NCBI GenBank assembly: GCA_003666325.1
Contig: QPIL01000123.1
Span: 1-64,000 of the forward strand
Reading direction: 5' to 3'
DNA from: Methylococcales symbiont of Iophon sp. n. MRB-2018
GTDB taxonomy: Bacteria; Pseudomonadota; Gammaproteobacteria; Methylococcales; Methylomonadaceae
Length of the DNA: 64,000 nucleotides
Each line of letters begins with the position of its first letter. The first letter of the stretch is position 1. Under the pieces are notes generated by a model. The model searched no databases. It saw only the letters and a program-made list of their open reading frames with translations, and was not told the origin of the DNA. Shown here one piece after another: positions 1 to 64,000 of the stretch. Both the position numbers and the translations under genes were made by a program.

Positions 1-944
1 TTGCGCCCTTTCCATAAATCTAGTCGTTCTGCTTCACTCTCGGATACTTTTAAGGTTGATGCGCCTGATAAGATTTTTAATACGGTATCAAGTTCGGTTT
101 GCACTTGCTGCTCGGTGCCGTCTAATTCACACAGCAATAACGCCTGTGCATCTAACGGATAACCCACCTGTGCAAAGCCCTCGGCAGCTTCAATGGCAAA
201 TTTGTCCATCATCTCTAAACCCGCAGGAATAATGCCCGCTTTGATAATTTCAGCTACGGCATTGGCGCAATCTCTGACTGAATCATACGCCGCCATCACC
301 ACGCGCGCCAGCTCAGGTTTTGGCGTGAGTTTGACGGTGATTTCAACAATCACCCCAAGCAAACCCTCTGAGCCATTCATCAATGCCAATAAGCCTAAAC
401 CCTCATCTTCGCGACTTAAATTTAATTCCTCACCATCAATTGTGAGTATTTTTACGGCTTCAACATTATGTACTGTCAAGCCGTATTTTAGACAATGCAC
501 GCCGCCCGAATTTTCTGCTACATTGCCACCAATGGTGCAAGCGATTTGTGAAGAAGGGTCGGGTGCGTAATATAGGTTAAACTCAGCCACTGCCTCACTA
601 ATAGCGATATTCCTGACCCCCGGCTCAACCACGGCTAAGCGTTTTTCTGTGTTAATTGATTTGACTTTATTTAACTTTGAAAGCCCTAAAACAATGGACT
701 CTTCCAACGGCATCGCTCCGCCTGCTAAACCCGTTCCCGCACCACGCGTGACCACGGGTGTGTTATTTTCCCGACAGATTTTTAAAGTCTGTTTAATTTG
801 CGCAATATTCTCAGGCAGTACCACCGCCAAAGGCTTTTGCCGATAAACACTCAAGGCATCGCACTCAAACGGTCGGGTATTCTCCTCGCCCGTTAGGACA
901 ATATTCTTAGGCAGAACGTGTTGCAATTGTTGAACGGTTGTCAT
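1..944 (-). CDS. glcD: Glycolate oxidase FAD-linked subunit GlcD (partial, C-terminus beyond window)
   Basis: This reading frame is open from the start codon to the window edge. The N-terminus reads TGEENTRPFECDALSVYR, typical of GlcD, and is followed by the FAD pyrophosphate-binding loop RGAGTGLAGG and by SSQIACTIGGNVAENSGG, both hallmarks of the PCMH-type FAD_binding_4 domain. GlcD oxidises glycolate (or D-lactate) to glyoxylate as part of GlcDEF at the membrane. The 3' third, including much of the C-terminal FAD-linked oxidase domain, lies outside the window. An in-frame ATG at 953 is an alternative start; neither has a strong ribosome-binding site. GlcE and GlcF would be expected just beyond the window edge. 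A D-lactate dehydrogenase of the same family is the alternative. Confidence 0.85.
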   Translation of the reverse strand, partial: MTTVQQLQHVLPKNIVLTGEENTRPFECDALSVYRQKPLAVVLPENIAQIKQTLKICRENNTPVVTRGAGTGLAGGAMPLEESIVLGLSKLNKVKSINTEKRLAVVEPGVRNIAISEAVAEFNLYYAPDPSSQIACTIGGNVAENSGGVHCLKYGLTVHNVEAVKILTIDGEELNLSREDEGLGLLALMNGSEGLLGVIVEITVKLTPKPELARVVMAAYDSVRDCANAVAEIIKAGIIPAGLEMMDKFAIEAAEGFAQVGYPLDAQALLLCELDGTEQQVQTELDTVLKILSGASTLKVSESEAERLDLWKGR

Positions 945-984
945 ACAAGTCATTATAATAGTTTCTTTAATTTTTAACTTATAT

Positions 985-1345
985 GAGACCTTTGCATAAA
1001 TCAACCCATTAAAAAATCAAGAAACCACGCATCTGGTAAAGTGATACCTATCTAAAACAACCACAGAAATATTAAAGATGTCTTGGAAAAACACATAACA
1101 AAACGCATTTGCAGATGCGCTTATTGTTCAGCACAAATCCTTATCAGAACTTGATGATGTGTATAACATCATCAACTAGAAAGCAATAGAAAAAACCCTG
1201 TAAAACCTTTATTCATCCAAGCGAGGTGCACCCAGCTACCGCCATTGATGATGTTTAAGATTCTTATTCTTCGGGCTTGGTATAACCTCAGTGATGAAGT
1301 CTTAGAAAAACAATTTGCCAGAGACCTTGCGTGGAGAATCAAGGG
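985..1345 (+). mobile_element. 5' remnant of an IS5-family insertion sequence
   Basis: The sequence GAGACCTTTGCATAA at 985-999 matches IS5-type terminal inverted repeats. It is followed by the decayed start of a transposase at 1078. The element is cut short around 1345, where REP-transposase-type repeat DNA (AATCAAGGGG) begins. No right end is visible, so this is an immobile fragment. Confidence 0.7.
1078..1345 (+). pseudogene. IS5-family transposase N-terminal remnant (two stops plus frameshift)
   Basis: Translating from the ATG at 1078 gives an IS5 transposase N-terminus: SLSELDDVYNIIN, then IEKTL, then NLYSSKRGAPSY. It is interrupted by TAG where Trp is expected and by TAA just before NLYSSKRG. 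A one-base loss then shifts the frame, and the new frame reads LMMFKILILRAWYNLSDEV and FARDLAWR, the conserved IS5 N-terminal helix region. The catalytic DDE part is absent. The gene is therefore dead. It lies between glcD and the SLC13 symporter. The family call rests on recognition of the N-terminal motifs and the matching terminal repeat. Confidence 0.75.
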
Positions 1346-1412
1346 GGCAAGTATCAAGGGGTAAGATACAAGAGTAATTGATTTTTTGACCCCTTGATAT
1401 TTGGTGTTATTT
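1340..1412. repeat. REP-transposase-associated repeat (TCAAGGGGTnAGA...ACCCCTTGA)
   Basis: This stretch holds TCAAGGGGTAAGATACAAGA and GTAATTGATTTTTTGACCCC followed by TTGAT, that is, inverted copies of the AATCAAGGGGTCAGAGTAATTG motif that recurs at 3001-3195 and 4312-4557. It abuts the broken end of the IS5 remnant. Such motifs commonly flank REP-associated tyrosine transposase (Y1) genes. Confidence 0.55.
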
Positions 1413-1436
1413 GTTTTTGAACCCACATGCTTACGC

Positions 1437-2924
1437 CTAAAGCAAAGGAATTAAGATAAATGACATTATAGTGATTATTAGTATAGAAATGATATTAAGA
1501 ATAAATCCTGTTTTTACCATTTCTAATACGCTCACTTTACCACTACCAAAAACGATGGCATTTGGCGGCGTGGCGACCGGAAACATAAAGGCACACGATG
1601 CGGATAATACAGCAGGTATCATGAGCCAGATTGGAGAAACTTCTATTATTTTTGCCGTGGATATTAAAATAGGCATCACCAATTGCGTTGTTGCCGTATT
1701 TGAGGTGAGTTCTGTTAATAAATTCATACCAGTAGAAACAGTTAAAATCAGTACCGGTAAAGATACGGCTTTCAGACTTTGCAATTGTTCTGCCAGATAA
1801 ACCGACAAACCGCTTTCAGAAAACCCAAAAGCTAATGCGAACCCGCCACCAAACAACAATACTATTGACCAAGGTAAATCTGCAAAGACCTTTTTATCAA
1901 GTAACCTTTGCTCACCCCCTTTTACCGGAATAAAAAACATCAGTGTAGCCATTGCTATAGCAACCGTACCGTCATCTATTAATTTGCCATAAGGCAAATA
2001 GCTTGCCCAACCTTCAATACTGAAATCAGTGCCGATTTTAATGCCTTTCCGAGTCATCCAAAGTATCGCTGTACTGACAAAAATAAGTAATACTGATTTC
2101 TCGGCACAACTTATTTTTCCTAAATCATTTTTTTCACTGGCAATCATTTGTTTCAAATGTCCCTCACTCGGTAGTTTTCTTAAATACAATAGGGTAATGA
2201 GAAGAAAAACAGAAAACAATATAGTTAAACCAATGGGAACAGCAATTATCATCCATTGTGCAAATCCCATAGACTCATCATTAACCAGTTGATAGAACTG
2301 AGAAAACACTAAATTTGGTGGTGTTCCAACTAGAGTCATCATGCCTCCAACTGATGCTGAGTATGCAATTGCTAACAGTAAACCAACTGTAAAACGGTGC
2401 ATTTCAGTGGCAGACATAAATTGCTCACAGCGTGAAATGATAGCTAAGGCAATAGGTAGCATCATTAGTGTCGTTGCTGTATTTGAAATCCACATTGAAA
2501 GTCCAGCTGTTGCCAGCATAAAACCAATAACAAGATGCAAAGGATGTCCACCAAATAAAGCCAGTACATTCAGTGCGATACGTTTGTGTAGATTCCATCG
2601 TTGCATGGCTAATGCAATCATAAACCCACCAATCAGTAGAAAAACTGTTGAGTTCATATATTGCCCCGCTGTCAATTTGCTTGATGCTATGCCTGAGAAG
2701 GGGAAAAGAACAAGTGGAATGAGTGCTGTTGCTGCCAAAGGAATGGCTTCTGTGATCCAAAATATTGACATCATCACTGCAATAGCAGCCATTCTGGTGG
2801 TCTGCAGACTAGCTTCTGGTGAATCCGCACCCATATTGGTAAACAATACAATAATAGCTGGAACAGTAATACCAACAACTAATCCTATTTTTTTTACATC
2901 ACTAATTCTATTTTTTTGCATCAC
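1437..2924 (-). CDS. SLC13/DASS-family sodium-coupled anion symporter
   Basis: This is a 495-residue polytopic inner-membrane protein. It carries both DASS signature motifs: SNTATT at residues 147-152 and SNTATT again at 408-413, each within an inverted-repeat half. Each is paired with a TPPN loop, at 201-204 and 452-455. These SNT motifs form the sodium and carboxylate binding sites in VcINDY-type carriers. Family substrates are di- and tricarboxylates, sulfate or phosphate; the sequence does not settle which. The length is normal for the family. The start MMQKN at 2924 has an adjacent in-frame second Met. It stands alone between the IS5 and REP-transposase remnants, so no operon context helps assign the substrate. 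Confidence 0.88.
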   Translation of the reverse strand: MMQKNRISDVKKIGLVVGITVPAIIVLFTNMGADSPEASLQTTRMAAIAVMMSIFWITEAIPLAATALIPLVLFPFSGIASSKLTAGQYMNSTVFLLIGGFMIALAMQRWNLHKRIALNVLALFGGHPLHLVIGFMLATAGLSMWISNTATTLMMLPIALAIISRCEQFMSATEMHRFTVGLLLAIAYSASVGGMMTLVGTPPNLVFSQFYQLVNDESMGFAQWMIIAVPIGLTILFSVFLLITLLYLRKLPSEGHLKQMIASEKNDLGKISCAEKSVLLIFVSTAILWMTRKGIKIGTDFSIEGWASYLPYGKLIDDGTVAIAMATLMFFIPVKGGEQRLLDKKVFADLPWSIVLLFGGGFALAFGFSESGLSVYLAEQLQSLKAVSLPVLILTVSTGMNLLTELTSNTATTQLVMPILISTAKIIEVSPIWLMIPAVLSASCAFMFPVATPPNAIVFGSGKVSVLEMVKTGFILNIISILIITIMSFILIPLL

Positions 2925-3000
2925 TATTAATATTTATTCCTGATATATTCATATCAGTCAACTGGGTTTTACAGAGAGTATTGTGGGCTAAATTCAAGAA

Positions 3001-3195
3001 TCAAGGGGAGGTTCAGAGTAATTTATTTTATGATAAAACCCTAACTTTCAAACACTCACTACCTCATGCCAAGAAGACCTAGAATTATTATTGCTAACGA
3101 ACTTCATCATCTTATACTAAAAATCCTAAAAATCAAGGGGTCAGAGTAATAAAAATCAAGGGGTCAAAAATCAAGGGGTCAGAGTAATTGATTTC
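3001..3195. repeat. REP-transposase-associated repeat cluster with tandem AATCAAGGGGTCA units
   Basis: AATCAAGGGGTCA occurs three times close together (3131-3143, 3154-3166, 3169-3181), plus a variant at 3000-3020. The 41-bp stretch at 3025-3065 (starting ATTTTATGATAAA and ending TCACTACCTC) recurs at 4333-4373 with one or two changes. The last repeat unit runs into the 3' end of the DUF3500 gene and supplies its stop codon. Confidence 0.7.
3066..3149 (+). pseudogene. REP-associated (Y1) transposase N-terminal remnant
   Basis: A 27-codon frame starts MPRRPRIIIANELHHLI, which closely matches the N-terminus of REP-associated tyrosine transposases (typically MPRKPRI followed by a short stretch and HHI). 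The first conserved HxH/HH region is just reached. The frame then runs directly into the AATCAAGGGGTCAGAG repeat and stops. The catalytic tyrosine and the rest of the gene are deleted. The 5' flank matches the 41-bp repeat also found at 4333-4373. Confidence 0.65.
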
Positions 3196-4271
3196 TTTTG
3201 CCCACCATATTCATTAGTTACGTTGCGATAAATCGTATGATAATGTCCCAATCCTTGCGTGCTTGCGCCCACATTGTTCGCTTGTGACAACATTTCAATA
3301 ATTAAAGTCGGCCCCTGAATACGAAAATAGTTATCGCCAGTGCCATCTTTTTCTCCATACCATGCAAAATACATATCATCCAACTCTGCGGTTAATTCCA
3401 CCATGCGCAATGTCGCATTTTCATCAGGCTGGATATCCACCCATTGACGAATAGTGTTTAGCAACATTGTTTTTTGTTCGGGCGAAAAATCTGCCACGCG
3501 AGTGCCTTGAAGATCAGGAATAAAACCGTCTTCGCCCGGTCCAGTTATAATGTCTCGAAAACCCTCAGACAATGCCGCCGACAATTGTTGTGATGCACTC
3601 AAGGTATGCAATAAATCCAAGCCTGCTTTATGCATATCGCGCACGGGTTCATAACGCTGCCCCTTATACTCAAAGGTCGCTGGTTCGGTGCCCACAAAAG
3701 TCGGCGACAAACTACTGATCACCCCGTTTTCTATGGCCATATTAATGCCGAGATGATGACCACCAAACTGCCACCCCCATTGCCCCTTCGATGATGGCGT
3801 ACCATAAAAACCTAGCCAATAATTTTTTGGGTTCCACTGCAAGCGTTTGGCTTTTTTGTCCATGCTCAACACTGCTTCGGCTGCCAATGTTTCAGCGACA
3901 GTCTGATATCCATCTTCACTCAGCGAAGCCGACAAAAAATTAAATAATACAGCGATTTGTTGGTCGGATAAATCGCCCAATTTTAACCCTCCACGCTTCA
4001 CCATCTTCGCAGGAAGATTAGACCAGCCCGCACGCGCTTTGGCATCAATCGCATATATAATTTTTGCCTTTTCGTCTTCGCTTAGCACCGATAAAAAAGC
4101 CATTGCCCCCTGATAAGCGCTTGCGCCACCAGCAACACCATAAGACTTGTCATACTCTGGAATAGGAACAAGAGGTGCGTGTTTGTGTGCTGCCGTTTGA
4201 TGCGCCAACGCCCCTGAGCTTAGGGCCCAAAACAATCCTACTATTAAGAATTTCTGCATATTTATCCTCAT
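3171..4271 (-). CDS. DUF3500 family exported protein with repeat-derived C-terminus
   Basis: This 366-residue protein has a signal peptide (MQKFLIVGLFWALSSGALA, cleavage before HQTAAHKH). The rest matches the DUF3500 family in my judgement: GWSNLPAK near residue 90, then WQFGGHHLGIN, GEDGFIPDLQG and, near the C-terminus, GLGHYHTIYRDPT-like GLGHYHTIYRNVTNEYGG. The family has no firm biochemical role and is predicted periplasmic or extracellular. The start at 4271 has a good ribosome-binding site, GAGGAG, 8 bases upstream; a second Met at 4259 also has AGGA. The last eight residues, KKSITLTP, and the stop are encoded by the REP-transposase-type repeat, so the original end of the gene has been replaced. 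Confidence 0.75.
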   Translation of the reverse strand: MRINMQKFLIVGLFWALSSGALAHQTAAHKHAPLVPIPEYDKSYGVAGGASAYQGAMAFLSVLSEDEKAKIIYAIDAKARAGWSNLPAKMVKRGGLKLGDLSDQQIAVLFNFLSASLSEDGYQTVAETLAAEAVLSMDKKAKRLQWNPKNYWLGFYGTPSSKGQWGWQFGGHHLGINMAIENGVISSLSPTFVGTEPATFEYKGQRYEPVRDMHKAGLDLLHTLSASQQLSAALSEGFRDIITGPGEDGFIPDLQGTRVADFSPEQKTMLLNTIRQWVDIQPDENATLRMVELTAELDDMYFAWYGEKDGTGDNYFRIQGPTLIIEMLSQANNVGASTQGLGHYHTIYRNVTNEYGGQKKSITLTP

Positions 4272-4311
4272 TGATTAATCTCCTCAACATGTAAAAAGCT
4301 AGCTTACCCTT

Positions 4312-4557
4312 AATCAAGGGGTAAGACACAATATTTTATGATAAACCCCTAACTTTCAAACACTCACTACCTCCTGTATTTAGAGTTAGGTTTTAACAAG
4401 TCTGAGCGATTTTGTGGAGGCATTATATTACTATCTCCATAAATACTTATGCGTTTGAGGCAAAGCCCCGATTAGGATAGATAGGAAGTTGCGTGGAACA
4501 TGTTAAAAAATGTTGGGATTGGGGTTGGTTTTTAAGACGGTATCTGACCCCTTGATA
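4312..4557. mobile_element. Non-autonomous REP-transposase-type element (about 246 bp)
   Basis: The element begins with AATCAAGGGGTAAG and ends with the inverse motif CTGACCCCTTGATATT. It contains the same 41-bp left flank (4333-4373) that precedes the transposase remnant at 3066, but no transposase start follows. This looks like an internally deleted derivative sharing ends with the 3001-3195 copy. No intact frame was found inside it. Confidence 0.5.
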
Positions 4558-4597
4558 TTTTCAAGACACGGCGTAGGTACGCCCATGTAGCCTTGGC

Positions 4598-4615
4598 GAC
4601 AGCATCCATGCTGTC
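4598..4615. repeat. REP-like extragenic palindrome
   Basis: GACAGCATCCATGCTGTC is a perfect 8-bp stem with a 2-base loop, sitting in a short GC-richer patch next to the REP-transposase-type element. It resembles the extragenic palindromes mobilised by such transposases. It is downstream of the outer-membrane gene on the minus strand and could also affect its mRNA 3' end. Confidence 0.4.
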
Positions 4616-4794
4616 AACAGTATCGAAAAGAAAAGTGAAAACAATTTAAAACCTGTGGTTTGTTAATACCCATATAGGATTTTAATTAATAATGTAGTGG
4701 CATAGTTAAATCGACCCTCTATTTAGATGGTGATATTATCCGTCTTGGGCATTGCAACTTAGCCCACATAGCCGTTAATTTAACAAACAGTCTA

Positions 4795-5814
4795 TTAGAA
4801 ATTAACATTAATGCTGCTAATGATACGATAATCAGGTTCAACCTGGTCACCGTTAGTATTTTGCACAATAGGGATACCAAAAGATACGCCCAAGTTAATA
4901 TATTTACTTGCTGTAATTCGTAGCCCTGGTGAAATGTAAATGATATTGCCTCCGGAGTTATTATCCTTTCTACCATCCGTTTGTTCGTAATCACGCCATT
5001 CACCATTGATTTCTAAAATAGTATCTAGCGTAAGTTTTGCTGTTTGGTCGCTCAATCCTTGGCTACCAAATAAGCGGTAGGAAAGGGCCGCATTGTAACT
5101 AAAAATATCGCCAAGATCTGTTTCTTGAGCGCCTTCAGAAGTGACAGTATAGACAGTGCTGGCTGCAATAGAAAAAGCATCAAATTGTTGAGTCAAAGCC
5201 AAGCCCATGATGCCATCCCAAGAACCCGATCCGGGTTGGAATTCGGTTTCAAGCAGTTCTTCACCATCCGCTGAATGTCGACTGGTCTTTCCAGTAGGTG
5301 CTTTTACACCAAATAATGCAGAGACATGGGTTCCTTTATTTTGAAAAAACCGATATTGACCAAATACAGTGAGATCACCTATGCCTTCAACATTGCCTAA
5401 TGATTCAATTTCGGCGGGTTCATCATGGTGATGATCGGGTTCGTCACCATCATCGTGTCCATGTGCAGGCTCTCTAATATTGTCTCTTATAATAAAAGGT
5501 AATCTAAAGCCAAGGGTAAAATCATCGGTAATGGCATAAGCTGCACCAATAGAAATATTCCATAATGATTCAACACTATGTAAATCGGCATCTTCATCCG
5601 CTTCACGTAATGCTTGTAATTTGCTATCTGAATATTCATCAAGACGAATAAGCTCGGAGCGGATGTTGCTTGAAAAACTACCCTGAGGCATTGTTAGTCC
5701 TGATTCTGTGGCAATAGGGGCAGCAGAACCCACGGTTAAACTAATGGATGCATGGTCAGCAAATACTGCAAAAGGAAGAGCAGTAAGCAAAAATGGTATC
5801 AAATTTTTTAACAT
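4795..5814 (-). CDS. Outer-membrane beta-barrel protein with His-rich loop
   Basis: From the ATG at 5814 the protein has 339 residues, with a signal peptide (MLKNLIPFLLTALPFAVFA) cut before DHASISL. The body has alternating amphipathic strands, a conserved-looking AALFGVKAPTGKTS-type strand-turn, and ends YRIISSINVNF, a C-terminal Phe typical of outer-membrane barrels. It resembles the phenol-degradation MetA-like/transporter barrel group. An extracellular or periplasmic loop near residue 120 contains HGHDDGDEPDHHHDEP, a likely metal-binding stretch. A longer frame to 5853 would need a TTG start and lacks a ribosome-binding site, so I chose 5814. Function is unknown; metal-related uptake is only an inference from the His/Asp loop. 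Confidence 0.65.
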   Translation of the reverse strand: MLKNLIPFLLTALPFAVFADHASISLTVGSAAPIATESGLTMPQGSFSSNIRSELIRLDEYSDSKLQALREADEDADLHSVESLWNISIGAAYAITDDFTLGFRLPFIIRDNIREPAHGHDDGDEPDHHHDEPAEIESLGNVEGIGDLTVFGQYRFFQNKGTHVSALFGVKAPTGKTSRHSADGEELLETEFQPGSGSWDGIMGLALTQQFDAFSIAASTVYTVTSEGAQETDLGDIFSYNAALSYRLFGSQGLSDQTAKLTLDTILEINGEWRDYEQTDGRKDNNSGGNIIYISPGLRITASKYINLGVSFGIPIVQNTNGDQVEPDYRIISSINVNF

Positions 5815-5946
5815 GAGAATAATCTTTAAACTTAAAAATAGCTTGTTTAGCAATATTTAAGCCTAATTTCCAAAGATTGGAATAACACATTGTTTTTAAA
5901 TGACTATTAAATATACTTCAACAATGGATAAATTAATAACAACAAT

Positions 5947-5970
5947 AAAATAGGTTAAATAACCTATTTT
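5947..5970. promoter_or_regulatory. 24-bp palindrome between divergent OMP and fhc genes (candidate operator)
   Basis: AAAATAGGTTA and its exact reverse complement are separated by AA, giving a perfect 11-bp inverted repeat. It lies in the divergent intergenic region, 127 bp upstream of fhcB and 133 bp upstream of the outer-membrane gene. Its position upstream of both genes argues for a regulator-binding site rather than a terminator. Confidence 0.4.
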
Positions 5971-6097
5971 GGCTAAGTTATATAGCATAGTTTAATTGAT
6001 TTTTTAAAATGATTTTAGCTGAGCTTCTTGTACTTGGAATAAAATACATAATAATGCTACTCTAAAAGGATAATAATTAATTCCAAAGGCAAAAACT

Positions 6098-7366
6098 ATG
6101 ACAGAAATTACTGAAGTCCCCAGTCCTTTTTGTGGTATAGGTACGGACGATTTAGCTATTAAAGTTAATGGTGTTTCAATAAAAGTATCTAAAAATGGCT
6201 GTGCAGTAAATACAGCTGCATTTGAGCAAGCTATTACCGATACCAGTCCTAGAATTGATGGTAAGGAAGTGAGCCTTAAACAGGCGGTCACTAGAGCTTC
6301 TGAGATTTTAAGGAATGCGAATCAACCTGTCATTGGCGGTTGTGCTACAGATGTTAATGGTATGCGGGCTTTAATGGCTTTAGCTGATCGTAATGGTGCT
6401 GTGGTTGATAATATGAATTTTACTAAAGCACGAGCTAACTTTCTTGCTCTGCAAGATTCAGGCTGGATGAATACCACCTTGGCTGAGATAAAAAATAGAT
6501 GTGATTTATTTGTGGTTATCGCTTGTGATCTTGAAGTTTTTGCCCCTCGTTTTTATCCGCGTTATCTGTGGAATAAAGAATCTATGTTTCTGGATGATAC
6601 CAGCGCACGAGAGATTATATATATAGGTAAAGCACCTTCGGGTAAAGCCTCGACATCCCCTAAAAAAATAAAAGCACAAGTTTTAGAATGTGCTGATGTG
6701 GATTTACCAGAAGTGCTTGCCGTGTTAAGAGCATTAATTAAAGAAAATCTTGTTATTGCTGAACAAGTCGGTGGTATTGCAGTTGCTGATCTACAGATGA
6801 TTGCCGATAAATTAAAAGCTGCAACTTATGGTGTGGTGACATGGGCGGCTGGTGCTCTTGATTTTCCTCAGGCAGAACTCACTGTTCAGACAATTTGTGA
6901 ATTGGTTAAAGAAGTTAATGCATCAGGTGTTAGGTGTTCAGGTTTCCCTTTAGGCGGTAAAGAAGGTGATCAAACAGCAAATCAAGTTTGTGGTTGGCAA
7001 ACCGGCTATCCCGCTAGAATGCGTTTTTCTAGTGATATTCCTGAATACGATCCTTTTCTTTATGATATTAATCAAATGTTTGATAATGGCGAAGTGGATG
7101 CTTTTGTTTGGGTGCAAGCCTTTAATTCCAGTGCCACACCTCCAACAGGGGGCAGGATACCTACGATTGTCGTTGCCCGTTCTGGTATGACTTTTAAAGA
7201 GGAACCTGATGTTTTTATACCAGTAGGCACTCCAGGAATTGATCATGCAGGACATGCTTATCGTTTGGATAATGTTGTGGCTATCCGTTTAAAAAAACTC
7301 AGAGACTCAGGTTTGCCGAGTACGGCAGAAGTATTAACCGCGATTGAACAAGGATTGGTGAGCTAA
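6098..7366 (+). CDS. fhcB: Formyltransferase/hydrolase complex subunit FhcB
   Basis: This 422-residue protein is the homologue of formylmethanofuran dehydrogenase subunit B in methylotrophs. It opens the fhcBADC cluster. Recognisable segments include GGCATDVNGMRALMALADRN near residues 85-105 and ATPPTGGRIPTIVVARSG near residue 350. In aerobic methylotrophs the complex hydrolyses the formyl group received from formyl-tetrahydromethanopterin to release formate in the cytoplasm; FhcB keeps the fold but is not known to use the Mo/W cofactor of the archaeal enzyme. A plausible ribosome-binding site (AAGG) lies 8 bases upstream of ATG. fhcA starts 2 bases after its stop. This gene is strong evidence for H4MPT-linked C1 metabolism. 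Confidence 0.95.
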   Translation: MTEITEVPSPFCGIGTDDLAIKVNGVSIKVSKNGCAVNTAAFEQAITDTSPRIDGKEVSLKQAVTRASEILRNANQPVIGGCATDVNGMRALMALADRNGAVVDNMNFTKARANFLALQDSGWMNTTLAEIKNRCDLFVVIACDLEVFAPRFYPRYLWNKESMFLDDTSAREIIYIGKAPSGKASTSPKKIKAQVLECADVDLPEVLAVLRALIKENLVIAEQVGGIAVADLQMIADKLKAATYGVVTWAAGALDFPQAELTVQTICELVKEVNASGVRCSGFPLGGKEGDQTANQVCGWQTGYPARMRFSSDIPEYDPFLYDINQMFDNGEVDAFVWVQAFNSSATPPTGGRIPTIVVARSGMTFKEEPDVFIPVGTPGIDHAGHAYRLDNVVAIRLKKLRDSGLPSTAEVLTAIEQGLVS

Positions 7367-7367
7367 T

Positions 7368-9032
7368 ATGTTGACAAAACTAACTGGCGGTATCGTTTAT
7401 GACCCTGCAAATAAAGTCAATGGCAAGAAAAAAGACATTTACATTGAAGATAGACGGATTGTGTCTAAGCCAAGAAATGTTGCGCCTGACCAAGAATATA
7501 ATATCGGTGGAAAAATAGTGATGGCAGGAGCCATTGATTTACACACGCATATTGGTGGTGGTAAGGGCAATATTGCCAGAATGCTGATGCCAGAGAGTCA
7601 CCGTATTGATCCCGTAGCGCATACTAACATTAAACGTGCAGGTACAGTACATGGTATGCCCAGTACTTTTACTACGGGCTATCGTTATGCGGAAATGGGC
7701 TATACCGCAGCCTTTGAACCTGCTGTATTACCGATTAATGCCAGACAAGCACATATGGAAATGGGTGATACGCCGATGCTGGATAAAGGCGGCTATGTGA
7801 TGCTGGGCAGTGATGATTTCTTTTTACGGATGATGACAGCTAATAAGGATCAACAAGCGATTAATGATTATGTGGCATGGACACTCCGTGCTGCCCAGGG
7901 TGTGGGGATTAAAGTGGTTAATCCTGGTGGAATCAGTGCTTTTAAATTTAATCAGCGACAGCTCGACCTAGATGAAAATAATACCCATTACAATGTCACC
8001 CCTAGGCAAATTCTAAAATCCCTGGCTACAGCCATTAAGGAATTAGGCATATCGCATCCCTTGCATGTTCATGGTAGTAATTTGGGTGTGCCAGGTAATA
8101 TTCAAACCACTCTGGATTCCATTGCAGGTGTTGAAGGCTTGCCCATGCATTTAACCCATGTTCAGTTCCATAGCTATGGCACAGAAGGGGATTTTAAATT
8201 TTCTTCAGGCGGTGCAGAGCTTGCAGAAGCCATCAATAAAAATAACAACGTATCGGTCGATGTCGGTCAGATCATGTTTGGTCAAACCATTACTGCATCG
8301 GGTGATAATCAACGTCAGTATGCCAATCGCGGGATTTCATCGCCTAATAAATGGGTCTGTATGGATATTGAATGTGATGCCGGTTGTGGTCTTGTACCTT
8401 TTAAATATAAAGATCAGAATTTTGTTAATGCATTGCAGTGGGCGATTGGACTGGAAATATTTTTATTGGTTAAAGACCCATGGCGTATTTTCTTAACTAC
8501 AGATCATCCTAATGGTGCTCCTTTTACCTCATATCCGCATTTAATTCGACTGTTAATGGATAAAAGTTTTCGCAATGATATGTTGGCAACCATCCATCCT
8601 GAAGCACAAAAAATGACCACATTGGGTGCCATTGACCGTGAATATTCTATGCAGGAAATCGCTATTCTTACACGCGCCGGTGCAGCTAAAATTACTGGGC
8701 TAGAAAATCGAGGCGCATTAGGCAAAGGTGATTTTGCAGACATTACCGTTTACACTGAAAATGATAACCGTGAAAAAATGTTTGAAAAACCAGATTACGT
8801 TTTTAAAGATGGAGAATTAGTGGTTAAAGATGGTGAGGTGGTTAAAGTCGTCTGGGGAACCACCCATATAGTCAGACCTGATTATGATAAATCGATAGAA
8901 AAAGATTTGAAGAAATACTTTGACCGCTTTATGACTATGAAAGTAGGAAACTTTACCATTAGCGATGATGAAATAACCGAAGATGGGCGGGGTAGTTTGA
9001 CGGTGCATCCAACCGTGGGAGAAAAAACATGA
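7368..9032 (+). CDS. fhcA: Formyltransferase/hydrolase complex subunit FhcA
   Basis: This 554-residue amidohydrolase-fold protein is homologous to formylmethanofuran dehydrogenase subunit A. The metal-binding motif AIDLHTHIGGG places H59 and H61. Further metal-site regions are HVHGSNLGVPGN, THVQFHSYG and FLTTDHPNGAP. FhcA is the catalytic hydrolase of the complex, cleaving the formyl group from the methylofuran carrier to give formate. The gene follows fhcB by one base and its last four bases (ATGA) overlap the fhcD start, so translation is probably coupled. Length and order agree with an intact functional subunit. Confidence 0.95.
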   Translation: MLTKLTGGIVYDPANKVNGKKKDIYIEDRRIVSKPRNVAPDQEYNIGGKIVMAGAIDLHTHIGGGKGNIARMLMPESHRIDPVAHTNIKRAGTVHGMPSTFTTGYRYAEMGYTAAFEPAVLPINARQAHMEMGDTPMLDKGGYVMLGSDDFFLRMMTANKDQQAINDYVAWTLRAAQGVGIKVVNPGGISAFKFNQRQLDLDENNTHYNVTPRQILKSLATAIKELGISHPLHVHGSNLGVPGNIQTTLDSIAGVEGLPMHLTHVQFHSYGTEGDFKFSSGGAELAEAINKNNNVSVDVGQIMFGQTITASGDNQRQYANRGISSPNKWVCMDIECDAGCGLVPFKYKDQNFVNALQWAIGLEIFLLVKDPWRIFLTTDHPNGAPFTSYPHLIRLLMDKSFRNDMLATIHPEAQKMTTLGAIDREYSMQEIAILTRAGAAKITGLENRGALGKGDFADITVYTENDNREKMFEKPDYVFKDGELVVKDGEVVKVVWGTTHIVRPDYDKSIEKDLKKYFDRFMTMKVGNFTISDDEITEDGRGSLTVHPTVGEKT

Positions 9033-9925
9033 TCATCAATGGGGTAACAATTGATGCGACTTTTGCTGAAGCCTTTGCAATGAAAGCAACGCGAGCGATT
9101 ATCACTGCCCAAAATGAAAAATGGGCAATGATTTCAGCACAAGCCATGACCGGTTTTGCTACATCGGTGATTGCCTGTGGTTGTGAAGCAGGTATAGAGC
9201 GTACTTTATTACCCTCAGAAACGCCAGATGGTCGCCCTGGAGTATCTGTTTTGATTTTTGCCATGGGTGGAAAAGGTTTAGCGAAACAATTGGAAACAAG
9301 AGCTGGGCAGTGCGTATTAACTTCACCTACTTCTGCATTATTTGCCGGTATTGATGAAGGAGTGCAAATTCCTTTAGGCAAAAATCTGCGTTATTTTGGT
9401 GATGGTTTTCAAGTGTCTAAAAAAATCGCTGGCAAACGTTATTGGCGCATACCAGTAATGGACGGTGAGTTTTTAACCGAAGCAACCACAGGACGCGTTG
9501 AAGCCGTTGGTGGAGGTAACTTTTTAGTACTCGCCAAATCACAGCCGCAAGCGTTAGCTGCTTGTGAAGCAGCGATTGAAGAAATGCGCAAGTTAGCTAA
9601 TGTGATTATGCCATTCCCAGGTGGCGTGGTGCGCTCAGGTTCTAAAGTCGGTTCAAAATACCCAGCTTTAGGTGCTTCCAGTAATGATGCTTTTTGCCCC
9701 ACTTTAAAAGGTATGACCAAAACAGAATTACTGCCAGAATGTGAATCAGTCATGGAAATAGTCATTGATGGTTTAACTAAAGAAGATATTGATATAGCGA
9801 TGAGAGCAGGTATTCAAGCGGTGTGTGATCTGGGTGCAGAAGAGGGAATCCAAAGAATTAGCGCAGGGAACTATGGCGGTAAATTAGGCCCATTTCACTT
9901 TCACTTGCAGGAGATTATGGCATGA
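9029..9925 (+). CDS. fhcD: Formylmethanofuran:tetrahydromethanopterin formyltransferase FhcD
   Basis: This 298-residue protein matches the Ftr family: the N-terminus reads MIINGVTIDATFAEAFAMKA, followed by ACGCEAGIE and PSETPDGRPGV, all conserved Ftr segments. It transfers the formyl group between H4MPT and the methanofuran analogue within the Fhc complex. Full length for the family. It overlaps fhcA at its start and fhcC at its stop, in each case by ATGA, indicating one translationally coupled unit. Confidence 0.95.
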   Translation: MIINGVTIDATFAEAFAMKATRAIITAQNEKWAMISAQAMTGFATSVIACGCEAGIERTLLPSETPDGRPGVSVLIFAMGGKGLAKQLETRAGQCVLTSPTSALFAGIDEGVQIPLGKNLRYFGDGFQVSKKIAGKRYWRIPVMDGEFLTEATTGRVEAVGGGNFLVLAKSQPQALAACEAAIEEMRKLANVIMPFPGGVVRSGSKVGSKYPALGASSNDAFCPTLKGMTKTELLPECESVMEIVIDGLTKEDIDIAMRAGIQAVCDLGAEEGIQRISAGNYGGKLGPFHFHLQEIMA

Positions 9926-10734
9926 GTGCATTAACACTAACCATGAAGACTCGACTTGACCAGCGTGTTGATATGTCACCCCTAGTGTGTAATAAATTGG
10001 AAGGCGTGAGCGTTACTGACATTGCCGCCATTGAATTACAAAATGGTAAAAGCAAGATTCGTGTTGATAGTCTATTTGCTATCAAAGGTTCTGACACTAA
10101 AAACTTGGTCATTCAAGGTAGTTTTTTCAAGCTGGATTTTATTGGAAAAGAATTAGATGGAGGGACTATTACTGTTAATGGTGATGTGGGTGCTTATTTA
10201 GCACAAGAAATGAAATCTGGAACGATAAAAGTCAAAGGCAACGCAGGATTATATGCAGCTTGCGAAATGAAAAATGGTTATCTTGAAATAACAGGAGACA
10301 GTGGGGATTTTCTGGCATCAGCTTTACCCGGTAATAAACAAGGCATGAAGGGTGGTACCGTTTTAGTCAAAGGCAATGTTGGAGAACGCGCAGGTGATCA
10401 TATGCGTAGAGGGACTGTATTGATTGAAGGTAACGCGGGTGATTATTGTGGCTCCAGAATGGTCGCTGGGACGATTGCTGTTATGGGACAAACAGGTCGT
10501 TATCTAGGCTATGCCATGCGCAGAGGAACACTGTTACTTTGGAATCAACCGCAATTAACAGCAACTTTTAATGACTGTGGTTCACATACCTTGGCATTTT
10601 TACCCATATTATTTGCATCGTTCAGACCCTTAAATTCTAAATTTGCTAGTGAAACTGAGGCGTTTAACAGAGTTCAGAAATATGCAGGTGATATGTCTGA
10701 GTTGGGTCGTGGCGAAGTGTTAGTGAAAATTTGA
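9922..10734 (+). CDS. fhcC: Formyltransferase/hydrolase complex subunit FhcC
   Basis: This 270-residue subunit consists mostly of a right-handed beta-helix with repeated G-x-x-G units (DGGTITVNGDVGAY, KSGTIKVKGNAG, KGGTVLVKGNVGERAG, RRGTVLIEGNAGDYCG), the GXGXG domain shared with formylmethanofuran dehydrogenase subunit C and glutamate synthase. It scaffolds the Fhc complex. It is the last gene of the cluster; no clear terminator follows before the Uma2 pseudogene. Confidence 0.95.
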   Translation: MSALTLTMKTRLDQRVDMSPLVCNKLEGVSVTDIAAIELQNGKSKIRVDSLFAIKGSDTKNLVIQGSFFKLDFIGKELDGGTITVNGDVGAYLAQEMKSGTIKVKGNAGLYAACEMKNGYLEITGDSGDFLASALPGNKQGMKGGTVLVKGNVGERAGDHMRRGTVLIEGNAGDYCGSRMVAGTIAVMGQTGRYLGYAMRRGTLLLWNQPQLTATFNDCGSHTLAFLPILFASFRPLNSKFASETEAFNRVQKYAGDMSELGRGEVLVKI

Positions 10735-10767
10735 GCATATAGACTAAGGATTTTATAGCGATTTAAA

Positions 10768-10985
10768 ATGACAGCAGTCGCAGAACCATTAAAAATAAAC
10801 ATCACCGATTATCTAGCTGCTGAACAGGCAGGTGATACTAAGCCCGAATATGGCAATGGAGATGTTTATGCTATGGCAGGTTCCAGACAAGAGGTTTGGC
10901 TTTGTTTGCCGAGCAAGAAAGTTTTAATTCCATTGGATTAAATTTAACACGGACAGACATTTATCAGGATGTTGCGTTTAATTGA
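10768..10985 (+). pseudogene. Uma2-family (DUF820) endonuclease-like pseudogene
   Basis: The first frame from ATG 10768 reads MTAVAEPLKINITDYLAAEQ, then GDTKPEYGNGDVYAMAGS, the typical N-terminus of Uma2 proteins, but stops after 58 codons. In another frame the end reads FAEQESFNSIGLNLTRTDIY followed by QDVAFN, resembling the Uma2 C-terminus (ELDSFRSIGLALTLEQIYEDVEF-like). The central PD-(D/E)XK-like core, more than 100 residues, is deleted. Uma2 genes are scattered, mobile-like families of unclear function. Confidence 0.65.
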
Positions 10986-11011
10986 CGAATTTTTGTTTAT
11001 TTTTTTAAAAT

Positions 11012-12712
11012 ATGAGTAATAAAAAAATTATGGATAGATCTCATTTAAGAGGTGATTTTTTTGGTGGCATAACTGCCGCTGTTGTTGCTTTGCCTTTAGC
11101 TTTAGCTTTTGGTTTGCAATCAGGAATGGGAGCTATTGCCGGTCTTTATGGTGCTATTGCCATTGGCATGATTGCCGCTTGGTTTGGAGGCACCCCCACA
11201 CAAATCAGTGGGCCAACAGGTCCTATGACGGTGGTTTCTGCTGTCGTGATTGCAAGCGTAATAGAAACAAATGGTGGTGGCATTGAATCAACATTCGGTA
11301 CCATTATGTTTATCTTTCTGCTATCAGGCATATTTCAGATTTTACTAGGCGTATTTAAAATAGGGCAATATATTCGCTATATGCCATATCCAGTGGTTTC
11401 GGGATTTATGAGCGGTATTGGCGTTATCATCATTGTGTTGCAGATATTCCCTTTTCTAGGCCATACATCACCTAAAAAAATAACTCAGATTTTCTCAGAA
11501 TTAGCTAATATCATCCATGATATAAATATAGATTCAGTGGGTTTGGCATTAGCAACCATTGCAACTATCTATATTTTCCCACGATTAACTAGATTAATAC
11601 CCAGTGCATTAATTGCATTAGTTGGACTGACTCTTATTTCTACCATTATGGGTCTTGATGTCAGAATTATTGGCGATATTCCTGAAGGTTTGCCTGCATT
11701 AAAAATAGATGCTTTGATGAATGTTGATTTTAGCCATCCTATGCTACTTATTATTCCTGCATTAACACTGGCAGCATTAGGCACAATTGACTCCTTATTA
11801 ACATCAATTGTTGCCGACAATATGACTAAAACCCAACATAACAGTAATAAAGAATTAATTGGTCAGGGCTTGGGTAATATGGGGGCAGCATTAATCGGTG
11901 GTATACCCGGTGCAGGCGCAACCATGCGTACGGTTGTAAATATTAATTCAGGTGGAAAAACTCGACTTTCTGGTGTTATCCATAGTTTGGCATTATTGAT
12001 TGTTTTACTCGGTGCTGGAGCTTATGCCAGATTAATTCCATTACCAGTATTAGCAGGTATTTTGATTACTGTGGGCATTGGTATTATTGACTATAAAGGG
12101 ATTAAACATATTGTTCATGTGCCGAAAACAGATTCAATCGTTATGCTCATTGTCTTGTCAATGACCGTTTTTGTGGATTTATTGCAAGCGGTAGCTGTAG
12201 GTATGGTACTTGCCTCAATTTTGTTTATGAAAAAAATGAGCGATATTGTTGAACAAAACAGCTCAACAGGCTCAGTTGATAACTTTGTACGTGAAGAAAT
12301 ATGGAGCGATGAAACTGATATTTCTGAACACGTTAGAGAGCAAGTTTATATTAAACATTTTGACGGCCCTATTTTCTTTGGTTTTGCCTCTAAGTTCCAA
12401 GAAATACTAGGCTCCTTACCTAAAGTGACTGTCGTTATTATTCGTATGGGGCTGGTGCCTTATATTGACCAGTCAGGTATCTACGCACTTGAAGATGCCG
12501 TGATAGCCTTGAAAAAAAGAGGAATTACTGTGTTAATAACAGGGATTCAGGATCAGCCAAAGGATATGCTTAGTAGAATTAATTTTATTCCCAATTTAAT
12601 CCCTGAAGAACATTTGTTTGATGAATTTTTACACTGTATTTCTCAATTAGAGAAGGGTGCGGTTGAGTCCGACCCTGAAACCTCAAAAAGTATAATATGG
12701 AATTTGGGATAG
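11012..12712 (+). CDS. SulP-family anion transporter with STAS domain
   Basis: This 566-residue protein has the SulP transmembrane core starting LRGDFFGGITAAVVALPLAL, with the conserved GGIPGAGATMRTVVNINSGG-type segment near residue 300, and a C-terminal cytoplasmic STAS domain from about residue 440 (VYIKHFDGPIFFGFA, MGLVPYIDQSGIYAL). SulP members carry sulfate, bicarbonate or other anions; BicA-like bicarbonate transport is possible but not shown. The ATG lacks a clear ribosome-binding site. It ends 10 bases before an ATP synthase a-subunit gene on the same strand, which is an unusual partner. Confidence 0.9.
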   Translation: MSNKKIMDRSHLRGDFFGGITAAVVALPLALAFGLQSGMGAIAGLYGAIAIGMIAAWFGGTPTQISGPTGPMTVVSAVVIASVIETNGGGIESTFGTIMFIFLLSGIFQILLGVFKIGQYIRYMPYPVVSGFMSGIGVIIIVLQIFPFLGHTSPKKITQIFSELANIIHDINIDSVGLALATIATIYIFPRLTRLIPSALIALVGLTLISTIMGLDVRIIGDIPEGLPALKIDALMNVDFSHPMLLIIPALTLAALGTIDSLLTSIVADNMTKTQHNSNKELIGQGLGNMGAALIGGIPGAGATMRTVVNINSGGKTRLSGVIHSLALLIVLLGAGAYARLIPLPVLAGILITVGIGIIDYKGIKHIVHVPKTDSIVMLIVLSMTVFVDLLQAVAVGMVLASILFMKKMSDIVEQNSSTGSVDNFVREEIWSDETDISEHVREQVYIKHFDGPIFFGFASKFQEILGSLPKVTVVIIRMGLVPYIDQSGIYALEDAVIALKKRGITVLITGIQDQPKDMLSRINFIPNLIPEEHLFDEFLHCISQLEKGAVESDPETSKSIIWNLG

Positions 12713-12722
12713 GGTTAAAGCC

Positions 12723-13520
12723 ATGCGTATGACAGAACCTCAAACAAGCAATTCTGATATAGTAGCGTTACCTTCAGAGTATTCTATTTCTGCGCCAGAG
12801 GTTATTTTTCAAATGGGTTTTTTCCCTGTTACCAATTCTCTTATCACTTCATTACTATTTACTTTTTACCTTTCTATTATTGCTATTTTTGTTTCAAATA
12901 AGATGTCAATGGTTCCTGGGAAAGTCCAGGCATTGTTTGAGATCTTTTTTGAATATATTTTTAACATGACTGAAAAAATGGCAGCTAAGAATGTTTATTC
13001 TTATTTTCCATGGTTGATGACCTTTGTCTTATTTATTTTAGTGGCTAATTTATCCGCATTGTTACCCGGTTTTGCATCTATCGGTTTGTATAAGACGTTA
13101 GAAGGTGAAGCTGATCAGGTTTTTATCCCTCTATTCAGATCAATTAATTCAGACTTGAATATGACATTGGCGTTAGCTTTAATTTCAGTTTTCATTACCC
13201 ACTTTTTTGCCATACGCTCCTTAGGTATTGTCGGTTATTTGAAAAAATGGTTTTCTTTTAAAATGTTTGGTATCTCATTGTTTGTCGGCTTGCTAGAATT
13301 AATTGCTGAATTTACTAAAATTATTTCCTTGTCCTTTCGACTTTTTGGGAACATTATGGCAGGGAAGATTTTACTAAAAACCGCTAAATCATTTTTTCCT
13401 TTTATTATCCCATTACCCTTTTATTTTTTGGAAGTGATGGTGGCTTTTATTCAATCAGCTGTGTTTATGATGTTAACACTGGTATTTATGGTTATATTGA
13501 GTAAAAAGGAAGAAGATTAA
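12723..13520 (+). CDS. atpB: ATP synthase FO subunit a (FO-only cluster)
   Basis: This 265-residue membrane protein is F-type subunit a. The essential stator Arg is present in SLSFRLFGN (R206), with Q244 in AFIQSAVFMMLTLVF corresponding to the conserved helix facing the c-ring. It provides the proton half-channels. The sequence differs from the typical gammaproteobacterial atpB and has a loop with FRSINSDLNMTLALALIS seen in divergent FO families. A second in-frame ATG is at 12729. The gene is followed by c and b but by no F1 subunit genes. Confidence 0.92.
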   Translation: MRMTEPQTSNSDIVALPSEYSISAPEVIFQMGFFPVTNSLITSLLFTFYLSIIAIFVSNKMSMVPGKVQALFEIFFEYIFNMTEKMAAKNVYSYFPWLMTFVLFILVANLSALLPGFASIGLYKTLEGEADQVFIPLFRSINSDLNMTLALALISVFITHFFAIRSLGIVGYLKKWFSFKMFGISLFVGLLELIAEFTKIISLSFRLFGNIMAGKILLKTAKSFFPFIIPLPFYFLEVMVAFIQSAVFMMLTLVFMVILSKKEED

Positions 13521-13600
13521 AGCTAGTTAATTTACCAATAATATTTGCTATTTTCATGTAATAAAATCACTCGTTTTAGATACAAAGTAAGGAGAAAAAG

Positions 13601-13804
13601 ATGGGAAATTTATCAGCGGCAATTGCCATTGCGGCAGGTGTTTTTGGTCCTGCTATAGCCATTGGAATGATTGGGATGAAAGCCATGGAAGCAATAGGAC
13701 GTAACCCCGAAGTGCAGGAAAAAATAATCCCGGTGATGCTTTTAGGTATGGCATTTGCTGAAGCCATTGCTATATATGTCTTGATTATTGCTTTAACCAT
13801 CTGA
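13601..13804 (+). CDS. atpE: ATP synthase FO subunit c
   Basis: A 67-residue hairpin of two membrane helices joined by the conserved polar loop GRNPE (residues 33-37). The ion-binding carboxylate is E54 in GMAFAEAIAIY. The residue after it is Ala, and the usual Na+-type Gln and Ser/Thr ligands are not apparent, so proton use is more likely. A strong ribosome-binding site AAGGAG lies 7 bases upstream of ATG. It is short for a proteobacterial c subunit (about 79), further evidence that this FO is divergent from the housekeeping enzyme. Confidence 0.93.
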   Translation: MGNLSAAIAIAAGVFGPAIAIGMIGMKAMEAIGRNPEVQEKIIPVMLLGMAFAEAIAIYVLIIALTI

Positions 13805-13816
13805 TTCTAATTTTCA

Positions 13817-14326
13817 ATGTTAGAAAGAATGTTCAGCGATTTTGGCGTACAACCTATTTTATTGCTTGCTCAAATTGTGAATTTTTTAATTCTTTTTCTG
13901 GTTCTAAGAAAATTTTTATATCCTCCGATATTTAAAGTTTTAGAAGCAAGAAAGAATGGTGTTCTAAAAAGTCTTGAAAACGAAGATAAAATTGAACAGC
14001 GTCTTCTTGCCATTGAAAATGAAGTGACACAAAGACTCTCAGTGGCATCCAAAGAAGCTAATAAAATAATAGATACTGCGTCAAATACAGCGGATGAAAT
14101 TATTGCCAAGGCACACCAAAAGGGACAATCTGATATTGAGCTAATGCTTGAACAAGCACAATATACTATTTCCCAGCAACAAGAAGATATGAAAAAGGAA
14201 ATGAGCACAAAATATGCTCAGCTAGTTATTGTTGGTGTTGAAAAAATAACAAATAAAGTCTTAGGCGCCGATGATCATAAACGGATTATTAGACAACAAT
14301 TGAAAGATTTAGATAATAATTTATAA
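13817..14326 (+). CDS. atpF: ATP synthase FO subunit b
   Basis: 169 residues with one N-terminal membrane helix (ILLLAQIVNFLILFLVLRKFLY abbreviated; about residues 14-36) and a long charged coiled coil to the C-terminus, as in peripheral-stalk subunit b. It follows subunit c by 12 bases. An in-frame ATG at 13829 is preceded by AGAAAG and may be the real start. In a complete operon delta, alpha, gamma, beta and epsilon would follow; here none do. The b tail is long enough to bind delta/alpha, so it may once have served, or may still serve, a full enzyme. Confidence 0.9.
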   Translation: MLERMFSDFGVQPILLLAQIVNFLILFLVLRKFLYPPIFKVLEARKNGVLKSLENEDKIEQRLLAIENEVTQRLSVASKEANKIIDTASNTADEIIAKAHQKGQSDIELMLEQAQYTISQQQEDMKKEMSTKYAQLVIVGVEKITNKVLGADDHKRIIRQQLKDLDNNL

Positions 14327-14360
14327 AATAAAGCTATGCTATGGAAAGGACAATCCAGTA

Positions 14361-14586
14361 GTGAAACTGTTAGAAAGCACTTATAAAAAAGCGGTGAGTG
14401 GCTGTAAAAAAATGTTTAAAGTCATTGCTGATAAATGGTATTCACAGAGAATTTACGGAACAATTCTTGATCAAGCAGGAGAAATTTAGACTTGATAGTC
14501 GAGATAAATTATTATATGAGGTTATAATGCGATATTTTTTAGATTTAAAGAAAAATAATTATGATACTTTTTCTAAGTTTTTATAA
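14361..14586 (+). other. Short overlapping frames after atpF; possible broken gene
   Basis: Where atpH (delta) would be expected there are only two short frames: a GTG-started one from 14361 (MKLLESTYKKAVSG..., 42 codons) and a second, offset one from GTG 14398 to 14586 (62 codons, ending NYDTFSKFL). Neither is recognisable as delta or any other family. The offset frames could be halves of one gene split by a frameshift, or noise. I see no F1 motif such as GXXXXGKT here. Confidence 0.25.
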
Positions 14587-14617
14587 AGAATTAATAGGAT
14601 AGAAGGTGTGTTATTTC

Positions 14618-15676
14618 ATGGTTAGCAATTATTTTAATAAAGAAAAAACTAATACTTTCTTAGTTGTGTTTTTGCTACTTATATTAAGTGCGTGTGGCAA
14701 TGACTATGCAGAACAAGTTCAGAAAAACTATTTACAGGTTGAAAAAAACTTAGATACGCTAAAAGATAAACTCTATTTTGGCGAGTTAACGAATACCAAA
14801 ATCGTTGAGATTTATGCCAATAAATTAGCGGCGACAAAACCTGATTTCAGACCTATTGCAGAGGCAATGTCTAAGGATGCAACCCCAAAAGGGGCTTTAT
14901 TTCAGGGTTTGCTAAAACGATTAGCTAAAGTTAACCGTAACCCTGAAAATAAAAAGCAATTCCAGCAAGCTAGCGAATCTCTTATGTCAATTGATATAGG
15001 GGCTGATCCAATAGTTTTTAATGATGCATTGATAGATTTAATCAATACCATGGCTGAATTGTCTGACGGGCAGTTGGATACGGTTAGTATTCCTAAAGAT
15101 AGTCAGGCAGCTAATGTGCGAGGTGAAGCGATTACACCAGGCAGCTATTTAGTAGGTAATCCTGGTTATGGTGAATACCGACAAAATAATTCAGGACGAT
15201 CCTTTTGGCATTGGTATGGACAGTATGCTTTTTTTAGAAGTATGTTTGGTGGAGGGTATTATAATACTAGCCCCATCTACTATAACAGATGGAATAGACG
15301 ACCACATTATTCTTATTATAATGACTATGGTAGAGGCTCTTATGGTAGTAGTTATGACCGTAGGCAGACCTCGCAACGCAATACCAGTATGCGGAATAAT
15401 GGCTATAGACCTGCCACAAAACCTAAAAAACAATATGGTTCGGTTAAAGGGCGGCAACGGGTAAGCAGTTATAGTCGACAAAGATCAACTCAATCAAACT
15501 ACGTTAGAGATAAAAGCAGCGCTGGACGACATGCAGATAAAGCCACTAATAAACGTAGTTCCAGTTTTTTTGGCGGCAAACAATCATCTAATACAGCATC
15601 TAAACGCAGCTCTAGCTTTTTTGGTAGCAGTTCGCGCAGTAGTAGTCGTAGTTTTGGTGGTTTTGGTGGTAAATAA
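14618..15676 (+). CDS. Lipoprotein with Tyr/Arg-rich middle and Ser/Gly-rich repeat tail
   Basis: From ATG 14618 the protein is 352 residues with a lipoprotein signal ending LLLILSAC, so it is probably lipid-anchored. Residues up to about 170 are helical. A Tyr/Arg/Asn-rich segment follows (SYYNDYGRGSYGSSYDRR), then a basic low-complexity tail with the unit KRSSSFFG repeated (KRSSSFFGGKQ, KRSSSFFGSSS) and an end SFGGFGGK. The tail looks disordered and could bind polyanions or peptidoglycan. A GTG start at 14606 with AGGA six bases upstream is an alternative. The family is unknown to me, but it sits 24 bases before the DUF350 gene, so the two probably act together. Confidence 0.7.
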   Translation: MVSNYFNKEKTNTFLVVFLLLILSACGNDYAEQVQKNYLQVEKNLDTLKDKLYFGELTNTKIVEIYANKLAATKPDFRPIAEAMSKDATPKGALFQGLLKRLAKVNRNPENKKQFQQASESLMSIDIGADPIVFNDALIDLINTMAELSDGQLDTVSIPKDSQAANVRGEAITPGSYLVGNPGYGEYRQNNSGRSFWHWYGQYAFFRSMFGGGYYNTSPIYYNRWNRRPHYSYYNDYGRGSYGSSYDRRQTSQRNTSMRNNGYRPATKPKKQYGSVKGRQRVSSYSRQRSTQSNYVRDKSSAGRHADKATNKRSSSFFGGKQSSNTASKRSSSFFGSSSRSSSRSFGGFGGK

Positions 15677-15700
15677 CAATACAACACAAGGTTTAAAGCG

Positions 15701-16609
15701 ATGGAAAATTTAACACAACAGATTATACTAAGTGACGCAGCATTGACCTATTATGCAATTGACTTTGTTATTCTTATGGGCTTTATGGCAACATTAAGAA
15801 TACTGGCTTCAAGTATTGCCGGCATTTCTTTAAGTGAGTTGCTAGCAAAACATGATAACTTTGCTGCGGGCATAGCCTTAGCAGGTGCTATTGTGGCAGT
15901 TGCTGTGCTGATGATGGGCGTGGTGGCTGGCGATGCCGGAACCACTTACGTTGAAGAAATCACCTTAATGCTCAGTTACGGCATAGCAGCCATGGTTTTT
16001 ATGAGTTTAACCCGTATTATTTTTGATAAGGTGGGTTTACGCCAAGTATCCATCCACGATGAAATTATGAAGGGTAATGTTGCAGCAGGTGTGGTGGATG
16101 CTTTTAACTTAATTGCCACGGCTATTATTATTCGTGCGGCAATGTCTTGGGTAGATGGTTCAACTTTTTTGGGGCTGGCTGTGGTTCTGGCTATTTTTTT
16201 ACTGTCACAAATTATTTTATTATTAGCCACGCTTTATAGAAGTGCTGTTTTTAATCAGCGACATAAGGATATAGGCAAAACATTACAAGGTGAAATTCAA
16301 GATGGAAATATTGCCTTGGCACTTCGTTTTTCAGGTTATCGTTTAGGTCTTGCTTTAGCAGTAACAGCGACTTCTGGTGTTGTGATCTATGATCCTGATG
16401 TATTAGTTTTCTCAGTTCTGGCTTGGGTGTTAATGGCCGTTGTAATTTTTATATCGCAAACCTTATTATCTATTGTATTAAGGTATATTTTATTACCTAA
16501 AGTGAATGTGGCAGAAGAAGTGGGTGAACAGTGTAATGTGGCGATTGGTTCAATCGAGGCAGCTATCTATATTGGCGTTGGCTTTACTTTTGTAGGTTTG
16601 TTTGCTTGA
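15701..16609 (+). CDS. DUF350 family membrane protein (two modules)
   Basis: 302 residues, about eight predicted membrane helices arranged as two DUF350 modules: the first from about residue 20 to 135 (SELLAKHDNFAAGIALAGAI), the second from about 155 to 300 (ISVFSVL-like helices, then EVGEQCNVAIGSIEAAIYIG). The conserved polar segment DNFAAGI of module one has its counterpart in QCNVAIGSIEA of module two. The function of DUF350 is not firmly established; it is often found with stress or phage-shock-like genes. It is downstream of a lipoprotein on the same strand. Confidence 0.8.
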   Translation: MENLTQQIILSDAALTYYAIDFVILMGFMATLRILASSIAGISLSELLAKHDNFAAGIALAGAIVAVAVLMMGVVAGDAGTTYVEEITLMLSYGIAAMVFMSLTRIIFDKVGLRQVSIHDEIMKGNVAAGVVDAFNLIATAIIIRAAMSWVDGSTFLGLAVVLAIFLLSQIILLLATLYRSAVFNQRHKDIGKTLQGEIQDGNIALALRFSGYRLGLALAVTATSGVVIYDPDVLVFSVLAWVLMAVVIFISQTLLSIVLRYILLPKVNVAEEVGEQCNVAIGSIEAAIYIGVGFTFVGLFA

Positions 16610-16689
16610 TTAAGGCAAGTGGGGGGAAATAACCCTCCTATTTCATTTACCAATAATAGATATGAGCAGGATTTAACAATGGTGAAGGT

Positions 16690-16830
16690 AAAACAAAAAG
16701 TATCGGGGGCTTCCGTTCTGAAGTTTATGCTCATGCTTATTGTACTAATCAAGTTAGCTGCAAACGATGGCAAGTAAAGATTAATCCTCTTATTGCTATT
16801 CAAATGGCGTTGGCTGGGGAATCACTCTAA
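16690..16830 (+). pseudogene. IS66-type transposase C-terminal remnant
   Basis: One frame begins KQKVSG and, after a one-base shift, continues GFRSEVYAHAYCTNQ and ends INPLIAIQMALAGESL before TAA at 16828-16830. The pattern KVSGxFRSE...YC...NPLIAIQMALAG is the C-terminal tail of many IS66-family TnpC transposases. The catalytic part is missing and the frame is broken, so this is a fossil end of an insertion sequence between the DUF350 gene and lpxA. Confidence 0.5.
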
Positions 16831-16846
16831 GGGAATGGGTACGTTA

Positions 16847-17623
16847 TCAAGCGGGGGTTACTTCTATAAAACCATGCGACCCTCTAACAGATTTAACCGC
16901 TAACCACTGATTTAAGTATTTGATTTCTTCTGTCTGCTCTAATTCACTTAAGTCTCCTTTACGTTTCAGTAATCTAAATGCGGCAGAAAGGACTTTGTAC
17001 TGATCGCCTTTAATACCTGCCCGTCTCAAACCAACAGAATTCAAACGATAATGCTTTGGCGGTCGACCAGCTATCAACATAAAGGGAATCACATCTTTAC
17101 TTAACGCAGTTGCGCCTTGTACAATGGCGTAGGAACCGACTCGGCAAAATTGATGAACAACAGCCCCTCCTCCCATAAAGACATTTTCACCGACTTCAAC
17201 ATGCCCTCCAATAGCAGCATAAGTCGCAAAAATAGTATTATTTCCAACCACACAGTCATGTGCAACATGAGTATTGTTCATAAAAAAACAATCAGAACCG
17301 ATTGATGTAACACCCCCTTCTATAGAAGACCTATGGGCTGTAAAGCCTTCTCGAAATACATTATTTTTACCAATCTCAAGCCATGAGACAGTTTCTGACT
17401 TGAAACTCGTATCTTGAGGTAAACCACCTAATACAGCATGTGGATGTAGTACATTACCCACCCCCATTTTGACATAAGATTGAATTACTGAATGCGCCCC
17501 TAATTGACAATTATCAGCTAAAGTCACATGTTCTTCGATCACCGCAAAAGGTCCAATATTTACATTTTCAGCTAAACTAACATTAGGTGCAATATATGCA
17601 GTTGGATGTATATTTTGTGCCAT
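16847..17623 (-). CDS. lpxA: UDP-N-acetylglucosamine acyltransferase LpxA
   Basis: 258 residues of left-handed beta-helix hexapeptide repeats (IGPFAVIEEHV, IGSDCFFMNNTHVAHDCVVG) followed by a C-terminal helical domain. The catalytic His is H122 in NNTHVAHDC. LpxA transfers a 3-hydroxyacyl chain from ACP to UDP-GlcNAc, the first step of lipid A synthesis. The gene stands alone rather than in the usual lpxD-fabZ-lpxA-lpxB cluster, and the segment FREGFTAHR differs from the usual RESVTIHRGT, so it may be a paralogue with altered chain or sugar specificity. Confidence 0.85.
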   Translation of the reverse strand: MAQNIHPTAYIAPNVSLAENVNIGPFAVIEEHVTLADNCQLGAHSVIQSYVKMGVGNVLHPHAVLGGLPQDTSFKSETVSWLEIGKNNVFREGFTAHRSSIEGGVTSIGSDCFFMNNTHVAHDCVVGNNTIFATYAAIGGHVEVGENVFMGGGAVVHQFCRVGSYAIVQGATALSKDVIPFMLIAGRPPKHYRLNSVGLRRAGIKGDQYKVLSAAFRLLKRKGDLSELEQTEEIKYLNQWLAVKSVRGSHGFIEVTPA

Positions 17624-17726
17624 TTATTTAAAAAACCTCAGATGATTTAAAGTTATAAAAAGGGGAGAAAAGCAGATATCATCATAACAAAATCAATTTA
17701 GAGATAATAACATATTCAATAAATAA

Positions 17727-17873
17727 ATATACTAATATGTACTTATATTTGCACCTTATGTGTTTGCTAAAATAGTGGGCTACTTATATTGATAACCCAC
17801 TATTTTAGTTAGCTCATAAGGTGATAATATGAGTGCTAGATTGGTGTGTTTATTTGTTGAACATGGTATAAGA
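17727..17873. repeat. Dispersed about 147-bp hairpin repeat, copy 1
   Basis: This sequence recurs at 62771-62918 at high identity over its full length. The core is an inverted repeat, CTTATG...GCTAAAATAGTGGG / CCCACTATTTTAG...CATAAG, followed by GTGATAATATGAGTGCTAGA. It lies upstream of lpxA and directly abuts the truncated end of an IS30 remnant. No intact protein is encoded. It looks like a MITE or similar non-autonomous element. Confidence 0.65.
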
Positions 17874-17878
17874 GCCCG

Positions 17879-17995
17879 TCAAATAGATACAGACCTGTTC
17901 ATTGTTTTGGCGATGAATCTAAGACTAAACCCTTGCTTTTTCATTAGATAAATAGGGTATCTTTGTGCTTCGGTCAAATGGGTATACATTTTCAT
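17879..17995 (-). pseudogene. IS30-family transposase N-terminal remnant
   Basis: A 38-codon frame reads MKMYTHLTEAQRYPIYLMKK, then QGFSLRFIAKTMNRSVS, the helix-turn-helix start of IS30 transposases (typically THLTxEERYxIxxLxxxGxSxxxIAxxLxRS). It then stops where the dispersed repeat begins. The region 18000-18085 upstream, including GTTGCACTTATGATGTGAAT, is probably the IS end. The remaining 90 percent of the gene is gone. Confidence 0.75.
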
Positions 17996-18178
17996 CTTTC
18001 ACTTCTTTTTCTTGTCGGATTAAAGAGTGGTAATATACTCTTTTGACCACTACGAGTGTTGCACTTATGATGTGAATTCAAGTTGAAATAAAATACCAGC
18101 TAACCGCAAAAAAAACTCAAACTATTTTAGTGGAATCATATTACAAAATATGATGTATGCTGACTATTTTCAATTATT

Positions 18179-18222
18179 ACAAGCATAAAAAAACCGGCAT
18201 TAGCCGGTTTTTTTATGCTTGT
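18179..18222 (-). terminator. Strong rho-independent terminator after rplQ
   Basis: A perfect 20-bp inverted repeat (ACAAGCATAAAAAAACCGGC and its complement) around the loop ATTA, with T-runs on both strands. It closes the ribosomal superoperon 9 bases after the rplQ stop and could act in both directions. Confidence 0.9.
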
Positions 18223-18230
18223 ATAGTTAT

Positions 18231-18617
18231 CTATTCTTCTTCTTCTACTTGTACCAGTTCTGGTCTGTCAACCAATTCTACATATGCCATCGGCGCAACA
18301 TCACCCGTCCTAAAGCCACACTTCATAATTCTGACATAACCACCAGGACGATTTTGATATCGAGGACCTAATTCATTAAATAATTTACTAACTATCTGTC
18401 TATCGCGTAATTTTGCAAATACTATACGTCTTTTAGCAACTGAATCATCTTTAGATAAAGTAATCAAAGGCTCAGCAAAACCACGCAATTCTTTGGCTTT
18501 AGGTAAGGTAGTTTTTATCAGTTCATGCTTAAATAGCGATACTGCCATATTGCTAAACATTGCTTTGCGATGACTGCTATTACGATTAAGTTGTCTACCC
18601 GTCTTACGATGTCTCAT
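18231..18617 (-). CDS. rplQ: 50S ribosomal protein L17
   Basis: 128 residues, normal for L17, opening [20 protein letters not shown], the conserved rRNA-binding N-terminus. It sits at the polypeptide exit-tunnel side of the 50S subunit. Last gene of the alpha operon, 17 bases after rpoA and directly before the terminator. The C-terminal acidic tail (QVEEEE) is common in proteobacteria. Confidence 0.98.
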
Positions 18618-18634
18618 TTCTTATAAACCTTGTA

Positions 18635-19642
18635 TTAGTATTCTGTTTGACTTTGGTCAATTAAGTTCTCAGGAGGCCAGTTTTCCAATCGCATTCCTAA
18701 AGACAATCCTTTTAAAGCAAGTATATCTTTAATCTCAGTCAATGATTTTTTACCAAGATTGGGCGTTTTTAACAACTCTACTTCAGTACGCTGAATCAAA
18801 TCACCAATATAAAATATATTTTCAGCTTTTAAACAATTAGCTGAACGCACAGTCAATTCCAAATCATCCACAGGTCTGAGCAGAATAGGATTAAATTCTG
18901 GTTCATCTGGGACAACTTCTTCTTCCAGTTTCTCTTGTACTTTCTCAAAATCTACAAACACAGATAATTGATCATGCAAAATAGTTGCTGCTAATTTAAT
19001 TGTTTCCTCTGGATCAACTGTGCCATTAGTTTCTAGCTCAATAATTAATTTATCCAGATTGGTGCGCTGATCAACACGAGTGCTTTCTACTTTATAAGCC
19101 ACTTTATTAATAGGACTAAAAGCCGCATCTATTAACAAAACACCCACTGCAATATTAGGATTCATTTCTTTTCTAACATTAGCAGGAACATAACCTCTAT
19201 TACACTCTATTTTGAGTTTAATATTTAATTTACCTGCATCCGTAAGGTTTGCTATAACCAACTCAGGATTAAGAATTTCAGTGTCATGCGTTAATGATAT
19301 ATCAGCAGCGGTAACAACACCCGCACCACTTTTAGATAATGATAATTCAACTTCGTCTTTGCCATGTAAAACAATGGCTAGCTGTTTCAAATTCAACAAG
19401 ATGTCTATTACATCCTCATGAACACCATCAATTGTTGTGTACTCATGCTGAACACCTTCAATCTCAACCTCTGTAACAGCACAGCCGGGTATAGAAGAAA
19501 GCATGACTCTTCTTAGAGCGTTGCCTAAAGAATGTCCATAACCTCTCTCTAAAGGTTCAATAACAATTCTTGAGTGATTAATATTATGACTGACAACTTC
19601 AACCAATTTTGGTTTTAGCAAACCAGTAATAGAATTCTGCAT
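18635..19642 (-). CDS. rpoA: RNA polymerase alpha subunit
   Basis: 335 residues: an N-terminal dimerisation/assembly domain ([19 protein letters not shown] near residues 33-51) and a C-terminal DNA- and activator-binding domain after a flexible acidic linker near residue 235 ([17 protein letters not shown]). Length is close to the usual 329. It is in the normal position between rpsD and rplQ. Confidence 0.98.
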
Positions 19643-19662
19643 ATTTGTTTCTCTTATAAGAA

Positions 19663-20283
19663 TTATTTAGAATAAAGCTCTACAACTAATTGCTCATTCA
19701 TATCGGCACCCAAATCAGCTCGCTCAGGAAGTGACTTAAATGTACCACTCATGTCTTTTTGACTGACTTCAACCCATGTTGGAAATCCATATTGCTCCAT
19801 GACAGATAGAGAGTCGACAATTCTCTGTTGTTTTTTAGACTTTTCTCTAATTTTAATTTCATCGCCAACTGAAACTTGAAATGAAGGGATATTGGTAATT
19901 TGATCGTTTACAACAATTGATTTATGAGAAACCAATTGACGCGCTTCTGCTCTTGTAGAGGCATAACCCATTCTATAAACGACATTGTCAAGTCTAGATT
20001 CTAAGAGGTTCAATAAATTTACACCTGTCGCACCCTTTTTAAGATCAGCAGTTTTATAGTAATTTCTAAACTGCTTTTCTAAAACCCCGTATATTCTACG
20101 AATTCTTTGTTTTGCGCGTAACTGTAGTGCGTAATCAGAGTTTCTAGTGCGCCCAGTTCCGTGCTGTCCAGGTCTTTGTTCAAGCTTACACTTTCCTTCT
20201 AGGGACTTTCCTCTGCTTTTTAGAAAAAGATCAGTGCCCTCTCTACGACTTAATTTACAAGTTGAACCAAGATATCTTGCCAT
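19663..20283 (-). CDS. rpsD: 30S ribosomal protein S4
   Basis: 206 residues, starting [19 protein letters not shown], with the S4 RNA-binding domain near residues 95-155 ([20 protein letters not shown]). S4 nucleates 16S rRNA 5'-domain assembly; in enterobacteria it also represses the alpha operon. It lacks the four-Cys zinc cluster. Spacing to rpsK is 18 bases. Confidence 0.98.
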
Positions 20284-20301
20284 TTGTCTACTCCAGTATT
20301 T

Positions 20302-20688
20302 TTAAACGCGGCGTTTTTTTGGTGGTCGACAGCCATTATGAGGAATAGGCGTTACATCAACAATATTTGTTATTTTAAAACCCAAGTTATTCAAAGACCT
20401 TACTGCAGATTCACGCCCGGGACCTGGACCTTTAATCATAACATCCAGGTTTTTCATACCATATTCCAAGGCGGCGGTACCCGCTCTTTCAGCAGCAACT
20501 TGTGCAGCAAAAGGAGTACTTTTACGCGAGCCTCTAAAACCTGAACCACCAGCCGTAGCCCATGAAAGAACATTTCCTTTACGATCACTTATTGTCACTA
20601 TCGTATTATTGAATGATGCGTGGACATGAGCTATACCGTCAGCCACTTCTTTTTTTATCCGTTTTTTTGTACGTTTTTGAGTTGCCAT
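20302..20688 (-). CDS. rpsK: 30S ribosomal protein S11
   Basis: 128 residues, with [19 protein letters not shown] and the highly conserved C-terminal [19 protein letters not shown]11 forms the platform near the mRNA exit. The lysine-rich N-terminus is normal for the family. It follows rpsM by 28 bases in the alpha operon. Confidence 0.98.
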
Positions 20689-20716
20689 ATTTATTCTGTT
20701 TTATACAAAAAGTTTC

Positions 20717-21073
20717 TTATTTTTTAATAGGTTTACGTGGACCTTTACGTGTACGCGCATTTGTTTGAGTACGCTGACCTCTTAGAGGCAAGCCACGACG
20801 ATGTCTAATTCCGCGATAACACCCCAAATCCATAAGTCGTTTGATATTCATCGAAACTTCACGACGAAGATCACCTTCCACGTTCATGACGGAAATCACC
20901 TTACGAATTGACTCCAACTGTTCTTCAGAAAGTTCTTTAATTTTGATCGCTGGTTCAACATTGGCTTGCTGACAAATCTTTTTAGCCGTTACACGACCGA
21001 TACCATAAATTGCAGTTAACGCGATTTCTGCATGTTGATGGTCTGCTACATTAATTCCGGCAATACGTGCCAT
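20717..21073 (-). CDS. rpsM: 30S ribosomal protein S13
   Basis: 118 residues, MARIAGINV start, the [14 protein letters not shown] helix-hairpin segment and a basic tail ending [12 protein letters not shown] that reaches the P-site tRNA. First gene of the alpha operon, 74 bases downstream of rpmJ. Confidence 0.98.
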
Positions 21074-21147
21074 CAGATACTCCTACCACAGTATTCCAAA
21101 GTTAAACGCGAGATTATAGCATTACTAGCCACCTTGCGCAATAAAAT

Positions 21148-21261
21148 TTACCCTTGACGTTGCTTATGTCGTCCATCTTTACAAATGACACGTAACACAC
21201 TATTTCTTTTTATAATTTTGCAATTTCTACAAATTTTCTTTACAGATGCGCGAACTTTCAC
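21148..21261 (-). CDS. rpmJ: 50S ribosomal protein L36 (GTG start)
   Basis: A 37-codon gene starting GTG at 21261: [20 protein letters not shown], then [13 protein letters not shown]. It carries the zinc ribbon C11-x2-C14, C27 and H32, the zinc-binding (C+) form. It lies 21 bases after secY, the classical rpmJ place. AGGT precedes the start by 5 bases. Confidence 0.93.
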
Positions 21262-21282
21262 GTCGTACCTCTTTTCTTTAGG

Positions 21283-22605
21283 TTATTTTTTTAAATTAGC
21301 CTTTTTCATAAGACCATCATATTGTTGCGACATCATATGTGTTTGTAGTTGAGATATAAAATCCATCACTACAACAACAATGATAAGCAGAGACGTACCA
21401 CCAAAGTAGAAAGGAACATTCCAATACACAATAAGAAACTCTGGCAATAAACAAACCAGTGTAATGTAGAATGCACCAACCAAGGTTAAACGCGTCATTA
21501 CTTTATCGATATATGCCGATGTTTGCACACCTGGTCTAATTCCTGGTAAAAAAGCACCCGATCTTTTTAAATTATCTGCTGTGTCTTTTGAATTAAAAAC
21601 CAATGCAGTATAAAAGAAACAGAAAAAGATAATAGCCGTTGCATAAAACATCACATATATTGGCTGACCTGGCGATAGCATAGTCGATACATCTTGCAAC
21701 CAGCCAAATCCTTCATTCCCGCTAAACCATCCTGCTATTGTCGAGGGAAACAAAATAATACTCGAGGCAAAAATAGGAGGAATTACACCCGCCATATTCA
21801 ACTTCAAAGGCAAAAAACTACTTTGCCCTGCCATCATTTTCTTCCCTTGTTGCCGTTTCGGATAATTGATAATAACCCGACGTTGCCCTCTCTCAACAAA
21901 AACGACTAATGCCGTCACTGCAATAGCAATCAGAAACAACAATATAATAAATGCACTATTCATTTCCCCATTTCTAGCCAATTCTAATGTTCCACCAATT
22001 GCAGAAGGAAGTCCCGAAACAATACCTGCAAAGATAATCAATGAGATACCATTACCAATACCTCTTTCAGTTACTTGTTCGCCTAGCCACATTAAAAATA
22101 TTGTTCCAGTAACTAACGTTATAGCAGTTATTACAACAAAGCTCATACCCGGATTGATAACAACACCTAAGCCACCTGCAGTCTGATTTTGAAGTGCCAT
22201 CGATATACCAATAGCCTGAAATGTTGCCAAAACAACTGTACCGTAACGGGTATACTGTGAAATCTTTCTTCTTCCTGACTCGCCTTCCTTCTTCATTTGC
22301 TCCATCGCAGGAATAACCACTGTGGTTAATTGCATAATGATGGATGCTGAAATATATGGCATTATACCTAAAGCAAACAAGCTTAAACGCATTAAGGCTC
22401 CACCCGAGAACATGTTAAACATGTCTAGAATTGTTCCGCTTTGCTGCTCAAACATTGCAGCCAAAGCTTTAGGATCAATTCCTGGAACCGGGATATGTGC
22501 CCCAACTCTATAAACAAAAAAAGCACCCAGTACAAAAAACAATCTGGATCTTAGTTCTGAATAATTATCTAATTTACTCGCCATTTCAGCTCTTGAAGTA
22601 CTCAC
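21283..22605 (-). CDS. secY: Preprotein translocase subunit SecY
   Basis: 440 residues with ten predicted membrane helices. [17 protein letters not shown] and HIPVPGID mark the N-terminus, and [16 protein letters not shown] the large cytoplasmic loop that contacts ribosome and SecA. It forms the protein-conducting channel with SecE (47552-47938 here). The GTG start at 22605 directly follows the rplO stop; ATG at 22584 is an alternative. Confidence 0.97.
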
Positions 22606-23040
22606 TTATGCCTCTACTTTTCCACCAGCAGCCTCTATGGATACCTTTGCTCCAGCCGTCACATTCAATCCTTTTACAGTAATGGATCTGCTAATTTCAC
22701 CCGATTTGATGATCTTTACTTTCTTAGTGAATGCAGGAACCAGATTAGAACAAACCAAGGCCTTCAAATCCACAACTTCTGTTTCTAATGAACCCACTTC
22801 ATACAATGTTACTTCAGCAGAATATTTTTTTATACGTGAAGTAAATCCTAATTTTGGCAATCTGCGTTGCAAAGGCATTTGACCACCTTCAAATCCTACT
22901 TTATGAAATCCACCACTACGTGATTTCTGACCATTATGACCTCTGCCACAAGTTTTTCCTAAAGTTGAACCGATTCCACGCCCAACTCTTTTAGATTTTT
23001 TGCGAGATCCATTCGCAGATCGAATAGTATTTAAATACAT
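22606..23040 (-). CDS. rplO: 50S ribosomal protein L15
   Basis: 144 residues with the glycine- and lysine-rich N-terminal extension ([19 protein letters not shown]) that penetrates 23S rRNA. The start overlaps the rpmD stop as TAATG, and its stop abuts the secY start, so it is translationally linked on both sides. Confidence 0.98.
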
Positions 23041-23225
23041 TAGACTTCCTTAACCATCACCATATAAGAAATTTTATTGATCATGCCTCTGTTTTCTGGC
23101 GTATCAATAACCTCAACCGTTTGTCGTATTTTACGTAAACCCAACCCTTTCAAGCAGGCTTGGTGATTTTTCAATCGACCAATTTTACTTTTTGTCATCG
23201 TTACACTTAGTTTTTTATCAGCCAT
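23040..23225 (-). CDS. rpmD: 50S ribosomal protein L30
   Basis: From ATG at 23225, 61 residues ([20 protein letters not shown]), the usual L30 size, with the [13 protein letters not shown] core. A longer frame back to 23249 would need a TTG start inside rpsE and was not used; ATG at 23228 is equally possible. Between rpsE and rplO. Confidence 0.96.
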
Positions 23226-23229
23226 CATT

Positions 23230-23742
23230 CTATCCAGTAATTTGCTCAACAGTTAGTCCGCGTTTTGCAGCAATCTGTTTTGCATTTTGCATTTCAGTTA
23301 AACCTTTAATAGTTGCTCTAACAACATTTATAGGGTTATTAGTTCCAATGCATTTTGCTAGTACATTATGCACACCGACAACTTCAAAAACTGCTCGCAT
23401 TGCACCACCAGCAATAACACCTGTACCTTCAGAGGCAGGTTGCATGTATACTTTTGCAGCACCTGTTTCTCCCGTTACTGTATATTGCAAAGTCCCTTCT
23501 TTCAATTGGACTTTTCGCATATTTTTTCTTGCTTGCTCAAGTGATTTTTGAATTGCAATAGGCACTTCTCGTGCTTTACTAACGCCATAGCCAACACGAC
23601 CCTGACCATCACCTACTACTGTTAACGCAGTAAACCCAAAAACTCGTCCGCCTTTAACTACTTTTGCGACACGACGTACTGCAACCAATTTTTCCTGAAA
23701 ACCATCTGCACTTGCTTGACCTTGAGGTCCTGATGTAGCCAT
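23230..23742 (-). CDS. rpsE: 30S ribosomal protein S5
   Basis: 170 residues with the S5 double-stranded-RNA-binding fold ([20 protein letters not shown]) and the C-terminal domain ([19 protein letters not shown]). S5 is at the mRNA entry site and influences decoding fidelity. Nine bases after rplR. Confidence 0.98.
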
Positions 23743-23751
23743 TATATACTC

Positions 23752-24105
23752 CTAGAACTTCAATCCAGCTTCGCGTGCAGCATCTGCTAATGCCTTAACA
23801 CGACCGTGATATTTAAAACCCGAACGATCAAAAGCAACCTGAGTTATCCCTGCCTCTAATGCTCTTTTAGCAATAGCGTTTCCAATTGCAGTTGCAGCAT
23901 CAGCATTGCCTGTACCTTTAAGAGAGGCTTTGATATCTGTTTCCAATGTAGATGCACTTGCAATTGTTGTAGTACCATCATTACTCATCACTTGTGCATA
24001 TATATGCTGTGATGTTTTGTGAACAGTTAATCTATTCGCACCTAATTGCTTAATCTTACAACGTTGTCTTAGGGCTCTTTTTAATCGCGATACCTTCTTA
24101 TTCAT
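23752..24105 (-). CDS. rplR: 50S ribosomal protein L18
   Basis: 117 residues, starting [18 protein letters not shown] and ending [20 protein letters not shown] with a short tail. L18 binds 5S rRNA in the central protuberance with L5 and L25, all encoded here. Normal length. Confidence 0.98.
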
Positions 24106-24114
24106 TATCTTAAC

Positions 24115-24648
24115 CTATTTTTTCTTGGCTGCTTTTCTTGCAACATACTCATCAGTATATCTAACACCTTTACCTTTATAAGGCTCAGGTGGACGAAAAG
24201 CTCTAATTTCAGAGGCAACTTGACCGACTTGTTGCTTATCACTTCCTCTAACAACTAGTTCAGTTTGGCTGGTTGCTTCAACAGTAATTCCGTCAGGTAT
24301 ACGATACTCAACTGGATTTGAAAACCCTAAAGATAAAGTCAGTAAATCACCCTTAACTTGCACCCTGTAACCTACTCCAATCAATGTTAATTTCTTGTCG
24401 AAACCTTTAGTAACACCTGTAATCATATTAAAGATAGATGCTCTTGCTGTGCCTGCTTGGGAACTTGCTTTTTTTACTGCATTATCCCATTGCACATTAA
24501 TCACATTATCGTTAATTTCAATATTAACATCGGCGTGAATTTTATAAGATAACTGACCAGCCTTTCCTTTAACAGACAAGGCATTTCCACTTATCTTTAC
24601 ATCAACACCTGCTGGGATTGATACTGGTTTTTTTGCTACTCTAGACAT
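24115..24648 (-). CDS. rplF: 50S ribosomal protein L6
   Basis: 177 residues from ATG at 24648 (MSRVAKKPVSIPAGVDV), the normal size for L6. The longer frame to 24714 would overlap rpsH. Two tandem L6 folds are visible, the second ending RPPEPYKGKGVRYTDE. L6 lies near the sarcin-ricin loop, by the factor-binding site. Confidence 0.97.
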   Translation of the reverse strand: MSRVAKKPVSIPAGVDVKISGNALSVKGKAGQLSYKIHADVNIEINDNVINVQWDNAVKKASSQAGTARASIFNMITGVTKGFDKKLTLIGVGYRVQVKGDLLTLSLGFSNPVEYRIPDGITVEATSQTELVVRGSDKQQVGQVASEIRAFRPPEPYKGKGVRYTDEYVARKAAKKK

Positions 24649-24661
24649 ATTTAGTAACTCT

Positions 24662-25057
24662 TTAACAAACAGTGCAAATAACTTCGCCACCATGCCCAAT
24701 TGCACGGGCTGCACGATCTGTCATTACACCATTAGAAGTTGAAACTATAGCAATACCTAGTCCAGCCAGAACTTTTGGAAGCTCATCTTTAGATTTGTAA
24801 ATCCTAAGCCCAGGTCTACTAACCCTTTTGACTTTTTCAATTACCGGTACGCCCTGATAATATTTTAAATCAATAGTCATTTCAGTATGACTACCTGTTG
24901 TCTCTGTTTTAAAGCTGGTTATATAACCTTCATTCTTTAAAACATTAACAATTGCAACCTTCAATTTTGATGAAGGCAATTTAACACTTTTTTTACTGGC
25001 AGATTGACCATTACGTATCCGGGTCAACATATCTGCTATTGGATCACTCATACTCAT
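24662..25057 (-). CDS. rpsH: 30S ribosomal protein S8
   Basis: 131 residues, [18 protein letters not shown] start and conserved end [10 protein letters not shown]8 organises the 16S central domain and, in E. coli, represses the spc operon by binding its own mRNA. GGAGAT lies upstream of the ATG at suitable spacing. Confidence 0.98.
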
Positions 25058-25087
25058 TTTTAAATCTCCAAAAACTCGTTAACCTAA

Positions 25088-25393
25088 TTACCAGCTTGCT
25101 TTAGACAAACCAGGTACGTCACCACGCATCGTGGCTTCTCTTAGTTTGTTACGACCAAGACCAAATTTACGATAAACGCCTCGTGGGCGCCCAGTAATTT
25201 GACAACGATTACGACCCCTAGAAGGACTAGAGTCACGAGGTAGTTTTTGCAGTTTAATTTGAGCTGCTTCTCTATCATCCAACGAAGTTTTCGGGTCTCT
25301 AATTATTTCTTTTAAAGCCCTTCTTTTCACTTCATATTGTCCGACTAACTTGCTACGCCTATTTTCGCGTGCAATCATAGATTTTTTAGCCAT
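25088..25393 (-). CDS. rpsN: 30S ribosomal protein S14 (zinc-independent form)
   Basis: 101 residues, the long form of S14 without the CxxC zinc motif, typical of gammaproteobacteria. It ends with the conserved [17 protein letters not shown]. Located in the 30S head, between rplE and rpsH as usual. Confidence 0.98.
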
Positions 25394-25405
25394 TATAAAC
25401 GCCCT

Positions 25406-25945
25406 TTAGTTCTTGAATGGAAAATTGAAAAGCTTCAATAACGCTAAGCCTTCCTCATTGGTTCCAGCCGTTGTTGTTATAGAAATATCCATACCACGAA
25501 CAGTGTCAATCTTGTCATAATCAATCTCCGGAAAGATAATTTGCTCGGCGACACCCATTGAATAATTTCCACGCCCATCAAAGCTTTTAGGACTCATTCC
25601 TCTAAAGTCACGAACTCGAGGAATTGCAATACTAATCAAACGATCTAAAAACTCATACATTTTGTCACTACGAAGAGTCACTTTACAGCCAATAGCCATA
25701 TCATCACGAATTTTAAACCCAGCAATTGATTTTTTTGACAGAGTAACTATTGGTTTCTGACCTGAAATTTTTTTCATATCAGAAACGGCGGCCTGCATCA
25801 CTTTTTTATCAGCAACAGCAGCACCTACACCCATATTAAGCGTTATTTTAGTCAGCTTAGGAACTTCCATCACTGATTTATAACCAAACTGCTCTTTTAA
25901 AGCGGGTGCTATTTTTTCTTTATATTCGGTTTTTAGTCTTGTCAT
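25406..25945 (-). CDS. rplE: 50S ribosomal protein L5
   Basis: 179 residues, with [17 protein letters not shown] and the conserved [21 protein letters not shown]5 binds 5S rRNA and touches the P-site tRNA elbow. Thirteen bases after rplX. Confidence 0.98.
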
Positions 25946-25958
25946 GATCCTTTATACC

Positions 25959-26273
25959 CTATGCGTCCACGACTTCATTAGTCGATTTAAAATATCTGAC
26001 TTTTTTACCGTCTTCTAAAACCCTAAAGCCTACTCGATCTGCTTTTTTCGTTTCAGGGTTATACAAGCCAACATTTGAAATAGCTATCGGCATATCTTTA
26101 TCAATAATACCGCCTTGAATTCCAGCATTTGGGTTTCCTTTTTGATGCTTTTTAACACGGTTAATCCCTTCAACCAGCAACTTATTGCCTATTTTCTGTA
26201 CGATTTTACCCTGCTTACCTTTGTCTTTTCCGACCAGCACGATAACTTCATCACCTCGTTTTAATTTTTGCAC
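25959..26273 (-). CDS. rplX: 50S ribosomal protein L24
   Basis: 104 residues with the KOW motif near the start ([18 protein letters not shown]) and [14 protein letters not shown]24 initiates 50S assembly at the tunnel exit. Eleven bases after rplN. Confidence 0.98.
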
Positions 26274-26284
26274 CTGTAAACTCC

Positions 26285-26653
26285 TTATAATACTTCAGGG
26301 GCTAATGAAATTATTTTCATATATTTTTCCCCTCTTAATTCACGAGTTACAGGACCAAAAATACGTGTCCCGATAGGCTGTAAATTGGCATTTAGAATAA
26401 CTGCAGCATTACCGTCAAAACGAATAACAGAACCATCCGATCTACGAACACCTTTTTTGGTGCGTACAACTAATGCGTTATAAACCTCACCTTTCTTCAC
26501 TTTACCGCGAGGAATCGCGTCTTTAATACTGACTTTTATAATATCACCGATACCGGCGTATCGCCTATGCGAGCCACCTAATACTTTGATACACATGACC
26601 CTTTTTGCACCGCTATTATCAGCGATATCAAGGCTAGTTTGCATCTGAATCAT
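26285..26653 (-). CDS. rplN: 50S ribosomal protein L14
   Basis: 122 residues, the invariant length, beginning [18 protein letters not shown] and ending ISLAPEVL. L14 contributes to the intersubunit bridge beside L19. First gene of the spc section, 39 bases after rpsQ. Confidence 0.98.
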
Positions 26654-26692
26654 TGTTAAATCCCGAAATATATTAGTAAAATTAAATTGTTA

Positions 26693-26953
26693 TTAATCCG
26701 AGCTATCTAAAATCGAAACCAATTTAAATGTTTTGTTTTTAGACATAGGCCTGCAAGATGTAATAGAAACCACGTCACCTTGTTTTGCCTGATTACTTTC
26801 ATCATGCGCCATATATTTAGTTGAACGCCTGATATATTTACCATAAACTGGGTGTTTAACTAAACGTTCAACTTTAACTGTTATCGATTTATCCATTTTG
26901 TCACTGACTACTTTGCCAGTTACAATGCGCAATTTTTCTTTATTTCCAGTCAT
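26693..26953 (-). CDS. rpsQ: 30S ribosomal protein S17
   Basis: 86 residues from ATG 26953 ([20 protein letters not shown]), with the OB-fold segment [19 protein letters not shown]. An extended GTG start at 26965 would overlap rpmC. S17 binds the 16S 5' domain. Last gene of the S10 section. Confidence 0.96.
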
Positions 26954-26957
26954 GCTC

Positions 26958-27152
26958 TTATACACTCACTATTTCATGTATTATTGTATGAATGCGGGCT
27001 ATATCACGCCTAACCTTTTTTACTTGATCAGGCTTTGCCAATTGACCAGTGCCTTTTTGCATTCTCAAATTAAATTGTTCACGTGACTTTTCAAGTAACA
27101 ATGAATTTAATTCCTCTATTGATTTTTGACGTAATTCATTTGCATTCATCAC
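26958..27152 (-). CDS. rpmC: 50S ribosomal protein L29
   Basis: 64 residues, the two-helix L29 ([32 protein letters not shown]). It is at the tunnel exit where signal recognition particle and trigger factor dock. Its start overlaps the rplP stop by four bases. Confidence 0.97.
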
Positions 27153-27562
27153 ATTATTGTCCGTGCTACAAAAGTTGTTTTAATCGGTAATTTAGCCGCT
27201 GCTAAAGTAAACGCTTCACGCGCAAGAGTTTCAGGTACACCTTGAATCTCATACAGCATTGTGCCTGGCTTAACTTGTGCCACCCAGAATTCAACGCTAC
27301 CTTTACCTTTACCCATACGTACTTCTAAAGGTTTTTTAGTAATCGGCTTATCAGGGAAAATCCTGATCCACATTTTTCCTGTTCTTTTAACATGGCGTGA
27401 TATTGTTCTACGTGCAGCCTCTATTTGGCGGGCAGTTACTCTACCACGACTAAGGGATTTTAATCCATACTCACCAAAACTGACTGATGAGCCACGTACT
27501 GCAACACCGTTATTTCTGCCTTTGTGTTGCTTTCTAAATTTTGTTCTTTTAGGTTGAAGCAT
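27149..27562 (-). CDS. rplP: 50S ribosomal protein L16
   Basis: 137 residues, starting [17 protein letters not shown], with [19 protein letters not shown]16 shapes the A-site side of the peptidyl-transferase centre. The residue equivalent to the hydroxylated Arg81 region (MGKGKG) is present. Confidence 0.98.
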
Positions 27563-27578
27563 TTTCTTTTTCCTTCAA

Positions 27579-28259
27579 CTATTTTTTAGTTTTTGGTTTA
27601 GTTTTTTCAGATGGCACATTGTGCGTATCTATATCGAATACCTCGCCTTTGAAAATCCAGACCTTAATGCCTATGATTCCATAAGTCGTATTCGCCTCAG
27701 CTGTACCGTAATCAATATCAGCTCGTAACGTATGTAGTGGAACACGCCCTTCACGATACCATTCACCACGAGCTATCTCAGCTCCATTCAATCGTCCACC
27801 AACATTAATTTTTACACCTTCTGCACCTAAGCGCATGGCGTTAGTTACTGCACGCTTCATAGCACGGCGATACATAATTCTTTTTTCCAGTTGTTGAGCA
27901 ATACCTGTTGCCACTAATATGGCATCTAATTCAGGTTTTCTAATTTCTTCAACATTGATTTTTACTGGTACGCCCATCATTTTTGAAACTTCTAATTTCA
28001 ATTTATCGATATCTTCACCTTTTTTCCCAATAACAATACCAGGACGTGCAGTATGAATAATTATTTGTGCATTATTGGCAGGTCTGTTGATTTGAATCCT
28101 ACTCACCGATGCATGTGATAATTCTTTTCTAATATAGTCGCGCACTTTTAAATCTTGAAGCAAGAATATAGGATAGTTCTGGCTATTCGCGTACCATCTT
28201 GAAGTCCAATCTTTAACGATACCAAGACGTATCCCAGTTGGATGTACCTTTTGACCCAT
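27579..28259 (-). CDS. rpsC: 30S ribosomal protein S3
   Basis: 226 residues with the KH domain ([15 protein letters not shown]) and the S3 C-terminal domain ([20 protein letters not shown]). S3 forms the mRNA entry channel with S4 and S5. Eight bases after rplV. Confidence 0.98.
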
Positions 28260-28267
28260 TTTAACCT

Positions 28268-28603
28268 CTACTCGTATTCTGAGACTTTAACTGTTATGTG
28301 GCAGGTTCTTTTAAGGATGTGATTAGCTCGACCCTTAGCTCTTGCACGAACCCTTTTTAACGTGGAACCTTCATTGATAAAAACTGTGGAAACAAATAAT
28401 TCATCAATATCTGCACTTTCATTGTGTTCTGCATTTGCAATGGCTGATTCAAGTACTTTGATCATAATTGTCGATGCTTTTTTTGTGCTGAATTTTAATG
28501 TATTCAATGCTTTTTCAACAGACAATCCGCGTATTTGATCACCAACAAGTCTTGCTTTTTGTGCAGACATAGGTGCATTACTTAATTTTGCTGTAATTTC
28601 CAT
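28268..28603 (-). CDS. rplV: 50S ribosomal protein L22
   Basis: 111 residues, [20 protein letters not shown] start and a C-terminal hairpin ([19 protein letters not shown]) that lines the exit tunnel, the region affecting macrolide resistance. Six bases after rpsS. Confidence 0.98.
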
Positions 28604-28609
28604 CTATAT

Positions 28610-28885
28610 CTACCTTTTAGATTTCTTATCAACAACATGACCTCTATAAGTCCTTGTTGGTGAAAACTCACCTAACTTATGACCCACCATATTTTCCGAT
28701 ATAAATACAGGAACATGCTGACGACCATTATGTACTGCAATAGTCAAGCCCAACATATCAGGACTTATCATAGATCTTCTTGACCAGGTTTTAATTGGTT
28801 TCCTACTATTACTGGCAACCGCTGCTTCAATTTTCTTGAGCAAATGATTATCAATAAAAGGACCTTTTTTAATTGAACGTGGCAC
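28610..28885 (-). CDS. rpsS: 30S ribosomal protein S19
   Basis: 91 residues, [16 protein letters not shown] start and [16 protein letters not shown] core; in the 30S head with S13. Eleven bases after rplB. Confidence 0.98.
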
Positions 28886-28896
28886 CTTTATACCTC

Positions 28897-29724
28897 TTAT
28901 TTTTTATTATGGCGTCTGATAATCATCTTATCAGTGCTTTTGTTTTTTCGAGTTTTGTAACCTTTAGCTGGTGTACCCCATGGTGAAACCGGATGTCTAC
29001 CTCCAGATGTACGCCCTTCACCACCACCATGTGGGTGGTCTACTGGATTCATCGCAACACCACGAACAGTAGGTCTAATACCTCTATGTCTACTTGCTCC
29101 AGCTTTACCTAATGAAATCAGATTGTGTTCAGCATTTGAAACTTCTCCAATTACCGCTTTACAATCAGATAAAATCTTACGTATCTCACCTGAACGCAGC
29201 CGCAATGTAACATAAGCACCGTCTTTTGCAACCAATTGAACCGATGTTCCAGCACTTCGAGCAATTTGAGCTCCTTTACCAGGCTTCATTTCAACACAGT
29301 GAATTGTTGTCCCCAGCGGAATGTTTCGCAATGGCATACAATTACCCGCTTTAACAGGAGTTGTTTTAGCTGAAAGTATATCTTGACCAACTTCTATACC
29401 AGAAGGTGCGATGATATATTTTCTTTCACCATCTTTAAACAACAATAACGCAATATTTGCTGTCCTATTTGGATCATACTCAAGTCTTTCAACAACCGCC
29501 GGAATATCAACTTTTGTTCTTTTAAAGTCAATAACACGGTAACGCTGCTTATGCCCACCACCGATATGGCGCGTTGTTATCCTGCCTTTATTATTTCTAC
29601 CGCCCGTTTTACTTTTCTTTTCTAGTAACGGTCCAAATGGCTTACCTTTGTGTAAGTCATCATGTTTTACACGTACTACAAAACGTGAACCTGGTGAGGT
29701 CGGTTTAGATTTTAGAATAGCCAT
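28897..29724 (-). CDS. rplB: 50S ribosomal protein L2
   Basis: 275 residues with the conserved [10 protein letters not shown] region and the essential His in [14 protein letters not shown] that lies near the peptidyl-transferase centre. L2 also forms an intersubunit bridge. Full length. Confidence 0.98.
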
Positions 29725-29758
29725 TTGCTTTCTACCGTTATATATAAATTAATTTGTC

Positions 29759-30058
29759 TTATGCCGTAGCAAAATCGATATCATGACCAGGTTTAAGCTT
29801 TATATATGCTTTTTTCCAATCAGATCTTTTACCTAGCAAACGCCCAAAGCGCTTAACCTTACCCTTAACATTAAGAACTTGAACAGTTTCAACTTCCACT
29901 TCAAACATAAGCTCTACCGCTTTTTTGATTTCCAGCTTAGTTGCCACTTTTTGCACTTTGAATACAAAACGATTACTATCCTCTGCCATAATTGTGCTTT
30001 TTTCAGAGACAATCGGCGCTAACAAAACGCTGCTTAATTTGTTTTTCTCAATACTCAC
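29759..30058 (-). CDS. rplW: 50S ribosomal protein L23
   Basis: 99 residues, LLAPIVSEKSTIMAEDSNR near the start and VNVKGKVKRFGR-like core (VLNVKGKVKRFGRLLGKR). L23 is the tunnel-exit docking site for trigger factor. It overlaps rplD by four bases. Confidence 0.98.
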   Translation of the reverse strand: MSIEKNKLSSVLLAPIVSEKSTIMAEDSNRFVFKVQKVATKLEIKKAVELMFEVEVETVQVLNVKGKVKRFGRLLGKRSDWKKAYIKLKPGHDIDFATA

Positions 30059-30675
30059 GCCAAACGCTCCTCAATTTTCTTAATTGCTGAAGATGTTGCA
30101 ATGACTTTTTCTGCACCCACCAAACCCACTGGGTCAATACTGGAAACACTAGCAACTTCAACATAAGGTATATTTCTTGAAGCAAGTATTAAATTATCCG
30201 TTAACTCGTCAGCGACAATTAAAATACGCTTGCCCTCAACAGTTGACAACTTAGAAGCTAAATCTTTTGTCTTGGGGGAGTCAGGAATTATCTCATTACT
30301 AACTACTAATCTCTGTTGTCGTAATAACTCAGAAAATATTGAGCGGATACCCGCTTTATACATTTTCTTATTTATTTTTTGCGTATAAGAGCGTGGCTGT
30401 GCAGCAAATGTCACACCACCACTACGCCAAATCGGACTACTCAAAGTACCCGATCTTGCACGACCCGTTCCTTTTTGACGCCAAGGCTTGGCTCCACCAC
30501 CCCTGACTGCCGCACGATTTTTTTGTGCAACTGTTCCAGCTCTAGCACCAGCAAGGTGTCTTACAACTAATTGATGAACCAATGTTGCATTAAATTCCTG
30601 ACCAAAAACTTGTTCTGAAACATCTATTGTTCCAGCAGAGTCTTTTTCATTAATTGCAGGTATTTGCAAAGTCAT
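30055..30675 (-). CDS. rplD: 50S ribosomal protein L4
   Basis: 206 residues with the tunnel loop GGGAKPWRQKGTGRARSG. L4 constricts the exit tunnel and, in E. coli, represses the S10 operon transcriptionally and translationally. Three bases after rplC. Confidence 0.98.
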   Translation of the reverse strand: MTLQIPAINEKDSAGTIDVSEQVFGQEFNATLVHQLVVRHLAGARAGTVAQKNRAAVRGGGAKPWRQKGTGRARSGTLSSPIWRSGGVTFAAQPRSYTQKINKKMYKAGIRSIFSELLRQQRLVVSNEIIPDSPKTKDLASKLSTVEGKRILIVADELTDNLILASRNIPYVEVASVSSIDPVGLVGAEKVIATSSAIKKIEERLA

Positions 30676-30678
30676 AAC

Positions 30679-31329
30679 TTAACCTTTATTCCGCATTTTA
30701 ATAGCCGGTGTGATAACCACATCCCCACCTTTAGCACCAGGTACTGAACCTGCCACTAAAATTAATTTTCTTTCGACATCAATAGAGTGAATCGTTAAAT
30801 TCTGTACCGTTCTTTTAACGGCTCCCATATGCCCTGACATTTTCTTTCCTTTGAAAACACGACCTGGTGTTTGACACATACCAATCGCTCCATTAGACCG
30901 ATGTGATATTGAGTTACCATGCGTTGCATCCTGCATTTCAAAATTATGACGTTTTACACCGCCCTGAAAACCTTTACCAATAGAAGTAGCACAAGCATCT
31001 ATGACCTGACCTTCATTAAAAACATCTAATCCAAGCTCGGAACCAGCAGCCAAATTCTCTCCTTCTCCATCATCCAGTCTAAATTCATGTAAAGCACGTC
31101 CTGCTGTAACATTTGCTACCGCATAATGCCCTGCCATTGCCCTGCTTACTTTTGATGATTTTTTATCGCCGATCGCTATTTGAATAGCACGATAGCCATC
31201 ACGGTCAACGTTTTTCACCTGTACAACTCTGTTTGAATTTATTTCTAAAACTGTAACAGGTACTGATGCACCATCTTCAGTAAAAATTCGGGTCATACCA
31301 CATTTACGACCCACTAGACCTATGGACAT
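30679..31329 (-). CDS. rplC: 50S ribosomal protein L3
   Basis: 216 residues, [17 protein letters not shown] start and [15 protein letters not shown]; includes [11 protein letters not shown] with the Gln that is methylated by PrmB in related bacteria. L3 initiates 50S assembly. Confidence 0.98.
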
Positions 31330-31350
31330 CTGCCAATTCCTCGCACTTAA

Positions 31351-31662
31351 TTATTTAAGTTTAATTTGAACATCTACTCCAGAGGCAAGATCTAATTTCA
31401 TCAATGCATCTACAGTTTTATCAGTTGGTTCTACAATATCCAACAATCTTTTGTATGTTCTTAACTCATATTGATCCCTTGCATCTTTGTTAACATGCGG
31501 GGAAATCAGTATAGTAAAACGTTCTTTTTTAGTTGGCAAAGGAATGGGACCCATTACTTGGGCTCCCGTTCTTTTTGCTGTTTCAACTATTTCACTTGAT
31601 GATTGATCAATCAATTTATGATCAAATGCTTTCAAGCGTATTCTAATAGTTTGGTTAGCCAT
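31351..31662 (-). CDS. rpsJ: 30S ribosomal protein S10 (NusE)
   Basis: 103 residues, [20 protein letters not shown] start and the conserved [19 protein letters not shown] end. Besides its place in the 30S head it is NusE, pairing with NusB and NusG in antitermination. Follows tuf by 5 bases, so tuf and S10 genes probably share transcripts. Confidence 0.98.
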
Positions 31663-31667
31663 TTAAC

Positions 31668-32888
31668 TTACTCAATGATTTTAGCAACAACACCCGCACC
31701 TACCGTGCGACCACCTTCACGTACAGCGAAGCGTAAACCTTCATCCATCGCAATAGGGTTGATTAATGTCACTTCCACAGTAACATTATCACCAGGCATT
31801 ACCATTTCAATACCTTCACCTAACTCAACAGCACCTGTGATGTCTGTTGTTCTGAAGTAAAATTGTGGGCGATAACCATTAAAGAATGGTGTATGACGAC
31901 CACCCTCATCTTTTGACAGAACATAAATTTCTGCAGTGAATTTTGAATGTGGTTTAACACTACCAGGATGTGCCAATACTTGACCACGTTCAACCTCTTC
32001 TCGCTTAGTTCCACGTAATAACACACCTACGTTATCACCTGCCTCACCTTGATCCAGTAATTTACGGAACATTTCCACACCAGTACAAACTGTTTTAGCT
32101 GTTTCTTTAATACCAACTATTTCTAAATCTTCGCCAACTTTAACCACCCCTCTTTCAATACGACCTGTTACAACCGTACCACGACCCGAAATTGAGAACA
32201 CATCTTCAACAGGCATAATGAATGCACCATCAATAGCACGCTCAGGCAGAGGAATGTATGTATCTAAAGCTTCTACTAATTTCAACACAGAAGGAACACC
32301 TACTTCACTGGTGTCGCCTTCCAATGCTTTTAACGCAGAACCTACAATAATTGGCGTGTCATCACCAGGAAATTCATATCGGTCTAATAACTCTCGCAAT
32401 TCCATTTCAACCAATTCGATCATTTCATCATACTCTTCAGTATGAAGTCCATCACAATCATCAGCCAGAATATCGGCTTTGTTTAGAAACACTATGATAT
32501 AAGGAACACCTACTTGCTTTGATAGCAAGATGTGTTCTCTTGTTTGTGGCATAGGACCATCTGTCGCACCACATACTAAAATCGCACCATCCATTTGAGC
32601 AGCACCAGTAATCATGTTTTTTACATAATCTGCATGGCCTGGACAGTCAACATGTGCATAATGACGATTTGCTGATTCATATTCTACGTGCGATGTTGCA
32701 ATGGTAATGCCACGCTCCCTTTCTTCTGGTGCATTATCAATCTCATCAAATGCCTTAACTTCCCCACCCATAGCCTCTGCCATTACTTTTGTCAAAGCTG
32801 CAGTCAAGGTTGTCTTACCGTGATCAACGTGTCCAATTGTACCTACGTTGACATGGGGTTTTGTTCTTTCAAATTTTTTTTTAGCCAT
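31668..32888 (-). CDS. tuf: Elongation factor Tu, with a 10-residue G-domain insertion
   Basis: 406 residues. G motifs: GHVDHGKT (19-26), DCPGH (81-85), NKAD (136-139). EF-Tu delivers aminoacyl-tRNA to the ribosome. Compared with the E. coli sequence as I know it, there are about ten extra residues directly after NKAD ([20 protein letters not shown]), which accounts for 406 rather than about 396. This is the only tuf in the window; the second copy usual upstream of secE is absent. Confidence 0.98.
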
Positions 32889-32922
32889 GAGTCAATACCT
32901 TTAGTCTTTAATAAACTTAATT

Positions 32923-35013
32923 TTAAAACTTACTTATAATAGCTTCCGCAATACTTGCAGGAGTTTCGCTATATTTTTTAAACTGCATACTGTATGTTGC
33001 CCGCCCTTGCGTTGCCGAACGTAAATCAGTTGCATAACCAAACATTTCAGCCAACGGAACCTCGCAGTCTATTGCAGTTCCAGTCGGCGAATCATCCATT
33101 CCAAGAATAATTCCGCGACGTCGATTGATGTCGCCAACAACATCTCCCATATAGCCCTGAGGAGTAACCACTTCAACCTTCATAATAGGTTCAAGCAACA
33201 CAGGGTTTGCAGTTTTAGCTCCATCCCTAAAGCCCATAGATCCTGCTATTTTAAAAGCCATTTCATTCGAGTCAACATCATGATACGAACCATCAAACAA
33301 ACTAACTTTTACATCTACAACCGGAAAGCCGACCAAAACGCCACTCTCCATTTGCTCTTGAATGCCTTTATCTATCGCAGGAATGTATTCCTTAGGCACT
33401 ACACCCGCCGTTATTTCATTAACAAACTCATAACCAGTTCCCTGTTCCTTCGGTTCTAGCTTCAAACACACATGTCCATATTGTCCACGCCCACCTGTCT
33501 GTTTTATGAATTTGCCTTCACATTCAACTGTCAGATTTATTGTTTCTTTGTAGGCTACTTGTGGATCTCCTACGTTAGCCACAACATCAAACTCTCTTTG
33601 CATCCGATCCACAATTATTTCAAGGTGCAGCTCACCCATTCCAGAAATAATAGTTTGTCCAGATTCATCATCATGAACTCTGAATGATGGATCTTCTTGT
33701 GCCAATTTAGCAAGTGCTTTACTTAACTTATCTTGGTCAGCCAATGTTTTTGGCTCGATTGCAACTGAAATTACCGGCTCTGGAAATTCAATTTTTTCCA
33801 AAACAATCGTGCTTTTAAGGTCGCACAAGGTATCCCCTGTGGTCACATTTTTAAGCCCTATTGCCGCAGCAATATCACCCGCCCTAACCTCCTTAACCTC
33901 TTCGCGACTATTGGCATGCATTTGAACAATGCGCCCTACTCGCTCTCTCTTTCCTTTTGTCGGGTTATATATCACTTCCCCAACTGTTAGCACACCAGAA
34001 TAAACTCTAAAAAAAGTGAGAGTTCCTACAAAGGGATCTGTTGCAATCTTAAATGCTAAAGCAGAAAAACTCTCTTTATCATCCGCTTGTCTTGTTAGCT
34101 CTTTATCTGAGCTCTCAGCCATTCCTTTTACTGCCTCTACATCTATCGGTGCAGGTAAGAATTCTATTACCCCATCTAATAAACTTTGCACGCCTTTATT
34201 TTTAAAGGCTGAACCGCAAAACACTGGCGTCAATTTATTTGCCAAAGTCTGCGTCCGTAGAGCTGTCTTAATTTCTTGTTCGCTCAAAACACCTTCTTCA
34301 AGGTATTTTTCCATCAATTCATCATTTGCATTCACTGCATTTTCCAGTAAATTTTCGCGCCACTCATTTGCATCCGAAAGCAAATACTCAGGAATATCCT
34401 CTTCATGATAGGCCATTCCCATATTATCTTCTTCCCAATAGACTGCTTTCATAGTAATGAGATCAACAACCCCTTTGAACTCATGCTCCGACCCTATTGG
34501 TAGCTGCATAGGCACTGGATTTGCACCTAAACGTGTCTTAATCTGCTCAATAACACGTACAAAGTCCGCACCCGTACGATCCATTTTGTTAACAAAAGCA
34601 AGTCTTGGAACCTTGTATTTATCTCCTTGTTTCCAGACCGTTTCTGACTGAGGCTCAACACCACCTACTGCACAAAACACTGCACAAGCACCATCCAGAA
34701 CACGTAGCGACCGCTCTACCTCAATGGTAAAATCAACATGGCCTGGTGTATCAATTATATTGATGCGATGCCGTGGAAATTGCTTTGCCATTCCACTCCA
34801 AAAACATGTTGTTGCTGCGGCTGTAATGGTTATCCCTCTTTCCTGTTCCTGCTCCATCCAATCCATGGTGGCCGCACCGTCGTGAACCTCTCCAATCTTA
34901 TGGGAAACTCCGGTGTAATATAAAATTCTTTCTGTTGTTGTAGTTTTGCCTGCATCAATATGCGCCATAATCCCTATGTTTCTATAACGATCTATAGGCG
35001 TTTCACGCGGCAC
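32923..35013 (-). CDS. fusA: Elongation factor G
   Basis: 696 residues. G motifs: [14 protein letters not shown] near residue 17, DTPGHVDF near 90 and NKMDRTGAD near 142, then domains II to V ending [12 protein letters not shown]. It catalyses GTP-dependent translocation and, with RRF, ribosome recycling. In the normal str operon order rpsL-rpsG-fusA-tuf. Confidence 0.98.
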
Positions 35014-35041
35014 AGATACTTCCCTTGCAATAAAACTTCAA

Positions 35042-35515
<474 letters not shown>

Positions 35516-35536
35516 TTAACTCCTTAATGCTTATTC

Positions 35537-35911
35537 TTATGCCTTAGGCTTTTTGGTTCCATATTTGGAGCGCCCAGCCTTTCTTCCGTCCACACCAGAA
35601 GTATCTAGACTTCCACGTACAACATGATAACGCACACCAGGTAAATCTTTTACTCGACCACCTCTAATTAATACCACCGAGTGCTCCTGTAAATTATGAC
35701 CTTCACCGCCAATGTAACTACTTACTTCATAACCACTCGTCAACCTAACCCTTGCTACTTTACGCATCGCAGAATTAGGTTTCTTGGGAGTCGTAGTATA
35801 AACTCGAGTACATACCCCACGTCTTTGGGGGCAGGCTTTTAAAGCAGGTACGTTGCTTTTTTCGATTTTTTTAGCACGAGGCTTACGAACCAACTGACTG
35901 ATCGTTGCCAT
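35537..35911 (-). CDS. rpsL: 30S ribosomal protein S12
   Basis: 124 residues, with [20 protein letters not shown] (the streptomycin-region Lys43 equivalent) and the loop [14 protein letters not shown] with the Asp that is methylthiolated in many bacteria. Core of the decoding site. First gene of the str operon. Confidence 0.98.
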
Positions 35912-35949
35912 AACTTCTTTACTCCGATGTACAATTTTAATTGCCAGAT

Positions 35950-35987
35950 AATAAAAGAACCGCTAAACACAAATATTTAGCGGCTCT
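35950..35987 (-). terminator. Rho-independent terminator after rpoC
   Basis: On the minus strand GAGCCGCTAAA pairs with TTTAGCGGTTC around a short loop, followed by TTTTATTA. It lies between the rpoC stop (36078) and rpsL, so the beta/beta' transcript and the str operon can be uncoupled. Confidence 0.75.
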
Positions 35988-36077
35988 CATAAATCAATTA
36001 TTCTCCGACTAAACTACTAGCCCATGTGAGCCGTACATATTAACTATTACAGACAATACTGTCAATACTTATTTTAA

Positions 36078-39000
36078 TTACTCTGTATTAAGAGCTTGTT
36101 TTAATGCTTCCTCTACCTCTACTGCATCTACTATAGCTGTATCCGAAGAAAAGTTGCCCGCTTTATTTGCCAAACGTTTTTTCTTTCGTTGCTTATGATA
36201 GGCTAAACCCGTTCCAGCTGGAATCAATCTCCCTACAATCACATTTTCCTTTAAACCATTAAGGCTGTCATTAATTCCTCTAACTGCTGCATCCGTCAAT
36301 ACACGAGTAGTTTCTTGAAAAGAGGCCGCAGAGATAAATGATTCTGTCGCCAATGAAGCCTTGGTAATACCCAGCAAAACAGGATCATAACTTGCCGGGA
36401 TTTTTCCTTCTTTTTCTATTTCTTTATTAACTTCATTGACGTGCGCACGTTCAACCTGCTCGCCCTTAACAAAACCGGTTTCACCTCCTGATGTTATATC
36501 AACCTTCCTTAACATCTGTCTGATAATCGCCTCTATATGCTTGTCATTAATACCTACTCCTTGTAAGCGATATACATCTTGAATTTCTTTCACTAGATAA
36601 TCAGCCAATTCCTCGACGCCTCTCAATCTTAAAATATCATGAGGCGTTAATTCACCTTCCGCAATGGTTTCACCTTTTTCTACAAACTCACCTTCGAAAA
36701 CAGTAATATGTCGCCATTTTGGAATTAATGTTTCGAATTGCTCGCCCTCAGAATCCGTAATCACAATACGTTGCTTGCCTTTTGTTTCTTTACCAAAAGA
36801 AATCATTCCTGTAGCTTCTGCTAAAATCGCGGGGTCTTTAGTTTTTCTTGCCTCAAATAAATCAGCTACTCGCGGTAACCCCCCCGTAATATCACGCGTT
36901 TTACTTGATTCTTGCGGGATTTTTGCCAATACATCCCCTACTTTAACTTCTCCACCACTTTTAATACCGGCAATAGCTCCAGCAGGCAAGAAGTATTGCG
37001 CAGGAGTATCTGTCCCTGATAAATTAACCGCTCCCCCCTGCTCATCAACCAGTTTAACCATAGGTCGCAACTCTTTGCCCGCCACACTTCGTTGTTTAGG
37101 ATCAATAATAACTCGAGATGTTAGCCCTGTAACATCATCCGATTGCTCCTGAACAGTAACACCATCAATAAAGTCAATTAACTCAACAAATCCATCCACT
37201 TCTGTAACAACAGGATGTGTATGAGGGTCCCAGTTGACAATAATATCACCTGTCTGTACTGTTCCTCCTTCATCAATAGATAGTACAGAGCCGTAAGGTA
37301 TTTTGTAACGTTCCCGCTCTCTTCCATAGGCATCCATCACCCCAACTTCCCCTGAACGTGACACTGCCACTAAGTTACCTTCTTTGTTTTTAACTGTTTT
37401 CAGATTACTTAGCTTAATAGTTCCCGCAGATTTTACTTGCACATTACTAATTGCCGCAGACCTAGAGGCTGCACCCCCAATATGGAAAGTACGCATCGTC
37501 AACTGTGTACCCGGCTCACCAATAGATTGAGCAGCAACAACACCAACAGCCTCACCTTGATTGACCAAATGACCACGACCAAGATCACGACCATAACATT
37601 TAGCACAAACACCATGTCTTGCTTCACAAGTAATAATGGAACGGACCATCAATCGATCAATACTATTAGATTCCAAAAGTGCAACCATAGACTCATCGAT
37701 CATAGCTCCTGCAGAAATAATAACCTGCTCTTCTTTTTGATCCATTACATCATTGATAACAACACGACCTAACACTCTTTCTGATAACAGTTCTACAACA
37801 TCACCACCCTCAATAATAGGAGTCATGATTAAACCATCTGTAGTACCACAATCATCATGTAATACTACTAGATCTTGTGCAACATCTACCAATCTTCGGG
37901 TTAAATACCCTGAGTTTGCAGTTTTTAATGCGGTGTCTGCCAGACCTTTTCGGGCGCCATGAGTAGAAATAAAATACTGCAATACATCCAAACCTTCACG
38001 GAAATTCGCAGTAATTGGCGTTTCAATAATGGATCCATCTGGCTTAGCCATCAATCCCCGCATTCCAGCTAATTGACGAATCTGTGCAGCAGAACCCCTT
38101 GCTCCCGATTCAGCCATCATGAACACGGAATTAAATGATTTTTGTTTTACTACCTTTCCCTCTGCATTAATAGCGTCCTCTTCTCCCAAACCATCCATCA
38201 TTACTTTAGCCACTTGCTCATTAGCATGTGACCAAATATCAACAACTTTATTATATCTTTCTCCATTAGTAACCAAACCTGATGCGTATTGGTTCTGTAT
38301 TTCTGTCACTTCTGCTTCAGCAGCTTCTAATATAGGTGCTTTTTTCGCAGGTATTACCATATCTTCAATACCAAAGGACACACCAGAACGTGTTGCATAT
38401 TTGAAACCCAGATACATGATTTTATCTGCTAATACCACCGTGTCTTTATTGCCTAAGTAGCGGTAGCTGTAAGCAATCAGTTTTGATATATTCTTTTTTG
38501 TCATGTCCACGTTGACCATATCAAATGGCATGCCTTCTGGAACAATATCCCAAATCAATGCACGACCCACTGTTGTCTCGTAACGCTTAGTTTGACTATA
38601 AACATCACCCTCTTCATTTTTAAGTTTTTCAGTAACACGCATCTGAATTTTGCTTTGCAACTCCACCGCTTTACAATCTAACGCTTTATTAACCTCATCG
38701 ATATTTCCGAATACACTTCCTTCACCTTTAGTATTAATTTTTTCACGACTAATATAATACAGACCAAGCACTACATCCTGAGAAGGGTTAATTACTGGCT
38801 CACCATTTGCAGGTGATAAAATATTATTAGTCGCCATCATTAACACTCTGGCTTCTAATTGTGCTTCAATTGAAAGCGGAATATGTACGGCCATTTGATC
38901 GCCATCAAAATCAGCGTTAAAAGCACTACATACCAATGGATGCAATTGAATCGCTTTACCTTCAATCAAGGTCGGCTCAAAAGACTGAATGCCTAATCTA

Positions 39001-40289
39001 TGAAGTGTAGGTGCCCTATTTAATAAAATAGGATGCTCTCTAATCACCTCTTCTAAAACTCCCCAAACTTCTGCGCCCTCACGCTCAACCATCTTTTTTG
39101 CTGCCTTTATGGTTGTTGCTAAACCGCGAAACTGTAATTTACTAAAAATAAAAGGCTTAAATAATTCAAGTGCCATTTTTTTCGGCAAACCACATTGGTG
39201 TAATTTTAATGTTGGCCCTACCACAATGACCGAACGCCCAGAATAATCGACACGTTTGCCCAACAAGTTTTGCCTGAAACGCCCCTGCTTACCTTTAATC
39301 ATGTCTGCTAATGATTTTAGCGGTCTTCTATTTGTTCCTGTAATGGCTCTGCCACGTCGACCGTTATCCAAAAGCGCATCAACAGATTCTTGAAGCATAC
39401 GCTTCTCGTTACGAACAATAATATCGGGTGCATTTAAATCCAATAACCGTCTCAAGCGATTGTTTCTATTAATAACACGACGATATAAATCATTTAAATC
39501 TGATGTCGCAAAACGACCACCATCCAGTGGCACTAAAGGACGTAACTCAGGCGGCAACACGGGTAACACTGTCATAATCATCCATTCAGGACGGTTATTT
39601 GATGCTAGCAATGAGTCAATTACCTTAAGACGTTTTGAGAACTTCTTAATCTTGGTTTCAGAATTTGTTGAATTTATCTCTTCTTTTAGAATGCCAACTT
39701 CTTCTTTTAAATCAATCGATTTAAGAAGATCAAAAACAGCTTCTGCGCCCATTTTAGCGACAAACTCGTCACCATGTTCTTCAATAGCATCTAGGAATTC
39801 GTCATCTGTCAATAACTGTCCACGCTCCAGAGTTGTCATACCTGGATCAAGCACTACAAATGATTCAAAATATAAAACACGCTCAATGCCTCGCAAAGTC
39901 ATATCTAACAACAATGCAATTCTTGATGGTAACGATTTTAAGAACCAAATGTGTGCAACAGGACTGGCGAGATCAATATGCCCCATTCGCTCACGTCTTA
40001 CTTTTGCAATGGTAATTTCTACGCCACATTTCTCACAAATGACACCACGATGTTTTAAACGTTTATATTTTCCACATAAGCATTCGTAGTCACTGACTGG
40101 ACCAAAAATTTTTGCACAAAATAGTCCGTCACGCTCAGGTTTAAACGTGCGGTAATTAATGGTTTCTGGTTTTTTTACTTCCCCATACGACCATGAACGG
40201 ATCATATTAGGCGATGATAAACCAATACGTATCCCATCAAAATCCTCGGTACGACCTTGACGCTTAAGGAAATTCATCAAATCTTTCAA
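36078..40289 (-). CDS. rpoC: RNA polymerase beta' subunit
   Basis: 1403 residues, close to E. coli (1407). The N-terminal zinc site CxC...CxxC is visible ([19 protein letters not shown]). The catalytic motif [12 protein letters not shown], near residue 460, holds the three Mg-binding Asp. The second zinc site is [15 protein letters not shown]. It follows rpoB after 103 bases. Confidence 0.99.
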
Positions 40290-40392
40290 GAGCTTATCCT
40301 CTTTTGTTTGTTCTAGCTTTTATAGAATATGGTGACGAGGGAAAACAGAATAAATTTCTCTGTTATCCCCACTTAATAGATGGTGTATTTAC

Positions 40393-43300
40393 TTACTGCT
40401 GTTCCAGTTCTATATTTACAGCCAACGATCGTATTTCTTTAATCAGTACATTAAATGACTCTGGCATACCCGCATCCATTGTATGGTTACCATCGACAAT
40501 ATTTTTATACATTCTGGTTCTCCCCGTTACATCATCTGATTTAACTGTCAACATTTCTTGTAATGTATAAGCAGCTCCATATGCTTCAAGTGCCCACACT
40601 TCCATTTCTCCGAAACGCTGACCACCAAACTGTGCCTTACCACCTAATGGCTGCTGCGTGACTAGACTATAAGGTCCTGTAGAACGCGCATGCATTTTAT
40701 CGTCAACTAAATGGTTTAGTTTCAACATATACATGTAACCCACAGTGACTTCGCGCTCAAACGGTTCACCTGTCAAGCCATCATAGAGGGTGATTTGACC
40801 ATGTTCTGGTAAATCAGCCAGCTTTAACATTCTACGAATTTCTTCTTCAGAAGCACCGTCAAATACAGGTGTTGCCATCGGGACTCCTGCCACTAAATTA
40901 GTCGCCATTTCCAGTGTTTCTTTATCTGATAAGGAATCAAGATCTTCTTTTCTACCACTACTGTTGTAAATTTTATCGAGAAACTCTCTTATTTCTCCGA
41001 TTTTAGCTTGTGCTTCCAGCATTTTTCCAATTTTAATCCCTAAACCTTTTGCCGCCCAGCCTAAGTGTGTTTCAAGCACCTGCCCTATATTCATTCGAGA
41101 AGGTACACCTAACGGATTTAACAAAATGTCAACAGGGCTTCCATCTGCAGTGTAAGGCATATCCTCTACTGGAACTATTTGAGAAACAACACCTTTGTTT
41201 CCATGTCTACCCGCCATTTTATCGCCGGGTTGAATGCGTTTTTTAACCGCTAAATGTACTTTGACCATTTTTAAAACACCAGGGGCTAAATCATCGCCCA
41301 TAGTGATTTTTTTACGCTTGCTTTCAAAGCGCCGTTCAAATTCTTTACGTTGTTTTTCAATCCGAACCGCTACTGCTTCTAATTGAACATTTATATCTTC
41401 ATCTTTGACTTTAATTTTCAACCAGTCTGAATGAATTAAACCATCAAGATACTGTTGCGTTAACTTGGTACCTTTCCTAATGTCTCCACTAGCCACATCA
41501 ATTTTTTGTCCTATTAATATTTCTGCAGCGCGGCTAAAAATATCCTTCTCAACAATCTTCAACTGATCATCTAGATCCTTTTTGTAGCGTTTAATTTCAG
41601 ACTTTTCAATTTCCAACGCTCTTTCATCTTTAGCCACACCATCTCGGGTAAATACTTGAACGTCAATGACTGTAGCGCGAATACTGCCAGGAACTCTTAG
41701 CGATGTATCCTTAACATCTGCAGCTTTTTCACCAAAAATAGCACGTAATAATTTTTCTTCAGGCGTTAATTGTGTTTCACCTTTAGGCGTTACCTTACCT
41801 ACCAGTATGTCTCCACCTTTGACCTCTGCACCCACATAAACAATACCTGACGCATCCAGTTTAGACAGAGCTTCTTCACTGACATTTGGAATATCAGCTG
41901 TAATCTCTTCAGGACTATGCTTTGTCTCTCTGGCTACACACGTTTTTTCTTCTATATGAATGGTAGTAAATCGATCTTCTTTGACAACACGTTCAGAGAC
42001 TAAAATAGAATCTTCGAAGTTATAACCATTCCAAGGCATAAATGCGATTAACATATTTTGTCCTAACGCTAATTCGCCCATATCTATAGCTGGTCCATCA
42101 GCTAAAATATCGCCTGAACTTACTTTGTCTCTAGGACGAACTAGGGGTTTTTGGTTGATACAAGTATTCTGGTTTGATCGCGTATATTTTGTTAGTGTAT
42201 AGATATCAACATCTGGTATACCTTCTACCGTTTCACTATCATCAACTTTTACCACAATTCTCGCTGCATCTACTGTCTCAATGATACCGCTACGATTAGC
42301 AACCACTGTTACTCCAGAATCTTTAGCCACTACCCGCTCCATTCCTGTTCCCACCAATGGCTTTTCAGCCCTTAATGTAGGAACAGCCTGACGTTGCATG
42401 TTTGAGCCCATTAGCGCTCTGTTAGCATCATCATGCTCTAAAAATGGAATAATTGATGCCGCGACTGAAACAATCTGCTTGGATGACACATCCATATATT
42501 GAACGCTGTCAGATGAAGCCAAAGTAAATTCATCTTTGTATCTTGCAGATACTAGACCATCAATTAACTTGCCTTTTTTATCAACTGCCGCACTCGCCTG
42601 GGCAATAACAAAATCACCTTCTTCAATGGCTGATAAATAATCAACTTGATCAGTTGTCTGCCCATCTTTAACTTGTCTATAAGGGGTTTCCAGAAAACCA
42701 TACGAGTTAGTTCTGGCATAAACAGATAGAGAATTGATTAAACCAATGTTTGGTCCTTCTGGTGTTTCAATAGGACAAACTCGCCCATAATGAGTTGTAT
42801 GTACATCTCTTACTTCAAAACCCGCTCTTTCTCTTGCTAAACCACCTGGTCCCAAAGCTGAAACCCGTCGCTTATGAGTCACTTGTGACAATGGATTATT
42901 CTGATCCATAAATTGAGACAGCTGACTGGAACCAAAAAATTCTTTCACTGCTGCGGAAACAGGTTTTGCATTGATAATTTCCTGCGGCATATAGCCTTCA
43001 GAATCGGCCAGTGTTAAACGTTCTCTAACAGCTCTTTCAACACGAACCAATCCTATACGAAATTGATTTTCAATCATTTCGCCTACTGATCTAACGCGTC
43101 GATTGCCTAAATGATCAATATCATCAACCGTGCCATTACCATTTCTAATGGCAATCAATTCTTTCAATACATCAACAATATCGGCTTTATTTAATATCCC
43201 TTCACCTTCCGTTTCTTCTCTACCTAGGCGACGATTAAATTTCATTCGCCCTACTGCGGACAAGTCATAACGATCGGTTGTAAAAAACAGATTTGAAAAA

Positions 43301-44469
43301 AGATTTTCAGCAGAGTCTTTGGTAGGTGGCTCACCCGGCCGCATCATTCTATATATTTCGACCAAACCTTCTAATCTATTACTAGAAGAATCTAATCTCA
43401 TAGCATTTGAAATGTATGCACCTCTATCTAGATCATTCACATACAAAACATTTATCTCTACAACGCCTTTATCTATTAGTTGCTGTAATAAGTCTTCAGT
43501 CAGCTCATCATTAACATTGGCAACAAGCTCACCCGTCTCTTCGTCGACTACATTATGAGCGAGAATCTTTCCATATAAGTATTCTTTAGGCACCTCAATC
43601 TCAGTAACATTCGCCTTGGTCATTTTCCTGATGTGCTTAGTCGTTATTCTACGTCCTTCTTCAACTAACACTTTTCCATTATGTTTAATATCAAAAGCTG
43701 CCATTTCACTATGCAAACGCTCAGGTATAAGATGATATTTGATGGCTTCATTTGATAATTCAAACTTATTGGTATCGAAGAACATGTCTATCATTTCTTC
43801 GTTATCATAACCTAGCGCTCTTAATAGAATTGTTGCTGGTATTTTACGTCTTCTATCTATTCTTACATATACCGCATCTTTATGATCAAATTCAAAATCT
43901 AACCATGAACCACGATAAGGAATAACTCTGGCGTTATATAACAGCTTACCTGAAGAATGCGTTTTGCCTTTATCATGATCAAAGAACACACCGGGTGAAC
44001 GATGAAGCTGCGACACAATAACACGCTCAGTACCATTGATTACAAAAGTACCGTTATCTGTCATTAAAGGAAGTTCACCCATGTAGACTTCTTGCTCCCT
44101 GATGTCCTTAACTACCTTTGCAGATACTGGCGCCTCTTTATCATAAATGACCAAACGTACTTTAACGCGCAAAGATGCAGCAAAAGTAGCACCTCGCTGC
44201 TGACATTCTCTTACATCAAAAATCGGCTCACCTAATCTATACTCTACATATTCAAGTATCGCATAGCCAGAATGGCTGACAATAGGAAAAACACTAGTAA
44301 ATGCACCCTGCAAACCACTTCGCACTCTTTTTTTAGGCTTGATACCAGACTGCAAAAAACGAGCATATGAGTTAAGTTGAGTCGCTAATAGATAAGGCAC
44401 ATCTAAAACTGCTGCGCCTTTCTCAAAATTATTTCGAATACGCTTTTTTTCGGTAAAAGAATAGGTCAT
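40393..44469 (-). CDS. rpoB: RNA polymerase beta subunit
   Basis: 1358 residues from ATG 44469 ([18 protein letters not shown]), which has a near-perfect ribosome-binding site GGAGG six bases upstream. A longer frame to 44520 lacks one. The rifampicin-site cluster reads [20 protein letters not shown] followed by RVSALGPGG, a sensitive-type sequence. It forms half of the active-site cleft with beta'. 187 bases separate it from rplL. Confidence 0.99.
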
Positions 44470-44591
44470 ATTTACCTCCATACCTTCAATCAATGGATTG
44501 TTTAAACTCGCCAAAATCAACCTAATTTCGACGATACTTTCTACAAACAGTAAAAGACCGATGACAAATTGCCACTAGCCCATTATTCATA

Positions 44592-44640
44592 CCCTAGAGA
44601 AATTATAAACCGAACAAACTAGGTCTTATATCTCTCTGGG
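44592..44640 (-). promoter_or_regulatory. rplL-rpoB intergenic hairpin (attenuator or processing site)
   Basis: CCCAGAGA and TCTCTAGGG on the minus strand can pair with one bulge. In E. coli the same interval has an attenuator and an RNase III cleavage site that lower rpoB expression relative to rplL. Function here is inferred from position only. Confidence 0.35.
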
Positions 44641-44656
44641 TTTGCATCGGTTCTTG

Positions 44657-45031
44657 TTATTTAAGCTCACCAGAAGCACCAGCTTCTTCAAGAGTTTTCA
44701 ACGTTTCTTCGGCTTCAGTTTTACTAACACCTTCTTTAACAGGTGTTGGTGCACTCTCTACGGTACCTTTCGCATCTTTTAACCCTAAGCCTGTGATAGC
44801 ACGTACCGCTTTAATAACAGCTACTTTATTCTCACCAAACGATGTCAAAATAACATCAAATTCAGTTTGTTCTACACCACCACCTGCATCGCCGCCTTCA
44901 GCAGGAGCAGCAGCCGCTGCAACTGTAGCTGTCACGCCAAATTTTTCTTCCATCGCTGAAATCAAGTCAACGATTTCCATAACAGTCATGTTTGAAACTG
45001 CTTCTAAAATATCTTTTTGTGAAATTGCCAT
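44657..45031 (-). CDS. rplL: 50S ribosomal protein L7/L12
   Basis: 124 residues: N-terminal dimerisation helices, an Ala/Gly-rich hinge ([15 protein letters not shown]) and the C-terminal factor-recruiting domain (KTEFDVIL-like [23 protein letters not shown]). The stalk protein that activates GTPase factors, present in multiple copies per ribosome. Confidence 0.98.
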
Positions 45032-45067
45032 TTCTTATGTTCCTCTAAATAAGTTGTTAACGGGTAT

Positions 45068-45583
45068 TTAAGCTTCCGCTGTTTCTGTTGTTGATTCTTG
45101 CATTTGATCTTTAAAAGCGGCCAGTGTACGTACCAGTTTCCCAACAGGTGCTTTCATTACAGCCATAATCAAACCAATACCTTCGTCTCGCGTAGGCATA
45201 CTTGCCAAACGAGCCAGTTCAGACACATCAAGTGATTGACCATCAAAGCCAATTACCTTAGCAATTAACTTGTTATTGGTTTTTGCAAAATCATCAATTA
45301 ATCGTGCTGCCGCGCCAGGTGCTTCCATTGAAAAAGCAATGATTAACGGACCCTTCAACCCATCTTGCATGCATTCAAATTCTGTTCCTGCTATCGCACG
45401 CTTTGCCAAAGTGTTTTTGACCACTCGCAGATAAACATCCATTTCTTTTGCTTTAACGCGCAACGCTGTTAACTCAGCTACCGTTAAACCACGATATTCA
45501 GCTGCTACTGCGGATAATGCTTTAGCAGCATATTGAGCAACTTCATCAACAACTACCTTTTTGCCATCTAGGTTTAATGCCAC
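45068..45583 (-). CDS. rplJ: 50S ribosomal protein L10
   Basis: 171 residues, ALNLDGKKVVVDEVAQ start; the C-terminal helix anchors L7/L12 dimers. L10 with L12 represses its own translation in E. coli through the leader mRNA. It precedes rplL by 36 bases. Confidence 0.98.
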   Translation of the reverse strand: MALNLDGKKVVVDEVAQYAAKALSAVAAEYRGLTVAELTALRVKAKEMDVYLRVVKNTLAKRAIAGTEFECMQDGLKGPLIIAFSMEAPGAAARLIDDFAKTNNKLIAKVIGFDGQSLDVSELARLASMPTRDEGIGLIMAVMKAPVGKLVRTLAAFKDQMQESTTETAEA

Positions 45584-45599
45584 AGATTACCTCCGGTAA

Positions 45600-45787
45600 T
45601 TTTCAGACTTTCGTCTAATTTGAATAAAATACATTTTTTACAATGCACCTTACGGTTCCCTTACCCATCTTCCGGTAAAGCTCTTCCGTCTACGTTGGCC
45701 TACAAAATTGCTATAAATTATACTTTTCAGCACCAACGGTCTTTGACGGTTGCCAGTTACCGGCAACCCAAAGTTCTTACTTACTTT
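45600..45787 (-). promoter_or_regulatory. Probable L10 leader RNA
   Basis: A 204-base gap between rplA and rplJ with several pairable segments, including GGTTGCCGGTAACTGGCAACC on the minus strand (AGTTGCC/GGCAACC-type stem) and GTAGACGGAAGAGC. L10 leaders are known at this position in many bacteria. The assignment relies on position and structure potential. Confidence 0.5.
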
Positions 45788-46483
45788 TTATACGACAATG
45801 CTTGATTGCTCAATACACAAACCAGGTCCCATCGTTGATGAAATCGCTACTTTCTTCAAATACACGCCTTTAGCAGAAGAAGGTTTTGATTTTTTCAGAT
45901 CTGCAATCAAAAATTCTAAATTCTCTTTAATTGATGTTTCATCAAATGATACTTTTCCTATTGAGCAGTGAATAATCCCACCTTTGTCGGTACGATATCT
46001 TACTTGACCTGATTTTGCGTTTTTTACAGCTGTTGCAACATCAGGTGTTACTGTGCCTATTTTAGGGTTTGGCATCAATCCTCTTGGACCAAGAATCTGA
46101 CCTAATTGTCCAACTACACGCATAGCATCTGGCGATGCAATTACTACATCATAGTCCATTTCGCCTTTTTTAACCTGTGCAGCTAAATCATCCATACCCA
46201 CAATATCTGCACCAGCTTCTTTGGCTGCATCAGCATTAGCTCCTTGTGTAAAAACAGCAACTCGCACAGTCTTCCCAGTGCCATGTGGCAAAACTGAAGC
46301 ACCACGTACATTTTGCTCTGATTTTTTTGAATCAACGCCTAAAACAACACTGACATCAACTGACTCGTCAAACTTGGAATTAGCAAATTCTTTTAATAAA
46401 GCAACACACTCTGTAATTGAATATTGCTTACTTGTATCAATTTTAGCCGCAATTAATTTAGCTTTTTTAGATAACTTAGCCAT
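45788..46483 (-). CDS. rplA: 50S ribosomal protein L1
   Basis: 231 residues with [20 protein letters not shown] and [15 protein letters not shown], the rRNA-binding surface. L1 forms the mobile stalk by the E site and represses rplK-rplA in E. coli. It abuts rplK directly. Confidence 0.98.
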
Positions 46484-46915
46484 TTACAAGCCCTCCACAT
46501 TCAGACCCATGCTTCTTGCACTGCCTGCTATAATATTTACTGCTGCATCCATATCTGTTGCATTAAGATCTTGCATTTTAATGGTAGCAATTTCTTCTAC
46601 CTGCGTACGTGTTACTGTGCCAACTTTCTCCGTATTAGGTGTGCCACTGCCTTTTTTAACACCTGCCGCTTTCATTAATAAAACGGCCGCAGGTGGTGTT
46701 TTGGTAATAAAAGTAAAACTTTTATCACTATAAACAGTGATCACCACAGGAATAGGTAGCCCTTTTTCCATATCACCTGTTTTTGCATTAAACGCCTTAC
46801 AAAACTCCATGATATTTACACCGTGCTGCCCTAATGTCGGACCCACTGGAGGACTTGGATTTGCTTCCCCAGCTTTAACTTGTAATTTAATATACGCTTC
46901 TATTTTTTTTGCCAT
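46484..46915 (-). CDS. rplK: 50S ribosomal protein L11
   Basis: 143 residues, with [20 protein letters not shown], the thiostrepton-region N-terminal domain that binds 23S helices 43/44. It takes part in factor binding and the RelA stringent response. L11 and L1 genes are adjacent without a gap. Confidence 0.98.
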
Positions 46916-46966
46916 CTTTCACTCCTAGTTGGGTGCAACCGCTTTTTCAGCTCCCCAAGAAACAAA

Positions 46967-46996
46967 AATCCCTACCCTTAAAAAAGGATAGAGATT
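46967..46996 (-). terminator. Hairpin with T-run between nusG and rplK
   Basis: On the minus strand AATCTCTATCCTT pairs with AAGGGTAGGGATT across a T-rich loop and is followed by TTTTTG. It could be a partial terminator separating secE-nusG from rplKAJL. Confidence 0.5.
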
Positions 46997-47013
46997 CACT
47001 TAAATAAAAAATA

Positions 47014-47547
47014 TTACTGCTTTTCAACTTGACCAAATTCCAACTCTACTGGAGTAGAACGACCAAAAATTAATACCGAAACTTTTAGCCTGCTTTTTTC
47101 GTAATTCACTTCTTCAATGCTACCATTAAAGTCTTTAAAGGGGCCGTCAATTACACGAACAACTTCACCCACTTCAAATAATACTTTCGGTCTTGGTTTA
47201 TTAACACCTTCTTCAACTCGATTAAGAATTGCACTCGCTTCTTTTTCTGAGATAGCTGTGGGTCTGTCTGGTTTTCCACCAATAAAACCCAGCACTCTTG
47301 GAATATTACGCACCAAATGCCAAGTCTCTTCCGTTAAATCCATCTGCACCAAAACATAGCCAGGAAAAAACTTTCTTTCACTCTTGCGTTGTTGCCCCAT
47401 CCGCATTTCAACAACTTCTTCAGTTGGAACCAAAATCTTTCCGAAATGGGACTGAAACCCTTCAAGCTCTATCTTTTCTTCTAGTGCCAGCTTAACTTTA
47501 TTTTCATAGTTTGAATAAGCATGTACCACATACCAACGAAGCGCCAT
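47014..47547 (-). CDS. nusG: Transcription termination/antitermination factor NusG
   Basis: 177 residues: NGN domain from [20 protein letters not shown], and a C-terminal KOW domain ([20 protein letters not shown]). It links RNA polymerase to Rho or to ribosomal S10. Four bases after secE, as usual. Confidence 0.98.
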
Positions 47548-47551
47548 GACT

Positions 47552-47938
47552 TTACCCCCCTTGCCCAGTTAAGATTTTAATCCCCCAAAAAAGAAACATG
47601 TCCAAAAACCACAAAATCAGCCCCACCAAAAAAACCATTCCAAAGACCAATAATGTCGTTTTTGTTGTTTCTTCTCGGCTTGGCCAGACTACTTTTCTAA
47701 CTTCCTGCTTTGCTTCTAAAGCAAAAATCCATACATTTCTGCCCGCCACAGTTGTTGCCATTATACTTAAGGCTATTATTACCACAGCAACCAGTGCCAA
47801 TACTCTATACAAGAGTATAAAACCAGGTACCTCAGAAAAATAATAAAAAGCGGCTACGCCAGCCACCACAAATACAAGGGATAAACCTTGTTTTACAACA
47901 TCAAGGATTTTTGACGTGTCTTCCGCCTGTGCATTCAT
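47552..47938 (-). CDS. secE: Preprotein translocase subunit SecE
   Basis: 128 residues with three predicted membrane helices, the long gammaproteobacterial form. The conserved amphipathic segment [20 protein letters not shown] precedes the last helix, which clamps SecY. Confidence 0.97.
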
Positions 47939-47944
47939 TTATAA

Positions 47945-47980
47945 ATCGTGGGGTTATCGTGGGGTTATCGTGGGGTTATC
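47945..47980. repeat. Three tandem copies of ATCGTGGGGTT
   Basis: An 11-bp unit repeated exactly three times plus ATC, between tRNA-Trp (3' end 47989) and secE (start 47938). In minus-strand RNA this gives repeated AACCCCACGAT. It may be replication slippage or a processing spacer. Confidence 0.9.
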
Positions 47981-47988
47981 TTCTGAAT

Positions 47989-48064
47989 TGGCAGGCCAGG
48001 AGGGACTCGAACCCACAACCTGCGGTTTTGGAGACCGCTGCTCTACCAATTGAGCCACTGACCT
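47989..48064 (-). tRNA. tRNA-Trp (CCA)
   Basis: 76 nt with encoded CCA. Acceptor AGGTCAG pairs with CTGGCCT (one G-U). The anticodon loop reads CTCCAAA with CCA, and the T-loop is GGTTCGAGTCC. It sits directly before secE, its usual place. Confidence 0.96.
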
Positions 48065-48090
48065 AATTCAGAAACCATAAAGAACCGCTT

Positions 48091-48119
48091 ATTATAATCT
48101 ACCTATTTTTTTGTTGCAA
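48091..48119 (-). promoter_or_regulatory. Sigma-70 promoter for tRNA-Trp-secE-nusG
   Basis: TTGCAA, a 17-base spacer and TATAAT on the minus strand; the predicted start falls about 20 bases before tRNA-Trp. It makes the secE operon independent of the upstream tRNA cluster. Confidence 0.7.
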
Positions 48120-48323
48120 TAAAAAAATATAATTCTTCTGTGTGATTTTTTGCTAGGCTCTCATGCAATGCGATGCACCTAAGTGCCTAGATATAATTAA
48201 TTTAACTAATTTTTTATCTGGGATTTTTTTCATACTCAAGGCACATAAATTAGCGTATAGCAAGCTACTCAACAATTTATGTAACGCAGAATATGGTAAA
48301 AAAACCAATAAAAATGTTAAATT

Positions 48324-48483
48324 GAGACCTCAGCATAACGCATGAACGGATAAAAAAAGGCTAGAAGCTTTCCATCTTTCAGCCAAAATAACGCGCAATA
48401 GTCTACTATTACACTTGTATTTTGACTAAAACCTGAAAAATTCTATCGTTTTTTTCTCATCGCCAGAGTTATGCTGAGGTCTC
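48324..48483. mobile_element. 160-bp MITE-like element with 16-bp perfect terminal repeats
   Basis: GAGACCTCAGCATAAC at 48324-48339 is exactly inverted at 48468-48483, and AAATT flanks both sides (48319-48323, 48484-48488) as a likely target duplication. The terminal bases resemble the IS5 remnant end at 985 (GAGACCTTTGCATAA). No reading frame of note inside. A related fragment, TTGAGGTCTCAGATTA, occurs near 58733. Confidence 0.75.
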
Positions 48484-48548
48484 AAATTAATTATTCTCAA
48501 GCGCTTAACAAGAAAGCAGACCATGAAAAACAAAACGAAGGTAGTATC

Positions 48549-48624
<76 letters not shown>

Positions 48625-48638
48625 GTATAAAATAATGA

Positions 48639-48712
48639 TGGAGCGGGTGATGGGAATCGAACCCACGTGATCAGCTTGGAAGGCTGGAGTTCTACCATTG
48701 AACTACACCCGC
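48639..48712 (-). tRNA. tRNA-Gly (TCC)
   Basis: 74 nt with encoded CCA; acceptor GCGGGTG/CACCCGC; anticodon TCC in CTTCCAAG. Between tRNA-Tyr and tRNA-Thr. Confidence 0.96.
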
Positions 48713-48731
48713 AGATTACTTTTATTGGAAA

Positions 48732-48816
48732 TGGTGGAGGGGGGAGGATTCGAACCTCCGAAGGTAGAACCGTCAGATTTACAGTCTGATCCCTTTGGCC
48801 ACTCGGGAACCCCTCC
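48732..48816 (-). tRNA. tRNA-Tyr (GTA)
   Basis: 85 nt class II tRNA with a long variable arm and encoded CCA; acceptor GGAGGGG/CCCCTCC; anticodon GTA in CTGTAAATC. First of the cluster. Confidence 0.96.
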
Positions 48817-48832
48817 TAATCCAAAGCCGAGC

Positions 48833-48861
48833 ATTATGGGGCTAATAGACTTGATAGTCAA
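48833..48861 (-). promoter_or_regulatory. Sigma-70 promoter of the tRNA-Tyr-Gly-Thr cluster
   Basis: TTGACT, 17 bases, then CATAAT, followed by the GC-rich discriminator GCTCGGC, a pattern typical of stringently controlled stable-RNA promoters. It is 17 bases before the mature tRNA-Tyr 5' end. Confidence 0.8.
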
Positions 48862-48900
48862 TATTTTTAGCTTATTTATTTCTTTACAAATTACGTTTTT

Positions 48901-49464
48901 TTAATTTATTTTCCCCATTGCAAAGGACATGTTTCCTGATATTATTTTGTCCATCTGTGTATCCAACAAATCAAACGCTGATAACAAATCTTGCCGATCA
49001 ATCTTTGAAAAATTTGTTAGCACATAATCTATTACAGGCTTACCCAGAACAGGCCGACCAATCCCGAACCTTGCTCGACAAAAATCTTTATCACCAAGGC
49101 AGGACATAATGTCCCTCAATCCATTATGACCAGCGTGGCCACCACCTATCTTTAATTTAACCACTCCCACGTCAAAATCCAAATCATCATGAATCACAAG
49201 AATTTCTTCACTTTCCATCTTATAAAACTTTGCAACAGAAGCGACAGACAAGCCGCTTCTGTTCATAAAGGTTTGCGGCTTTAATAAGATAACTTTTCTT
49301 CTGTCAATAAAAACAGTCGCCACCAATCCGTGAAACTTTGACTCTTTCAACCATTCCGAAAACTGGCTCTCTAACAGCCGGTCTAAAAACAAAAACCCAG
49401 CGTTATGCCTAGTCTTTTCGTATTGAGAACCAGGATTTCCCAGCCCTACAATAAGCTTGATCAT
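48901..49464 (-). CDS. pth: Peptidyl-tRNA hydrolase
   Basis: 187 residues, starting MIKLIVGLGNPGSQYEKTRH, with catalytic His in RHNAGF and the conserved FMNRSG and HDDLD motifs. It frees tRNA from drop-off peptidyl-tRNA. Last gene after rplY, the usual order. Confidence 0.97.
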   Translation of the reverse strand: MIKLIVGLGNPGSQYEKTRHNAGFLFLDRLLESQFSEWLKESKFHGLVATVFIDRRKVILLKPQTFMNRSGLSVASVAKFYKMESEEILVIHDDLDFDVGVVKLKIGGGHAGHNGLRDIMSCLGDKDFCRARFGIGRPVLGKPVIDYVLTNFSKIDRQDLLSAFDLLDTQMDKIISGNMSFAMGKIN

Positions 49465-49484
49465 TTTTACAAAAAACTATCTGA

Positions 49485-50129
49485 CTATTCCTCTTCAGCC
49501 TCTTCTTCACCTGCTACTGATTCTACTTCTTCATCATCATCATCTCTTGGCTCTCTAACTTTCATCACCTGAGCAACGGTATGGTCATGATCACCTTCTT
49601 GCGCTAAAGCAATAACAGTAACACCTTCTGGTATTTTAATATCTGTTAAATGAATTGAAGAACCAAGCTCCATATCTGTCAAATCTACTTCTATATACTC
49701 TGGCAAAGCAGAAGGCAGACATGACACTTCAATATCAACCATAGCATGCGTTACTACACCACCCATTTTGACACCCACACAGATATCTTCGTTAGTAAAA
49801 TGCAAAGGTACTTTCGCTTTTAAAGCCTGCGACTCATCTATTCGCATAAAATCTAAATGCAATATCTGCGCCTTTGCAGGGTGACGTTGAACTCCCTTCA
49901 AAACCGCTTTTTCTGTTTTACCATCTATCTTTAAATCCAACACATGAGAATAAACTGCTTCGTGCTCAAGATGCTTGCTAACATCGTTATAATCCAAGAC
50001 GATCGACTGAGGTGCCGCAGCTCTACCATATACAATCGCAGGCAACTTACCTTCACGACGCGTTGCTCTTGCGGCAGCCTTGCCAGAAAGGTCGCGTTTT
50101 TCAGCTACAAATTCAAATACACTAGACAT
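49485..50129 (-). CDS. rplY: 50S ribosomal protein L25/general stress protein Ctc
   Basis: 214 residues from ATG 50129, which has GGAGA about 6 bases upstream; a GTG at 50141 is less likely. It is the long Ctc form: an N-terminal 5S-rRNA-binding domain (LPAIVYGRAAAPQSI) plus the C-terminal TL5 domain and an acidic tail (DDDDEEVESVAGEEEAEEE). Between prs and pth. Confidence 0.95.
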   Translation of the reverse strand: MSSVFEFVAEKRDLSGKAAARATRREGKLPAIVYGRAAAPQSIVLDYNDVSKHLEHEAVYSHVLDLKIDGKTEKAVLKGVQRHPAKAQILHLDFMRIDESQALKAKVPLHFTNEDICVGVKMGGVVTHAMVDIEVSCLPSALPEYIEVDLTDMELGSSIHLTDIKIPEGVTVIALAQEGDHDHTVAQVMKVREPRDDDDEEVESVAGEEEAEEE

Positions 50130-50183
50130 TTTCTTCTCCACAACACACCTTTAATTAGGTACGCACTTTTCTTTAAAATTTAT

Positions 50184-51134
50184 TTAATCGACATAGAGTG
50201 AACTAACCGACTCACTCTCCGCAATTCGTCTGATTGTTTCAGCCAGCATTTCTGCAACACTTAACTGTCTAATCTTATCTATTCCCAATAACGCATCATT
50301 CAACGGTATTGTATCTGTCACTACCAGTTCGTCCAGCAAAGACCGTCTGATATTTTGAGCGGCAGCCCCTGATAAAACCGGGTGCGTACAATAAGCAACC
50401 ACTTTCAAAGCACCTTTATTCTTTAGGGCTTTAGCTGCGTTACATAAAGTACCTGCCGTATCCACCAAGTCATCAATCATCACGCACGTTCTCCTTGAAA
50501 CATCACCGATAATATGCATAATCTCAGACATATTCGCCTTAGGCCGTCGCTTATCAATGATAGCCAAATCAGCATCCAATCGCTTGGCCAGTGCTCTCGC
50601 CCTTACCACCCCACCTACGTCAGGAGAGACAACAATCAAGTTTTCATGTTTTTGTCGCCAAACATCTCCTAGCAACAATGGCGAAGCATAAACATTATCC
50701 ACAGGAATATCAAAAAACCCCTGTACCTGGTCAGCGTGCAAATCAACTGTTAAAATACGATCCGCACCCGCAGTATCCAACATATTAGCCACAAGCTTTG
50801 CGGTAATAGGTACTCTTGCAGATCTTGTACGCCTATCTTGCCTTGCATAACCATAATACGGAATCACTGCCGTGACCCTTGATGCAGACGCTCTTTTTAA
50901 AGCATCAATCATCACCAGCAATTCCATCAAATGTTCATTAGCTGGCGAGCATGTTGGCTGAATGACAAATACATCCCTGCCCCGTACATTCTCCTCAATT
51001 TCAACAACTATCTCTCCATCGCTAAAACGACCTACGGTAGCCATGCCTAGTCGCATATTTAACTTCTTTGTTATACCTTCAGATAAGGCTCTATTAGCAT
51101 TACCAGAAAATATCATCATAGAAGCATCTTGCAT
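50184..51134 (-). CDS. prs: Ribose-phosphate pyrophosphokinase
   Basis: 316 residues. PRPP synthase motifs: [18 protein letters not shown] (ribose-5-phosphate/metal region) and [12 protein letters not shown] (PRPP-binding loop). Makes PRPP for nucleotide, His and Trp synthesis. GGAG lies 7 bases before ATG. It follows tRNA-Gln. Confidence 0.97.
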
Positions 51135-51223
51135 TTAAGCACTCCGATAGTTATTACAAATGAATATATATTGAATGTGTATAAAATAGACTAAATATCT
51201 TTATTTTACACACCTCTCAAAAA

Positions 51224-51298
51224 TGGCTGGGCTACCAGGATTCGAACCTGGGTATGCGGAGATCAAAACCCCGTGCCTTACCGCTTGGCGATAGCCCA
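51224..51298 (-). tRNA. tRNA-Gln (TTG)
   Basis: 75 nt with encoded CCA; acceptor TGGGCTA/TAGCCCA; anticodon TTG in TTTTGATC. Inserted between ispE and prs, as in several gammaproteobacteria. Confidence 0.96.
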
Positions 51299-51311
51299 AT
51301 AATCAATCAAA

Positions 51312-52154
51312 TCAGTTAAGCATATCTTGTAATGGCGAACGGTTTATACCTTTAGCTAAATAAACCTGCCACTTGTCCCGCAACAATTCAAATGTCTTTT
51401 GTGCCTCCGGCTTTGAATCAAATTGTGCAAACACACATGCTCCAGTACCTGTTAACCTGACCTTAGAAAAAACTGCCAGATCATCCAATGCATCTTGTAC
51501 CGGCTGATATAATTTCCGCACTACATCCAAACAATCATTTTGATGCTGCCCTGAAATAAAGCCAGCCATTGTGATAGGTTTACTATCTCTTGTCAATTCT
51601 TTAACAGAAAATATTTCTTTGGTGTCAACATGACAGTCAGGCTTTATAATTAACAGCCATTTCTCTTCTACTTCTATTTTCTTTAACTTCTCTCCCACAC
51701 CTTCTGCCCAGGCAGAATGTCCAAGCACAAAAACAGGTACGTCAGCCCCTAATTGCAAACCTATACGCATTAATTCTTCTTGCGACAATCCCAAGCCCCA
51801 TAATGCATTGAGAGCCATAAGCGTTGTTGCTGCATCAGAACTCCCACCTCCTAAACCTCCACCCATCGGCAAGTTTTTTTCAATTTCTATCAGCACACCT
51901 TGCTGACATCCTGTTTCTTGTTGCAATAATTTTGCTGCTCGCACAGTTAAATCTGTTTCTTCAGAAACTCCAGGTATTGCAGAAATCAAGCCTATTTTCC
52001 GACCCTGAACAGGGTGAAAAGTTAACCAATCACACCAATCAACTAATTGAAAAACCGTCTGTAACAAATGGTAACCATCCTCCCTTTGTCCGGTAATTCT
52101 TAACATCAAATTTATTTTTGCTGGTGCCGGCCATTTCGCACTCCAACTCGCCAT
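51312..52154 (-). CDS. ispE: 4-diphosphocytidyl-2-C-methyl-D-erythritol kinase
   Basis: 280 residues, a GHMP kinase: PAPAKINLMLRITGQREDGYH at the N-terminus (cut here to key part PAKINL) and the ATP loop PMGGGLGGGSSDAA near residue 95. Phosphorylates CDP-ME in the MEP isoprenoid pathway, which also feeds hopanoids and carotenoids in methanotrophs. Eight residues from lolB's gene: 24 bases. Confidence 0.96.
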   Translation of the reverse strand: MASWSAKWPAPAKINLMLRITGQREDGYHLLQTVFQLVDWCDWLTFHPVQGRKIGLISAIPGVSEETDLTVRAAKLLQQETGCQQGVLIEIEKNLPMGGGLGGGSSDAATTLMALNALWGLGLSQEELMRIGLQLGADVPVFVLGHSAWAEGVGEKLKKIEVEEKWLLIIKPDCHVDTKEIFSVKELTRDSKPITMAGFISGQHQNDCLDVVRKLYQPVQDALDDLAVFSKVRLTGTGACVFAQFDSKPEAQKTFELLRDKWQVYLAKGINRSPLQDMLN

Positions 52155-52178
52155 TCCATACCCCTTAAAAACTCTTAA

Positions 52179-52745
52179 TTACATCTGCCACTGATCAACA
52201 ATCAACTTCAACTTAACCTTTTTATTTTCAACTCTAATTTTCCGTGGCAATTCATGTTGCCCAATGGTTTGCATTTGTGGATACCTTACCTGCCACTCAT
52301 TCTGCAAAAAACCATTTTTAATACCCACATAATCCTTTTCAGGAAGTGTTAACCCTCGCACCCAAAACTTTAAGGCATAAATAGGCACATTAACACCTAA
52401 CAATTCCGCAACCGAATCATCGACCTTTCCAATATGCTTTATTTTTTGTTTACCATCATCGACAATCATTTGCCCAGCAGACAATTCAATCAATGTTCTG
52501 CCCATGCCAAAAGCGCCAGAAAGCTCAATATCATCATGATTATGATGGTGTAGCCAATGAATTGTTGCCGTTAATGATTGAACAGCATCTGAAATAGCCA
52601 ATCGCCCAGCAAACGACCATTCGGTTTTTTGGTATAAATAATCTCGCCCGACTAGGTCAAAAGACTTGTTTTCTTTAATCGCCAGGCTAGCACATGAAAT
52701 TAATTGTGTCGCTAACAATAGCAATACTACAAATCGAAAAATCAT
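52179..52745 (-). CDS. lolB: Outer-membrane lipoprotein receptor LolB
   Basis: 188 residues, lipobox LISC with Cys18. The half-barrel has WSFAGRLAISDAVQSLTATI and ends in a strand typical of LolB. It inserts lipoproteins from LolA into the outer membrane. It overlaps the TPR gene by ATGA and precedes ispE in the usual order. Confidence 0.93.
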   Translation of the reverse strand: MIFRFVVLLLLATQLISCASLAIKENKSFDLVGRDYLYQKTEWSFAGRLAISDAVQSLTATIHWLHHHNHDDIELSGAFGMGRTLIELSAGQMIVDDGKQKIKHIGKVDDSVAELLGVNVPIYALKFWVRGLTLPEKDYVGIKNGFLQNEWQVRYPQMQTIGQHELPRKIRVENKKVKLKLIVDQWQM

Positions 52746-54499
52746 TGACTCATTAATTCTGGGAAACGCTTCAATAGTTTTAAAATATATTTATTCTCTG
52801 GCGATTTTTTTAAGGCATCGGCAAAAATTTCTTTTGCTTTTTCTTTATCCCCTTTAACCCATAAAATTTCGGTAAGGTGCGTAACAATTTCGTTTTCAGG
52901 CGATTTATCATACGCTCTAAGTAATAATGCTAAAGCGGCATCCAAATTTCCTTTTTTAAACTGCAACCAACCCACGCTATCTATAATCACCGTTTCGTCA
53001 GGTTTTAAAGTAATTGCTTTTTGCAAATAAACTTCTGCTTCTGCATAGCGCTGCGTCCTATCTGCCAAAGTATATCCTAGGGCATTTAACGCATTGTAAT
53101 CTTCGGGGTTTTTTAGTATGATTTTTTTTAAATCTGCTTCTACTACATCCAGCTTGTCTAGTTTTTCAGCAATTAAAGACCGTGTATATAACAAGTCTCT
53201 GTTCTCTGGGGACTTTTCAAGTGCTTCTGCCATAATAGCAAAAGCTTTCTGGTAATTTTTCTGTTCAACAAAAAGTTCAGCGTTTAATAAAGAAATATTC
53301 AAATGTTCTTTTGGATAGCGCGCCATAATCAGCTTTAAGCGTTGCTCAGCCTCGGCAAATTCTTTTTGATTTAATAAAACTGATATCGCTGCCATAGATG
53401 CATCATAGACATACTCTCCTTGAGTGACCTTATCAAACCAGACCAATGCCTTTTGGTAATTTTCTTTTTTATACTCAATCCTACCGCTATAAAAACTTGC
53501 CTGCGCATTCCATCTTGGCTTATTAATCAGCTCACTTAAATGCTCCATCGCTTCATCGTCCTTGTTTTGTTGCAATAAAATCAAAACCAGAGCAAAGCGA
53601 CTCCCTTCATCTTCAGGCTGATTACTTAAAATACTTTGATAAAGCTCAATAGCCCGATCAAATTGATCCGATTTCATCAGCACCTGAGCTAGCATTTTTT
53701 TTATTTGATCATTTTCTGGTATTTTATCCAGAATCGATTCCAAAACTTCTTTGGCAAGTATCAAATCACCCTTTTGCGTAGCCAATTGAGCTTTTAAAAC
53801 ACCTGCTTTATTCCAATCTGGCTGAATATGTAAGGCTTTATTAATTTTTTCCAGAGCAATATCTAGCTTATTTCTCTGTCCTGCCACCAAAGCTTGTACA
53901 AAATAAACGACTGATTGTTCTGGATGTAAGCTGGATAGATCTTCTAATACTTCAAACATAAAACCAGCCTTACCTTCTTTGTCTAAAACCTGAGTCAATT
54001 CAACTAAAGTTGTCTCAACCCCAGCAGGATCCTTTGCTAAAATCTCACTTAAATGTTCTACAACAGCCGTTTTATTATTATTTCTCAATGCTGATAAAAC
54101 GGCTATCTTCCGTGCAGTCAGGTTTTCCCCATCTTGCTTTAGCCATAGAGAAACAGCCTCATCCGTTTTTTTTGTATCTTTTAAATACAATCCAATTTTT
54201 GCTGCTCTTTCACTAATTCTGGCATCATCAACTTGCTTTGCAGCCTGTAAATAGCCGTCCAAAGCCACACTATATTGATTTCTTTGCCCTGCAATTTCTG
54301 CCGTTAACAAAAGATAGAGGATTTTTGGAGCAATATCTGTCTTTTTTTCTACAACACTATCATTCTCTTTCTGGATAATAGTATCGGCTATACTAGCTGT
54401 TTCTTTTTTAGGTGTATTGGTACATCCCACCAAAAATGAAAAAACAAGTATCATTATTACTTTTATATTTAACACACTTATTTCCAATTGAATATTCAT
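52742..54499 (-). CDS. TPR-repeat lipoprotein
   Basis: 585 residues with a lipobox (FSFLVGC) and about a dozen tetratricopeptide repeats (for example KEHLNISLLNAELFVEQKNY, NPEDYNALNALGYTLADRTQ, KPDETVIIDSVGWLQFKKGN). The last pattern, LGYTLADR...ALxLKPDxxxIxDSxGW, is that of the TPR proteins found upstream of lolB in many gammaproteobacteria. Probably an outer-membrane or periplasmic scaffold. Translationally coupled with lolB. Confidence 0.85.
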   Translation of the reverse strand: MNIQLEISVLNIKVIMILVFSFLVGCTNTPKKETASIADTIIQKENDSVVEKKTDIAPKILYLLLTAEIAGQRNQYSVALDGYLQAAKQVDDARISERAAKIGLYLKDTKKTDEAVSLWLKQDGENLTARKIAVLSALRNNNKTAVVEHLSEILAKDPAGVETTLVELTQVLDKEGKAGFMFEVLEDLSSLHPEQSVVYFVQALVAGQRNKLDIALEKINKALHIQPDWNKAGVLKAQLATQKGDLILAKEVLESILDKIPENDQIKKMLAQVLMKSDQFDRAIELYQSILSNQPEDEGSRFALVLILLQQNKDDEAMEHLSELINKPRWNAQASFYSGRIEYKKENYQKALVWFDKVTQGEYVYDASMAAISVLLNQKEFAEAEQRLKLIMARYPKEHLNISLLNAELFVEQKNYQKAFAIMAEALEKSPENRDLLYTRSLIAEKLDKLDVVEADLKKIILKNPEDYNALNALGYTLADRTQRYAEAEVYLQKAITLKPDETVIIDSVGWLQFKKGNLDAALALLLRAYDKSPENEIVTHLTEILWVKGDKEKAKEIFADALKKSPENKYILKLLKRFPELMSQ

Positions 54500-54557
54500 A
54501 AACAGTGCTATAGATTAGCAGAAAACAAGCATAAATCTGTCACCCAATTTATTCTAT

Positions 54558-54586
54558 TTGGATATATTCACTATATTAATTAGAAT
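54558..54586 (+). promoter_or_regulatory. Candidate hemA promoter
   Basis: TTGGAT, a 17-base spacer and TAGAAT in the 262-bp divergent region between the TPR gene and hemA. This would leave a 5' untranslated region of about 170 bases that includes a CCTCTT/AAGAGG hairpin near 54697-54715. Confidence 0.35.
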
Positions 54587-54761
54587 AGATGCTTTAATAC
54601 AAGACTTTATTCGTGAAAATCCACCCTTGCAAACAAATTATTGAATGTCTGATTTAACAGCTTTATCAATTTCTCCATGCAACACTTCATCCCCTCTTTT
54701 TAGTCAGATGAAGAGGCTGGCACACACATTCAGAAATAATTTGCTGTTTTTAGGACAATAA

Positions 54762-56012
54762 ATGACCTTGCTTGCCGTAGGTATTAACTATAATACTGCT
54801 CCTATTACCATAAGAGAGCGTTTAGCGTTCCCTAAGAATGTACTTGAGTCTTCCCTTAAAACACTGTGGGATAATCACAATATTAAAGGTGCTGCAATAT
54901 TATCGACCTGCAATAGAACTGAGTTTTATTGCCAGACAGAAGACAATGATACCGATACTCTGGTTCAATGGCTTTCAAACAATAAACAAATCAAGGTGGC
55001 AGAGTTTACCCCTTATTTGTATAGCCATACTGACAGCCAATCTATACGCCACATGTTTCGAGTTGCCTGTGGCTTAGACTCTATGATTTTAGGTGAACCG
55101 CAAATACTGGGGCAAATGAAAACGGCTTATCAGGCTGCCTACGAAGCAGGAACCCTAGGAAAACATTTAGGCAAACTATTTCAGCACACATTTTCCGCCG
55201 CAAAAAAAGTCAGAACAGATACGGCCATTGGTTCCAGCCCTGTTTCTGTTGCTTTTGCTGCTGTACAACTGGCTCAACAAATTTTCGACTCCCTCAGTGA
55301 TCAAACTGCCTTATTAATAGGTGCAGGTGAAACCATTGAATTAACCGCTCGGCACTTACACCAAAACAATATCGGACGACTCATTATAGCGAACAGAACT
55401 TACGATAAAGCACATGCCCTCGCCTCACAATTTGATGGCTATGCAATTGAGTTATCAGAAATCCCTTCACATTTAGCTGAAGCCGATATTGTGATTTCAT
55501 CTACCGCAAGTCAACTTCCCATATTAGGAAAAGGTCGCGTTGAAAGTGCCATAAAAAAACGCAAACATAAGCCTATGTTTATGGTTGATCTTGCTGTTCC
55601 CCGAGATATTGAAGCGGAAGTAGAACAACTAAGAGATGTCTACCTCTACACGGTTGATGATTTACAGAATACCATTGACCAAAACATGGACTCTCGGCGC
55701 AAAGCTGCCGAGCAAGCCGAGGAAATTATTGATACTCAAGTTGAACACTTCCTCTCTTGGATGCGCTCACAAGATGCCCAATCCGTAGTCAAAGATTTCC
55801 GCCAACAAGCTGAATTAACCCGTGATGAAATTCTGGCAAAAGCCTTAAACTCATTAAACAACGGAAATTCTGCCGAAGATGTTTTAAATCGTTTAGCTTA
55901 TACTTTAACCAACAAACTAACCCATACACCCAGCAGTCAAATAAGGGATGCAGGTGCAAATGACAGGCACGATATAGTGGCTGCTGCCAGAAAAATTTTT
56001 AAATTAAAATAA
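54762..56012 (+). CDS. hemA: Glutamyl-tRNA reductase
   Basis: 416 residues. Catalytic C50 in LSTCNRTE, GLDSMILGEPQILGQ and the NADPH site LLIGAGETIELTARHL. First step of C5-pathway tetrapyrrole synthesis (heme, siroheme, B12). AGGA lies 6 bases before ATG. It heads hemA-prfA-prmC, as in E. coli. Confidence 0.97.
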   Translation: MTLLAVGINYNTAPITIRERLAFPKNVLESSLKTLWDNHNIKGAAILSTCNRTEFYCQTEDNDTDTLVQWLSNNKQIKVAEFTPYLYSHTDSQSIRHMFRVACGLDSMILGEPQILGQMKTAYQAAYEAGTLGKHLGKLFQHTFSAAKKVRTDTAIGSSPVSVAFAAVQLAQQIFDSLSDQTALLIGAGETIELTARHLHQNNIGRLIIANRTYDKAHALASQFDGYAIELSEIPSHLAEADIVISSTASQLPILGKGRVESAIKKRKHKPMFMVDLAVPRDIEAEVEQLRDVYLYTVDDLQNTIDQNMDSRRKAAEQAEEIIDTQVEHFLSWMRSQDAQSVVKDFRQQAELTRDEILAKALNSLNNGNSAEDVLNRLAYTLTNKLTHTPSSQIRDAGANDRHDIVAAARKIFKLK

Positions 56013-56112
56013 AAGAACGGGTTCAAGCCGAAAGCTACAAAGTTCAATAGAGCCGTGTTTAATCCAGCACTTTATGTACTTGAGCTTTTACCTCTCTTAA
56101 CTCTTTAATATT

Positions 56113-57198
56113 ATGAAACCATCGATCCAGACCAAACTTGAAAACCTTATTGACCGCTTTGAAGAAATAGCTGCGCTACTTTCTCAACCTGAGATACAAA
56201 ATAAGCAAAATCAGTACCGTTCTTTAAGCCAGGAATATGCCCAAATTGATCCATTAGTAAGCTGCTATCGACAATATCTTGATAACCAAGAAAACCTTGA
56301 TGGTGCGCTAGAAATGTCTAAAGACTCTGACCCTGAATTACGAGAAATGGCAAAACAAGAGCTACAGGAAGCCGAACAACAAAAAGAAGCTTTGCAACAT
56401 CAACTGCAAGTTCTTTTACTGCCTAAAGATGCCAATGATAACCGCAATGTTTTTTTAGAAGTCAGAGCAGGGACTGGAGGCGATGAGGCCGCTATTTTTT
56501 CGGGTGATCTGGCAAAAATGTATCAGCGTTATGCCGAAAAACAAGGCTGGAAAACTGAGCTGATTACTGAAAATAGAGGCGACCATGGTGGCTATAAAGA
56601 AATCATTTTGCGTATTACTGGACAAGAAGTGTATTCGCAATTAAAGTTTGAATCTGGTGCTCACCGAGTACAACGTGTTCCAGAAACTGAATCACAAGGT
56701 CGTGTTCATACATCGGCTTGTACGGTTGCCATCATGCCAGAAGTTGAAACTGTTGATGAGTATGAAATCAAGGCCTCAGACCTACGTGTTGATACTTTTC
56801 GTGCTTCTGGGTCAGGAGGGCAACATGTTAATAAAACAGATTCTGCTATTCGCCTTACCCACCTGCCCACTGGTGTCGTAGTGGAATGCCAAGATGAGCG
56901 CTCACAACATAAAAATAGAGCACGAGCTATGTCCTTATTGCAATCGCGCTTATTAACAGCCGAGCAAGATAAGCAACATGCAGAACAATCTGAAAACAGG
57001 AAACTACAAGTCGGTTCGGGTGACCGGTCGGAGAGAATTCGTACTTATAATTATCCCCAAGGTCGCATGACTGATCACCGCATCAATCTAACATTGTATA
57101 AATTGGATGAAATCATGCAAGGTGGCTTAAAGCATGTTATTCAACCTTTAATCAATGAACATCAAGCTGACTTACTCACTCAACTGGGTAATGACTGA
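56113..57198 (+). CDS. prfA: Peptide chain release factor 1
   Basis: 361 residues. The stop-codon-reading PxT motif is PET at 190-192 and GGQ is at 235-237 in [16 protein letters not shown]. Recognises UAA and UAG. The GGQ glutamine is the substrate of PrmC, the next gene, which overlaps it by 8 bases. Confidence 0.97.
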
Positions 57199-58039
57199 TA
57201 TCCAGACTGCCTTAGCAACAGCCACACAAACTATTGGCGCACACTCTGATACAGCTCAATTAGATGCTGAAGTATTACTTTGTCAGATACTGTCTAAACC
57301 ACGCTCGCATCTAAGAGCATGGCCCAAAAAACTAATGACTGCGGAACAAAATCATCAGTTTCAGCAGCTCATAAAAAAGCGGCAGCAAGGACAACCTATT
57401 GCTTATATTACAGGTCATCGAGAGTTCTGGTCACGCGACTTTAAAGTCAACTCAGATGTATTAATCCCCAGACCCGATACTGAATTATTAATTGAACTCA
57501 GTCTCAATTTAATAGCAGATAAAGCTAAAGCCCGGGTGATTGATTTAGGCACAGGATCGGGGGTTATTGCCATAACTTTGGCGGCTGAACGACCTAATTT
57601 AGAAGTTATTGCTACCGATACCAGTCACCCTGCACTAAAAATAGCAAAACAAAATGCAGCAATACATCAGCTTAACAATATTCAGTTTCTGCATTCTGAC
57701 TGGTTTAATGACGTACCTGCTGCTAAATTCGACTTAATTATTAGCAACCCACCTTATATAAAACCACACGATCCACATTTATCCGAAGGTGATCTGCGAT
57801 TTGAACCAGAATCCGCATTAATTGCTGCCGAACAAGGTCTAAAAGATATAAGAAACATCTGCCAACAAGCCAGAGGCTATTTAAAAGCAGATGCTACACT
57901 CTTAATTGAACATGGTTTTGAGCAACAAAAAAGCGTTCAAACTATTTTTAATTTATTGCACTATACCCATATCAGCCCTTTCACTGATCTTTCTAACAAA
58001 CCCAGAGTAACGACAGGCCAATGGCAACATGGACACTGA
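57191..58039 (+). CDS. prmC: Release-factor glutamine methyltransferase PrmC
   Basis: 282 residues from ATG 57191. SAM site DLGTGSG (118-124) and the catalytic NPPY at 186-189. Methylates the GGQ glutamine of RF1 and RF2. A longer frame to 57155 lies inside prfA and is unlikely. It overlaps the next gene by 11 bases. Confidence 0.95.
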
Positions 58040-58445
58040 AGAATTTCAATTATCGCGAAAAATTACCACCCAACTTTTGCACTGGTCACAACTATCTCCT
58101 TCCGAGGAAATTTGCGGCTTAATAGGCGCTAAAAATAATAGTGCGATGACTTGTTATCCAATTGATAACAATGCCAGTCATCCTGAAACGCAATTTAATC
58201 TGGATGAAAAACAGCAAATTTCTGCTTTTGCAAAAATGCGTGATAACAAGGAAACACTTTTTGCGATTTATCATTCCCATCCAACTACAGCCGCTATTCC
58301 TTCAAAAACAGACATTGACCTAGCAGCTTACCCCGATGCTATTTATTTAATTATTTCACTCAATACAAAAGGCGTACTGGAAATGCGTGGTTTTAAAATT
58401 AGCAACAAATCTGTTAAAGATATCACCTTGCGTTTAATTGAATGA
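58029..58445 (+). CDS. JAMM/M67-family metallopeptidase
   Basis: 138 residues with a full JAMM zinc motif: E27, H82-x-H84, S92 and D95 (YHSHP...PSKTD). Bacterial relatives remove a C-terminal residue from ubiquitin-like sulfur carriers such as ThiS, MoaD or CysO. A MoeB/ThiF gene often sits at this site in related operons but is not present here, so its partner is elsewhere. Confidence 0.85.
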   Translation: MDTEEFQLSRKITTQLLHWSQLSPSEEICGLIGAKNNSAMTCYPIDNNASHPETQFNLDEKQQISAFAKMRDNKETLFAIYHSHPTTAAIPSKTDIDLAAYPDAIYLIISLNTKGVLEMRGFKISNKSVKDITLRLIE

Positions 58446-58570
58446 CTACTCATCAAAAAAGCATTCATCAACAAACCAGCACCGACATCAAAATGTTGCC
58501 CGATCCAAACGATTATCTAAAAGATTTATTAACCACCATCCCCTCGCTCCAAAGCCATTATTTTATGTAA
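58442..58570 (+). CDS. Small translationally coupled ORF, function unknown
   Basis: A 42-codon frame (MTTHQKSIHQQTSTDIKMLP, ending LQSHYFM) whose ATG overlaps the M67 stop as ATGA. I do not recognise it. It may be a genuine small protein or the start of a longer gene broken downstream. Confidence 0.3.
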   Translation: MTTHQKSIHQQTSTDIKMLPDPNDYLKDLLTTIPSLQSHYFM

Positions 58571-59015
58571 TCGAAACAACGAAACCGGCTGGTTTTATAC
58601 CATATTCAAGAATAAATGGTGTGCTATAGTGTCTATTTTTGTGCTTTGTGTGTTTATAAAAAAATCTAAGCTTACTTATTAATAGGCTTTATATTTTTTA
58701 TGAATTCAGAATGTGTAAAAATGGGTGTTAGATTGAGGTCTCAGATTATATTATTTATTTTTAAAAATGGTATTACACTAAAAATCGCACCTAACTTCGA
58801 GCAATTGTTTGTTGTTTTGGGTGAGTAAAAGCACGGCTTGGGCGTGTACCTCTAAGCCCTCGGATTTTTGCGTGCTAATGTGCTTGCAATTTCGCCTAAA
58901 ATCGCACTATCTTAAAGCTATTGATACAGGGTGAGTTTTTATTTTCCCCAGTATAACTCAGTTATAAGCAATTGATTTTATCGGTAAAATAGCCATTTTA
59001 TGGTAATAATTAACA
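58571..59015. other. Intergenic region with possible minus-strand gene remnant
   Basis: No intact gene. TTGAGGTCTCA near 58733 resembles the MITE end at 48324. On the minus strand two offset frames read AILGEIASTLARKNPRA and GLEVHAQAVLLLTQNNKQLL before a TAG at 58778-58780, as if a single gene had taken a frameshift in an A-run. The family was not recognised. Confidence 0.3.
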
Positions 59016-59552
59016 ATGAAAACAAGAGATCGTCGTCAAGGCATTGTCCTAGTCCATACAGGAGAAGGAAAAGGCAAGTCTTCCAGTGCATTAGGTATGG
59101 TATTTAGAGCCGCAGGCTGGGGAATGAAAATCTGCGTTATTCAATATATTAAAGGCCAGTGGCAAACAGGCGAACAAAAAGCAGCCGAACGTTTTGATAA
59201 TATTGAATGGCATGCCCTAGGCGATGGTTTTACCTGGGATACCAAGAATCCAGAACAAGACATTAAAACCAGTCGTGAAATCTGGCAGTTTAGTAAAGAA
59301 AAAATGCTGTCACAAAACTACGATTTTGTCTTACTGGATGAAATTAATTATTGCTGCGGCTACAACTGGATTGCAGGACAAGAAATAGCCGATTTTATTA
59401 CGCATGAAAAACCCAACTGGATGCATCTGGTTTTAACCGGTCGAAATGCCGCATCCGAAGTCATTGAGGTCGCAAACACAGTCACAGAAATGTGTAAAAT
59501 TAAACATGCCTATACAACTGGAATTAAGGCCGAACAGGGAGTGGAATTTTAG
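59016..59552 (+). CDS. cobO: Cob(I)yrinic acid a,c-diamide adenosyltransferase
   Basis: 178 residues. Walker A HTGEGKGKSSSALG (residues 14-27), then FDNIEWHALGDGFTWDT and DFVLLDEINYCCGYNWI, all typical of CobO/BtuR. It adenosylates corrinoids from ATP for coenzyme B12. It stands alone here. Confidence 0.93.
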   Translation: MKTRDRRQGIVLVHTGEGKGKSSSALGMVFRAAGWGMKICVIQYIKGQWQTGEQKAAERFDNIEWHALGDGFTWDTKNPEQDIKTSREIWQFSKEKMLSQNYDFVLLDEINYCCGYNWIAGQEIADFITHEKPNWMHLVLTGRNAASEVIEVANTVTEMCKIKHAYTTGIKAEQGVEF

Positions 59553-59905
59553 TTATTATTAAAGAGATCTATATGGGTAAATTTAGTGTAGTTGTATATA
59601 AACTTAAAAAAAGCCCAGCGTATTGAAAAAGTCAATCTTGCTATGTTCCGTCAACCATTCTGTTACTGAATCACTTTTCCTATTACTGCTTTTGTAGCCA
59701 TGAGTTTTGAGCGCTCATCTGCTAATATGTATTTTATTCCTACTGCAATAGTCGCTCAAATAAATACATCTATTGCTTTGTTTTCCAGAAGAACTAACTT
59801 ATTTTTTTGTTTGTACTGGATAGACAAGCGATACCTCTGTTTTTTTGCTAGACTGTCTTTTCAATAGATAAAAATAAGAAAACATACAATCACTGGAGAG
59901 TTAAA
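59553..59905. other. Intergenic region without a supported gene
   Basis: 353 bp, AT-rich. A short minus-strand frame (LKTHGYKSSNRKSDSVTEWL, then EHSKIDFFNTLGFF, stop at 59604) looks coding-like but has no start or family match. No terminator or tRNA found. Confidence 0.4.
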
Positions 59906-60268
59906 ATGGGTGAAACACAAAAATTGATAATTGCAGTTGCAGGATTATTTGCTGTTGGTTTTATTATGGTAGGAACCAATAACAACCAAACTGAAGAACA
60001 AAAAGAAGGTGCTGCAATGATAAGAGCCGTTGCAGCCATGCAAAGTATGGCCTCCCAAAAATGCCCTAAATTAATAAAGAAATACACCGGTACAAGCCCG
60101 ACTTCTCTGGTATCAAGAACCGACTCCGATCATGCAACCTATTTAACACTTGAATGGAAAGGTGAAAAAGAAGACAGCTACAAGTTAGCAACATGTACAC
60201 TACAAACAAGTTTAGGGGGGATTTCTAAATTAGTGATTGATGGTGAGACTATTATTGATAAAGAATAA
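59906..60268 (+). CDS. Hypothetical membrane-anchored protein
   Basis: 120 residues, one N-terminal helix (LIIAVAGLFAVGFIMVG) and a periplasmic domain with two Cys (ASQKCPKL and LATCTLQTS) that may form a disulfide. GGAGAG about 6 bases before ATG supports the start. The family is not recognised. Confidence 0.65.
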   Translation: MGETQKLIIAVAGLFAVGFIMVGTNNNQTEEQKEGAAMIRAVAAMQSMASQKCPKLIKKYTGTSPTSLVSRTDSDHATYLTLEWKGEKEDSYKLATCTLQTSLGGISKLVIDGETIIDKE

Positions 60269-60654
60269 ATACTTTTCTTTGAATGCTACATTATAGATAC
60301 ATACTTTCTATAATGTGCTACTTCATAAGTATTTTATAATTCATTGCATCAATCGATTTTGATTTGATCAATAATATGTTGTTCCCGTGTTCCGCATGAG
60401 AACTCAAGCAAAGTTTTTTCTACCTATTCAAGAAAAATAATAAAACTTTGCCCTTCATAACACTCATCATTAATAGATTAAGAGTGTTCATCCTTTTGTA
60501 ACATGACAAAATGATTAAAACTCAGTGATAGATATACTTTCAAGTAGAACCACAAACTTTACAATCAACAATACATTGCTTAAAATTATCGCACTTGAAA
60601 AACAATAATTTTAAGCGTTAATACCAAGCAATATAAACAAGAGGACAGTTAAAT
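60269..60654. other. Long 5' region of the cold-shock gene
   Basis: 386 bp without a gene. Long AT-rich leaders are common upstream of cold-shock-domain genes, and AAGAGGACAG precedes the next ATG. TTTAAGCG/CTTAAAATT stretches near 60580-60615 can form a hairpin (AATTTTAAGC against GCTTAAAATT). Confidence 0.3.
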
Positions 60655-60966
60655 ATGGCAGAAGAAAACAAAGGCTTTTTAAAAACATGGAAAGACGACC
60701 GTGGTTTTGGTTTTATAAAACCTGACGATGACAGTGATGATATTTTTATTCATATTTCCGCATTAGGAGAGGGAGCCAGACGCCCGCATCGTGGTGATAC
60801 CATTTTTTATCAAATTGAAGAAGCAGATGGCAAAACAAAAGCAGTGAATGCTTATATTGTCGGTGAAAAGAACCTTTCCAAAAAAAGTACTATATGGATT
60901 TGGATTACCCTTTTTTCAATGAGTGTCGCGGGAGTAGTGGCAGCGGTCATTCTTTTAGATGCGTGA
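60655..60966 (+). CDS. Membrane-tethered cold-shock-domain protein
   Basis: 103 residues. An N-terminal cold-shock domain (RNP1 RGFGFIKP, RNP2 DIFIHIS) spans about residues 5-67, followed by a single membrane helix (about 78-100, IWIWITLFSMSVAGVVAAVI). Related longer proteins fuse the domain to DUF1294 with several helices; this one is much shorter. It would hold a nucleic-acid-binding domain on the inner membrane. AGAGGA precedes the ATG. Confidence 0.8.
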   Translation: MAEENKGFLKTWKDDRGFGFIKPDDDSDDIFIHISALGEGARRPHRGDTIFYQIEEADGKTKAVNAYIVGEKNLSKKSTIWIWITLFSMSVAGVVAAVILLDA

Positions 60967-60990
60967 TAAACAGCCCTAAAAAAAATACTC

Positions 60991-61015
60991 CTCACTTAAT
61001 AAAGTGAGTTTTCTT
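60991..61015 (+). terminator. Rho-independent terminator after the cold-shock gene
   Basis: CTCACTT/AAGTGAG stem with loop AATA followed by TTTTCTT, 25 bases after the stop. Confidence 0.7.
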
Positions 61016-61524
61016 GACACAAGGATGTGTTAAATAAAAAACAAGGATACCTCAAAGCAAAAAAACACACCCTTTATCCTCAGCCTCCACACATTCAAAA
61101 GCTATTGTAGCTAGTTTGCATCCATAAACAGAGATTTTTGAGACAGAAAAAATAAATTTATCTCAAATAATAAAAAGAATCATTTTGAATGCTGGTTTTT
61201 TCTTGTTTTATTGGCTTTTTTATCAAACTTTTGAGACAAGAATATTTTGCGTCTATGTTGAGTAGAGTGGGTCATTAAATTTTAGCTTTCCACTAGGTAA
61301 GTAAATCATATCAACAATCTTATTATTAATCGTTCCATAAGTTCTCGCAGTATTCGTTAGCTAGGTACTTTGCATGCAAGTATCAGGCAACTGAAAAAAC
61401 TTTTCACTAAGATGATTTTTTCTGAATTGGCAGCCAAGACAATAAAAGCATTATAGTAGAATATGAACGCATAAAATGATACAGTTGCTTATCTTAGTGG
61501 CTAATCAACATAACAATTAAACCA
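61016..61524. other. Intergenic region with a possible minus-strand gene remnant
   Basis: About 500 bp with no intact gene. On the minus strand a frame reading TYGTINNKIVDMIYLPSGKL, then KFNDPLYST before TAG at 61253-61255, looks coding-like but has an in-frame stop upstream (at about 61371) and no recognised family. Confidence 0.3.
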
Positions 61525-61935
61525 ATGAAAATGCCTAATAAAAAAGTCAAAAATTTTGTTTTTCTCGTATTAACAAGTTTAGTAATGTCGTCTTTATTAA
61601 CCGCTTGTTCTGACGATGAGACGAAAATAAAATTTGATCATCCACATTCAAATATAGGTAGTTTAAAAAAACATACCTTTGAGCATAAGTTTGCAGACCA
61701 ATGTGTTGCTCGTGAACTTAAAAACTCAGTGAATAAAAAAGAGAATAAAAAACGTTTTCAAAAGTCCTGTTTATGTATTGCAACCAGAGTGATGAGAAAT
61801 TTAACAGAAGTAGAGGCTGAAAAATTTTTGGTCGAGAAAAAGAACACTCAATCATTAAAAATGAGTTTTGACGAGGCAGCCTATTTTTGTTTACAAAAAA
61901 CAGCCAAAGCACCTGTTTTGTTTGGTAGAAAATAA
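61525..61935 (+). CDS. Hypothetical lipoprotein
   Basis: 136 residues with a lipobox SLLTAC, then an acidic linker and a domain with four Cys (ADQCVAREL, KSCLCIATR, AYFCLQK). It resembles small Cys-containing secreted domains but no family is recognised. No strong ribosome-binding site is seen. Confidence 0.6.
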   Translation: MKMPNKKVKNFVFLVLTSLVMSSLLTACSDDETKIKFDHPHSNIGSLKKHTFEHKFADQCVARELKNSVNKKENKKRFQKSCLCIATRVMRNLTEVEAEKFLVEKKNTQSLKMSFDEAAYFCLQKTAKAPVLFGRK

Positions 61936-62171
61936 TACCATTTTCAAGAATAATGCTTTAAAACTAAGCTGTTAGATCTTGCTAATTCTATATTTAGGCT
62001 TACTTATACTAAAGTTTTTTATGATGTTTTTGATCATGTCGGTATTGACCCGGAACGTCTTCACAGCTAACAAGAACTAATAAAATAAAGAGTATCAATA
62101 TTATCTTTTCCATCAGACGCTCCAGCAAGATTAGGGTAAATCCCGTTTTCCATGCTAACAGGTATTAACAA

Positions 62172-62762
62172 ATGAAAAGCAGTTTTTACGCTTATCTATC
62201 TCGACTACGCTGGATTAAGCGTTGGGGTTTAAAACGTAATGCCTATGAAGAAAATGTAATGGAACATAGCTGGGAAGTTTCAGTCATTGCACATACTCTG
62301 GCACTTATTAAAAATAGATATTTTGAGGGGCAGTTAGATGCCAATGCAATAGCAACAGCAGCTTTGTATCATGATATTACAGAAGTTATAACGGGGGATT
62401 TACCAACACCCATTAAATATCATTCTAGTGGAATTACAAAGGCATATAATCAAATTGAACAGCAAGCTGAAATAGAATTAATCAGCTTATTACCTGATAA
62501 ATTACAAGCTGACTTTAAAATATTAATTCAAAGCAAGGCCTTACCTGAAACACATAAGTTGATCATTAAAGCAGCAGACAAAATATCAGCCTATTTAAAA
62601 TGCCAAGCCGAGCTAAAGGCTGGAAATAAAGAATTTGAAATGGCTGCTGCTCAGTTAGTTGAAACACTAGGAAAATCAAAACAAGAAGAAGTTGTCTTCT
62701 TTATGACGCATTTTGTTCCCAGTTGTGGGCTCACTTTAGATGGTTTAATGAAAACCAATTAG
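62172..62762 (+). CDS. yfbR: 5'-deoxynucleotidase YfbR (HD domain)
   Basis: 196 residues. HD-domain metal site: H32 in MEHSWEV, H67-D68 in LYHDITEVITGD, and the later Asp in KAADKISAYLKC. Dephosphorylates deoxynucleoside 5'-monophosphates. Full length. The dispersed repeat begins 9 bases after its stop. Confidence 0.92.
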   Translation: MKSSFYAYLSRLRWIKRWGLKRNAYEENVMEHSWEVSVIAHTLALIKNRYFEGQLDANAIATAALYHDITEVITGDLPTPIKYHSSGITKAYNQIEQQAEIELISLLPDKLQADFKILIQSKALPETHKLIIKAADKISAYLKCQAELKAGNKEFEMAAAQLVETLGKSKQEEVVFFMTHFVPSCGLTLDGLMKTN

Positions 62763-62770
62763 CCCATAAT

Positions 62771-62918
62771 ATATACTAATATAGTGCTTATATTAGGGTC
62801 TTATGTGTTTGCTAAAAATAGGGGCTACTTTATTGATAACCCACTATTTTTAGTGATCGCATAAGGTGATAATATGAGTGCTAGATTGGTGTATTTATTT
62901 GTTGAATACGGTATTAGA
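62771..62918. repeat. Dispersed hairpin repeat, copy 2
   Basis: Same element as 17727-17873, with the inverted repeat GCTAAAAATAG...CTATTTTTAG compensating in length on both arms and the identical right part GTGATAATATGAGTGCTAGA. No IS30 remnant is attached here, so the unit is defined by the comparison of the two copies. Confidence 0.65.
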
Positions 62919-63127
62919 TACAAACCAATGAGCGTTTAACCCCTATGGCAAGGATAAATATTTCGGCACTATTCATCTGCTTTAGAATGGAGGGTTGTCT
63001 AATTCTACAGAATTTACCCATTCAATTCTTCATAGACCCATTTTAATGTAGTGCTTGCTTATAAATATCAGCATATAAAAGCTATCTGTATTATTATGCA
63101 AACAAAACCGATAATTAAAGGACAATC

Positions 63128-63466
63128 ATGCGACAGTTATTAGCTTTTGGCTTGATACTTATTTCATTTCATACATTAGCCCAACAACCTCAGGATTTAT
63201 TGCCTGTACCTGATCCACCAGAATTACCTGCACCCGTGCAAAGTGGAGAAGCCATAGAGCCTGATATCACTATTATTCGTAAAGGTAAAAAGACCATTCA
63301 AGAATTTAGAAAAAATGGCATACTCTATATGGTGAAAATAATACCTGCTATTGGACCTGCCTATTACCTTATAGATACTGATGGTGATGGCAATATGGAT
63401 GTTAGAGGTAGCGATATGGACCAAAACAATAATATCAATCAGTGGAAAATATTTGAATGGGATTGA
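63128..63466 (+). CDS. DUF2782 family secreted protein
   Basis: 112 residues with a signal peptide (MRQLLAFGLILISFHTLA). The remainder, PDITIIRKGKKTIQEFRKNG and IGPAYYLIDTDGDGNMD, matches DUF2782. The Asp-rich DTDGDGNMD loop is calcium-site-like. Function unknown; commonly encoded near DNA polymerase I or homoserine kinase genes, not seen here. Confidence 0.8.
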   Translation: MRQLLAFGLILISFHTLAQQPQDLLPVPDPPELPAPVQSGEAIEPDITIIRKGKKTIQEFRKNGILYMVKIIPAIGPAYYLIDTDGDGNMDVRGSDMDQNNNINQWKIFEWD

Positions 63467-63519
63467 TATAAATTCCTTGTTTAACAGTTGCGGCAAATAA
63501 TAGAGGCTGTACCACCTAT

Positions 63520-63539
63520 TACTTTTATATTTAAAAGTA
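63520..63539. terminator. AT-only hairpin between convergent genes
   Basis: TACTTTTA/TAAAAGTA, an 8-bp perfect stem around TATT, between the DUF2782 gene and the convergent desaturase gene. Weak as a terminator because the stem is almost all A-T. Confidence 0.25.
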
Positions 63540-63562
63540 TTATGCCACTATTCACGCACCAT

Positions 63563-64000
63563 TTATGGTCTTAACATCACCTTTTTTCCTGTCATTATAT
63601 CCAGTGTTTTCCATAACCGAGTGAAAACAGGTTCTTGACGGTATGGAATGCCATGTTTTTTACACACGGCTTTTACTTTAGGTTGAGCTATTTGATAGCG
63701 GCTTAATGGAATATCTGGCCATAAATGATGTTCAATTTGATAATTTAACCAGCCATGAACAAAGTCTACAGAGTCTGTACCCGTGGTAAAGTTGGTTGAT
63801 CCCAAAATTTGTCTTAAATAATACTCGCCTTTATTCGTGCTTTTTTCTGTAAAAACATATAAGTCTTCACCAACATGATTGGTGCCAATGACCAGAAAAG
63901 TATGGATATTAGAGATGACTTCGGCTAATAGAGAATTAATTAAAACATTCGTAGCGGCAACCGTTCCACCTACGGCCATGATAATCCCTACGGGAATAAA
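63563..64000 (-). CDS. Fatty-acid desaturase, C-terminal part (5' end beyond window)
   Basis: The frame is open to the window edge; 146 residues are visible. The third histidine box is NYQIEHHLWPDIP, the QxxHH form of acyl-lipid (front-end, delta-5/6-like and sphingolipid) desaturases. It also has NFTTGTDSVDFVHGWLNYQ. Membrane di-iron enzyme that introduces double bonds in fatty acyl chains. The first two His boxes and the start lie outside, so the regiochemistry cannot be guessed. Confidence 0.85.
   Translation of the reverse strand, partial: FIPVGIIMAVGGTVAATNVLINSLLAEVISNIHTFLVIGTNHVGEDLYVFTEKSTNKGEYYLRQILGSTNFTTGTDSVDFVHGWLNYQIEHHLWPDIPLSRYQIAQPKVKAVCKKHGIPYRQEPVFTRLWKTLDIMTGKKVMLRP

What the first reader, a model, noticed from the sequence alone, without database searches (positions are those of the whole stretch)
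14618..16609. Lipoprotein with KRSSSFFG repeats paired with a two-module DUF350 protein
A basic, Ser/Arg/Gly-rich low-complexity tail on a lipid-anchored protein is unusual, and the partner DUF350 has no settled function. The 24-base spacing suggests a functional pair.
Basis: partly seen in the sequence, partly recalled or inferred. Interest (0 to 1): 0.5.

Follow-up and report, generated by a model that had tools for sequence, protein, structure and literature searches.

The report
Inseparable lipoprotein and DUF350 gene pair
A lipid-anchored protein with a positively charged floppy tail and a helical membrane protein are encoded side by side as an inseparable pair; they belong to a published but untested bacterial membrane-stress system, and in this close relative of a sponge symbiont the pair has moved away from the rest of that system.

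Summary
A lipoprotein (14618-15676) with two exact KRSSSFFG copies in a basic, Ser/Arg/Gly-rich tail is followed after 24 bases by a double DUF350 protein (15701-16609). The stated refuter fails. In 61 related genomes the same 10 carry both genes, adjacent. In 229 genomes drawn across the class, the same 10 hold the strong matches to both, adjacent. The 80 kept relatives (of 193) all have DUF350 directly downstream. The tail is conserved: 78 of 80 lipoproteins pass a composition test that 0 of 766 other ORFs pass.

The operon is already in print (PMC11237479): PspA, CesT/Tir-like DUF2170, DUF4178, a membrane-fused spermidine synthase, 8-TM DUF350 and a 'novel lipoprotein'. What I add: the pair stays together while each other gene can be missing nearby; in the window's genome and its sister the pair has left the rest, kept elsewhere, and sits behind SulP-F0 ATPase genes; DUF350 reads as four two-helix repeats; E. 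coli YjfM, beside DUF350 YjfL, has an unrelated body but a similar tail. The mechanism is inferred: a trans-envelope sensor/clamp for a polyamine-linked PspA system.

The parts
14618..15676 (+). Lipoprotein CDS (352 aa): signal peptide, helical domain (about aa 29-160), aromatic WYG/YSYY region (about aa 178-239), disordered basic tail
   Evidence: ORF; homologues; alignment; AlphaFold2 model
14684..14695 (+). Lipobox LSAC with the lipidated Cys26; residue +2 is Gly
   Evidence: sequence; Cys26 invariant in 39 aligned homologues; +2 residue G, S, T or K, never D, in the 78 of 80 loci where a lipobox pattern was found
15149..15334 (+). Conserved aromatic region LVGNPxYG...WxWYGxY...YxxW...YSYYxDYGR
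   Evidence: invariant and nearly invariant columns of A2; peptide patterns used by the scan
15338..15673 (+). Basic Ser/Arg/Gly-rich low-complexity tail, net charge +22 over aa 241-352, ending in GGK
   Evidence: composition; pLDDT under 50 from residue 265 to 352
15551..15574 (+). KRSSSFFG copy 1
15602..15625 (+). KRSSSFFG copy 2
15701..16609 (+). Two-module DUF350 membrane protein (302 aa)
   Evidence: Pfam PF03994; overlapping model hits at 15737, 15953 and 16184; all-helical model, pLDDT 86.4, pTM 0.85
15857..15871 (+). Hairpin repeat 1 start motif NFAAG (N53)
16076..16090 (+). Hairpin repeat 2 start motif NVAAG (N126)
16307..16321 (+). Hairpin repeat 3 start motif NIALA (N203)
16535..16549 (+). 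Hairpin repeat 4 start motif NVAIG (N279)
16621..16638 (+). Terminator-like stem-loop just after the DUF350 stop
   Evidence: consensus scan; not evidence of function
11012..14326 (+). Context only: SulP transporter and ATP synthase F0 a, c and b genes immediately upstream; the sister genome has the same neighbours
   Evidence: SulP, a and b by Pfam; c by Pfam

Best explanation
The pair is the core envelope part of the PspA / DUF2170 (CesT/Tir-like) / membrane-fused spermidine-synthase system, probably an envelope-stress device. Shown by sequence: the lipoprotein and the two-module DUF350 protein are inherited, ordered and relocated as one unit, and the rest of the system is still in the genome, on other contigs. 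Inferred: the lipoprotein, anchored by its lipid and by the +2 rule most likely in the outer membrane, reaches with its helical domain towards DUF350 in the inner membrane. Its disordered cationic, aromatic tail binds acidic surfaces (phospholipid head groups or other polyanions) and so reports or clamps envelope spacing and surface charge. DUF350 passes that state to the cytoplasmic side, where PspA, helped by the DUF2170 chaperone-like protein and by polyamine chemistry, remodels the membrane. In this genome the pair would act in trans with those partners.
For: Co-occurrence: the same 10 of 61 relatives and the same 10 of 229 class genomes hold strong matches to both, adjacent; 80 of 80 loci lipoprotein-DUF350 in order. 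Other parts: 77 of 80 loci have at least one more module gene within the held flank; SpeE 69, DUF4178-like 66, PspA 65, DUF2170 64, a channel 62 (44 plain, 18 RCK type, none with both) of 80. In trans: G000 keeps SpeE, DUF4178-like and channel on C102, and PspA, DUF2170 and AdoMetDC near the end of C27; sister G001 keeps all six together on C11 while its pair is on C22. Close SpeE fusion: the 10 pair genomes plus G002 of 61. Operon and the stress-sensing proposal: PMC11237479. Tail and helical body.
Against: No function is measured for a lipoprotein or DUF350 of this kind in the passages I read. The lipoprotein model beyond residue 165 is mostly low confidence and neither model matches a solved fold, so the mechanism rests on composition and neighbours. 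PspA is not near the pair in nine Psychromonas/Motilimonas loci, where SpeE follows, and SpeE is missing in four Thalassotalea/Thalassomonas loci; whether they lie elsewhere in those genomes was not tested. G002 has SpeE, PspA and DUF2170 without a match to the pair. Outer-membrane sorting by the +2 rule is recalled, and rules vary between bacteria; the orientation of DUF350 was not computed.
Confidence: 0.5

Rival explanations
1. The lipoprotein tail is the acceptor of a polyamine-type modification: the membrane-fused spermidine synthase, fed by AdoMet decarboxylase, aminopropylates its lysines (perhaps the conserved last one), and DUF350 handles or exports the product.
For: C-terminal GK in 76 of 80. 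SpeE in 69 of 80 loci and AdoMetDC in 10. E. coli pairs DUF350 YjfL and Ser/Gly/Arg-tailed YjfM with YjfC, annotated peptide-spermidine ligase. Pederick et al. 2023 reports that activity (title seen in a reference list). PMC11237479 mentions aminopropylation of other substrates.
Against: Four loci with the pair have no SpeE nearby; in 4 of 80 the C-terminus is RRR instead of GK; E. coli YjfM and YgiB end in GG, not GK; decarboxylated AdoMet is cytoplasmic while the tail ends outside. I saw no report of such a modification.
Confidence: 0.17
2. DUF350 is a transporter or lipid flippase built of four hairpin repeats, and the lipoprotein is its periplasmic accessory or lid; PspA and the channel respond to the ion or charge movement.
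For: Four repeats with N/A/G starts and invariant N, D and E residues; an ion-channel gene in 62 of 80 loci.
Against: No match to a solved transporter fold or sequence; no substrate indicated; no residue-level test of a path.
Confidence: 0.2
3. The pair serves the neighbouring SulP transporter (or, in this lineage, the F0 ATPase genes).
For: Same strand directly behind the F0 b gene in the window and, 63 bases apart, in the sister genome. A SulP gene also lies downstream of pair and SpeE on the same strand in five Psychromonas loci (L044, L060, L074, L087, L102).
Against: SulP is within the flank in 6 of 80 loci, the F0 a and b clusters in 1 of 80 (L025, the sister genome), while 77 of 80 hold other system genes.
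Confidence: 0.06
4. Chance neighbours.
For: None found.
Confidence: 0.005

Closest known systems
PspA - CesT/Tir (DUF2170) - membrane-fused spermidine synthase operon, 'second major group' of PMC11237479 (mSystems 2024)
   Same: 8TM DUF350, novel lipoprotein, DUF4178, TM-spermidine synthase, DUF2170, PspA and often a further small gene; the full Shewanella loci in my set hold these genes in one run
   Different: In the window and its sister the pair is detached from the other parts; in four Methylococcales loci (L026-L029) the operon is split into two divergent arms with AdoMet decarboxylase, three of them with an RCK-type channel
E. coli yjfIJKLMC (DUF2170, PspA, DUF2491, DUF350, DUF1190, peptide-spermidine ligase)
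   Same: DUF350 next to a protein with a lipobox-like site and a Ser/Gly/Arg tail (last 80 aa 57% S+R+K+G, net +9), DUF2170 and PspA in the same cluster, polyamine enzyme at the end
   Different: Single-module DUF350 (132 aa), lipoprotein body not detectably related to ours (hhalign probability 0.6%), gene order reversed (DUF350 first), ligase in place of SpeE
Band-7-SHOCT / DUF4178 / DUF350 / TM-SpeE clusters (a variant named in PMC11237479)
   Same: DUF350 match beside a distant TM-spermidine synthase, a band-7-SHOCT protein and a DUF4178 protein in G046 and G060
   Different: No homologue of this lipoprotein found in those two genomes; the DUF350 match is short with a stop codon in it

Membership tests
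DUF350 (PF03994) | Match over the curated cut-off | tested here: met
   110.5 bits against a cut-off of 26, two stretches
PspA-CesT/Tir-TM-SpeE system (PMC11237479 group 2) | Two-module (8TM) DUF350 with an adjacent lipoprotein | tested here: met
   all-helical model. The count of eight membrane spans is the paper's; no membrane-span predictor was run
PspA-CesT/Tir-TM-SpeE system (PMC11237479 group 2) | TM-spermidine synthase, DUF2170, PspA and DUF4178 present in the genome | tested here: met
   Homologues on G000 C102 and C27. The DUF4178 label is weak: 23.2 bits against a cut-off of 25 for a Shewanella homologue, no hit for two others
PspA-CesT/Tir-TM-SpeE system (PMC11237479 group 2) | All genes in one operon with the pair | tested here: not met
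   Pair on C34, others on C102 and C27; sister genome split between C22 and C11
PspA-CesT/Tir-TM-SpeE system (PMC11237479 group 2) | Lipoprotein is the 'Ctha_1186 domain' family of that paper | tested here: inconclusive
   Same neighbourhood; no Ctha_1186 sequence was compared and the paper's tables were not read
DUF1190 lipoproteins (YgiB/YjfM) | Homologous lipoprotein body | tested here: not met
   No Pfam DUF1190 hit for any of 39 homologues at E up to 0.1; hhalign against YjfM probability 0.6%
Bacterial lipoproteins | Signal peptide with lipobox and invariant Cys | tested here: met
   Lipobox pattern found in 78 of 80; L031 is cut by the contig end, and the pattern missed L032. No signal-peptide program was run

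The most novel reading that the evidence does not exclude
The conserved cationic tail ending in GK is a polyamine-acceptor tail: DUF350 systems share the principle of a lipid-anchored protein whose basic tail is extended by polyamine chemistry (aminopropylation here, spermidine ligation in E. coli yjfLMC), making a tunable positively charged brush that PspA-type membrane repair reads out. The unrelated lipoprotein bodies with like tails would be convergent substrates.
Probability: 0.1. Interest if true: 0.75.

Novelty: new variant of a known kind. Interest (0 to 1): 0.38.

Why it matters
DUF350 is widespread and its role is unsettled. Showing that the two-module DUF350 and this lipoprotein are found together, while each other gene of the published operon can be missing from the neighbourhood, points to the pair as the core to test first. 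The detached copies in two closely related genomes, one of them named a sponge symbiont, are a natural experiment: the pair stayed together and the remaining parts were kept in trans.

Tried and rejected
Viral origin: a viral-contig scan with DUF350 found no relative. Lipoprotein as a known family: no Pfam hit for the window protein, only scattered hits in homologues, EAGR_box in 9 of 39 and ARM_5 in 5 of 39, no best E under 4e-4 in the 12 families listed, read as composition or coil; NCBIfam hits all far under cut-off. Lipoprotein as DUF1190: rejected. Fold matches: Foldseek against PDB gave no E under 0.001 for either model; sequence profiles gave none for DUF350 and only chance-level coils for the lipoprotein. 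A link to the F0 ATPase genes: disfavoured, 1 of 80 loci; a link to SulP is weak but not nil, 6 of 80 loci. The extra stretch between the F0 b gene and the lipoprotein in the window (279 bases to the GTG, against 63 in the sister genome) matches the sister only in its last 33 bases, and I could not name it. Repeat control: the column shuffle breaks helix periodicity, so its threshold is lenient; the loose motif count over the family is uneven (all four motifs in 5 of 28 sequences, none in 2), so the repeat rests on profile scores and register. Papers: searches and 67 of the held open-access library; of what I opened, only PMC11237479 described DUF350 in this operon.

Full report
Observation. 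The lipoprotein ORF (ATG 14618, or GTG 14606) ends at 15676 and the DUF350 ORF runs 15701-16609 with a 24-base spacer. Pfam places DUF350 at E 7.9e-32 and nothing on the lipoprotein. KRSSSFFG occurs twice exactly; the DNA copies differ in 5 of 8 codons, all silent (comparison mine). The last 80 residues are 64% S+R+K+G, net charge +15. Across the 80 homologues fetched, 78 pass S+R+K+G of at least 50% with net charge of at least +10, and 0 of 766 other ORFs of 200 aa or more in the same loci do. The last two residues are GK in 76 of 80; the other 4 end in RRR. The tail is therefore a conserved feature; the KRSSSFFG repeat is a local version of it.

Pairing. Of 61 genomes (own plus 60 relatives), 10 hold the lipoprotein and the same 10 hold the long DUF350. 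In each the coordinates place them next to each other; in G006 the lipoprotein is cut between two contigs. Of 229 genomes spread over the class, 11 match the lipoprotein profile and 11 the DUF350 profile. The 10 strong matches in each list are the same genomes (8 families) and adjacent; the two left over are weak partial hits (G073 for the lipoprotein, E 1e-5; G103 for DUF350, E 8e-4). The DUF350 search is independent of the lipoprotein, so it carries the reverse test. The genome-contig scan found 193 relatives, of which the best 80 were kept; all 80 have DUF350 directly downstream on the same strand. Stop-to-start gaps were 6 to 123 bases in 79; in L046 my longest-ORF start overlaps, so no gap is given. 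The general DUF350 family is in 15 of 61 relatives: the 10 pair genomes, three with single-module frames (141-150 aa) and two with short matches holding a stop codon near a distant SpeE fusion.

System. Clustering of neighbours with Pfam names gives: spermidine synthase domain in a long protein with an N-terminal half I take for the published membrane domain (69 of 80 loci), a DUF4178-like protein (66), PspA (65), DUF2170 (64), a small protein I take for the ribbon-helix-helix factor of the paper (60; Pfam gave only a chance-level hit for one member), ion channels (44 plain, 18 RCK type, no locus with both), AdoMet decarboxylase (10) and an M50B peptidase (10). 77 of 80 loci hold at least one further module gene in the flank; the three without are L025 (the sister genome), L031 (contig starts inside the lipoprotein) and L095 (contig ends after DUF350). 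No other gene is constant: ten loci have SpeE but no PspA, DUF2170 or DUF4178-like gene in the flank, nine from Psychromonas or Motilimonas and L099, a Shewanella contig that ends there; four Thalassotalea/Thalassomonas loci (L054, L063, L066, L096) hold the rest without SpeE. The other loci listed as lacking SpeE or PspA (L030, L033, L039, L043) begin at or near a contig end. In five Psychromonas loci a SulP transporter follows SpeE on the same strand; SulP also precedes the pair in the window, so a SulP link is not excluded.

Detachment in this lineage. L025 is a public contig (title: Methylococcales symbiont of Hymedesmia) whose lipoprotein is 92% identical to the window's and whose sequence is identical to G001 over the 8 kb compared. 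The window's own genome carries no name. In both genomes the pair follows SulP and the F0 a, c, b genes. In G001 the other parts are together on C11: channel, DUF4178-like and SpeE one way, AdoMetDC, DUF2170 and PspA the other way. In G000 the same parts lie on a 3906-base contig (C102) and near the end of C27, as expected from a broken assembly of the same block. Nearer relatives G003, G004 and G006 have the pair behind the channel gene. So the pair most likely moved alone and the rest was kept; the order of events was not tested with a tree. Counter-case: G002 has SpeE, PspA and DUF2170 but no match to the pair; its SpeE match stops at a contig end, so loss and missing assembly cannot be told apart. 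Close SpeE fusions occur in 11 of 61 genomes, the 10 pair genomes and G002; 38 others match far less well, G046 and G060 at E about 1e-53, the rest at 1.6e-19 or worse.

Anatomy. The lipoprotein model is confident for a helical body (about residues 29-160) and mostly low from about 165 on, so the aromatic WYG/YSYY region has no reliable fold and the tail is predicted disordered. Residue +2 after the Cys is never Asp in the 78 loci with a lipobox, which by the E. coli rule (recalled) suggests the outer membrane. DUF350 folds confidently as an all-helical bundle (pLDDT 86.4, pTM 0.85). Its profile aligns with itself at N53, N126, N203 and N279; four segment pairs score 1.25, 1.18, 0.98 and 0.87 against a best of 0.84 in 200 column shuffles. 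E. coli YjfL shows the start motif twice (N44, N108), and aligns with the first half of our protein (hhalign probability 33%, E 4.7e-4). Neither model has a Foldseek match under E 0.001 among solved structures.

Comparison. PMC11237479 (I read section 19 whole and passages of others; [quoted passage not shown] That is this system. Its supplementary tables were not read. In E. coli K-12 the cluster yjfI-yjfC has DUF2170, PspA, DUF2491, DUF350, DUF1190 and a gene annotated as peptide-spermidine ligase. YjfM ends in a tail of 57% S+R+K+G with net +9 (80 aa), while YgiB, also DUF1190 and next to a ligase gene but with no DUF350 beside it, is weaker, 36% and net +8; YjfM's body is not detectably homologous to our lipoprotein. 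PMC10948618 (abstract start in a listing and passages) gives biofilm phenotypes for a DUF2170-PspA cluster in Pseudomonas aeruginosa that lacks SpeE. Li et al. 2019 on AdoMet decarboxylase could not be read.

Mechanism. Shown: obligate pairing in the genomes searched, conserved cationic tail, lipobox, helical membrane-family partner, association with PspA and polyamine enzymes. Inferred: the pair senses or clamps the envelope through the tail and passes the state to the PspA side. I give membership in the published system about 0.9, and the whole statement including the sensing/clamp mechanism about 0.5; a polyamine-acceptor tail and a transporter with lid remain open.

Verdict. A correct and useful observation of a known but unexplored operon core, in an unusual detached form; moderate interest.

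Noticed in passing
window 14327-14605: 279 bases between the F0 b gene and the lipoprotein's GTG, where the sister genome has 63; only the last 33 bases match. It holds a 62-aa GTG ORF without Pfam hit; possible remnant or insertion, unnamed.
   Followed up: partly
window 12723-14326: ATP synthase F0 genes a, c, b follow a SulP transporter without F1 genes next to them; where the F1 genes lie was not searched.
   Followed up: no
window 7368-10734: Amidohydrolase, formylmethanofuran-H4MPT formyltransferase and a GXGXG protein upstream of SulP: C1-pathway genes fitting a methylotroph.
   Followed up: no
L120 (G015) 6456-8699: The RCK-type channel gene in front of the pair is split in two by about 1.2 kb holding a reverse 172-aa ORF with a transposase-type helix-turn-helix (HTH_Tnp_4).
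   Followed up: partly
L044, L060, L074, L087, L102 (Psychromonas), downstream of SpeE: A SulP-family gene follows lipoprotein-DUF350-SpeE on the same strand in five loci; the window's pair also sits beside a SulP gene (Pfam run on the L102 copy only).
   Followed up: partly
L148 3264-5247: A DUF2491 protein with a Ser/Gly-rich stretch near its start lies just before a single-module DUF350 gene.
   Followed up: partly
L149 4619-7363: Two genes upstream of a single-module DUF350, a 397-aa protein without Pfam hit ends in a Gly/Phe-rich tail.
   Followed up: partly
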